DNA of 38,499 bases, taken from positions 1 through 38,499 of the forward strand of contig CAOKMT010000019.1 of assembly GCA_948469885.1 (NCBI GenBank), written 5' to 3'. Each line of letters starts with the position of its first letter. The stretch's first letter is position 1. The notes below the pieces were generated by a model that saw only the letters and a list, made by a program, of their open reading frames with translations, had not been told where the DNA came from and did not search any database. The DNA is from an uncultured Sporosarcina sp. Lineage in GTDB: Bacteria; Bacillota; Bacilli; Bacillales_A; Planococcaceae. Shown in pieces: positions 1 through 38,499 of the stretch. The position numbers and the translations under genes were made by a program.

Positions 1-174
1 GGTCCCAGTCAGTCGATTGCTATCACTCAAAGAGCCATAAAGTACTTCCTCTACTTCAACCGGTGTATCTCGTTTAACCGGCTCATTCGCTGAGTCATCG
101 TCTTTGTTACACCCTGCTAGTATGCCAAGCGCGACGATGCAGGAAAACCCTAATAATCTTGCTTTCTTTTTCAT
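1..174 (-). CDS. Efflux adaptor (membrane fusion) lipoprotein, N-terminal part, cut by window edge
   Basis: Only the first 58 codons lie in the window; the reading frame runs off the left edge. The ATG at 174 opens MKKKARLLGFSCIVALGILA followed by GC, a lipoprotein signal peptide with the lipid-attachment cysteine at residue 22. An acidic linker (NKDDDSANEP) follows, then TPVEVEEVLYGSLSDSNRLTGT-like sequence. That pattern, a short lipoprotein leader followed by 'pVeVeev..G.l....l.G', is typical of the start of HlyD/RND- or MacA-type periplasmic adaptor subunits in Bacillota. The partner transporter would lie outside the window. GGAGG occurs about 13 nt upstream, which is longer than usual. 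An imperfect palindrome at 222-235 could be a regulator site. The family call is inferred from the N-terminus alone. Confidence 0.55.
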   Translation of the reverse strand, partial: MKKKARLLGFSCIVALGILAGCNKDDDSANEPVKRDTPVEVEEVLYGSLSDSNRLTGT

Positions 175-221
175 CTTAAACTCAAATCCTCCCTTAATAT
201 CTATGTCAATTCTATCTTCCG

Positions 222-235
222 ACCGACCAGTCAGT
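222..235. promoter_or_regulatory. Possible TetR-type operator upstream of the efflux adaptor
   Basis: ACCGACCAGTCAGT is an imperfect palindrome in which 10 of 14 positions match their own reverse complement, of the form ACyGACyrGTCrGT. It lies about 48 bp upstream of the adaptor lipoprotein start. TetR/AcrR-family repressors that control efflux genes in Gram-positive bacteria often bind sites of this kind. No regulator gene is visible in the window, so this is a weak, motif-based call. Confidence 0.3.
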
Positions 236-451
236 TCTATGTTGACAAAAAAAGACCCCATACCTTAGTCTTCGGGCCATTCTCCCGCCCATTTCTAAGT
301 ATTGTCGTAAGTAGTCGAACAGAGACTATGTTACCATATTTGATTCTGAAAGAAAACTAAGAACTGTGCGGTCAGAAGTTAAAAAACGAAGTCGAAATTA
401 ATAGTATCATAATTCAATAGGATATTGCTGGAAATTAAATGACTTTTACGT

Positions 452-490
452 GAAAAATCCAGCGTCCCCCTCTGCTGGGAACGCTGGATT
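452..490 (-). terminator. Rho-independent terminator beyond repeat array 1
   Basis: On the minus strand AATCCAGCGT pairs with ACGCTGGATT (10 bp, extended inside by a CCC/GGG pair) and is followed by TTTTTC. Minus-strand transcription leaving the YhgE gene (stop at 933) would cross the whole GTTGG array before reaching this hairpin, so the array would form a 3' untranslated region. The stretch from 175 to 450 contains no gene that I can support. Confidence 0.7.
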
Positions 491-510
491 CTATTGTAGA
501 GTGCACCAAC

Positions 511-925
511 GTTGGACTAACACGGCGGTTTGTTGGACAACCCACTCTTTTCATTGGACTAACACGGCGAGCTGTTGGAATATCCGCTCTCTACGTTGGA
601 CTACAATACGACGTTGGATTAACACGGCGGTTCGTTGGACTATCCACTCTTTCCATTGGACTAACACGTCGAGTCGTTGGACTATCCGCTCTCTTCGTTG
701 GACTACAAAACGGCGTTGGATTAACCCGGCGGTTCGTTGGACAACACACTCTTTCCATTGGACTAACACGTCGTGCTGTTGGAATATCCGCTCCCTACGT
801 TGGACTACATAACGACGTTGGATTAACCCGGCGATTCGTTGGACAACCCACTCTTTCCATTGGACTAACACGGCGAGCTGTTGGGCTATCCGCTCTCTAC
901 GTTGGACTACAAAACCAATGTTGTT
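511..925 (+). repeat. GTTGG array 1: four 102-bp units built from ~21-bp sub-repeats
   Basis: GTTGG or ATTGG cores begin at 511, 532, 553, 574, 595, 613, 634, 655, 676, 697, 715, 736, 757, 778, 799, 817, 838, 859, 880 and 901. The spacing pattern 21-21-21-21-18 repeats four times, giving a 102-bp higher-order unit (511, 613, 715, 817). Typical cores are GTTGGACTAACACGG, GTTGGACAACCCAC, GTTGGAATATCCGC and GTTGGACTACAAAAC. Both strands are open for long stretches only because the period is mostly a multiple of three; no start, RBS or protein-like composition supports coding. The array fills the space between the YhgE stop codon and the terminator at 452-490. Confidence 0.9.
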
Positions 926-932
926 AACCCCA

Positions 933-3900
933 TTACAACACGATCTCACTCTCCCGTGCTTTCTCAATAAATTTGTCGCTCGATTTATTGATGCGCTCTT
1001 TCAAGCGGATGCCGATGAAGAGGAAAATCGCGATATAAGCGAGTAAACAAGCGATATGTTTCCACACGACGGGCCAAATGACGCCGCCGACCGCTTCGCG
1101 CAATAATTGCAAAGCGTGGGTGAATGGCAAGAATGCATGGATCGTCTGGAAGAAAGATGGCGTCATTTGAATTGGGAATGTCCCGCCCGATGCGCCCAAT
1201 TGCATGACAAGCAAAATGATGCCGAGCACTTTCCCCGTATTGCCGAATACGGAGACGAGTGTGTAGACGATCGTCACGAAAGTCGTGCTGACCAAAAAGC
1301 TGAAAAGCACAAACAAAAACTTATGGGCGACGAATACTTTCAATAAAAACAGATCTCCCATCGTGACGATGAATGCCTGCATCAAGCCGATCATCAAAAA
1401 TGTCAAGAGACGGCCAAAGTAGGCTTCGTAACTTTTGTACTGATGTTTGTTCGGAATGTCCACGATGAGCGACGACACAAGAATGAGTGCGCCGACCCAT
1501 AATGACATCGTTGTGAAAAACGGCGACATGGCCGATCCGTAGTTCGGCATTGGGAATAATTCATGTTCCGCCAAGACGATCGGATCTGCGAAAAACTCAC
1601 TTTCCGCCGTCGGGTCATTTTTCATCAAGTCGATGAGCTGGTCTAAGTCGCCTTTCTCTTCCAAGCGACGAATCAGACTGGCGATCTCTTTCACTTTATC
1701 TTTTACTTCCGGAAAAACCTCATGCGCTGTATTCAAGCCTTCTTTACCTTTGCCAACACCCGCTTCTGCTTTTTCCAATAATTCATAGATGCGCGGGAAG
1801 TAGGCACTCGCTTTCGCCAGCATCCGGTTTCCTTCTTTAATGGCATTATTCGCTTTTGCCGAGGCACTTTCGTATTTCGGCATTAAGTCATCGTCAATAA
1901 AATGTAGAAGGTCACTAATCTTCTTATCCATCTCTATGGACTTCTGTTTAATGTTTTGGATGGCGTCCCCGACATTTCCTTTACTAACTCGGGCACGCCC
2001 GACCGCTTCCACAATATTTTCATGAAATTTTTGCAAGTCTTGTTGCGTTGCCGCAAGTCGATCTAGGCTTTCATCGAATAGCCCTTCTTCAAACCGTTTT
2101 TGGAGCCGTTCATTCACATCGATGAGCGATTGGATTGTATCTTGGCCACTTGCTATCCGATCGGCTAAGTTTTGAAATAACTGGATCGCTTTTTCAGGTT
2201 CTTTCACACTGTCGAGAATGTTCCCGCTCAGGTCGGAAATGCCGTCCGCCGTCTTTTTCAAATCAGCCAACTGATCGCGGATGCTTGTTTCCATTTGTTC
2301 CAACTTGGCAACCGCCTCATTGAAAGCCCCAGCAATATTCGTTTCGGAAAATTGAATGAGCTGCCCTAACCGTTCATCGACGGCTTCGAGTTGCTGTTTA
2401 ACCGCTTCTCCCACCGTTCCACTTATTTCCTCGCCGCGTTCAATAGCACCAAGTGTTGTCGACAGTAAGTTTTCTGCGCTTTCCAATTTCTCTTGTACAC
2501 TCGTCAATGCCGCAATCGGTTTTTCCAATAAACGACCGCCCGTTATTTCATTGACACGGTTGAAAACTCGTAAAACGGTATTCACTCTGTCCAAATTCTC
2601 TTCGATGACAGGGAGAACCGCTTCAATATTTTCTTTGTATTCGGTGACGTCAATCGGGCCACCGGTTTCTTGCCACTTGGACAGTTGATCGATCAATGCG
2701 GCATTCTTTTTTTACATGTCGATAAACGTGTCTTTTACTTTCGGTGCATGTTCGCGAATCCGCTTGATCTCATCTTGGATCGCAGGAATGACCGACGTTT
2801 CATACGTGTCGCTCATTTGGTCAAGGCGTGCCACCAAATCTTTCGTCGCCTCATCCACTTTTTCGGCGATGTCAACGCCGATATTATCTCCTTTTTGAAG
2901 CGCGTCGATCGTTTGTTGGATACTTTGTTCCAACTCGTTCAGTTTTTTAGACTCACTTTCCAATGAAGTGATGATTTCTTGTACTTTGCTTTGCTCGGCT
3001 AACTTCTCATTCGTCTCTTCAAGCATTTCTGCCAAATTGCCCCACGCTTCCGAGCCATCTGTCAGTTTGCCGGCGCCTTGTTCGACCTGGTCAAGTAGCT
3101 TATCGATATCGGCTCCTTTTTCCGTCATACGATCGGCGACCGTCGGGATTTGCTGGATACCTTTTTGGGCAAGCCGCAAATCTTGTTTCACGATCGGCAC
3201 GTATTGCCGGACGGCCCGGTCTCCTTCTGTCAGCATGTCGGAGATTTTATCACTGAGTGCTTCAGCTTGCTCACTGATGTCTTCCGCTTTCGCCATTCCG
3301 TCATTTGCCTTATCAATCGCTTCTTCGACGCGCACCAAGTCTTTGTCTGCTGACCCTAAAATCTGTTCGATTTCAGGCAACTCCCCTTCCAGACGGAAAA
3401 CGGAGTCTTTCATATTTTCGATCGACATCCGGTTTAATTCCAATTCGAGGCCGACTTCGTTGAAGACATTGAAAATTGCTTCGTTCGCCACTTTCACGAA
3501 ACCACTTTGAATATTTTCAACAATGGCAGATGCCCCGGCTCCTGTCACTTTCGGTGCAATGGCGTTTATCTTTTCATTAATGTAGTAGTCAAGAACAGGT
3601 TTTTCCGGATTGTCTGTAATTACACTCGTCAACTTCTCCGAGAAATCTTTCGGTATGATGACAGATGCATAATAGTCCCCATGTTCGACGCCTTGCATCG
3701 CTTCCTCTTCGTCAACGAACTGCCAACCGAGCTTGTCATTGTCAAGGAGGGAGAGCACAATTTCATCGCCGACCTTCACCGATTTCCCTTCGACTTCCGC
3801 CCCCTCGTCCATATTGGCGACAGCGACTTTCACACCCGAGGTATTCGCATACGGATCCCATGATGGAATGATGTTGAACCAAGCATATAAAGAAGGTAAG

Positions 3901-3989
3901 AACATCACCGCCGCAATGACGACGATCGCCGCTTTATTTTTACGTATATTCAAAAGGTCCGTTTTAAAAATATGTAAAATATTTTTCAT
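933..3989 (-). pseudogene. yhgE: YhgE/Pip-family membrane protein with an in-frame TAA
   Basis: One reading frame of 1,019 codons runs from the ATG at 3989 (GAGG 7 nt upstream) to the stop at 933. It is interrupted only by TAA at 2712-2714, after residue 425. The N-terminal piece has one membrane segment near residues 15-37 (IVVIAAVMFLPSLYAWFNI), the YhgE/Pip extracellular part (NTSGVKVAVANMDEGA) and long coiled-coil-like helices. The C-terminal piece (933-2696; 587 aa if started at TTG) continues the helices and ends in about six membrane segments of the ABC-2 permease type. Family members join both halves in one chain, resemble phage-infection proteins and type VII secretion/ABC-2 permeases, and sit in the cell membrane. 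The codon after ATG reads TAA AAA AAG AAT; a CAA or AAA codon there would restore the protein. Reinitiation at TTG 2696 has no convincing RBS. It could be a real nonsense mutation or a sequence error. Confidence 0.85.
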
Positions 3990-4025
3990 ATAAAAACCTC
4001 ACAATGTTTGTACTTTTACACCTTC

Positions 4026-4051
4026 ATTATATTAACATAACGAAATGTTAA
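4026..4051 (-). promoter_or_regulatory. YhgE promoter -10 with overlapping palindromic operator candidate
   Basis: On the minus strand TATAAT (4031-4026) is preceded directly by a perfect inverted repeat, TTAACAT-6 nt-ATGTTAA (4032-4051). The palindrome covers the place where a -35 box would lie, and no good -35 hexamer is visible. This arrangement suits repression by a dimeric regulator. In Bacillus subtilis yhgE lies next to the TetR-family gene yhgD, but no such gene is seen here. Confidence 0.5.
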
Positions 4052-4103
4052 TAGCGAATGAATCTGCTGCCGGCCAACGGCGTGAAATGGGGGGTAAACT
4101 AAG

Positions 4104-4140
4104 AAAAAACGAGTCGAACATCATACCATCTATGATGTCC
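4104..4140 (-). terminator. Possible terminator of the small lipoprotein gene
   Basis: On the minus strand GACATCAT and ATGATGTTC form a 7-8 bp stem with a loop of about 7 nt. A run of six T follows, about 7 nt after the stem. The gap between stem and T-run makes this a weak candidate. Confidence 0.35.
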
Positions 4141-4166
4141 CACCCGTCATTTTTCATGTCGATCAA

Positions 4167-4661
4167 TTATTTTTTTGGTTCAACTGTAAGCGTCGTAAGC
4201 AAGTTTTCACCTTGCTTCACTTCGATGTCGATTACATGGTCAGGATATTCTTTGGCAAGCTTTTCACTATATTGTTCTGCCAATGTTTTCGCTTTATCTT
4301 CTGTCATGCTTTCTTCCACTTCGAAAGTTGTGAGCACATAGCCATCGTCCGTTACGTAAGCGACTGCGTTTTCAACGCCTTCTTCTTTTTTCATGTCGTC
4401 TACGATTTTCTGGTCTTGCTCAGTCGGTTCTGCTTCTTCTAACTCTGGCTCGTTCGGCTTTTCTTCGTTATTCGCAGGCTCTTCTTTATCGCCTTTGTCT
4501 TTTCCATCTGTATCGTTATCCGTTGGTTGCTCTACGTTTGTATCCGGTTCAGTCACCGCACCGTTGTCGTCTTTGTCTTTTTTGTCACTTGAACATGCTG
4601 TCGCGACTGCCAAAACAAGCGCCACTAACATTGTAAGATATATTTTTGTCATTTTCTTCAT
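4167..4661 (-). CDS. Small acidic lipoprotein of unknown function
   Basis: This is a 164-residue product. The ATG at 4661 (MKKMTKIYLT) is preferred because AAGGTGG lies 8 nt upstream; the in-frame GTG at 4673 overlaps that RBS. A lysine-rich start and a hydrophobic stretch lead to VATACSS, a lipobox-like site with the cysteine near residue 23. A low-complexity acidic linker rich in D, E, K, N, P and T covers roughly residues 24-80. A compact C-terminal domain of about 80 residues (QKIVDDMKKEEGVENAVAYV...) follows. It is probably exported and anchored to the outer face of the membrane. I do not recognise the domain, and the neighbours do not reveal its role. Confidence 0.8.
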   Translation of the reverse strand: MKKMTKIYLTMLVALVLAVATACSSDKKDKDDNGAVTEPDTNVEQPTDNDTDGKDKGDKEEPANNEEKPNEPELEEAEPTEQDQKIVDDMKKEEGVENAVAYVTDDGYVLTTFEVEESMTEDKAKTLAEQYSEKLAKEYPDHVIDIEVKQGENLLTTLTVEPKK

Positions 4662-5084
4662 GAGGTTTACCACCTTTTTTAAGTTTTACTGTTTATTATA
4701 ATACTATATCAACGCTTCCAAGTCCATTAGAATGCCATGCACGCCATGCAATCGGCGCTGCTTGCGGCTTGTTCATGTGGACGCGTTGCCTTTTGTTTTG
4801 CGTGTTCTCTCCCTCCCATCTTCAAGTCTCCTACCACGCTCCATCTATACCCGACAGGTAGCCCCTTAAACAAAAAGGGCAAGAAAGGTGCCAAATTCCC
4901 ATGATATGATCTGATCAAAGAGGCTTACTCTTTCCACATGTGATTGCTAAAAAACTCCCTGGATGTGGCAAGGTTCGAATACTGTTGATTTCCGCTCAAG
5001 ACGGACGCTTCCTTACCTCTAATCAGGTAATTTCAGTAATCATGCTTAAAAAGATCTGTGTGTGAAAAGGTTTCCTATAAAATG

Positions 5085-5198
5085 AAAATCGCCAGAACGG
5101 CTCCCTTTCCGCGGGCATTGCCTTAGCCTCCTCACTTCGTTGCGGGATCTTCGGCTAATGCTTTTCCCGCAAGAGTGTCGCCTCTTCCGGCAATTTTA
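5085..5198. repeat. Palindromic intergenic repeat of a type scattered in Bacillales genomes
   Basis: The element reads TTTCCGCGGGC ... TTAGCCTCCTC ... TGCGGGATCTTCGGCTAA ... CCCGCAAGAGTGTCGCC, with outer arms AAAATCGCC and GGCAATTTT and an inner TTAGCC/GGCTAA pair. I recall related sequences with a CCGCGGGC...CTCCTC...CCCGCAGGAGTC skeleton as dispersed intergenic repeats in Bacillus and related genera. That recollection is not verified here. The rest of 4662-5270 shows no gene; the short open frame at 4727-4918 lacks an RBS. Confidence 0.6.
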
Positions 5199-5270
5199 GA
5201 AAAAATATCCTCAAATATTCCGGGCTTTTCAGTGCTTCATTCATATTAAGAAGACGGTTTTTCGCAAAAG

Positions 5271-5299
5271 ATGACTAATTTTGGCGTAAATGATAAAAT
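5271..5299 (+). promoter_or_regulatory. Candidate sigma-A promoter of slaP
   Basis: ATGACT (5271-5276) and TAAAAT (5294-5299) are separated by 17 bp. TG one base before the -10 box makes it an extended -10 element (TGATAAAAT). It lies about 70 bp upstream of the slaP start codon. Confidence 0.55.
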
Positions 5300-5369
5300 A
5301 GAGGCAGGAAACAAGCAGTTCGTTCACGATTAATGGTTTGTTTAATTTATAAGGAGGCTCACCTAGATC

Positions 5370-6269
5370 ATGTTATCTTTTTTCAAACGAAAACATAAAG
5401 ACGAGGAATTGGTTCGGACTGGCGGAGACAGCACTGTATCAGCAGATGAAGTACAAGAAGACGCTGCCCATGAATCCATTTCAGAAGATGTAGAACCCGT
5501 CCTTTCCTTACATCCAAATTGGGACATCACGCAAGAACAGCGGTACGTGTATCAATTTTTGAATAATGACTGCCCGCCGATGAAAAGAAACCAGTTGGGG
5601 ATTTCGGGTATTGAGTGGAATCAAGATACTGACGGCATTCGAGTTTCCGCGTTTATCCGTAACAGTTCAGGAGAAACGATCGATCTGGCAGAACAGACGT
5701 TAGTCATGTTCGATACGGAAGATCGTCCGCTCGCAAGAAAAGCATTCAATTTGTCTGAAATGGGACAGATCGAACCGGAAAGCAGTCGTCCATGGCATTT
5801 CTTTTTCTCTGAAGACGATTTGATCGCTACGAAAATCCCAAAAGAGGATTGGCGCCTCACTTTCGAAGTACGGAACATTTCCGACAAGCATACATTGGAC
5901 CTTCCGGAAGATTGGAAACAAGGATTGCTTCCCGAAGATAAAGAGAACTTGTACAAGCTTGTCGAGCAATTACCAGCACTGGAGCCGGGCGAAGTGAATC
6001 TATTCGGCGTCGATGCAATGCAAGATGAGCAAGGAAAGGTACACGTCGTCGCGCTCGTGCGTAACGGTAGTGACAACGATTTGCGAATCGATAAAATTCC
6101 GCTCATCTTCAAAGATAGCAGTGGTAAAATTGTCGCGCATGATGAATTCCAATTAGGTGAATTTATCGTCAAACCGAATACAAGCAAACCATGGCGCTTC
6201 GCCTTTTCACAGCCGGTTGCTGAAAAACTGGATCTCTCCACATGGGAAATCCAATTGCCGACACATTAA
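5370..6269 (+). CDS. slaP: SlaP-like S-layer assembly protein with two SLAP domains
   Basis: The product is 299 residues with no signal peptide, so it is probably cytoplasmic or membrane-peripheral. The ATG follows AAGGAGG with a spacer of about 12 nt. A charged N-terminus (MLSFFKRKHKDEE) precedes two copies of one domain. Copy 1 covers about residues 50-165 and copy 2 about 190-299. Both share the pattern 'G.....D.dgi.V.A.iRN.S...i.l....l...D..g...A...F.l.e...i.P.tsrPW.F.Fs'. This matches the SLAP-domain 'accessory Sec system S-layer assembly protein' family, which in Bacillus anthracis supports SecA2-dependent export of S-layer proteins. No secA2 is in the window, but the S-layer gene lies about 6 kb away. 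The gene is monocistronic, with its own promoter and terminator. Confidence 0.8.
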   Translation: MLSFFKRKHKDEELVRTGGDSTVSADEVQEDAAHESISEDVEPVLSLHPNWDITQEQRYVYQFLNNDCPPMKRNQLGISGIEWNQDTDGIRVSAFIRNSSGETIDLAEQTLVMFDTEDRPLARKAFNLSEMGQIEPESSRPWHFFFSEDDLIATKIPKEDWRLTFEVRNISDKHTLDLPEDWKQGLLPEDKENLYKLVEQLPALEPGEVNLFGVDAMQDEQGKVHVVALVRNGSDNDLRIDKIPLIFKDSSGKIVAHDEFQLGEFIVKPNTSKPWRFAFSQPVAEKLDLSTWEIQLPTH

Positions 6270-6276
6270 TTCAGGA

Positions 6277-6312
6277 AACGCCCGTCAGTTTTGAGCTGAC
6301 GGGCGTTTTGAT
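6277..6312 (+). terminator. Terminator of slaP
   Basis: AACGCCCGTCAG (6277-6288) pairs perfectly with CTGACGGGCGTT (6296-6307) across a 7-nt loop and is followed by TTGATTTG. It lies 8 bp after the slaP stop codon. Confidence 0.85.
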
Positions 6313-6339
6313 TTGAATGTGCCAATTAGGATAACCAAG

Positions 6340-6624
6340 TTATTTAGATTTCTTTTGAACAAAACGCTGTACTTGTTCCATCGAACAACCAGTTGCTTCT
6401 GCGATTACCTCTTCGGAAAAGTTTATTTTTTCCATATTCAAAACCATTTGTTCTGCTATTTTTTCCCTTCCTTGTTCCCTTCCTCTTCTATATGCATCCG
6501 CTTCTCGCTGAACTTGATCCAAGATGAATTTTTCGCGGGAGTGGGCACGAAACAGTACAACCGGATCATCGGGCTTGCTCAGCTGCTTGATTTCCTCCAA
6601 TTCCGCACGCCATTTCGGATCCAA
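6340..6624 (-). CDS. Stand-alone Rpn C-terminal-domain-like small protein
   Basis: The product is 94 residues and starts at TTG 6624, with a strong AAAGGAG about 8 nt upstream. It aligns by eye along its whole length with the C-terminal part of the upstream Rpn gene. Shared stretches include EEIKQLS/EEIKRLS, RAHSREKF/LAHSREQF, LDQVQREADA.RRG/KDQMQRELDARRRG, MNFS/INFSEE and EAT..S.E.V. There is no nuclease motif. C-terminal Rpn products made from internal starts (RpnS) are reported to neutralise the full-length Rpn nuclease toxin. This gene may be a second inhibitor or a duplicated remnant. It lies about 30 bp downstream of the Rpn gene and is probably co-transcribed with it. Confidence 0.6.
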   Translation of the reverse strand: MDPKWRAELEEIKQLSKPDDPVVLFRAHSREKFILDQVQREADAYRRGREQGREKIAEQMVLNMEKINFSEEVIAEATGCSMEQVQRFVQKKSK

Positions 6625-6655
6625 TTAGATTTCTCCTTTCTTTTTTAGAGTGAAT

Positions 6656-6925
6656 TCACTGGACATTCTCTTGTATGATGTCGCGAACTTTTTCTACTGA
6701 CAAATCTGTTGCTTCCGCAATCGTTTCTATGGAAAAGTTCATCGTATATAAATTAAGTGCCGTTTGTTTTGCTTGTTCTTCCCAACCACGCCTCCGTGCA
6801 TCCAATTCCCTTTGCATTTGATCTTTCAGAAATTGTTCCCGAGAATGGGCAAGTGCCCGTGTAGCCGGGTCTTCACTCAACCGTTTGATTTCCTCATAAG
6901 CTTCGTGCATTGTTTTATTTTCCAT
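6656..6925 (-). CDS. RpnS-like internal ORF of the rpn gene
   Basis: Inside the rpn frame, the ATG at 6925 is preceded by AAGGAG with a 9-nt gap, an exceptionally good internal RBS. It would give an 89-residue protein (MENKTMHEAYEEIKRLSEDP...) made of the Rpn C-terminal region alone: a charged helix followed by an 'ETIAEATDLSVEKVRDII' helix-turn-helix-like end. Intragenic C-terminal Rpn proteins have been described as antitoxins to the long Rpn nuclease. The start is well supported by sequence; the antitoxin role is inference. Confidence 0.6.
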   Translation of the reverse strand: MENKTMHEAYEEIKRLSEDPATRALAHSREQFLKDQMQRELDARRRGWEEQAKQTALNLYTMNFSIETIAEATDLSVEKVRDIIQENVQ

Positions 6926-7528
6926 CCCAATCCTCTCCTTCGCTTTTTGGTCACCTTTCAAAAACAATAACTACTGTTCAAGTGCAAGGGCATCTTCGAC
7001 CTGAATATCTTTCAACTTCCTTAATTCAAGAACATGAATTTCCGCATGGGATGAAAAAATAGTACCGTCTTCCGGCTCCATCAATTGGAATTTGCTATGA
7101 TAATGCTGTTTCGGTAAAAAATTGAAATTGGCAATGACAATTTGAACCGCTTTCTTTAGGTCCACGTATGGTCGGCTTACTTCTTCTTGGTTCGCGTACA
7201 TTTTGGCCCAGTAGACAAGCATTCGTTCGTTGAATGCTTCATGTCCTTGGACTTGCATTTCAATATTGATTTGCTCACATTCCTCTGTCCGTACCCGAAT
7301 GTCCATTGCAGATGTCTTGTCTATCCGATGAAGCGGTTCGAGATGCGGATCCGTCAATTCGACGGAAGTCAAGGTATCGTCCAAAATTGAATTCAAGAAA
7401 TGGAGTAATAGACGTCGATTCCTCCAGTCGCCAAAAAATGCCCTGAACACAAAATCATTCCGAAGATCCAGCAATTCCATATCATATGCGTCTTTCCGTT
7501 CCAGCATAAGCGAAACCAACGTATGCAC
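6656..7528 (-). pseudogene. rpn: Rpn-family PD-(D/E)XK nuclease gene with an in-frame TAG
   Basis: The frame holds 291 codons, the usual length of Rpn (recombination-promoting nuclease/putative transposase) proteins, with one internal stop: TAG at 6971-6973. The start is GTG at 7528 with AAAGGA upstream. The N-terminal piece (7528-6971, 185 aa) has LRNDFVFRAFFGD, the active-site-like SAMDIRV and NIEMQVQ strands (D...E-x-Q of the PD-(D/E)XK fold) and the family's HVLEL..L. The stop falls in LEQ-stop-LLFLK, where family members usually carry a tryptophan (WLLFL), so TGG to TAG is the simplest explanation. The rest continues in frame as the C-terminal region. Rpn proteins act as DNA endonucleases, some in phage defence. 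The split may be a lesion or a naturally separated toxin and inhibitor. Confidence 0.8.
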
Positions 7529-7603
7529 CGCCCGTCCTTTTCTTCTATTCTAAAACATGCGTTCTCTAAAATCGACAAAGTAGACTGGTTATTTTTTCAT
7601 CAA

Positions 7604-7643
7604 TTAAAAAATCCTTTTGAAGGATTGCTTTCCTCCAAAAGGA
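7604..7643 (-). terminator. Terminator of the TolC-family gene
   Basis: On the minus strand TCCTTTTG and CAAAAGGA (outer 8 bp, extended by AGGA/TCCT) form a hairpin followed by TTTTTTAATT. It begins about 7 bp after the stop codon of the gene at 7650-8774. Confidence 0.75.
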
Positions 7644-7649
7644 CTGGGA

Positions 7650-8774
7650 TTATTGTGGGATATGTCCTGCTTTTAACAAGCGGAAATTCTCTTTTTTCTC
7701 CATATAATCTTTTTGCGCAGCGCCTAATTGCATATTGGTATTCAGCAAGTTCATACGGGCTTGATCGACATCCGTGTATGTCGTTACGCCTTGTTCGAAT
7801 TGCTTAACTGCCATTTCATACACTTGCTCGCCTTGTTTAACGTTCTCTTCATAAAGCGTGACTGCTTTTTTCAACTGCACTAAATCGTCGACTAAAGAGT
7901 ACATCGACATTTCGAGTTGTTGCTGCTGCTGTCTTAAATTCAGATCCCAATACTTAACTTCGCGCTCCAAGTAAATCGGTAATGTGTCGTTGCCAGGCTT
8001 GAAATCATCCGCAGTTACGACTTCATACCCTTTGCGGAAAGCTTGCAATTCCTTTTTCGTCGCATCCAATGAAGGGTGTTGTTCAAAAATTTGTTTCTTC
8101 AATGCTGCTTTGTCCAACTCTGCGTCAGGTAAAAAACTAAAGTCGGTAATTGTAATTTCGATATCTTGCGGAATATCCTGATCCAATTTTTGGTTGACCG
8201 CATATTGGAGTTTGTCAAAGTTTGTAACGGCTTCGTCATATGAAACTTGTGCATTGTTCAAACTGATTTCGACTTGCAATAGATCATGCTTCGATGCAAC
8301 ACCATTATCAAATCTTATTTTTGTATTTTTATGTTCATCTTTGACAAGTGCTAAGTTATTGTTACTTACTTCCAGCTGCTTTTTTAAAATCCAATAATTG
8401 AACACTTGTCCATAACTGGAAGCTTCTCGTTGTAGATCACCCGACAGTTTCTGGTAATCTTCCCGATCTTGGTTCGCTTGTGTTCTAAGCGGTTCCACGT
8501 TTAGACGGTAAGCAGCAGTCCAAGAGCTTGCGTTCGGATTATGCGGCGGGACATAGCCGTCACGCGGCAAGAAAGCAATACGCCAGTTGTCCAATTCCTC
8601 ATCTTCAAGAATGATTTGCGACTGCAGATCATTTTCCTTCATAATATCCACGACTTGTTTGATCGTTAGCTTATTATATATTTGTTGTGCCATCGATGTG
8701 ACCGGTGTCACAAGCAACGCACCCGCCAAAACGGCCGCTCCAATGACTGTATATGTCTTTTTCTTCTGTTCCAT
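7650..8774 (-). CDS. TolC-family (outer membrane efflux protein-like) protein
   Basis: The product is 374 residues, from an ATG with AAGGTG just upstream. Residues 1-29 form a signal peptide (AAVLAGALLVTPVTSMAQQ). The rest is mostly long alpha helices with the TolC/OEP pattern: an internally repeated helical hairpin around residues 105-190 (ASKHDLLQVEISLNNAQVSYDEAV) and 275-365 (QGVTTYTDVDQARMNLLNTNMQLGAAQKDY). In diderm bacteria the fold forms the outer membrane channel of tripartite pumps. In monoderm Bacillota, homologues are exported but their role is not settled. An efflux adaptor starts at the left edge of the window, though it is not in the same operon. Length and motifs look intact. 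Confidence 0.75.
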   Translation of the reverse strand: MEQKKKTYTVIGAAVLAGALLVTPVTSMAQQIYNKLTIKQVVDIMKENDLQSQIILEDEELDNWRIAFLPRDGYVPPHNPNASSWTAAYRLNVEPLRTQANQDREDYQKLSGDLQREASSYGQVFNYWILKKQLEVSNNNLALVKDEHKNTKIRFDNGVASKHDLLQVEISLNNAQVSYDEAVTNFDKLQYAVNQKLDQDIPQDIEITITDFSFLPDAELDKAALKKQIFEQHPSLDATKKELQAFRKGYEVVTADDFKPGNDTLPIYLEREVKYWDLNLRQQQQQLEMSMYSLVDDLVQLKKAVTLYEENVKQGEQVYEMAVKQFEQGVTTYTDVDQARMNLLNTNMQLGAAQKDYMEKKENFRLLKAGHIPQ

Positions 8775-8910
8775 ATTTCACCTTACCCCTAAAATTATAA
8801 TGTTTTCCCAAAAACCGACCAACGAGTCAATTCTATTAAATTATAGAACTCGTAAACTCGAAAGTCAATGATAATGGGACAAGCTGAAATGAGAGTAAAA
8901 AGTTCAATTT

Positions 8911-8941
8911 GAAAACGCCCCTTCAACAACAGGGGCGTTTG
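8911..8941 (-). terminator. Terminator of the SLAP-like gene
   Basis: AACGCCCC and GGGGCGTT form an 8-bp GC-rich stem with a loop of about 9 nt. On the minus strand it is followed by TTTTC. It lies about 10 bp after the stop codon of the gene at 8951-9553. Confidence 0.8.
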
Positions 8942-8950
8942 TTCGCAAGT

Positions 8951-9553
8951 TTACTCAGATTTTTTTTTCGTAATTGCTTCCAAGCTGATTTCGCTTGCAT
9001 ATTCAATCGGTGAGCTCATCAACGTGACGCGTGCACGGTTATCCGCTCTCGCTGGTCTCGCTGCTTCTTGATCGTTCATCATAATATGATAGAAATTATA
9101 CGTTCTTTCTTCTCCGGATCGTTCTTTTTCTACTTCCGGATCATCTTTGCCGATAATTTCTACATAATAATTGCCGAGCTTCACATCAGAAACAAGGAAT
9201 GCAGCATGTGGCAAGAAGAAATGCCAAAAATGGATTTCTCCTTTTTTCATCGTCGGCAAACCGCCGCCGCCCATAGCACCGCTCGCTACTTTTTGACCTT
9301 CTCCGTCGTATAAGTGGATTTCCGCATACTCTTCTTTCAGCTCATCCACTTGGGTGTTGTATAAAGCAACAATTAAAAGCAATCCATTTTCTTGAATGAC
9401 ATGATCTAAAGCAACCATTCCAATTTCGTTCTCTGGAAGCTTAACTTTACCAAGCAAAGCCTGCGTCTTCTCAATTCCTTCTTCCCCAAGCATCTGTTGA
9501 TAATTATCACTTATATGTAAAGAAATACCGTCTTTCATTTCATACACCTTCAT
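8951..9553 (-). CDS. Uncharacterised protein resembling a divergent SLAP domain
   Basis: The product is 200 residues with no signal peptide or membrane segment. The ATG has AAGGTGG 6 nt upstream. Residues about 33-135 (KVKLPENEIGMVALDHVIQE ... LLLIVALYNTQVDELKEEY ... DGEGQKVASGA ... KKGEIHFWHFFLP) follow the same order of strands as the second SLAP domain of the slaP product: 'LP..e.g.v...gvd......l.vvAl.rN....el.......l.D..Gk.va.........kp.....w.F.f'. The C-terminal third (residues 140-200) is charged and not recognised. I infer a beta-sandwich protein related to SlaP, perhaps also involved in S-layer handling. The similarity is by eye only and weak enough to be convergent. Confidence 0.5.
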   Translation of the reverse strand: MKVYEMKDGISLHISDNYQQMLGEEGIEKTQALLGKVKLPENEIGMVALDHVIQENGLLLIVALYNTQVDELKEEYAEIHLYDGEGQKVASGAMGGGGLPTMKKGEIHFWHFFLPHAAFLVSDVKLGNYYVEIIGKDDPEVEKERSGEERTYNFYHIMMNDQEAARPARADNRARVTLMSSPIEYASEISLEAITKKKSE

Positions 9554-9681
9554 TATTGCCCACCTTCCTTTTCCTCAGTATAACAAAAACGTCATAGAAC
9601 GACCAGACATACTAGGGACATGTCTTAGTGAAAGGGAATTTTGAAAAATGTATGTGTCGCTCGGGGAAGTTACCGACACAA

Positions 9682-9770
9682 TTTGAGGAAATACGAGCAC
9701 ACTTAGAGGAGTTCAGGGCACATTACCAGACAATGCGAGCAAACTTGGAGGCGTTCCAGGTACTCTTCGA
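9682..9770 (+). repeat. Short 21-bp-period array
   Basis: Four consecutive 21-bp units begin at 9682, 9703, 9724 and 9745, with part of a fifth at 9766. They share TTnGAGG..nTnCGnGCACAC-like sequence. Read as protein the units give FEEIRAH / LEEFRAH / YQTMRAN / LEAFQVL inside an open frame from 9628. There is no plausible RBS, and that frame runs into the opposite-strand selO coding region, so I treat it as a non-coding repeat. The remainder of 9554-9853 holds only this array and the selO terminator. Confidence 0.7.
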
Positions 9771-9814
9771 AGATTCACCGAGAAACTGGTCGACTTTGGC
9801 CTACCACCAAACAC

Positions 9815-9845
9815 TAAAACTCCCAAGCCTAGTCGACTTAGGAGT
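9815..9845 (-). terminator. Terminator of selO
   Basis: On the minus strand ACTCCTAAG pairs with CTTGGGAGT (9 bp, one G-U) across a loop of about 9 nt and is followed by TTTTAGTGTTT. It lies about 10 bp beyond the selO stop codon. Confidence 0.65.
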
Positions 9846-9853
9846 CAGCTTAT

Positions 9854-11326
9854 TCAAGTCCCACAAAACGTTTGATAAGGCCCTTCCGAAGGCGGTGGCG
9901 GCGTTGCATATTCAGCTTGATCCGGCGTATGGGCATACGGGTTTGCAAGAACCGCGAGCAGCTTATCCATCACTTGAAGATCGCCGTCCTCCTCTGCTGC
10001 TTCCAATGCCTCTTCCACCCGATGGTTTCGCGGGATGACAGCAGGATTGCTGTTTCGCATTAATTGCATCGACGCATCCGCCGACACTCCTTGCCTATCC
10101 CGTCTCGCTTGCCAACGGTCTTTCCATTCGGTGAATTCTGGGGTTGTGAATAAATCCACACCATCCATCTTATCAAACGTCAACGCGATAAACGTATTCG
10201 TATAATCCACTTCGTACTCCTGCATCATATCCAATAAATCCTTAACGAGCATAGCATCCTCCGGCTCTTCATCCAACAAGCCCAGTTTCGCACGCATCCC
10301 TGCAAGCCATTCCGCCTCATATAAATCCATGAAACGAGTGATCTCCTTTTCAGCCAGTTCAATCGCTTTGTCTTGCTCATCATGCAGCAAAGGCAATAAC
10401 GACTCGGCAAAACGGGCAAGGTTCCATCTCGCGGCGAGTGGTTGGTTGCTGTAAGCGTAACGACCTTGGACATCGATCGAACTAAACACTGTGTCAGTGT
10501 CGTACTGATCCATGAACGCACAAGGTCCATAATCAATCGTCTCCCCTGAAATGGTCATATTATCCGTATTCATCACGCCGTGGATAAATCCGACCAATTG
10601 CCATTTCGCAATCAACGACGCTTGCCGTTCAATCACTTTTTGCAGGAATGCCAAATAACGGTCTTCGTCATCTTCCCCAATGTCTGGATAATGGCGCTCT
10701 ATCGTATAATCCGCCAACTCGCGAAGGGCGTCGGGATTTCCCAGTCGGGCCGCATATTCGAAAGTCCCCACCCGTATATGACTCGCTGCCACACGCGTCA
10801 AAACAGCACCAATCAACACATCTTCCCGCATGACCGCCTCGCCAGTCGCCACAACCGCCAAGCTCCGGCTAGTCGGAATGCCAAGCGCATGCATCGCCTC
10901 ACTGATGATATATTCACGCAGCATCGGCCCAAGCGCAGCCCGTCCATCGCCTCTTCTGGAATAAGGCGTCGGTCCCGCACCTTTCAACTGAATATCAAAC
11001 CTTTCTCCTGAAGGCGTGATATGCTCACCAAGAAGAATCGCCCGACCATCCCCGAGCATCGCGAAATGCCCAAACTGATGCCCTGCATACGCTTGCGCCA
11101 ACGGATGAGCGCCTTTGGGAACCGCATTCCCACCAAAAATTCCAGCACTCTCCTCACTTTGCAGCTTATTGGCATCCAATCCAAGAGACTTTGCCAAAGG
11201 CTCATTGAACACGACGAACATCGGCTCCTCCACAGGCGTCGGTTGCAAACTCGTAAAAAAAGACTCAGGCAGTCGAACATAACTATTATCGAAATTCCAA
11301 TTAATCTAATTTGATTGTTTTGTCAT
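9854..11326 (-). pseudogene. selO: SelO/YdiU protein adenylyltransferase gene with TAG at codon 7
   Basis: The frame has 491 codons from the ATG at 11326 (AAGGAG with a short spacer) to the stop at 9854, the normal SelO length. TAG at 11306-11308 is the seventh codon (MTKQSN[13 protein letters not shown]). The following residues [19 protein letters not shown] match the usual SelO N-terminus, so the gene extends to that ATG. The pseudokinase-fold motifs are present: [61 protein letters not shown] and FMDQYD. The C-terminal end YQTFCGT is complete. SelO transfers AMP to protein hydroxyl groups. A rescue start at TTG 11248 would lose 26 residues. It may be a true nonsense mutation, a sequence error or a weakly expressed variant. 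Confidence 0.85.
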
Positions 11327-11428
11327 GATATCTCCTTCTATCCATCGTACTTGTTCCTCTAATTAGCATACCCTTTTTGGCGCTACGTATGTCAACGGAC
11401 AGTCACCTGGATGGATGGTTATCAAAAT

Positions 11429-11572
11429 TTATTTCTTATCTTTCTTCGAACCTCCTTTCGCTTCAGCCGGCTTGGGGTCGTTTTCTTATTTTCTGATTTT
11501 TCAAAAGATAAATGCACTGACTTCCCGTACAATTCCCTTCCGTACTTCGTTCAGCACTTCAAGAATGTCCAT
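11429..11572 (-). other. Candidate broken small ORF with a textbook ribosome binding site
   Basis: On the minus strand AAAGGAGGTG is followed by a 6-nt spacer and the ATG at 11572. The frame encodes MDILEVLNEVRKGIVREVSA plus FIF and then TGA at 11501-11503. Two continuations look protein-like. Reading through TGA and a TAA at 11486-11488 gives a tail of ENDPKPAEAKGGSKKDKK. Removing one T from the TTTT run instead gives FEKSENKKTTPSRLKRKEVR and further basic residues. A perfect RBS without a long ORF suggests either a real 23-residue peptide or a small gene damaged at one site. I do not recognise the product. Confidence 0.4.
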
Positions 11573-11751
11573 GGCAATCACCTCCTTTCCCAAGAACTGT
11601 TTTGGTCCCTGCTACCAAGATTTTCATTTCTTTACTGTTATATATTGCTAGTGGGCATCCAATACTTATTTTTTATCTCTGCTATTTCTTTTCTTCTATC
11701 TCTCTGCTATCTCTCTTCTATCTTCCATCGGTTTCCATAAGAAAGAGAAAA

Positions 11752-11784
11752 ATCCCCTCAAGATTCGAAAGACTTGAAGGGATC
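11752..11784 (-). terminator. S-layer downstream terminator repeat, distal copy
   Basis: The hairpin CCCTTCAAG...CTTGAGGGG (minus strand, with one G-U pair) is followed by TTTTTCTC. It is the most distal and most diverged of three related hairpin repeats downstream of the S-layer gene. A GTGTCGATGCCTGGCACTC-like motif lies beside it at 11825-11843. Confidence 0.6.
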
Positions 11785-11869
11785 AAATTAATTATCTGAA
11801 TTGTATCTGTACCTAAACACGATTGTGTCGATGCCTGGCACTCTAAACTCTTTCAATACAAAAAGAAAA

Positions 11870-11911
11870 ATCCCCTCAAGCCTGAAGTGACCTCGAAAGA
11901 CTTGAGAGGAT
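11870..11911 (-). terminator. S-layer downstream terminator repeat, middle copy
   Basis: On the minus strand TCCTCTCAAG and CTTGAGGGGA form a stem around a loop of about 20 nt and are followed by TTTTTCTTTTTG. The adjacent TGTGTCGGTTCCTGGCACC motif (11930-11948) is shared with the other copies and resembles the GGTGCC/GGCACC palindromes dispersed in Bacillales. Confidence 0.65.
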
Positions 11912-12053
11912 CTGTTAAATTATATGAATTGTGTCGGTTCCTGGCACCAAAACTATCTTTTTTTATTTTCGTAATACCTCAACAAATATTATAGAACCAT
12001 ATTATAGAACCCAATATTCAGTTGTCATTCTATCCTACCATATTTTCAATTTA

Positions 12054-12094
12054 AAAAGAAAATCCCCTCAAGCCTTGAAAGACTTGAGAGGATC
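12054..12094 (-). terminator. S-layer gene terminator, proximal copy
   Basis: On the minus strand TCCTCTCAAG and CTTGAGGGGA form a stem around a short loop and are followed by TTTTCTTTTTAAA. It begins about 44 bp after the S-layer stop codon and is the first of three related hairpins. The stretch 11327-12137 otherwise contains only the broken small ORF and the two further copies. Confidence 0.8.
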
Positions 12095-12137
12095 TATTAA
12101 AACATCAGAATATTGTCGCTACCTGGTACTCCAACAA

Positions 12138-15100
12138 TTATTTAATTGTAATTCTTGGTCCTTCTTCTTTAACAAACAATGGTCTGATTTTCTTAGGAGT
12201 ATTTTCATTAGTCCAAATTCCCCAGTTAGCAGTATCAAGATCTAAATCTAACTGCATTGTCGTGTTATAGAAAACACCATAGTCTGCAATATTGTTAGTA
12301 GAACCGGGTTGTGAAGAATACGTAGCCGCAAAGTTTGCATGCAAGAAGAATTCTTCTTGATCATCACCTTTTACAACAACATCACCTTCAGAAAGTATTA
12401 CCTTATTCTTATTGTTTAGGTAGTCTACCTTTTGATCTTTAAAGTTATACAGCGTGCTGTCGTTCTCTCTTAGCTTGAAGAGATCAACTGCAGATGTATC
12501 ACCTGATGTTTCTCTAACATATCCATCAAAGCGAGAGTTGAAGTCAAATAGGTTTTTGAATGCAACTGATTCAACTGTCACTTTCTTATCTTCAATATTA
12601 TTTGGTGCCATGTTTGTTACAGTAAACTTAAGCACTCTAGCATCTGATGCAGCTGTTGTATCATAAGCTTCATTACTTAGGTTTACTGACACTGATGTTT
12701 TACGGTAGTCAAGATAGTCTGCCACTTTCTTGTCTGCAGCTGTTACAATAAGAGGTTGAGGTATAACAGTTCCATCTTGAGCTTTTGGCAATGTGTTTTC
12801 AGTAACAATATTAGAGTTAACACCACGTGTAGAAAGTTTTGTTAAATCAACTTTAATTTGAGCATTATCAGCCACGTTTGCTTCCAATACATCTGCAAAA
12901 ACTTCTAATACTTTACGGTTATCTTGACCAAGTTCTACTACAAAGTCTTCAGGAAGGTCTTTAGCAATGTCAAATTCAACTTTGTTACCAGTAAAGTCAC
13001 CATATGCGATTACTTTACCGTCGTATTTTAGAACTGGGTTTGCAAAGACTTCTTCGGCGTTAAATGGAACAGGATTACCCTGACCATCTACAACTTCATT
13101 ACCCTCATTATCAAGTTTATTACCTAGACCAGAGATTTCAACATCAACATCAGTTAACTTTAACTTTTCGTCTTTTGCTTCTACACGGAATAATCCAATT
13201 GGTGCTTCTGATAGACCGCCGGAAATTGAATAACCTTTAAGTGTAGTTTTGCTACCCGGCTGATCAACCTCTGTACGTCCGCTCGTTGTAAATTCTTTAT
13301 ATTGCGGGCTACCTGGAAGTCCACTTCCACCTACTGATTCTACTTTATCAGAACCAGTTGCTGTTTGAATTTCGTACTCCAGATTTCCTAGACGCAAATC
13401 TAATTTTCCAACTGAAGAGTCTTCATTCGTAGCTACTGCACGTAACTGTAGATTGATGTTTTTCTTTTCAGTAGCATCAATTAACCAGTTAAGATTGTCC
13501 AGTGGAATTTTTTTATTTTGATCGCCGTCTTTAACATCGTAAGACTTTATAACTGCTCCTGACGTAGCGTCGTAAAGTTCTACTGTGCGGATTTGTTGAG
13601 AAATATCTCCTGAGAAACCTTCTGTATCAATATATAGGTTAGCATTTTTAAGTGTAATATCCTGACCAGCCGAGTTGAATGTGTACTCACGTACTACACC
13701 ATACTCACTTGTAGATGCAACAATTTTATCACCTTGTTTTGGTGTGTTCGTGCTAATTCTGAATGTCGGCTTTCCGTATTGAACTTCAATTAATCCAAGT
13801 GATTGTGCTTTACTTCCAAGTTTGAAGTTTGCATCTCCAACATTACCTGTTGCATTTCCAAGGCTAAGCATATTGTTGTATCCGCTATTCAAGCCTTGTG
13901 CTACAACATCATAAGTTTTATCTACTTTGAAGTAACCCTTTTTATCACCTTCAAGCGCATCACCTTTTAGAACGAGAGATTTAGCTTGGTTACGATCGAT
14001 TTCAATGTTTGCTTTGGAGAGATCAAATACAACTTCGTTTCTTGATGCAACACCTTGAACGTCGATTCTGTCTTTACCATTATTCTCATATAGGTAGAGG
14101 TTTTCGAAGTCATCTGCATTAATTCCATCAGCTTTCAGTGTAATACGATTTACTTTAACGCCTTCTGTACTGTTAGCTTGCAATCTGAATTTACCGATTT
14201 CTTCTTGTAACTCGCCTGTTTCAACTGTATAGTCAGTGCTTTGCTCTGAAGTAGCTTCTTTGTTCGCAACTGTCAGTACACCAATATTACCTGCTACAAA
14301 ATTGAATGAGTTTCCAAGATTTGGGAAACTACCATTCAGTGTCGCGTTTGCAGTGAATGCATTAATTGACTCAATACCAAACTGGGCTGTTGCTGTTGGC
14401 ATAGCTGTTGTATTCAAGTCTGCAAGTACTGTAAACTCAACAGTTGAGTTTGCTGGAATATTAAGTGAACGTGTTAGACGTACTTCGTTACGAGCATTCA
14501 ATGTACCTGTTGCTTTGATGTCACCATCTACTGCAAGGTGTACATATTTGATATCGTCATCATTTGCTCTTGCTGTACCATACTGTTTAAGTTGAACTGA
14601 ACGAAGTGTAATTGCATCTTCGCCTGCAGTTACTTGGAATTTGTAAACTTCGTTAAGTGGTGCGCCAGCTGGAAGTGATTTCGCAGCAGGTTGGTTAGCA
14701 AACGCAACTGTACCCGGTGCAACATTACCTGCATCTTCGCCATCCCATTTAACTTTAACTAGGAATTTTTCACCTTTGTATTCAACTTCTACTTCAGTGA
14801 TTTCGCCTAGCTCTAATGCTTCATCAAGTGTGTAAGTTTCAGTGTTACGGTCGTTGAACATAACTTCGATTTCAGTTGCGCTGATTGCTTTAGCATTAAG
14901 TACTTTAAGTGTATCTTCGTCGTTAAGTGTATCTAGACGGTGTACCCATACTGCTAGCTCACCGCGTGTGATTGGGTCGTTTTGACCGAAACGGTTGCCT
15001 TTTTTACCTTCAGTGATGCCGTTGTCAACTAGTGCTGCAACAGCTTCTTTGTAGCGGTCTGCAACGTCTGTGAATGTAACGTTATCAGCGTCGCCTGTGA

Positions 15101-15548
15101 TTTCGTAAGCATTTGCTAGAATAATAGCTGCTTCACCACGACGGATTTCATCGTAAGAACCGAAACGAGTATCTGTTTTACCGTTTAGAATACCGTGTTC
15201 TTTTAGCGCGTCAACGTAGTTTTTCGCATTGTCACGAACGTCAGAGAAGTCAGATGGAATTGCGTTTGCAATTTCTCCTTCTCCTAGAACTGCTTTCGCG
15301 ATCCATACTGCTGCGTCAACACGTGTGATGTTGTCATAAGTACCGAATTGTGTCGGTGTTTTACCTACTGTGATTTTGCTGTCTACTAAGTGGTTAACAG
15401 CCTCTAAATATTGTGGTGCAACATCTGTAAATGTAGCAGATGTATTCGCTGGTGCAGCTGAAGCTACTGGTACAAGTGCAGTTGCAACAAGTGTTGCAGT
15501 TGCTGCAGATGCAACGAATTTACGATACGACTTTGTTTGGTTAGCCAT
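12138..15548 (-). CDS. S-layer protein with three N-terminal SLH domains
   Basis: The product is 1,136 residues. Residues 1-31 are a signal peptide ending VPVASA. Three SLH domains cover roughly residues 38-90, 98-152 and 158-212, with the binding-loop motifs ITRVDA, IRRGEA and ITRGEL. The remainder is long, beta-rich and low in aromatic residues, typical of S-layer crystallisation regions and without enzyme motifs. Acidic residues are abundant and no cysteine was noted. The SLH domains bind the pyruvylated wall polymer made by the neighbouring locus. The ATG has GGGAGG about 11 nt upstream. Strong expression is suggested by the long leader with several promoter candidates and by three tandem terminators. 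The gene is monocistronic. It could alternatively be one of several S-layer paralogues in the genome. Confidence 0.9.
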   Translation of the reverse strand: MANQTKSYRKFVASAATATLVATALVPVASAAPANTSATFTDVAPQYLEAVNHLVDSKITVGKTPTQFGTYDNITRVDAAVWIAKAVLGEGEIANAIPSDFSDVRDNAKNYVDALKEHGILNGKTDTRFGSYDEIRRGEAAIILANAYEITGDADNVTFTDVADRYKEAVAALVDNGITEGKKGNRFGQNDPITRGELAVWVHRLDTLNDEDTLKVLNAKAISATEIEVMFNDRNTETYTLDEALELGEITEVEVEYKGEKFLVKVKWDGEDAGNVAPGTVAFANQPAAKSLPAGAPLNEVYKFQVTAGEDAITLRSVQLKQYGTARANDDDIKYVHLAVDGDIKATGTLNARNEVRLTRSLNIPANSTVEFTVLADLNTTAMPTATAQFGIESINAFTANATLNGSFPNLGNSFNFVAGNIGVLTVANKEATSEQSTDYTVETGELQEEIGKFRLQANSTEGVKVNRITLKADGINADDFENLYLYENNGKDRIDVQGVASRNEVVFDLSKANIEIDRNQAKSLVLKGDALEGDKKGYFKVDKTYDVVAQGLNSGYNNMLSLGNATGNVGDANFKLGSKAQSLGLIEVQYGKPTFRISTNTPKQGDKIVASTSEYGVVREYTFNSAGQDITLKNANLYIDTEGFSGDISQQIRTVELYDATSGAVIKSYDVKDGDQNKKIPLDNLNWLIDATEKKNINLQLRAVATNEDSSVGKLDLRLGNLEYEIQTATGSDKVESVGGSGLPGSPQYKEFTTSGRTEVDQPGSKTTLKGYSISGGLSEAPIGLFRVEAKDEKLKLTDVDVEISGLGNKLDNEGNEVVDGQGNPVPFNAEEVFANPVLKYDGKVIAYGDFTGNKVEFDIAKDLPEDFVVELGQDNRKVLEVFADVLEANVADNAQIKVDLTKLSTRGVNSNIVTENTLPKAQDGTVIPQPLIVTAADKKVADYLDYRKTSVSVNLSNEAYDTTAASDARVLKFTVTNMAPNNIEDKKVTVESVAFKNLFDFNSRFDGYVRETSGDTSAVDLFKLRENDSTLYNFKDQKVDYLNNKNKVILSEGDVVVKGDDQEEFFLHANFAATYSSQPGSTNNIADYGVFYNTTMQLDLDLDTANWGIWTNENTPKKIRPLFVKEEGPRITIK

Positions 15549-15620
15549 AGTGTAGTGTTCCTCCCTGTTTTAAATAAAATAAGGTCTTGTTGAAACTATC
15601 AACATTCACTCACAGTTAAG

Positions 15621-15650
15621 AGTATACCAACAATCCTCACATTATGCCAC
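15621..15650 (-). promoter_or_regulatory. Candidate proximal promoter of the S-layer gene
   Basis: On the minus strand GTGGCA (15650-15645) and TATACT (15626-15621) are separated by 18 bp, about 75 bp before the start codon. Two further pairs lie upstream: CTAACA/CATAAT (15670-15641, 18 bp) and TTGTGT/TACAAT (15775-15748, 16 bp). Multiple promoters and long leaders are common for S-layer genes. Each match on its own is moderate. Confidence 0.45.
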
Positions 15651-15805
15651 TAAACCACACAATCTGTTAGAACTCTACTAGTTTCGAGTGACAGTTGTGT
15701 GTCGCTTATGTATTTTGAATGCCGGTATTGCTTTAACTCTATCGTCTATTGTACCAAATGTAATGAAATACACAACTATTATTTTGAAAAAGGTGCTAAC
15801 CTACT

Positions 15806-15875
15806 AGAAAGCAAGTCTGGAAAATGGCGTCAGTTTCGCTTTCATTTACCTTTTAACAATGTTTTCCTCGACTCC
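15806..15875 (-). repeat. Diverged duplicate of the 3' end of the downstream polymerase gene
   Basis: This stretch matches 15900-15965, which holds the last codons and terminator of the O-antigen-ligase-like gene. Shared parts are AGTCTGGAAAAT, CGCTTTCATTTA/CACTTTCATTTA and CTTTTAACAATGTCTTCC/CTTTTAACAATGTTTTCC. Read on the minus strand, the copy encodes GVEENIVKR-stop against VVKEDIVKS-stop in the real gene. Its hairpin has decayed. It looks like the remnant of a second paralogous gene end. The rest of 15549-15938 is the S-layer leader. Confidence 0.65.
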
Positions 15876-15901
15876 TAAAGGGAATCTTATGGCATATAAA
15901 A

Positions 15902-15935
15902 AAGCGAGTCTGGAAAATAGCTCCAGACTCACTTT
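15902..15935 (-). terminator. Terminator of the SCWP operon (tagA side)
   Basis: On the minus strand GAGTCTGGA pairs with TCCAGACTC (9 bp, 7-nt loop) and is followed by GCTTTTTTATATG. It lies just beyond the stop codon of the O-antigen-ligase-like gene. Confidence 0.8.
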
Positions 15936-15938
15936 CAT

Positions 15939-17312
15939 TTAACTTTTAACAATGTCTTCCTTCACGACAAGCATCGCCAAAATGGCAGCTAGGTAAATCG
16001 AAGCGGCAGGTGCCGTTAAAACGTGTCCAGCCGTGAATGCGATACCGACGCCGAGTAAAAATGCAACCCCGTACAAAATATAGACATAATTGAAATGCGT
16101 CTTTATGTTTGCGAGGAAGCGAATGATAAATCTCAATACATAATAGAAGAAAGGTGCCATCATATAGAAGAAACCGATCCATCCAAATGCGAAAAACAAA
16201 TCATGGAAGTCCATTTCGATCATCGTCAACTGCTTACCTTCTTCAGGTACTTCATAGTTGCCCGCAAAGCCCATCCCGAATAATTTTTGGGTTATAGGGG
16301 ATGAATTGAAATCTACTTGGAAGTTTTCTAAGTATTTTTCCCTCGAACTGAAGACAAGGTTTTGTAGTTGTTCTTCTGTGATAGCCGGCGTCTCTTCTTC
16401 AATGATTTCACCGTTCGGTCCAATGACGGGGTCGTTTGGTCCAAAATTAAGATTTAGTATATCAAAATGGGCATACATATTCCCAAACACCGGTGTGAGC
16501 GGCGTAACCGCCATGAGCATGATGAGTAAGATTGTTGAGATCAATAGATTCGATTTCACTTGCATCGTTCTTAGTTTCATAAACACCCACATGATTATGC
16601 TGCCAATGATAATAGAAAGTAACACGATAACGATGCCCGCATAGCCTACTTTCGTTCCGAGTGCCAGCATACCGAGCGACAACATGATGAACGGAATCCA
16701 GTAATGCGATTTTTTAAGGCTCGCCGTTTTTTCGATCGCGTATAATGCCACGATCGGCAAGACGATCGCCATGATGGCGCCGATTTCATTGCCCGCGAAG
16801 AACCAGCCCTTGAAACCTGTTTTGGAATGGGCATAGTTCGATAAGCTTGTGCCTGTCAATTGAGCAATGACGAAGACCGCACCGATGATGAAACCTGATA
16901 ACCATAAGTAACGTGTCGTATGCCGCTCGATGTTCCAGTTTGCTTCTTTTAAATTTCTGTAAATGATAATGAAGCCGAGTAAGACGACATGGAAGTAAAT
17001 GACTTTATTGAAAAACTTCAATTCTTGCATGAGATAGTAGGGATCTTTCACTTGCATATTCAGTGCGATGTTGACACCGATTAGAAGCGCAAGTCCGATA
17101 AAATAAAATAAGTAACCTCTCGACAATTTGTCGCTTTTGGCCATCCAGACGATGACGATGCCCATAAGGACCATGTACACTGTCCGGATGATAACGCCGA
17201 ATGTAACATCCAAATTCAATAAGAGGATAGACCCCGCTGTCAAGACGTCGATGATCGGCTGGGCAACGAGAAATGCAATGAGTACTATGAATATGTTTTT
17301 GTTATTTTGCAT
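15939..17312 (-). CDS. O-antigen-ligase/Wzy-like polysaccharide polymerase
   Basis: The product is 457 residues of integral membrane protein with about 11-12 hydrophobic segments. A large extracytoplasmic loop covers about residues 280-360 (VIGPNGEIIEEETPAITEEQ), between the eighth and later segments. That layout and motifs such as WFFAGNEIGAIMAIVLPI and GTKVGYAGIVIVL fit the O-antigen ligase/Wzy_C superfamily. In this setting it probably polymerises or transfers undecaprenyl-linked wall polymer outside the membrane. The ATG has AAAGGA 9 nt upstream. It is the last gene of the tagA-wecC-galU-glycosyltransferase operon, 13 bp after the preceding stop codon. Substrate cannot be read from sequence. 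Confidence 0.8.
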   Translation of the reverse strand: MQNNKNIFIVLIAFLVAQPIIDVLTAGSILLLNLDVTFGVIIRTVYMVLMGIVIVWMAKSDKLSRGYLFYFIGLALLIGVNIALNMQVKDPYYLMQELKFFNKVIYFHVVLLGFIIIYRNLKEANWNIERHTTRYLWLSGFIIGAVFVIAQLTGTSLSNYAHSKTGFKGWFFAGNEIGAIMAIVLPIVALYAIEKTASLKKSHYWIPFIMLSLGMLALGTKVGYAGIVIVLLSIIIGSIIMWVFMKLRTMQVKSNLLISTILLIMLMAVTPLTPVFGNMYAHFDILNLNFGPNDPVIGPNGEIIEEETPAITEEQLQNLVFSSREKYLENFQVDFNSSPITQKLFGMGFAGNYEVPEEGKQLTMIEMDFHDLFFAFGWIGFFYMMAPFFYYVLRFIIRFLANIKTHFNYVYILYGVAFLLGVGIAFTAGHVLTAPAASIYLAAILAMLVVKEDIVKS

Positions 17313-17325
17313 GGGTCGAAGTCCT

Positions 17326-18432
17326 TTACACTTTTTTAATATCCGAAAAGATTTTTGTCAATTGGCTTCGGATGGCCGATTGTTCGTATGTGAGCGCCGT
17401 TTTATACGCCGCTTCCGCAATATCATCGCGAGCTTCTTGCGATAAATTATCGAACATGATGAGGAGACCTGCCAATAACTTGGCATCCCCCGGTGGGAAT
17501 AAAAAGCTGTTCGAGCCGTCGACGACATAGTCTAAAATTCCGCCGATCGAACTGGCGATAATCGGCGTCCGGCATGCCATCGCTTCAAGACCGACAAGAC
17601 CGAGGCTCTCCCCTTTTCGCGTTGTCGGGAAAATGAAGACATCGATGACGTTATAGACATCCGCCAGTTGCTGCTGTTTCAATAGCGGATAGCGTATAAT
17701 GACGTCTTCTAGATCGAGTTCCTTCATTAAAGTAGTGAACTTCTCATCGTCTTTCCCCGAACCGACAGCGATGAATCTCACTTTGTCCCGCTGTTCAGGT
17801 TTTTTGTCCAAATATAATTTGATGGCATTCAAATAATGATCCCATCCTTTTCCGACGTCAAGACGACCGACGTAGCCGATGTACCGGTATGCGGGATCTA
17901 AGTTCAAAGCTCGGAGCCGCTCTTCTTTGTCGGCTGGGTGGAACACTTCTGCATTGACGCCGCCTGACGGAAAGACACGAATTGGTGTCGATGCACCGTA
18001 TTTCTGTTGGACGAGCGTTTCATAATAATGGGACGGGGTAATGATGAGTGACGACTGATGCATGAGCTTTTTGACGTTCGGTTGAAATTTCTCCTGCGAC
18101 GGCACTTCTGGGACAACGTCGCTACCATGCACATTCGTTACAATGCGCACGGACGGTTTCAATTTCTTCAATAAAAGAAGCGGCATCGCATTATGCGCCG
18201 CATAGTGGACATAGACGAAATCATAGTTGCCCGTCAGTCCTTTCCAAACCATATTCGCATAGTACGTTCCATAGCCAATCAATTTCGAGAGCTTGGACGT
18301 CTTCTTCTGTAAGACGACACGGTCCACTTGAAAGCCTTCGTCTTTTAAGATTGCTTCCGTATTTTGGACGAAGACGCCGTAGCTCGGGAATTGTTTCGAT
18401 GGATACATATTGGCGACGAGTAAAATCTTCAT
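17326..18432 (-). CDS. Family 4 glycosyltransferase
   Basis: The product is 368 residues from the ATG at 18432, chosen because GAGG lies 7 nt upstream. An ATG two codons earlier (18438) overlaps the galU stop as ATGA. It has two Rossmann-like halves (GT-B fold): an N-terminal acceptor domain (MKILLVANMYPS..FPSYGVFVQN) and a C-terminal Glycos_transf_1 domain. The latter contains YVGRLDVGKGWDHYLNAI, the nucleotide-binding region FPTTRKGESLGLVGLEAMAC and TPIIASSIGG. It is probably cytoplasmic and adds a sugar to the lipid-linked SCWP unit. Overlap with galU shows translational coupling. Donor and linkage are unknown. Confidence 0.85.
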   Translation of the reverse strand: MKILLVANMYPSKQFPSYGVFVQNTEAILKDEGFQVDRVVLQKKTSKLSKLIGYGTYYANMVWKGLTGNYDFVYVHYAAHNAMPLLLLKKLKPSVRIVTNVHGSDVVPEVPSQEKFQPNVKKLMHQSSLIITPSHYYETLVQQKYGASTPIRVFPSGGVNAEVFHPADKEERLRALNLDPAYRYIGYVGRLDVGKGWDHYLNAIKLYLDKKPEQRDKVRFIAVGSGKDDEKFTTLMKELDLEDVIIRYPLLKQQQLADVYNVIDVFIFPTTRKGESLGLVGLEAMACRTPIIASSIGGILDYVVDGSNSFLFPPGDAKLLAGLLIMFDNLSQEARDDIAEAAYKTALTYEQSAIRSQLTKIFSDIKKV

Positions 18433-18434
18433 CG

Positions 18435-19310
18435 TCATGCCTCGTACTCGCGAATTTTTTGTTTCATATAAGTGAGTAACTCTTGTTGTAATTCAGGTCG
18501 TTGCAATGCGAACTCGAGCGTCGTTTCGATGAATCCAAGTTTGACCCCGACATCGTAACGGTCCCCTTCGAATTCATATGCGAAGACGGATTGGATCGCA
18601 TTCAGTTTTTCGATTGCATCCGTGAGCTGGATTTCGCCGCCTGCGCCTACTTCCATCTCATCGAGGTATTGGAAGATCTCAGGCGTGAAGACGTAACGGC
18701 CGATGATCGCCATGTTGGACGGTGCTGTCCCTTGTGCTGGTTTTTCCACAAACTGACGCACTTTGAACAGTCGGTCATCTTGTTCGGATGGATCGATAAC
18801 ACCATACCGGTGCGTTTCCGACTCAGGTACTTCCATAACACCGATGACGGATGACTGTGTTTTTTCAAATTCCATCATTAATTGTTGCAAGCATGGTGTT
18901 TCCGCTTGAACGATGTCATCGCCGAGCAAAACGGCAAACGGCTCGTCGCCGATGAATTTACGCGCCGTCCAAACCGCATGTCCTAAGCCGAGTGGCTCTT
19001 TTTGTCGGATGTAATGAATCTCGGTTTGACTCGATTCCCTAATTTCGTCTAGAAGGTCGAATTTCTCTGATGACTCGAGCCGGTGCTCAAGTACAGGCGC
19101 AGAGTCGAAATGGTCTTCGATGGCGCGCTTGTCTTTCCCTGTGACGATAATAATGTCTTCGATGCCAGAAGCGATCGCTTCTTCGACTATATATTGGATC
19201 GTCGGTTTGTCGACGATCGGCAACATTTCTTTCGGCATCGCTTTCGTCGCTGGCAAGAAACGTGTACCGAGTCCTGCTGCCGGTATAATCGCTTTACGAA
19301 CTTTTTTCAT
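18435..19310 (-). CDS. galU: UTP-glucose-1-phosphate uridylyltransferase
   Basis: The product is 291 residues, the usual GalU length. The ATG at 19310 ([20 protein letters not shown]) has AAGGAG upstream; an earlier in-frame start at 19367 would add an unlikely tail. Motifs are the nucleotide-binding [32 protein letters not shown], the glucose-site PLGLGHAV and a later EKP. It makes UDP-glucose from UTP and glucose 1-phosphate, feeding wall polymers and glycolipids. It sits between wecC and the glycosyltransferase in the leftward SCWP operon. A 10-bp perfect stem-loop (19348-19375) lies in the wecC-galU gap. Confidence 0.93.
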
Positions 19311-19347
19311 TTCGTTATATGCTCCTTTTTTCGTTTGTATAGATCTT

Positions 19348-19375
19348 GCTGTTGATTTCCACTTCAATCAACAGC
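19348..19375 (-). other. Stem-loop in the wecC-galU intergenic gap
   Basis: GCTGTTGATT (19348-19357) and AATCAACAGC (19366-19375) form a perfect 10-bp stem with an 8-nt loop. No T-run follows on either strand, so it is not a simple terminator. It could be an RNA processing or stability element that sets galU expression apart from wecC. Confidence 0.5.
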
Positions 19376-19403
19376 TCTTGCTCCCCCTATGATCTTGGGT
19401 ATT

Positions 19404-20699
19404 CTATTTCGTGATATGTTCTTTTACGTTTTTTGAATCGCCTAATGCGTAGACATCGAATCCTGCTTGTTCCCACTTCATGCGGTCGATGCAGTTTTTC
19501 GTATCGATGATGATAGGGTTTTTCATGACTTTTTTAATGTCTGCTGGATTTAATAAGTTGAATTCTTCATGATTCGTCAAGATTAAAAGCGCAGATGCGT
19601 CTTGGAATGCTTCTTCTGAGACTTGTGTCTGTTCTTCAATGTTGTTCGTCTTAATATGCGGGTCGAATGCTTGCACCGCCACATCATGATTCCGGAGCGC
19701 TTGGACGACATCGACGGCCGGACTTTCCCGCATGTCATCGATATTGCCTTTGAAAGCGAGACCGAGCACCGCGATTTTCGGGTTGTCGATCCCTTTCGCC
19801 GCGATAATATCCGTCGTCATTTGTGCTGTGTAAGCAGGCATCCCGTCATTCGTCTGGCGCGCCAAGTGGATCATTTGCGCTTCTTTCGGATCGAGTTCAA
19901 CGAGGAACCACGGATCGACGGCGATACAATGCCCACCGACGCCCGGTCCTGGTGAATGGACGTTGACGCGTGGATGGTAATTTGCCAAAGCAATGGCTTC
20001 CCAAACATTGACACCGATTTTTTGTGCGATTTTCGCAAGTTCATTCGCAAGTGCAATATTGACATCGCGGTATGTGTTTTCCATCACTTTGACGAGTTCT
20101 GCGGTCGTCGCATCCGTTTCATGCATTTGCCCTTTGACGAATGAACGGTACAATTCAGACGTCATCGTCGCCGATTCGGGTGTGATGCCACCGATGATCC
20201 GGTCATTGGAAATGAGTTCCTCAAAGACACGGCCCGGGATGACACGTTCAGGCGAGTGGGAGACGAATAGCTCCGTACCGAGTTCAAATCCTGTTTTGCG
20301 CAATTCGGGTAGCATGACATCTTCCACAGTACGCGGTGGCACGGTCGATTCCAAGATGACCAAATTCCCTTTTTCGACATATGGTACGATCGATGCTGTT
20401 GCGCTACGTACGTATTCGAGATTCGCAGTTTTGTCGTTCCGGATCGGAGATGGGACAGCGATGACGAAAACGTCAGCCTGTTTCGGTGTCATGCCGACCG
20501 TTAGCGCGCCGGCATCGATCGCGGCATTCAGTCGTTCTTGCAGCCCTTCTTCTTCTATGTGCAGTTGCTTGTTGTTGATCATGTTGACGGCTTTTTCATT
20601 GACGTCGACGCCGTGAACCTTATGGCCGTAATTGGCGAACATGACTGCCGTCGGGAGGCCGATGTAACCGAGACCGACGACACAAATCGATTTCTTCAT
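19404..20699 (-). CDS. wecC: UDP-N-acetyl-D-mannosamine dehydrogenase (WecC type)
   Basis: The product is 431 residues from an ATG with AAAGGAG 7 nt upstream. The N-terminal NAD-binding fold carries VVGLGYIGLPTA. The catalytic region reads GPGVGGHCIAVDPWFL, the cysteine signature of UDP-ManNAc dehydrogenases rather than the GFGGSCFPKD of UDP-glucose dehydrogenases. The C-terminal UDP-binding domain has LGLAFKGNIDDMRESPAVDV. It oxidises UDP-ManNAc to UDP-ManNAcA in two NAD-dependent steps. No UDP-GlcNAc 2-epimerase is in the window, so the substrate must be made elsewhere. The gene ends in a normal TAG stop and lies between tagA and galU. Confidence 0.85.
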   Translation of the reverse strand: MKKSICVVGLGYIGLPTAVMFANYGHKVHGVDVNEKAVNMINNKQLHIEEEGLQERLNAAIDAGALTVGMTPKQADVFVIAVPSPIRNDKTANLEYVRSATASIVPYVEKGNLVILESTVPPRTVEDVMLPELRKTGFELGTELFVSHSPERVIPGRVFEELISNDRIIGGITPESATMTSELYRSFVKGQMHETDATTAELVKVMENTYRDVNIALANELAKIAQKIGVNVWEAIALANYHPRVNVHSPGPGVGGHCIAVDPWFLVELDPKEAQMIHLARQTNDGMPAYTAQMTTDIIAAKGIDNPKIAVLGLAFKGNIDDMRESPAVDVVQALRNHDVAVQAFDPHIKTNNIEEQTQVSEEAFQDASALLILTNHEEFNLLNPADIKKVMKNPIIIDTKNCIDRMKWEQAGFDVYALGDSKNVKEHITK

Positions 20700-20753
20700 A
20701 GAAATTCTCCTTTTTCTTTCAGTTGCGTGTTGCCGCGGATCGCCGGGGCATCA

Positions 20754-21476
20754 CTATTTATCTTTCGAGAATAATATCTTCATTAAAAAACGTGGTAAGT
20801 TTAGTTGGCGTTTGAATCGTTTCGGATCACTCAGCAAACGATACAACCATTCAGTTCCCGTTTTCCTGAAAAACGCAGGTGCTCTTTTGACCGTGCCGGA
20901 AAAAACGTCGAAACTGCCGCCGACCCCTTGAAAGACTAAGACGTCACGTAGCTTCTCTAAGTTGCGTCGAATCCACAATTCCTGGGTCGGACTGCCGAGT
21001 GCGACGAAAATCAATTTGGCGCCGCTTTGTTGAATGCGCGCAATCAGTGCGTCTTCATCTCGGTCGTAACCGTTCGTGTAGCCGGCAACTTTGAGGCTCG
21101 GTAAATCGTTTTGTATATTGGCGATTGCTTTTTTAACGACTTCTTCTTTGGCACCGTAAAAATAAACAGGATGCCCTTCCGTTGCCGCAAATTGCAACAA
21201 TGTCGCCATCATATCGACACCTGTGACACGGGAAGTAATATTGCCCCCTTTTAGTTTGGAGGCTAGCAAAATGCCAACACCGTCCGCGATCTGGAACGTT
21301 GAATTGTTGATGAGTTCCTTCACTTCGGCGTCCCGCTGTGCCGTCATCACTTTTTCTGGATTGACGGCGATAATTGTCGATTGTTCGCCTTTTTCTATCC
21401 GGTTTTTCAAGCTATTGATAATTCCTTCATATGTGAGTGGCGAAACGTGTACGCCGAGGTATGTTTCTTTCAACAA
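20754..21476 (-). CDS. tagA: WecG/TagA-family N-acetylmannosaminyltransferase
   Basis: I place the start at TTG 21476, giving 240 residues, the usual length. GGAG lies 6 nt upstream (TTG 21473 is equally possible). The frame is open to ATG 21548, but that stretch has no RBS and contains an extended -10 promoter. Motifs of the GT26 fold include NPEKVMTAQRD, IADGVGILLASK, RVTGVDM, FVALGSPTQELW, GVGGSFDVFSG and APAFFRKTGTEWLYRLL. The family transfers ManNAc to undecaprenyl-diphospho-GlcNAc at the inner membrane face, an early step in teichoic acid linkage units and SCWP. It is first in the leftward operon and divergent from csaB. The stop codon is TAG. Confidence 0.85.
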   Translation of the reverse strand: MLKETYLGVHVSPLTYEGIINSLKNRIEKGEQSTIIAVNPEKVMTAQRDAEVKELINNSTFQIADGVGILLASKLKGGNITSRVTGVDMMATLLQFAATEGHPVYFYGAKEEVVKKAIANIQNDLPSLKVAGYTNGYDRDEDALIARIQQSGAKLIFVALGSPTQELWIRRNLEKLRDVLVFQGVGGSFDVFSGTVKRAPAFFRKTGTEWLYRLLSDPKRFKRQLNLPRFLMKILFSKDK

Positions 21477-21510
21477 AATCGTCTCCAATTCGATCACTTT
21501 CAACTTGCTT

Positions 21511-21519
21511 AGTATATCA
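21511..21519 (-). promoter_or_regulatory. Extended -10 promoter of the tagA operon
   Basis: On the minus strand TGATATACT (TGn plus TATACT) lies about 25 bp before the tagA RBS. No strong -35 is seen, as is usual for extended -10 promoters. It supports the TTG start of tagA rather than the upstream ATG. Confidence 0.55.
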
Positions 21520-21533
21520 GATATTCGATTCAG

Positions 21534-21563
21534 TTGCATCGGTTCCATAACAAGTGATAAAAT
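21534..21563 (+). promoter_or_regulatory. Promoter of the csaB operon
   Basis: TTGCAT (21534-21539) and TAAAAT (21558-21563) have 18-bp spacing, with TG one base before the -10 box (TGATAAAAT). It is divergent from the tagA promoter, so both SCWP operons start from one region of about 100 bp. Confidence 0.5.
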
Positions 21564-21622
21564 TTTAGCAGTATGATGCTTTCACCGCGGCGTGAGAGCT
21601 TTTGTTTTGAGGAGGAAACATA

Positions 21623-22732
21623 TTGAAAATAGTTATTTCCGGCTTCTATGGTCTCGGTAATACAGGAGACGAAGCTATTTTAAAAGCGGTGATCGACAAC
21701 TTGCGAAAAGAGTTGGATAACCCCGACATTACAGTGTTCTCCTTATCGCCTGAACAGACGGCGAAAGAGCATAATGTGCATTCGGTTTACAGAGGTTGGC
21801 GACACCATAACAAGTTGAAAGTGGAAGCTTTGCGTGAAGCGGATCTGCTCGTATCGGGCGGTGGCGGTTTGCTGCAAGATGCCTATCCGACAAAGTTTTT
21901 ATTCGGTCCCCTTCCCTACTATTTACTCGTCGTGTTATTGGCAAAACTATGCGGAACAAAAGTAATGTTCTTCTCACAAGGAATCGGTCCTGTGACGAGC
22001 AAATGGGGCAAGTTCCTCATGCGCTCTTTGGCGAATTTGGCGGATTTTGTCACTGTGCGTGATCAGTATTCAAAAGATTACTTGCAAACGCTTGGTGTGA
22101 CGCGTCCTGAAACAGTCGTCACTTCGGACATCGTCTTCGCTTTCACAGCGGACGAAGAAGATTCGGCGTATGAATCCCTTCCATTGACAGGTGATGAGAA
22201 AATTGTCGCTGTGACGATCCGTCCATGGTTCGACCACCCGGATTATATCGAAAAGACAGCGCGGTTGTTGGATGAATTGGTCGAAAGACGCGGTGTGACG
22301 CCTGTTTTCGTCCCGATGGAAGGAAAATACGACACGCCGAAGTCGGAAGAAGTGCGTTCACTCATGAAACATCGGGACAAGACATACATGCTCGGCGATC
22401 ATTTCACGCCGAACCAATTTTTGAATTTCTTCCGTCACGCGGAGTTGACAGTCGGACTCCGGTTACATGCCCTCATTTTCTCTGCGCTTGTCGGTGTGCC
22501 TCACCTTGGCCTGAGCTACGATAAGAAAGTGGAAAGTTTCTTGAAACGGTCAGGCATGTGGGATTATTCGTTCCGTCTCGGGGAAATCGATGAGGCGGCA
22601 TTGCTCGAGAATGCCCTTTATTTACTGGACAATAAGGAAGAAGCGCAAGCCGTTATTGCGCCGAATGTGGAAGCGTTACAGCGGGAAGCAAGACGTAATG
22701 CGCAATTATTAAAAGAAAAGTTTGGGAAGTAA
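21623..22732 (+). CDS. csaB: Polysaccharide pyruvyl transferase CsaB
   Basis: The product is 369 residues from TTG 21623, with GAGGAGG 7 nt upstream. Motifs of the family are present: GFYGLGNTGDEAIL at the N-terminus, LLVSGGGGLLQDAYPT, FFSQGIGPV, VRDQYSKDYL and VGLRLHALIFSALVGVPHLGLSYDKKV near the C-terminus. CsaB adds a 4,6-linked pyruvate ketal to the SCWP, the ligand recognised by SLH domains. Five SLH proteins are encoded in this window, which fits well. It is first in the rightward operon, 14 bp before a family 4 glycosyltransferase. Confidence 0.93.
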   Translation: MKIVISGFYGLGNTGDEAILKAVIDNLRKELDNPDITVFSLSPEQTAKEHNVHSVYRGWRHHNKLKVEALREADLLVSGGGGLLQDAYPTKFLFGPLPYYLLVVLLAKLCGTKVMFFSQGIGPVTSKWGKFLMRSLANLADFVTVRDQYSKDYLQTLGVTRPETVVTSDIVFAFTADEEDSAYESLPLTGDEKIVAVTIRPWFDHPDYIEKTARLLDELVERRGVTPVFVPMEGKYDTPKSEEVRSLMKHRDKTYMLGDHFTPNQFLNFFRHAELTVGLRLHALIFSALVGVPHLGLSYDKKVESFLKRSGMWDYSFRLGEIDEAALLENALYLLDNKEEAQAVIAPNVEALQREARRNAQLLKEKFGK

Positions 22733-22746
22733 AGGAGTTTATTGGG

Positions 22747-23919
22747 ATGAAAATATTACTTGTCACCTCTTATGATTACCCCCATGTAGGTGGGTTGTCG
22801 ACACATATGGCGACGTTACAAGCGGGGCTTGAAGCGCGCGGACATAAGGTCGATACATTATCATTCAGCGATGTGCCGAAATGGAAGCGTGATTTGATCG
22901 CACGGGGACCATCGTTTTTATTGAACAAAGTTTCACTTGGTAAAGGTTATGTATGGACGCTGGAGCGCCGTCGTCAGTTTTTGGAAGAGTTTTTCCAAGA
23001 TGAAGTGCACCGTGGTTATGATGTCGTCAATGCGCAAGATGTGTTTGCAACACGGGCGGCGATTGCTGCGGGATTGCCGACAGTAACGACGGTACACGGC
23101 TATTTGACATATGAAGGCATTTCCAAAGGTTCTGTTGAGGAAGATTCAACACATGCGGAGCGCTTGCTTGCATCAGAGCGTGTCGGCTATACGGCAACAC
23201 GTGAAGTAATTACGGTGGATACGCGCATTAAAGATTATATTGAGCGTGAAACGGGCGTTGTCGGCCATATGATTAAGAACTTCATCGATGTGGAATCGTT
23301 TAAACCTGAAGTGGAACGTCGCGAGGAGTTCCGGGAAAAGTACGGTTTCGCGCAAGACGATCAGATCTTTTTCGTACCTCGTCGTTTAACGAAGAAGAAT
23401 GGCGTCATTTATCCGATCTTGTCACTCCCTGCCGTATTAGAGAAATTCCCGAAAGCGCGTGTCGTTTTTGCAGGAACTGGCGAAATGATGGAAGAGATGA
23501 AAGCGAAAGCGGCCGAACTTGGCATCGCGGATCGCGTGACGATGCTCGGCGCGGTCGATCACGCCGATATGGTTGAGTATTACGCATTGAGTAATGTGGC
23601 GCTTGTGCCTTCGATTTATTCCGCAGGGGTGGAAGAGGCGACATCGATTTCCGCATTGGAAGCAATGGGTTCAGGTGTGCCGCTAATCGCTTGTGCAGTC
23701 GGCGGTTTGAAGGAAATCATTTCAGACGGCGAAGACGGCTTGCTCGTCGAGGAACAAAATGTGGAAGAGTTGTCGGACGCGATGATTCGGTTGTTGGAAA
23801 ACCCGGATGAAGGTGAACGTCTGGCAGCAACAGCAAGAGAAAAAATCGTTGCGGAGCACTCACATTTTGCGGCGGCTGAGAAATATGAAGAGATTTATTT
23901 GAAAGCTTTAGAGAAATAA
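22747..23919 (+). CDS. Family 4 glycosyltransferase downstream of csaB
   Basis: The product is 390 residues; the ATG has AAAGGAG 9 nt upstream. GT-B fold: the N-terminal domain has the acceptor-side loop SYDYPHVGGLSTHMATL, and the C-terminal Glycos_transf_1 domain contains FVPRRLTKKNGVIYPILSL, VVFAGTGEM, VPSIYSAGVEEATSISALEAM and GVPLIACAVGGLKEII. The EATS..ALEAM segment matches the EX7E nucleotide-binding motif. It is cytoplasmic and probably extends the SCWP repeat unit. Position between csaB and murJ suggests co-regulation with polymer pyruvylation. Its exact sugar is unknown. Confidence 0.88.
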   Translation: MKILLVTSYDYPHVGGLSTHMATLQAGLEARGHKVDTLSFSDVPKWKRDLIARGPSFLLNKVSLGKGYVWTLERRRQFLEEFFQDEVHRGYDVVNAQDVFATRAAIAAGLPTVTTVHGYLTYEGISKGSVEEDSTHAERLLASERVGYTATREVITVDTRIKDYIERETGVVGHMIKNFIDVESFKPEVERREEFREKYGFAQDDQIFFVPRRLTKKNGVIYPILSLPAVLEKFPKARVVFAGTGEMMEEMKAKAAELGIADRVTMLGAVDHADMVEYYALSNVALVPSIYSAGVEEATSISALEAMGSGVPLIACAVGGLKEIISDGEDGLLVEEQNVEELSDAMIRLLENPDEGERLAATAREKIVAEHSHFAAAEKYEEIYLKALEK

Positions 23920-23974
23920 GTAGACACGGGGATTCCCGAACGCGTATGGACGCGTTTTAAAGAAATACTATTCG

Positions 23975-24005
23975 AGCTCCCTGCGATTGCCGGGAGCTTT
24001 CTTAA
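23975..24005 (+). terminator. Weak terminator or attenuator before murJ
   Basis: AGCTCCC and GGGAGCT form a 7-bp stem with a 10-nt loop, followed by TTCTTAAT. The short T-tract suggests partial termination, so murJ may be a weaker-expressed distal gene of the csaB operon. Confidence 0.5.
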
Positions 24006-24018
24006 TATGGAGGACACT

Positions 24019-25527
24019 ATGGGGAGTTTGAAAAAGGCGGCGCTGTGGACGACGGCGCTGGCGTTGTTGCTGAAGGTTTCAGGGTTTATTCGTGAGTCGA
24101 TTGTTGCGAAAGAGTTTGGTGCGTCCGCTGAGACCGATGCGTATTTCCTCGCTTTCGGATTCATCACGCTCGTCGTAGCGATGATTTCGACGGGTTTCAA
24201 TAATGTGTTTTTACCGATGTACATAAAGTCGCGGAAGGAAAAGGCGAATGCGAGCGATGACAATGCGAATGCGCTACTGAATTGGACGATGTTGCTGTTC
24301 ATCGTTGTGAGCGTGCTCGGATGGTTTTTCGCCAGTGCATTCGTGCCGTTCATTTATGGAAATATGAGTCCGGAAACCGAAGTGCTGGCAATACGGATGA
24401 CGCAAATCTTCTTTGCATTCATGACGATGATCGCGTTGAGCGGTTTGCTCGATTCTTATTTGCAGTCGCGGCGGATTTTCGTCCCTTCGCAATTGGCGAA
24501 GTTGTTGGCGACATTGATGGCGGCGCTTTTTGCGTTGTTTTCCAGCGATATATGGGGCATTTATTCGCTCGTGTACGGGTTTGTTGCCGGGACGGTACTC
24601 GGGGTTTTGATCCAAATCGTGGCGCTTGGCCGTTCGGATTATAAGTGGCGGCCGGTGTTCGGGATGGAGCGCGAGTTTCGGGTAGCATTTTTAGCGTTAA
24701 TCGTCCCTTCTTTGCTAAATTCGGTCGTCGGGCAAGTGAATTTGTTCGTCAACCGCTTTTTCGCTTCGGGAACGGGCGATGCGTCGGTGACGTATTTGAA
24801 TAACTCATCATTGATCATCAGTATTCCGAACGCGATTTACGCAACGACTTTGGCAGCGATCATTTTCACGCTGATGAGCGAACAAACTTCGGACATGGCG
24901 AAATTCCGCGATACGGTGTTCCGCGGGATGGAAATTTCTTTGGTGACGTTATTGCCGGTGGCGGTCGGTTTGCTCGTTGTCGGCGATGCGGTTGTCGCTT
25001 TCATTTATGAACGTGGTATGTTTACTGCTTTAGATACGGCGAATACGCACTTGGCATTGTTGTTGTATTTGCCGATCATCGTGTTCCAAGGGATGCAGCT
25101 CATTTTGTCGCGATCGATGTACGCACGCGGCAAAACCGCGGTCGTCTTCCGCATCAGTGTGACGACAATCGGTGTGAATATTTTGCTGAACTGGTTGCTC
25201 GTCGACAAGTATGGGTACCCGGCGCTCGCGATCGCTGCTTCTTCCGTGAGCATCTACTATTTTGTCGTGTCGATGGTCGTCGTTTACCGGGATCTCGGGA
25301 CGGCCGAATTGAAGCGTTTTGGACGGATGAGTTTGCGTGTCGTCGTCCCGGCGGCTGTGATGGGCCTTGCCGTATGGGGCGCAAAAGCCGGACTCGGCGC
25401 GGCGAACTGGACAGCGATTTTGCAATTGGCTGTGCTGGTCCCAATCGGCGCCGTCGTCTATGTGGTGATGGTGCGGGTGTTTTACCGTGAAGGATTTAAT
25501 CGATTGGTTGGGATGGTTAAGCGTTAA
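24019..25527 (+). CDS. murJ: MurJ/MviN-family lipid flippase
   Basis: The product is 502 residues from the ATG at 24019, chosen because GGAGG lies 5 nt upstream. An ATG four codons earlier (24007) has no RBS. About 14 membrane segments are visible. The N-terminus carries the family pattern SGFIRESIVAKEFGASAETDAYFLAF, and NRFFASG...VTYLNNSSLI matches the central 'd..las.l..G.vs.l.ya.rl' region. The family flips lipid-linked wall precursors (lipid II or related) outward. In this locus the substrate might be the undecaprenyl-linked SCWP unit or lipid II. It is the last gene of the csaB operon and is followed by a strong terminator. Confidence 0.85.
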   Translation: MGSLKKAALWTTALALLLKVSGFIRESIVAKEFGASAETDAYFLAFGFITLVVAMISTGFNNVFLPMYIKSRKEKANASDDNANALLNWTMLLFIVVSVLGWFFASAFVPFIYGNMSPETEVLAIRMTQIFFAFMTMIALSGLLDSYLQSRRIFVPSQLAKLLATLMAALFALFSSDIWGIYSLVYGFVAGTVLGVLIQIVALGRSDYKWRPVFGMEREFRVAFLALIVPSLLNSVVGQVNLFVNRFFASGTGDASVTYLNNSSLIISIPNAIYATTLAAIIFTLMSEQTSDMAKFRDTVFRGMEISLVTLLPVAVGLLVVGDAVVAFIYERGMFTALDTANTHLALLLYLPIIVFQGMQLILSRSMYARGKTAVVFRISVTTIGVNILLNWLLVDKYGYPALAIAASSVSIYYFVVSMVVVYRDLGTAELKRFGRMSLRVVVPAAVMGLAVWGAKAGLGAANWTAILQLAVLVPIGAVVYVVMVRVFYREGFNRLVGMVKR

Positions 25528-25547
25528 AAGTGAGAGATTGATTGGCG

Positions 25548-25583
25548 AACCGCTTCGGGTGATGAACCTGGGGCGGTTTTTTT
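25548..25583 (+). terminator. Terminator of murJ; left copy of an inverted pair
   Basis: AACCGC..CGGGT pairs with ACCTG..GCGGTT and is followed by seven T. Its sequence CCGCTTCGGG (25550-25559) and GGGGCGGTTTTTTTGATGGG (25570-25589) recurs exactly in inverse orientation at 27749-27784. Confidence 0.85.
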
Positions 25584-25610
25584 GATGGGTGTGTGGGTGG
25601 GCACGGGGAC

Positions 25611-25975
25611 GTTGGACTATCGTGCGGAGAGGTTGGAATACTTCCACGGCGTTGGACTATCCCGGGGCGGCGTTGGAGGTAGACAACAAGACGTTGCACT
25701 ATCGCCCAGGGAGGTTGGAATACTTCCGCGGCGTTGCACTATCCCGGGGCCGCGTTGGAGGTAGACAACAAGACGTTGCACTATCGCCCAGGTAGGTTGG
25801 AATATTTCCGCGGGGTTGCACTATTCCGTGGCGGCGTTGGAGGTAGACAACAAGATGTTGCACTATCGCCCAGGGAGGTTGGAGTATTTCCGCGGCGTTG
25901 CACTATTCCGTGGCGGCGTTGGAGGTAGACAACCAGACATTGGACTATCGCATGGCAGGGTTGGATCATCCAATA
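25611..25975 (+). repeat. GTTGG array 2: 82-bp units, four full copies plus a partial
   Basis: Units begin at 25611, 25693, 25775, 25857 and 25939, exactly 82 bp apart. Each contains four cores about 19-21 bp apart: GTTGCACTATCGCCC, GTTGGAATACTTCC, GTTGCACTATTCC and GTTGGAGGTAGACAAC. Units differ by a few substitutions and no indels. The array starts about 20 bp after the murJ terminator and ends before a 50-bp palindrome. Open frames through it lack an RBS. Confidence 0.92.
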
Positions 25976-25992
25976 GGAGTAAGTAGTAAGGA

Positions 25993-26042
25993 AAACCATT
26001 AAAGTAACCACTTCAAAATTGAAGTGGTTACTTTAATGGTTT
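25993..26042. terminator. 50-bp near-perfect palindrome overlapping the NERD gene end
   Basis: Two arms of 24 bp (AAACCATTAAAGTAACCACT plus TCAA and its exact complement) flank a 2-bp centre. The right arm includes the last codons and stop of the NERD gene (MKPLK-stop). As RNA it would form a very stable hairpin on either strand. No long T-run follows, so it may serve as a terminator, an RNA end protector or a mobile-element relic. Confidence 0.7.
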
Positions 26043-27079
26043 CATATCAGCTGGAGACGTTCGGTAATCCCACATATAATGCGTTGTCGTCGAACGTCCG
26101 ATTTGTTTTAGGGGTAGCTTTTTCAATATATAGTTTGCGGCGTATTTATCTTTCAACTGCAAAAACTCACGGCATTCTTTGTTGGAAATTGTGTCTTTGA
26201 TTAGCATGAACCAATCTTTTATCCCCTGCTCATATGCTTGTTTCACGTCTCGTATACAAGTCCGGCAACTCCAAACTTTGTAGTTTTTTCGTTCTAGAAG
26301 TCTATCACAGTCGTCGCAGATCAATCCCCTTCTTATTTGTTTGGGATTGATGCCGTTCTTTTCACACAACGGATAGGGATCATATCGTTTTTCACCTTTC
26401 CGTAACTTATCTGCAAGTGAATGCATTTGCTTATCTGTCAAAATTGGACCTGTTTTATCTTGCATCCGAAAATAGTACGGGAGATGTTTTGCGTACATAA
26501 TTTGGATATCAGCTGGCGCGTTCCTCACAGATACTTTTGAATTCGCCATGACAACTAATGAATCTGTCACTGATGGAAATCCGTTTCGATGAAGCCACAT
26601 ATTGAGCCCCGTTCGATTATTGTTCAATTGCATAACGGGACAATCGATAACAATCTGACCACGCCCTTCATCGGTTCGTTCGAAATGGGGGGATTCGGAA
26701 TATATGTTAACGTTCCGGCTATATTTTTAATTTCAAGTAGAATAATAGATGAGCGTGAAAGAATTAATGTGTCAATTTGAATCAGGAAGTTTTCAGCGAC
26801 GGGGAGCTGCACGTCAGTTAAAACGATCACTTTTTGGGGGAATATCGTTGATTCTAGATACTTATCAACTTTTACTTCGCCTGCGTAGCCCGCTTGAACG
26901 CGGTACAATTTGTCCTCGATTTCCTTGTATTTCGGACTGTTGGGGTGCAGTCGTGCAAGTAGTCGAGGTAAAGATTTAAGTTGTTCGAGTTTCCTACGAT
27001 AAATCCGGATATTTTTCACCCACTTTATCGAATATTTTGTCATCAAAGATAGAATAACAACTAACAAGAAAGAATTCAA
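26028..27079 (-). pseudogene. NERD-domain protein with a frameshift in a C-run
   Basis: Two overlapping frames belong to one protein of about 350 residues. The 5' frame (from about 27079, TTG, poor RBS) gives a membrane-like N-terminus, IYRRKLEQLKSLPRLLARLH, AGYAGEVKVDKYL and the NERD core DTLILSRSSIILLEIKNIAG. At the run of six C (26687-26692 on the plus strand as G) the frame breaks. Adding one C restores PNPPHFERTDEGRGQIVIDCPVMQLNNN and joins the 3' frame, which has a C..C/C..C pattern (LICDDC...WSCRTC) and TISNKECREFL, typical of the C-terminal part of Bacillus NERD proteins. NERD is a predicted nuclease-related domain. A homopolymer lesion could be phase variation, decay or sequencing error. 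Confidence 0.8.
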
Positions 27080-27133
27080 TAGAATCAGGAAACTTTAGAT
27101 TTTAGGCCGCTTCGTTAGTCATCCACTCAATTC

Positions 27134-27736
27134 GTTGAACCAACAACACTACGTTGGAGGACTTGAGCACGAGGTTGGAATACTTCTAGGCGCGGTTGGA
27201 TTCGTTGGACTAACAACGGGACGTTGGAGGACTTGTTGACGGGGTTGGACTACTACTAAGCGCGGTTGGAATATACGCGCGGTTCGTTGGACTAACAACA
27301 CCCCGTTGGAGAACTTGAGCACGGGGTTGGAATACTACTAAGCGCGGTTGGAATACACGCTAGATTCGTTGGACTAACAACGGGACGTTGGAGAACTTGA
27401 GCACGGAGTTGGACTACTTCTAGGCGCGGTTGGAGGATACGCGCGATTCGTTGGACTAACAACGGGACGTTGGAGAACTTGTTGACGGGGTTGGACTACT
27501 ACTTGGCGCGGTTGGAATACACGCTAGATTCGTTGGACTAACAACACCACGTTGGAGGACTTGATGACGGGGTTGGACTATTACTAGGCGCGGTTGGAGT
27601 ATACACGCGATTCGTTGGTCCAACAACACCACGTTGGAGGACTTGAGCACGGGGTTAGACTACTACTAAGCGCGGTTGGAGTATACGCTAGATTCGTTGG
27701 ACCAACAACACCACGTTAGCGTACTTGATCACGAGG
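27134..27736 (+). repeat. GTTGG array 3: eight units, 82-bp period
   Basis: Units begin at 27134, 27204, 27286, 27368, 27450, 27532, 27614 and 27696. All steps are 82 bp except the first (70 bp, missing one 12-bp piece). Each holds four cores: GTTGGACTAACAAC, GTTGGAGGACTTGAG, GTTGGACTACTACTAAG and GTTGGAATATACGCG. Unit length equals that of array 2 although the sequences between cores differ. The array lies between the NERD gene start and the glucosaminidase terminator. Confidence 0.92.
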
Positions 27737-27748
27737 TTGGACTGCCCG

Positions 27749-27784
27749 CCCCATCAAAAAAACCGCCCCGGGAATCCCGAAGCG
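27749..27784 (-). terminator. Terminator of the SLH glucosaminidase; right copy of an inverted pair
   Basis: On the minus strand CCGCTTCGGG and CCCGGGGCGG form the stem, followed by seven T and GATGGG. The 20-bp tail and 10-bp stem arm are identical to the murJ terminator at 25550-25589, in opposite orientation. Confidence 0.85.
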
Positions 27785-27793
27785 GCTTGTTTG

Positions 27794-29836
27794 TTATTGT
27801 GCTGTTATTTTTTTAACGAGTTGAAGGTTGCCGTCTACTTCGCGGATCCAGCCGAACTCGTGCTTGGCGTCGTCTGATAATACTTTGAACCATGTGAAGC
27901 CGTCAGACCCTTTCACTTCGTCGACGATGACGAGTGGGTAGCCGAATGCGTCATTGACGCCTAGCGATTTGGCATTGTAGGAAAATACTTTTGCCTCGCT
28001 TGTGCTCGGACCACGACGGACGTGAATCTGACCATTGTATCCTGTCATGGCGAGTTGATATTTTCCAATATCTTTACCACCAAGTTGGTTGTCGGCACGC
28101 CACATATGGCTTGCAATCTTGGATCCCCAGTTCGGATCGGATGCGTAGTGGACGTTCATGCCGGTCGTTTTATTGCCCGCCGCTGCGCCTTTTGCGTATG
28201 TGCCGTTCGGTGTGTATCTTTCGTTCACATAACGGTTTACGAAAGCGTCGATGCTCGCTTCGAGTTTTGCGTATTTCTCCCCTGCTTCAGGGCTGCTGTC
28301 ATACACTTGAATGCCGAACAAGTTGTTTTTCTGTTGAGCATTCGCACTCATCCCTGCATTACTTTCATGAATGGCGGCGCTTAAAATGAATAGCGCGTTG
28401 ACGTTATGCTCTTCTTCCATTTTTTTAATATAGCTTCCGAGCCCGATCAGTTTGGATGTTTTCGGAGCGGTCGGATAATTGACTGAGATTTCTTGCAAAC
28501 GGTGTGCAATATAGCTATCTAGCTCTTTTGCTGTGTAATTCGACTTGGAACGGACAGAAAGGAATTGGAAATATGGATAATGCGTTCCTACATGCTGTCC
28601 TTGTAAGTTTGAATAGTGTACACCGTCATGGCTGTAATATTTCACACCTTGCTTCATCCAGCTAGGTGCTGCACCAATCGGATACGCCCCAAGATTTCGG
28701 GAACCGTTCGCATGGTTGACTGTGTAATGGTTCAATGTTCCATATTGCGACACCATGTAGTACTCCCGATTCGTAATCAAACCGTACGGGATGAAATCGA
28801 CTTCGCTATGCTTGGCATAACCGATCGTTCCGCCCGCTTGTACTTTGACGAATTTCTCATTGGCATCGATATATCGAAGTTCACGGCCGTATTCCGTGTA
28901 TGTCGCTTGTGTCTTGAATTCTGGGTCCGCGTAAATGATTGTCGTCGCCGCTACTCGCTTACCGTCTTTCGAAACAGTATTGTTTCCATAAGCGAGTCCG
29001 CTCTTAATACGAATCAATTCGTTTCCTTTGTATAAGCCGACGATGGATGATGAACTGCTGTTATATGCAGTCGCCGCTTTTAAATAATCCGTATACTTCT
29101 CGCCTGTTTTTTCCAACTTACCGTTTTTGATTGCTGCCATTTGGAAAGCATTCGGATCGGCCGGTGGTGGTGTCGGAACTGGTGGCGTTGTTGGGCCATT
29201 CTCTTCCTCATATGCTTTTTTCGCTTTTAAGAAACGTGCAATCGCACCAGCAGATTGTTCGCGCGTTGTGTCTGCTTTCGGTTCGAAACGACGAGTTTCC
29301 TCGAAATGTACGTTGTCCAAATACTTATAGTTGAGGCCCGTGAAAGCTGCCCGGATGTAAGTGGACGACCCGAATGCATTGCGGTCCGCAATATCTACGC
29401 CTGTCACGTCCAGCGGCATGCCGCTATATTCAAGGACAGCTTGCATCGTGAGCGCCATCTGTTCCCGCGTAATGTAATCATTCGGTTTGAAATTGTTGTC
29501 CGTGTAGCCGGACATGATGCCTGCGTGGCTCACTGCTAAAATAGAATCTTTCAATTTGACATTGGAACCGACGTCCTTGAAAGAACCTTTTCCTTTCGGC
29601 AATGTCAAAGCACGTTCAATGAATGCAGCAAATTGTCCGCGCGTCACTTTTTCCGTCGGTTTGAAACTGCCATCCGGATACCCGTGCAAGACTCCTTCCT
29701 TCACCATTTCACGCATGTCCGCTTCAAACTCGCGTCCCTTTAAATCATCTGCGTATGCAATGTTGCTTGTCCAAAAAAGCATCAAGGCAACACTGGCAAT
29801 TAAAATACTTGATGTCCATCGTTTAAGCTTCGTCAT
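27794..29836 (-). CDS. SLH-anchored N-acetylglucosaminidase with SH3-like end
   Basis: The product is 680 residues; the ATG has GGAGGGTG just upstream. Signal peptide 1-29 (NIAYA). Three SLH domains cover roughly residues 35-210 (VTRGQFAAFIERAL, ITREQMALTMQAVL, TTREQSAGAIARFL). A proline-rich linker (TTPPVPTPPPADP) follows near residue 220. The glucosaminidase (lysozyme subfamily 2) domain covers about 450-600 with ALFILSAAIHESNAGMS, whose glutamate is the likely catalytic acid, and NNLFGIQVYDSSP. An SH3-type module ends the chain (IHVRRGPSTSEAKVF ... WIREVDG). It should cleave glycan strands of peptidoglycan at the surface while bound to SCWP. It is first in reading order from the right of a block of SLH enzymes, each with its own terminator. 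Confidence 0.9.
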   Translation of the reverse strand: MTKLKRWTSSILIASVALMLFWTSNIAYADDLKGREFEADMREMVKEGVLHGYPDGSFKPTEKVTRGQFAAFIERALTLPKGKGSFKDVGSNVKLKDSILAVSHAGIMSGYTDNNFKPNDYITREQMALTMQAVLEYSGMPLDVTGVDIADRNAFGSSTYIRAAFTGLNYKYLDNVHFEETRRFEPKADTTREQSAGAIARFLKAKKAYEEENGPTTPPVPTPPPADPNAFQMAAIKNGKLEKTGEKYTDYLKAATAYNSSSSSIVGLYKGNELIRIKSGLAYGNNTVSKDGKRVAATTIIYADPEFKTQATYTEYGRELRYIDANEKFVKVQAGGTIGYAKHSEVDFIPYGLITNREYYMVSQYGTLNHYTVNHANGSRNLGAYPIGAAPSWMKQGVKYYSHDGVHYSNLQGQHVGTHYPYFQFLSVRSKSNYTAKELDSYIAHRLQEISVNYPTAPKTSKLIGLGSYIKKMEEEHNVNALFILSAAIHESNAGMSANAQQKNNLFGIQVYDSSPEAGEKYAKLEASIDAFVNRYVNERYTPNGTYAKGAAAGNKTTGMNVHYASDPNWGSKIASHMWRADNQLGGKDIGKYQLAMTGYNGQIHVRRGPSTSEAKVFSYNAKSLGVNDAFGYPLVIVDEVKGSDGFTWFKVLSDDAKHEFGWIREVDGNLQLVKKITAQ

Positions 29837-29908
29837 AATTCACCCTCCAGTAATCTACTTATCTATTTTATATGAAAAAGATGTTTAATGACATCTTTTA
29901 CGGATATA

Positions 29909-29945
29909 TAAAAAGAAAGAGCCATTCGGTTCTAAGTCGAATGGC
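29909..29945 (-). terminator. Terminator of the NlpC/P60-SLH gene
   Basis: On the minus strand GCCATTCG and CGAATGGC form a perfect 8-bp stem with a 9-nt loop, followed by TCTTTCTTTTT. It lies about 18 bp after the stop codon. Confidence 0.85.
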
Positions 29946-29962
29946 CCTCATATATAATAGTA

Positions 29963-30982
29963 TTATTGTACGTTTAAGACACTGTAAAGTGCTGCTGAGA
30001 ATTCAGCTCTGGAAGCATTTGCTCCGCCATTGAATGTGGACGTTTGGAACACTGACGTTTGGTCGATCGCTTTCAAAGCTACGATTGAAGAATGTGCTGA
30101 GTGATCTGGTGAAACGTCATTGTAAATCGCCGCTGTTTGCACAATGCTATTCGCTTTTTCTTGTGTTTTGAATGCACGGTCTAGAATGACTGCCAATTGT
30201 GCTTTGGAAAGCGTTTCATTGAAACCGAACTTTCCGTTTGTGTATCCTTGCAAAATCCCCGCTTCGTTCATCGCTGCAATATCGTTTGCAAAGCTATGAG
30301 AAGGTGACACATCTGAGAAAGATACAGGTTTTGAAGCTTTCAATCCTAGTACGCGGTTAATCATCGCTGCTGCTTGTCCACGTGTTACTTCTGCCGTTGG
30401 GCGGAAATCTTGTTGGTCAAAACCGTTAATGATACCATCTACGTTTAAAGTTTTGATTGCTTCATAAGCTGGATGGGAACTGCTCACATCCACAAATTGT
30501 CCGTTTGTTACAGGTGGTAATTTTACAGGCTCTTGTTTCAGAACGCGTTTCGCACCGGCATAATACTTGCCCCAGTAGCCGCCATGAATGCTATCTACTG
30601 CAACACCGCGTGAAGTCGTTGCTGAAATCATTTGCCCTCCACCAATGTAAATGCCGACATGGGAAATGCCTCTACCCAAGTTATTGAAGAATACAAGGTC
30701 TCCTTTTTGCAAATCACTTTTGCTTACAGATGTTCCTTGTGTGAATTGTTGAGCTGCCGTTCTTTTTAAAGAAACGCCAAACTCCTTAAATACATGTACT
30801 GTGTAGCCCGAGCAATCGAAGCCGGAAGTCGTTGTCCCTCCGTATACATACTTCGTCCCCGTATATTTTTTGGCATAGCTAATGAGGTCATCGCCCGTCG
30901 ATGCACTCGCTTGCGTTGTCGTAAATGGCGCTGCGATGAAAAGCAAAATCGCCACTAAGACCAATATAAAATGCTTTCTCAT
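29963..30982 (-). CDS. SLH-anchored NlpC/P60 peptidoglycan endopeptidase
   Basis: The product is 339 residues from the ATG at 30982 (MRKHFILVLVAILLF), preceded by GAGGTGG. The longer frame to 31036 has no RBS. Signal peptide about 1-27. The NlpC/P60 domain covers about residues 30-145, with catalytic Cys57 (FDCSGY), His108 (ISHVGIYIG) and a third polar residue near His129 (HGGYWGKYY). Three C-terminal SLH domains follow (VTRGQAAAMINRVLGL, LSKAQLAVILDRAF, ASRAEFSAALYSVL). It cuts peptide stems of peptidoglycan, commonly between D-Glu and the diamino acid, at the cell surface. Unlike the glucosaminidase, the catalytic domain precedes the anchors. Confidence 0.9.
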   Translation of the reverse strand: MRKHFILVLVAILLFIAAPFTTTQASASTGDDLISYAKKYTGTKYVYGGTTTSGFDCSGYTVHVFKEFGVSLKRTAAQQFTQGTSVSKSDLQKGDLVFFNNLGRGISHVGIYIGGGQMISATTSRGVAVDSIHGGYWGKYYAGAKRVLKQEPVKLPPVTNGQFVDVSSSHPAYEAIKTLNVDGIINGFDQQDFRPTAEVTRGQAAAMINRVLGLKASKPVSFSDVSPSHSFANDIAAMNEAGILQGYTNGKFGFNETLSKAQLAVILDRAFKTQEKANSIVQTAAIYNDVSPDHSAHSSIVALKAIDQTSVFQTSTFNGGANASRAEFSAALYSVLNVQ

Positions 30983-31104
30983 TTTCCACCTCAAAAATTT
31001 TTGCGAAGATGTTTTGCAGTCTCTTAAACTAAACAACTTCTTTTTTTATTTGTTTTTCAACCCGATTACAATAATAGCAGAGATTCGAAGTAATTCGGGT
31101 TACA

Positions 31105-31134
31105 GTTATATTACAAATGTGTAACAATCGACAA
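31105..31134 (-). promoter_or_regulatory. Candidate promoter of the NlpC/P60-SLH gene
   Basis: On the minus strand TTGTCG (31134-31129) and TATAAC (31110-31105) are separated by 18 bp, about 125 bp before the start codon. The match is fair and implies a leader of roughly 115 nt. Confidence 0.45.
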
Positions 31135-31166
31135 AAACGCGCAACTTCGACGCAATTTACGCATAT

Positions 31167-31209
31167 AAATAGCCTTTTACAAGTCTAGTAAACTTGTAAA
31201 AGGCTATTT
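31167..31209 (-). terminator. Terminator of the SLH protease gene
   Basis: AAATAGCCTTTTACAAG (31167-31183) and its exact complement (31193-31209) form a 17-bp stem with a 9-nt loop. It lies about 70 bp beyond the protease stop codon, and its A/T-rich ends could work in both directions. Confidence 0.75.
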
Positions 31210-31276
31210 GGATTGCTTCGAAAACTATAAAATGATGAATCCATAGACATGTTTCAACATTAGATGTGTAAACTTT

Positions 31277-33181
31277 TTAAAACAAATCCGGTCTCGTAGC
31301 CGTTGCCAAGAAAACACTGAATGTCGAACGTGTCATATACGTATTCGGTTGGAATGAACCGTCCGGGTACCCTTGCGTAATGCCGTTTTGCATAAGTGCT
31401 CGCACCGCGTCATAACTCGCCATATTTTCCGTCACGTCATCGAATTTCATCGGGACTGCCGGATTATAAGTCAAATCGAACGCGTTTGCGATCAAAATGG
31501 CCATTTCTGCACGTGTGACGCTTTGAGACGGTCTGAATGTATTGTCCAGGAAGCCCGAGACGATTTCCCGATCATAAGCGGATTGGATATAGCCAGATGC
31601 GAAGTTACCGGCCCCGACATCTCCGAAAATCGTCTTCCGTTTCTTTCCGTCCAGTTCCAGCACACGACCAAGAAGAGCGACCGCTTCTGCCCGTGTAATT
31701 TCCTGTGTCGGCTTAAATGTACCGTCTTTGAAACCGTACATCTTCTCTTCCCGCGTAAGATACGCTAAGTGGCTTGCATACCAATTTTTTGGATTGACGT
31801 CCGAGAATTTCGGTGAAGTGACAATAAGCGACACTTTTTCACTATTGACTGCATCTGCATCATCAACATATGTAAACTCGAATTGATAAGTGCCCCCAAG
31901 TAAATATAGTTCGGCTTCGCCCGATTCAGACAATGATAATTGTTGTCCGTCCAATGTCACTTTCGCATTCGATGCTTTATCGTAATACTCAATCGACAAA
32001 TGGACTTGACCGTCATCCTCTTCGATATTCAAGTAAGGGAATCCGCTAATTTTCTGCTTGTATTGGACAAGACCATAGCCGAATTCCTGATCTCGCCCAA
32101 CAGGTCCGAGATCCTCTGCTGTCGTCACAAGCAAATCGCGTAAAGCGACATTCGAAATGCCTGGAAAGCGTTCCTTATAAAGGGCGGCGATTCCTGCCAC
32201 ATGCGGTGCCGCCATGGACGTTCCTGTCATTTCGATATACCCGTCTTGCTTGCCATCGAAATAATCCAACTCAATCGGATATGTGCTAACAATCCCTTGT
32301 CCCGGCGCGGCAAGTTCTACTTCTGGTCCTATGGAAGATAACTTGACTCGTGTTTTATCCATTTTCACAGCTGAAACTGCGATCACACTCGGGTATTTTG
32401 CAGGGTATTGCACACTATCGATATCAAGCGCCCCGCTGCCTTGATTGCCCGCAGAGCCGATGATCAGCATACCGTTTTCATACGCCTTTTTCAAAATGAG
32501 TTCCAATGGGTAATCGTTCATATTCGTTTCCAAACTTAAGTTCAAAATATCGATTTCGTTTAAAATGGCCCATTCAATGCCTTCTACAATTTGTGTCGTT
32601 TTGCCTTTACCGCTCCAGTTGAACGACTTAATGGCATACAGGTCGACATTTGGAGCAATTCCATGTTCATTGCCCGCCGCGTTTTTTGCTGCAATAATGC
32701 CAGCGACGTGGGTGCCGTGCCCATTGTCATCATCAAACGGATATAGGGGTGGACAGTGCTCTGCAACTGTACAAGTTCCCCCTTTCACTTTCAAATGCGG
32801 ATGATTAACCGATATGCCCGTATCGAGGATAGCGACTTTCACATTTTTACCTGTATACGGCGAAGTGATAGACGGTGTCGTATGAATCAATTCATGTCGA
32901 TCCACAGCTTTTTTCGTCACTTCAGCCGCTTCATAGTTTTGGACTGGATATAGCTCCGCATCCGGAAACTCTGTTTGTAACAGGTGTTTTTCTCCCTCAG
33001 TCAAATGGACTTCAAGCATAGCGATTGTTTCAAAGGATGTTGTATAGTTTGGAAATAATTGCTGGATTTGTTCGATTTTATCTTCGGATGTATGGATTAA
33101 ATACGGTGTTGTTTCTTCTGCAGAAGCAGGCATCATAAATAACCCGAACATCACCGTCAATAATAAAGCAATTCTTTTCAT
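31277..33181 (-). CDS. SLH-anchored subtilisin-like (S8) serine protease
   Basis: The product is 634 residues from an ATG with AAGGGGGG upstream. Signal peptide 1-21 (MMPASA). An inhibitor-I9-like propeptide region covers about residues 26-85. The S8 domain, about 95-375, has the catalytic triad in VAILDTGIS (Asp), NGHGTHVAGI (His) and MTGTSMAAPHVAGIAALY (Ser), plus the oxyanion Asn in GSAGNQG. A short beta domain follows (about 385-450). Three SLH domains form the C-terminus (EITRAEAVALLGRVL, SVTRAEMAILIANAF, YMTRSTFSVFLATA). It should act at the cell surface, perhaps processing S-layer or wall enzymes; that target is inference. All catalytic residues are present. Confidence 0.93.
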   Translation of the reverse strand: MKRIALLLTVMFGLFMMPASAEETTPYLIHTSEDKIEQIQQLFPNYTTSFETIAMLEVHLTEGEKHLLQTEFPDAELYPVQNYEAAEVTKKAVDRHELIHTTPSITSPYTGKNVKVAILDTGISVNHPHLKVKGGTCTVAEHCPPLYPFDDDNGHGTHVAGIIAAKNAAGNEHGIAPNVDLYAIKSFNWSGKGKTTQIVEGIEWAILNEIDILNLSLETNMNDYPLELILKKAYENGMLIIGSAGNQGSGALDIDSVQYPAKYPSVIAVSAVKMDKTRVKLSSIGPEVELAAPGQGIVSTYPIELDYFDGKQDGYIEMTGTSMAAPHVAGIAALYKERFPGISNVALRDLLVTTAEDLGPVGRDQEFGYGLVQYKQKISGFPYLNIEEDDGQVHLSIEYYDKASNAKVTLDGQQLSLSESGEAELYLLGGTYQFEFTYVDDADAVNSEKVSLIVTSPKFSDVNPKNWYASHLAYLTREEKMYGFKDGTFKPTQEITRAEAVALLGRVLELDGKKRKTIFGDVGAGNFASGYIQSAYDREIVSGFLDNTFRPSQSVTRAEMAILIANAFDLTYNPAVPMKFDDVTENMASYDAVRALMQNGITQGYPDGSFQPNTYMTRSTFSVFLATATRPDLF

Positions 33182-33308
33182 CCATCAGACCCCCCTTGTT
33201 CATTTTCCATAGTATGGATTCGTTAAGATAAGTTCGATCATCAAGTGTGCCAGATGCAGATACCACTCGAATTGTGCCGGCATCTGGCATCACGTGGCTC
33301 TTCTAATA

Positions 33309-33347
33309 AAAAAACCCCGATAGACAAAGTTTGCCTACTCCGGGGTT
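33309..33347 (-). terminator. Terminator of the SLH amidase gene
   Basis: On the minus strand AACCCCG...TAGGCAAA pairs with TTTGTCTA...CGGGGTT and is followed by TTTTTATTAG. It begins a few bases after the amidase stop codon. Confidence 0.85.
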
Positions 33348-33353
33348 ATCGTA

Positions 33354-34811
33354 TTAGTGACGACGTGCACTAGGTTTGCCACCCACAGTGTCGTATAAAG
33401 GTAAAACATCTTGACGGCTTTCGTAATGGTAATAGTAATCGAGTGTCGCCAAGAATAATGCTTTTGCCATTTTTTCACGTCCTGCTTCCGTACCCATCAC
33501 TTGCATATCTTTCGCGCTGTCGATGAAGCCGACTTCAGCAAGGACTGCTGGCATGGAGTTTTCACGAAGAACGTGAAGATTCCCTTGTTTCACGCCACGG
33601 TCCGTTAAGTTCCAAGCTTCTTGCATCCGGTTTTGCACATAGATCGCAAGCGCTTTTGACGCATTGACATGAGGATTTGTTGCTGCGGTACGCGCATAAT
33701 AGAAAGTTTCTTGTCCATTGGCGCTACCGTTGAAAGCATTCGTATGGATGCTGACGAAAATATCACCTTTGTTTTGTCGTGCGAAAGTGACCCTTTGGCC
33801 GAGCGACGGATATGTGTCACCCGTTCTTGTCATTTTCGATTGGATCGGCGTTTTTGCGAAATACGCATTCATTTTAAGACCGATGTTCAATGTGATATTT
33901 TTCTCCAAGAAACCGTGACCGGCTGAACCTGGATCCGATCCTCCGTGTCCTGGGTCGATGATGACGACAAGATCACTGAGCTTTTTGTTCGTTCCTGGTG
34001 CAGAAGGCGACGGTGGCAATACTGGCTTTGTTTTTGTCAGATAGTTTTTATGAACGTACCCTGTTTTTGTGCCAGCTTGGATATAAGCCCAATCCCCTTC
34101 GGAATGAGCGTATAAAACCACAGTCCCCGTCGTCAATTTATCGATGCTTGGATAGGATGTACCCGGTCCTGACCTGAAATTCAATGTATCACTTCCAGCG
34201 TCAACGTACATCTTAACTGTGAATCTTTCATTTTCCGGAATTCGGAAATCAGCATTCATGCTACGCGCAAGGAATACAGCGAAGTCCGCGCGTTTGATCT
34301 TGTTTTTCTCGCCAAACGTTCCGTCTGTCATTCCGAGTGCAATTCCCTTATCCATTAACGTTTTCGTTGCAACGCTAATCGAATTTCCACCGAACTCAAA
34401 CGTCCGGTTGATCAGTAAAGCCATCTCGCCACGTGTCAACGTGCGATTCGGTTTGAAAGTGCCGTCGTCATAACCGGAAATGATTTTCCGATCCACGAGG
34501 TCTTGTATATAACCCGAGAAACCATGTGTTGCCGGGACGTCTGAAAATTTTGTGCTCTTCTTCCGTCCATCGAGACCGAGGACTCGACCCAACATGGCAG
34601 CAGCTTCCCCTCTTGTCACTTCTCTATCCGGGGCAAATTGCGTACTGGAGACGCCTCCAGTGATTCCTTTTTCCACTAAATAATAAATCTCAGCCTGGGC
34701 ACGATGCGATGAGCCAATGTCGCTAAATGTCGTCTTTGCTTGCGGTGCTTGTCCTGTCACCGTCATGGTGAAGAGCAACGCAAAACAGAGGGCGACTAAA
34801 ACCTTCCTCAC
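33354..34811 (-). CDS. SLH-anchored N-acetylmuramoyl-L-alanine amidase
   Basis: The product is 485 residues from GTG 34811, with AGGAGG 8 nt upstream. Signal peptide about 1-25. Three SLH domains cover about 28-190 (VTRGEAAAMLGRVLGL, LTRGEMALLINRTF, IKRADFAVFLARSM). An SH3 module covers about 205-265 (LNFRSGPGTSYPSIDKL). The Amidase_3 domain, about 285-470, has the zinc ligands in IIDPGHGGSDPG, the glutamate of FLEKNITLNI and the histidine of VSIHTNAF, with a catalytic glutamate in LAEVGFID. It splits the bond between muramic acid and the stem peptide. It belongs to a block of four consecutive SLH enzymes; distinct terminators suggest separate transcription. Confidence 0.93.
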   Translation of the reverse strand: MRKVLVALCFALLFTMTVTGQAPQAKTTFSDIGSSHRAQAEIYYLVEKGITGGVSSTQFAPDREVTRGEAAAMLGRVLGLDGRKKSTKFSDVPATHGFSGYIQDLVDRKIISGYDDGTFKPNRTLTRGEMALLINRTFEFGGNSISVATKTLMDKGIALGMTDGTFGEKNKIKRADFAVFLARSMNADFRIPENERFTVKMYVDAGSDTLNFRSGPGTSYPSIDKLTTGTVVLYAHSEGDWAYIQAGTKTGYVHKNYLTKTKPVLPPSPSAPGTNKKLSDLVVIIDPGHGGSDPGSAGHGFLEKNITLNIGLKMNAYFAKTPIQSKMTRTGDTYPSLGQRVTFARQNKGDIFVSIHTNAFNGSANGQETFYYARTAATNPHVNASKALAIYVQNRMQEAWNLTDRGVKQGNLHVLRENSMPAVLAEVGFIDSAKDMQVMGTEAGREKMAKALFLATLDYYYHYESRQDVLPLYDTVGGKPSARRH

Positions 34812-34917
34812 TTATCCATCCTCCTACTCTATGTATTTCACTTTAGAATACAATAGTTTCTTGAAAAATTCTATACGGAAATTGGACTATATGGTGAAGT
34901 TTACTAGGTTGACATAG

Positions 34918-34964
34918 AAAAAGGTCATATTTTGCATAGTTTCCTAGCAAAATATGACCTTTTT
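34918..34964. terminator. Bidirectional-looking terminator beyond the aminotransferase gene
   Basis: AAAAAGGTCATATTTTGC (34918-34935) and its exact complement (34947-34964) form an 18-bp stem with an 11-nt loop, with A and T runs at the ends. It terminates leftward transcription of the aminotransferase gene. The 150 bp between it and the stop codon shows no gene. Confidence 0.75.
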
Positions 34965-35118
34965 CGTAAGTTATCTAGTTTTACAATTGTGAAGCTTTTG
35001 TGTCAATATCTACTTTGTAGCTACCTTTATGAATAAAGCGCCAGACGAGTGATCACATTCGCCTCGGATTATCCCGTCACAGAAAGATCCGATTGGTTGG
35101 CATCACGACAATTGTGGA

Positions 35119-36315
35119 TTACACATTTTTCACTTTTTTCGCCGCGTCCTGTTGAGTATGCCAATCGTTCACCCATTTTTCTAAGCGGTCCATGGCAATT
35201 TCAAGTTGGTCATATGCATACGCATAAGAGATCCGGATGAACCCTTCGCCTAGCGGTGTGAAAGCACTGCCTGGAACAACTGCGATATCCGCTTCGTCCA
35301 GCAATTGAAGCGCGAATTGTTCCGATGGCATGTTGAACTGCTGGATCGACGGGAAAATATAAAAGGCACCGGTCGGTTTTACCGTTTCGAATCCCATCGC
35401 TACGAGTCGATCGTAGACAAGTTCCCGTCTCGCGATATATTGTGCATTCATGTCTGCTGGCGTATCCGCACATTCGGTTAATGCACAAATAGCAGCGTGC
35501 TGAGCTGGGACATTCGCGCAAATGACGCCATGCGCATGGACTTTTGATGCGTGTTGCATCCATTCAACATCGGCCAATAAAAAGCCGACACGCCATCCAG
35601 TCATCGAATGGGATTTCGATAAGCCGTGGATGAGAAACAGTTTACGGCGAAGCTCAGGATATTGAGCGAATGAATGATGTTCCCCGTCAAAGGTGTTTTC
35701 ACTATAAATCTCATCTGACACGACGAAAATATCGTGTTTGTTGAGAACAGCCACAAGTTCATCCATCGTCTCACGCGGGATCGCAACACCGGTCGGATTG
35801 GACGGAGAACAGAAGACGACAGCTTTCGTTTTCGGCGTGATGAGCGCTTCCAGCCTTTTCGGATCCGGGATGAATTCCGTATCAGTCGTGTCCAAATAAA
35901 CCGCTTTCGCCCCTGATAGTTCGATGAGCGGATCATATCCCGCGAAAATGGGCGCTGGCAAAATAATTTCGTCTCCTTCTTCCACGATCGTACGGAAAGT
36001 AACATCCATCGCTTCGCTCGCCCCTGCCGTCACAAGTACTTCGGTCAGTGGATCATAGGAAAAACCATATTTCTTCTCAAAATATGCGCTCGCTGCTTGG
36101 CGTAAAGTCGGCAATCCCGAATTTAGCGAGTAGCCTGTTTGATTGGCATCCAATGCATTTTTAGCAGCTTCCTTGACCCGATCCGGTGTCGGGAAGTCCG
36201 GTTGTCCGACGGTCAGGTTAATAGCGGTCGGATAATCGCCAAGCTTATTCGAAATTTTACGGATGCCGGATAATTCGATAGATCGCATACGCGGATTAAT
36301 AGATAGTGACAACAT
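35119..36315 (-). CDS. patA: PatA-like class I/II aminotransferase
   Basis: The product is 398 residues from the ATG at 36315 (MLSLSINPRMRSIELSGIRK), preceded by AAGGGGG. The longer frame to 36363 has no RBS. Fold-type I PLP enzyme: the N-terminal INLTVGQPDFPTPDRV, the cofactor region TAGASEAMD, FCSPSNPTG, VVSDEIYSE, the lysine motif LSKSHSMTGWRVGF and the C-terminal arginine in EGFIRISYAYAYD. It closely resembles B. subtilis PatA, an aminotransferase used in lysine/diaminopimelate and related amino acid metabolism. A general aspartate/aromatic aminotransferase cannot be excluded. It lies about 100 bp after the EamA transporter gene, same strand. Confidence 0.8.
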   Translation of the reverse strand: MLSLSINPRMRSIELSGIRKISNKLGDYPTAINLTVGQPDFPTPDRVKEAAKNALDANQTGYSLNSGLPTLRQAASAYFEKKYGFSYDPLTEVLVTAGASEAMDVTFRTIVEEGDEIILPAPIFAGYDPLIELSGAKAVYLDTTDTEFIPDPKRLEALITPKTKAVVFCSPSNPTGVAIPRETMDELVAVLNKHDIFVVSDEIYSENTFDGEHHSFAQYPELRRKLFLIHGLSKSHSMTGWRVGFLLADVEWMQHASKVHAHGVICANVPAQHAAICALTECADTPADMNAQYIARRELVYDRLVAMGFETVKPTGAFYIFPSIQQFNMPSEQFALQLLDEADIAVVPGSAFTPLGEGFIRISYAYAYDQLEIAMDRLEKWVNDWHTQQDAAKKVKNV

Positions 36316-36422
36316 AATTCCCCCTTTTGTTTCGTGGTTTTGCCTCACCACTCCCTCACCCATAGTTTACAGAACTTTCCGAGTAATAGGAAGTTGTTTT
36401 TCACGGAAAGAGGAGGACGCTA

Positions 36423-37340
36423 TCACTCTATTTCTTTCTTCGCTTTGGCCAATTGCCTGCTTTTCCATAAATCTTCCGCAGCACCCGATCCGAGCAGCAC
36501 GCCCCCGACAATTAGAATGAGTCCGATATAGTGACGGATCGTAATTGATTCACCAAGTAACACGGCTGAGCCGATCAAAGAAAACATTGTATTGAAATTG
36601 ATGAAAATTGCTGCTTTGGATGGACCCGCAATACCGACCGAATAGTTGTATAGCATATGCCCGATCGCTGTTGCGACGACTCCACTCGCCGCGAAAGCAA
36701 GCCAAAAAATAGGTGGGACGGAAGCGAAAGCTTTGATCTCCCCCGGTTCTTGGACGAGTCCAATAAAAAAGAGCACAATGCTACCAATGATGAACATATA
36801 CGCGGTCATCAGGCGGGGATCCAAAGTTTTAGATATTTGGGCAATGATGATAAATGAATACACTTGCACGAGAATCGCGATAAAAATAAAAACATCACCG
36901 AGCGAGAAACTCTCTGTTTCGCCACCTGCCAAAACGACTGAGCTGACGCCAGCGAGACCTAACGCAAGGCCGAGCCATTGGATTCTGGATGGGAAATTTC
37001 GTAAAATTACCGATACTAAAACGGCGGTCAAGACAGGACCTGTGCCAAGAATGAGGCCAGCATTGGAACCGGACGTGCGTGCGAGTCCCATCGTCAAGAA
37101 ATAATGATGCAATACGACATTCAATAAGGCACCTGCAACGATGAATAACCATTCTCTGCGAGTCGGCAAGCGGAAAATTTTAAGAAAAGGGATAATCGCA
37201 AACACGGTTAAACCTGCCAAAAAAATTCGAAACGTCGTCATGGTCACGGGATCAATGTACAATAATAAGTATTTTAACAGCGGGACATTGAGCCCCCACG
37301 TAATCATGACCCCTACAAGAATTGCATAAATCTTCCACAT
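36423..37340 (-). CDS. EamA-family (DMT) transporter
   Basis: The product is 305 residues. The ATG at 37340 (MWKIYAILVGV) is preferred because AAGGG lies 9 nt upstream; TTG and ATG codons just before it are also in frame. About ten membrane segments are visible in two EamA repeats. The first starts ITWGLNVPLLKYLL and includes GLARTSGSNAGLILGTGPVLTA. The second includes GVVATAIGHMLYNYSVGIAGPSKAAIFINFNTMFSLIGSAVLLGE. Members of this family usually export amino acids or other small metabolites. The neighbouring aminotransferase hints at an amino-acid-related substrate, but nothing in the sequence fixes it. Confidence 0.85.
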   Translation of the reverse strand: MWKIYAILVGVMITWGLNVPLLKYLLLYIDPVTMTTFRIFLAGLTVFAIIPFLKIFRLPTRREWLFIVAGALLNVVLHHYFLTMGLARTSGSNAGLILGTGPVLTAVLVSVILRNFPSRIQWLGLALGLAGVSSVVLAGGETESFSLGDVFIFIAILVQVYSFIIIAQISKTLDPRLMTAYMFIIGSIVLFFIGLVQEPGEIKAFASVPPIFWLAFAASGVVATAIGHMLYNYSVGIAGPSKAAIFINFNTMFSLIGSAVLLGESITIRHYIGLILIVGGVLLGSGAAEDLWKSRQLAKAKKEIE

Positions 37341-37575
37341 GCTCATCAACCCTTCCCACTCGTCGTTATGCTTCGCTCCATCACCGTTTCTGTCTCTTCA
37401 AAAAACTGTTCAATATTCCTATTATATCGGAGATAGAGATAGTTAGGGAATCGAAATTTAAAAATCATTGAAAGATAAGCTTTTATTCGCGTGACGGAGT
37501 GGGTTATGCCCAATTCGTATGAGATTTTGACATTCAAAATTGTATTCTCCTCATGGGGTTCATTCTCTCAGATGA

Positions 37576-37620
37576 AAAATACCCCGTATATATTAGTTTG
37601 GTAGCTAACATATACGGGGC
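37576..37620 (-). terminator. Terminator of the polysaccharide deacetylase gene
   Basis: On the minus strand CCCCGTATAT and ATATACGGGG form a 10-bp stem around a loop of about 18 nt, followed by TATTTTTC. It lies just after the stop codon. The gap 37341-37576 shows no gene. Confidence 0.85.
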
Positions 37621-37626
37621 AGTTCG

Positions 37627-38499
37627 TCACAGCTCTGGATCGTTCCGGAAGTTTTGGACGACATGGTGTGCTGGGTCGTATTTTTGCAATGTATATCCTT
37701 CTTTTTGTAGCCATTCAATGATGTAAGGAAGGGCTTTGGCACTTTGTGGGTGGTCGTGCATGAGGACGACGATATTGCGGTCGCCTGCTTGATAAGCCTT
37801 GGTTACTCCATTTTGGACATTTTGAATGATCTGTGTGTACTGACTTGTCGTGTACCGCCAATCATCTGAGTCGACGTCCCAATCCCATACTTTGTAGCCA
37901 CCTTGTTTTAATTGACTACGCATCGCTGGCGTCAAGTGAGGGACACTGCCATATGGAACACGTACCAACTTGGATCGCTTGCCAGTCAGTCTAGCCAATA
38001 GGTCGCTTGCCTGGTTCATTTCATCCATGAATGCTTGTGTAGAACGGTACACTTCCGATTGTTCGTGCGTCATACTATGGGTCCCAATGAAGTGCCCATC
38101 CTCGGCTACCGCTTTGGCAGTCGACGGATATGCTTTCATCTGGTTTCCAATGAAGAAAAATGTCCCATATGCGCCATACGTTCTTAAAGTGTTCGCGTTC
38201 GTCAATGTAGAAGCGTTCGGTCCATCGTCGAAGGTTAAGTACACATTCGCTTTAGCGGGCTTTTCTTCAGGTTTTGGCGCTTCCCACTTCGCGATAATCG
38301 GTGCGACGAGTTGCGTATACTCGATGTGCGACAGATGTTTGTACGTATCACTGTAAATCCGGGCTGTCCGGATGTTCGATAAATAGTCGATTTTAAAACC
38401 GAAGTGTTCAGCCATATACCGGACGTTAACATAAAGGGTTCCGTCAATTTCCGTAATCGGTTTTCCTTGCGCCTCCACTCCATCATGCTTCGTCTGGCC
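37627..38499 (-). CDS. Polysaccharide deacetylase (NodB type), 5' end outside window
   Basis: The frame stays open to the right edge, so the N-terminus, including any signal peptide, is missing; a GTG at 38478 is probably internal. The visible start (ITEIDGTLYVNVRYMAEHFG) resembles the copper-amine-oxidase-like N-terminal domain common in Bacillales wall enzymes. The NodB domain follows with its five motifs: VYLTFDDGPNAST (two Asp), GTHSMTHEQ (HxxxH metal ligands), RVPYGS, the DWDVDSDDW region and VLMHDH. It should remove acetyl groups from peptidoglycan GlcNAc/MurNAc or another surface glycan. The metal ligands are all present. Confidence 0.9.
   Translation of the reverse strand, partial: GQTKHDGVEAQGKPITEIDGTLYVNVRYMAEHFGFKIDYLSNIRTARIYSDTYKHLSHIEYTQLVAPIIAKWEAPKPEEKPAKANVYLTFDDGPNASTLTNANTLRTYGAYGTFFFIGNQMKAYPSTAKAVAEDGHFIGTHSMTHEQSEVYRSTQAFMDEMNQASDLLARLTGKRSKLVRVPYGSVPHLTPAMRSQLKQGGYKVWDWDVDSDDWRYTTSQYTQIIQNVQNGVTKAYQAGDRNIVVLMHDHPQSAKALPYIIEWLQKEGYTLQKYDPAHHVVQNFRNDPEL

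Follow-up and report, generated by a model that had tools for sequence, protein, structure and literature searches.

Why does a gene for a predicted nuclease-related (NERD) protein lie between two tandem repeat arrays next to murJ, and do the gene and the repeats belong together? The question is raised by a contig stretch of 38,499 nucleotides (GCA_948469885.1, CAOKMT010000019.1) from an uncultured Sporosarcina sp., referred to here in its entirety as the window. The host groups with Sporosarcina: its murJ shares 85% identity with the murJ of Sporosarcina sp. HYO08. The initial annotation had described an array-NERD-array unit with inverted terminators at its ends and a palindrome at the gene end, and all these elements were found to be present (Table 1).

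The array-NERD-array unit beside murJ

Table 1. Positions of the repeat arrays, the NERD gene and their neighbours in the window.
Feature	Position	Strand	Match
Third array, GTTGGA, NERD absent; higher-order unit of 102 bp; lies at the 3' end of ORF 933-2696(-)	about 509..915	+	
murJ, left neighbour; array 1 follows its 3' end	24007..25527	+	PF03023, 225 bits
murJ terminator, one arm of the inverted pair	about 25547..25589	+	
Array 1: GTTGGA/GTTGCA core; monomers 21+19+21+21 bp; 82-bp higher-order unit	25608..25965	+	
Perfect palindrome of 50 bp at the 3' end of NERD, resembling a terminator on either strand	25993..26042		
Broken NERD gene, second piece: zinc ribbon and C-terminal domain	26028..26633	-	type-2 NERD HMM, E 2.7e-36
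Broken NERD gene, first piece: N-terminus and nuclease domain as far as the E-x-K motif	26624..27079	-	PF08378, E 4.8e-10; type-2 NERD HMM, E 6.1e-23
Array 2: GTTGGA core; strand as array 1; spacers different from array 1; 82-bp higher-order unit	27134..27743	+	
Glucosaminidase-gene terminator, other arm of the inverted pair	about 27749..27788	-	
SLH and glucosaminidase gene, right neighbour	27794..29836	-	PF00395 and PF01832

Tandem Repeats Finder confirmed that the two flanking arrays have an equal period of 82 bp and unlike consensus units, with 4.2 copies at 91% match in array 1 (span 25608-25951) and 6.6 copies at 85% match in array 2 (span 27199-27743). Each 82-bp unit contains three 21-bp monomers and a single 19-bp monomer, all starting with GTTGGA or a one-base variant; array 2 mostly follows the order 19+21+21+21 bp and is irregular in a few places. 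The unit of the third array comprises four monomers of 21 bp and one of 18 bp. All three arrays, the third at 511-907, were picked up by an ab initio detector, which looks for 6-mers recurring every 17-24 bp at least four times and tolerates one missing unit, and nothing was detected in 10 Markov controls of the window. In a lag test, the value of array 1 was reached by 3 of 200 shuffles, a weaker result than that of array 2 (0 of 200). A coding repeat was ruled out, since 82 is not divisible by three. No ORF of at least 90 aa overlaps array 1 or array 2; one of 138 aa overlaps the third array. No inverted repeat of 12 bases or more was found inside the window arrays.

The inverted terminators share a 23-nt arm at 96%, and both genome matches of their tail CGGGGCGGTTTTTTT (up to one mismatch) are these two sites. 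A house terminator was therefore ruled out, and the matched pair that had been noted at the unit ends is real. The palindrome, whose two 24-nt arms are 100% complementary with 2 nt between them, was also verified, and it overlaps the NERD stop at 26028. The NERD gene does lie between the arrays, but its frame is broken into two ORFs, a feature absent from the initial annotation. The PF08378 match (40.4 bits, cut-off 22.1) covers profile positions 1-61 of 111 only; because it stops there and the rest lies in another frame, the gene is regarded as broken in the assembly. ORF 26028-26633 is 53% identical over 198 aa to the uninterrupted NERD protein of REN13, and ORF 26624-27079 is 59% identical over 108 aa to the NERD protein of HYO08. 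The break is either an assembly error or the mark of a pseudogene.

The layout recurs at the same place in two relatives, which supports a recurring unit. In REN13, the order is murJ, array, NERD, array and glucosaminidase gene, with GTTGGA arrays; here two additional ORFs separate NERD from the second array. HYO08 has the window-like order with GGGNAACTC as the core instead, which is also the core of an array upstream of HYO08 murJ, and its NERD gene carries an inserted IS200/IS605 pair. The view of the inverted terminators as module ends did not survive: the REN13 unit has two unlike terminators, so the pair is not a general boundary, and a terminator-bounded module was rejected for this unit. 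The conserved inverted ends expected of a DNA transposon with terminal inverted repeats were likewise not seen in this single comparison.

The murJ-glucosaminidase interval of BP05 is 133 bp long, lacks NERD and keeps one GTTGGACACTCC monomer. This short interval fits gain or loss alike, because the genomes that carry NERD are spread over the murJ tree. The murJ interval yielded no NERD and no detected array in either BP05 or a Sporosarcina MAG. TTATGC arrays are present in S. thermotolerans, S. highlanderae and S. luteola, and the NERD type defined below (type-2) is absent from the murJ locus examined in each. An array was found in 13 of 44 murJ 3' gaps (45 loci, one partial locus omitted) versus 27 of 335 other gaps of the same loci, a comparison confounded by gap length. 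The 13 arrays have nine top words, some of them interrelated, and 12 of them lie in loci without a match to the type-2 NERD HMM, one of which (L095) ends inside its array. Arrays without NERD are common, as shown by these 12 cases and by nine arrays of the host genome outside the window, so the evidence named at the outset as counting against the unit was obtained in part; we read these as solo arrays. The detector misses the HYO08 array and the 21-bp period of P. ruber, which is revealed by the lag test.

A short core repeated at two helical turns

The host genome contains 106 GTTGGA pairs at 19-23 bp spacing versus 2 for the reversed pattern. The stretches of it that were examined hold 12 detector-level GTTGGA arrays, three in the window and nine on contigs without a NERD match. 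As a BLAST query, array 1 matched itself alone in the genome, and comparison of the window arrays with 16 other loci gave one weak 70-bp match. Judging from these sequences, the GTTGGA core is common to the loci and the spacers are not. In a profile of 118 host monomers, for which GTTGGA itself was required by construction, the A three bases past the core is kept at 91% and the other columns at 28-64%. A longer kept motif, roughly TTnGTTGGACACTT, is seen in REN13 and in three further surveyed genomes (G002, G009 and G026; G-numbers denote surveyed genomes and L-numbers loci).

In the loci examined from five GTTGGA genomes, the distance between neighbouring cores is 21 bp in 207 cases and 19 bp in 54; a few distances are 18 or 20 bp, a few in the host genome are shorter, and none is 22-23 bp. 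The higher-order units of 82, 102 and 103 bp correspond to a mean of 20.4-20.6 bp per monomer, that is, two turns of about 10.2-10.3 bp, and the mean spacing in the other core families is 20.0-21.0 bp (arrays of the named loci). In G022, palindromic junctions occur where oppositely oriented arrays meet. Six of nine divergent TTATGC reversals there have cores exactly 13 bp apart, two of the six being identical in sequence; a dimer would require a fixed dyad of this kind. A replication strand bias of the G022 TTATGCG arrays was considered and abandoned: a few looked consistent, and a longer listing was mixed.

The gaps in non-coding repeats of G022, from stretches sampled at even steps, are 20-21, 40-42 and 61-63 bp only; in G008, 25 of 35 are 20-21 or 40-42 bp and 10 are 51-52 bp. 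The detector found 18 arrays in 400 kb of G022, 14 in 400 kb of G008, 3 in 520 kb of the host genome, 6 in 400 kb of six other genomes of the genus and 2 in 360 kb of ten genomes of other families, neither of these two being of the 20-21-bp type. Several G008 matches and one in G022 fall inside ORFs. Of 37 same-genus genomes, the host being one of them, 14 have at least 20 TTGAGCG pairs (the reversed control gives up to 15) and six have at least 20 TTATGCG pairs; each core is common to several species. The GTTGGA-rich genomes G000, G002, G009 and G026 have no TTGAGCG pair and 0 or 1 TTATGCG pairs. Core families divide the genus.

Repeats of 20-21 nt and of 52 nt, with constant length and species-specific variable sequence, are described for Bacillus in the accessible text of Subirana & Messeguer (2021, PMC8161180), where roles with a polymerising protein or RNA are proposed. 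The present arrays have a constant 20-21-nt length, a species-specific sequence with a short kept signal and a non-coding location, and the window arrays are members of this known class, the 20-21-nt Bacillus tandem repeats. Several families per genome, a kept short signal and a length of two helical turns are noted in that text as well as here.

Association of type-2 NERD genes with arrays

NERD genes were scanned for in 41 genomes, and the detector was then run on 30 loci, one per genome. Arrays were found at 11 of the 30, nine of them among the ten lower-scoring loci (L219-L228), and the view of NERD as incidental was then dropped. These ten loci represent a distinct type of NERD with a zinc ribbon and a C-terminal domain, type-2. 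Since the split into types was noticed only after the arrays had been seen, an independent HMM search was done. The type-2 HMM was built from eight of the ten loci, and ORFs of at least 150 aa were searched (E 1e-20 or better). Seven further genes were obtained from murJ-neighbourhood loci (L115, L118, L122, L125, L129, L131 and L134); REN13, HYO08, L176, L223, L225 and the two window pieces matched as well. Weaker matches (7e-18 and worse) were type-1 NERD.

A gene was scored as framed when arrays of one core and one strand lay no more than 400 bp away on either side of it. Of 20 type-2 NERD genes, the window uncounted, 10 were framed and 16 had an array on at least one side. The respective values were 0 of 20 and 1 of 20 for type-1 NERD genes, 14 of which were from the same genus and six from other genomes, and 6 and 109 of 1484 for other ORFs of at least 200 aa, those less than 450 bp from a stretch end or overlapping arrays by more than 25% being left out (Fisher 9e-17). 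Three of the six framed background genes are murJ itself, and each of the other three follows murJ in its locus. At the seven murJ-neighbourhood loci, which were outside the HMM training set, four genes were framed (p 4e-8) and six had an array on some side (p 1e-6); when one of two sister Domibacillus was dropped, the values were 3 of 6 (p 3e-6) and 5 of 6 (p 1e-5). At least three more framed NERD genes exist, at G022 22739 (ACTTCCC), G003 C4:103013 (TTATGCG) and G004 C21:17128 (TTGAGCG). The search for other NERD genes between such arrays, suggested in the initial annotation, was therefore positive for one NERD subfamily, type-2.

Type-2 NERD proteins consist of a nuclease domain, a zinc ribbon and a predicted C-terminal winged helix. 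The PF08378 cut-off is exceeded by all ten type-2 relatives, and E46, D80, K95 and four Cys are invariant in eight of eight; catalytic-type residues are kept in these, and nuclease activity is predicted. An AlphaFold2 model of type-2 NERD had a mean pLDDT of 90. Residues 3-198 of the model matched structures of nuclease fold, and the chains matching residues about 265-322 are, we take it, winged-helix proteins. None of ten type-2 proteins matched PF01797 (Y1 tyrosine transposase) at E up to 1. The C-terminus of type-1 NERD differs, looking by eye like a topoisomerase-like zinc finger in four sequences.

Paralogs in one genome have different cores, TTTATGCG and ACTTCCC in G022 and GTTGGA and AGTTAT in the host genome. 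Nine NERD genes lie in murJ loci. Flanking as well as separate arrays occur at five of them (L094, L103, L115, L118 and L122), with agreement of the cores in every case; at L125, L131 and L134 all arrays are flanking ones, and at L129 all are separate. NERD identity was correlated with array similarity over 17 genes (r 0.39, reached in 0 of 20000 permutations), also when L131 was removed (r 0.33, 47 of 20000) and when HYO08 was removed too (r 0.33, 118 of 20000). The flanks match as direct repeats at 9 of 17 type-2 loci versus 1 of the 11 type-1 loci that were compared out of 20; the best match is 95% over 80 bp, and some are as short as 29-40 bp. Inverted flank matches occur too at two type-2 loci, L223 and L125. 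Recombination between direct-repeat flanks, we infer, would leave a solo array.

Possible roles of the arrays and comparison with known systems

It seems probable that type-2 NERD and the arrays are a gene with its own repeats, similar to REP/RAYT, in which the protein binds the arrays and perhaps spreads them. Of the roles first proposed for the arrays, a binding platform is thus the preferred one, and a DNA-binding protein is preferred over RNA because of the array geometry and the free spacers. NERD would be a sequence-specific DNA-binding nuclease, with its PD-(D/E)XK-type domain, zinc ribbon and C-terminal winged helix, and the array cores would be its cognate sites. With the two-turn spacing, all cores of an array point to the same side of the helix, and side-by-side, co-operative binding is proposed to be possible. 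NERD molecules would bind along arrays, including those beside their own gene, and solo arrays with the same core elsewhere in the genome would be further sites. The solo arrays were probably seeded and amplified through breakage and repair provoked by the nuclease within arrays; sites with an intact core would persist, and spacers would drift.

A bolder proposal, which we regard as tentative, is that these pairs form a new self-propagating chromosomal class. The type-2 NERD nuclease would recognise one core through its winged helix, polymerise, and amplify and seed arrays at gene ends, and a change of specificity in a paralog would lead to recolonisation by a new core. If true, such a system would explain the enigmatic constant-length 20-21-nt satellites of Bacilli.

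The arrays could instead be platforms selected by the host, kept at gene ends for nucleoid packing or insulation and bound by NERD or another protein; NERD would then neither make nor spread them and would be flanked through self-regulation. The kept core with free spacers and the two-turn spacing suit this explanation, as do the arrays in orthologous gaps of many species (the 13 of 44 murJ 3' gaps) and the position of 24 of 29 tandem-gap arrays nearer the 3' end of the upstream gene. When genes were defined as ORFs of at least 120 aa, with ORFs overlapping arrays by more than 25% dropped and with 7 arrays located at stretch ends and another 7 within ORFs counted separately, there were 35 arrays for 178 convergent, 29 for 712 tandem and 9 for 179 divergent gaps. 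The preference for convergent gaps was gone once the murJ loci were removed: convergent (9/135) was not clearly favoured over divergent (8/136), with tandem at 12/488. Considering also the patchy presence inside one genus, the cores swapped between species at one site and the broken NERD copy in the window, we find host-selected platforms unlikely.

That NERD has no functional link to the arrays, as a passenger in array-permissive intergenic places or after a former insertion into the array that now frames it, is more doubtful still. Arrays are frequent in some genomes (in G022, one of the 18 detector matches is inside a gene), and direct-repeat flanks are as expected after insertion into an array. 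This explanation is at odds with the absence of framing in type-1 NERD, although 14 of those 20 genes are from the same genus, with the mere 6 of 1484 other genes framed by one core, with the different cores of paralogs in one genome and with the tracking of NERD relationship by the arrays.

We consider it very improbable that the arrays, as first suggested, are RNA sources whose repeat transcripts NERD works on or with. The 52-nt Bacillus repeats are reported as transcribed (PMC8161180 and PMC8625621, accessible text), and folding of a 300-base piece from array 2 is slightly better than that of shuffled sequences on either strand (z -1.5 and -1.7). An RNA element was rejected on the absence of an Rfam match and this weak folding; moreover, array 1 lies between terminator-like sites, and two-helical-turn spacing has no obvious meaning in single-stranded RNA. 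A mobile module that ends at the inverted terminators and was inserted between murJ and the glucosaminidase gene is hardly credible: the pair is unique in the genome, the BP05 interval is short and inverted flank matches occur at L223 and L125, yet the terminators of the REN13 unit at the same place are unlike, HYO08 has no such pair in the stretches read, the arrays matched nothing in plasmids, and NERD relatives were found neither in plasmids and phages (one query) nor in viral contigs (two queries).

The pairing of type-2 NERD with the arrays suggests NERD as the first candidate partner protein for this puzzling repeat class. A partner gene for the 20-21-nt repeats was not found reported in the open-access literature as far as its text was accessible, including PMC8161180 and PMC6749651. 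The accessible main text of PMC8161180 mentions no NERD, nuclease, transposase or Sporosarcina, nor flanking, orthologous, convergent or intergenic placement. As far as our searches go, the NERD partnership is new; relative to that text, so are the higher-order units of 82, 102 and 103 bp with short monomers and the occupation of one site by different cores in different species. Published work calls these constant-length, sequence-variable repeats of Bacilli enigmatic and does no more than guess at a protein partner; a gene family that often lies within arrays, core by core, provides a named protein for a simple binding test.

The arrangement resembles REP/REPIN-RAYT, in which a gene lies beside its own extragenic repeat family, several flavours per genome each have their own gene, and spread in trans has been proposed (PMC3116915, accessible text). 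By the same text, RAYT belongs to the tyrosine transposases and the REP sequences are hairpin-forming palindromes, whereas type-2 NERD is a PD-(D/E)XK-type protein and the present arrays are non-palindromic, helically phased direct repeats. Type-2 NERD shares the REP/RAYT hallmark of a gene flanked by its own repeats: among 20 genes, 16 have arrays on at least one side and 10 have them on both. Should the pairing hold, it would be a second way, unrelated to RAYT and REP, of combining a gene with dispersed repeats, and would offer a natural series of matched nuclease/target pairs for DNA-recognition rules. Within the NERD family PF08378, the array-flanked subfamily has the zinc ribbon and the C-terminal winged-helix-like domain, and type-1 is without framing arrays. 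In plasmid iterons, direct repeats about two turns apart are bound by one protein on one face of the DNA; at the present locus, no gene for a replication initiator was noticed. The present arrays have similar two-turn direct repeats but, unlike iterons, are chromosomal and dispersed.

Interruptions and flanks of the NERD gene

In HYO08, the NERD gene is split by an IS200/IS605 pair. In the window, the gene carries a frame break within a stretch that includes a homopolymer run, and this break may reflect a sequencing error or a pseudogene alike. In REN13, NERD is separated from the second array by a pair of mutually similar ORFs, which by eye resemble PD-(D/E)XK transposase kin such as that encoded in the window; the longer ORF had only a weak, unrelated Pfam match. 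The REN13 record, NZ_JADHDX010000010.1, is titled Arthrobacter beigongshangensis REN13. Since its murJ groups within Sporosarcina, this label looks wrong.

Coordinates of features at the NERD loci and of the transposase relative
Feature	Location	Detail
NERD frame break	window 26624-26720	
IS200/IS605 pair	HYO08 murJ locus (L094) 12107-13625	Y1 transposase and TnpB-type protein
Pair of similar ORFs	REN13 murJ locus (L103) 12931-14341	
PD-(D/E)XK transposase kin	window 6971-7528	PF12784

At the type-2 NERD locus L223, the two flanks of the gene match each other in inverted orientation (79% over 76 bp), and a shorter inverted match was found between the flanks at a second type-2 locus, L125.

Array reversals and distribution in genome G022

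At five loci of the array-rich genome G022 (L269, L270, L272, L275 and L276), TTATGC arrays switch orientation at short palindromic junctions and point apart. The core-to-core distance at these reversals was 13 bp in six of nine cases and 14 bp in one, and the divergent junctions have a fixed dyad geometry. Along contig C1, among the 100 of 107 TTATGCG pairs listed, pairs seem denser at 3.08-3.66 Mb and 0-0.72 Mb than between.

Array extent and repeat classes

Because contigs stop in or next to arrays in the GTTGGA-rich genomes G000 (C5 start, C22 end, C49 start), G002 (C39 and C45 ends) and G026 (C24 end), the array counts and lengths given for draft genomes are lower bounds. In G008 (loci L159-L178), non-coding repeats spaced at 51-52 bp occur alongside those spaced at 20-21 bp, and the former resemble a 52-nt class described from Bacillus.
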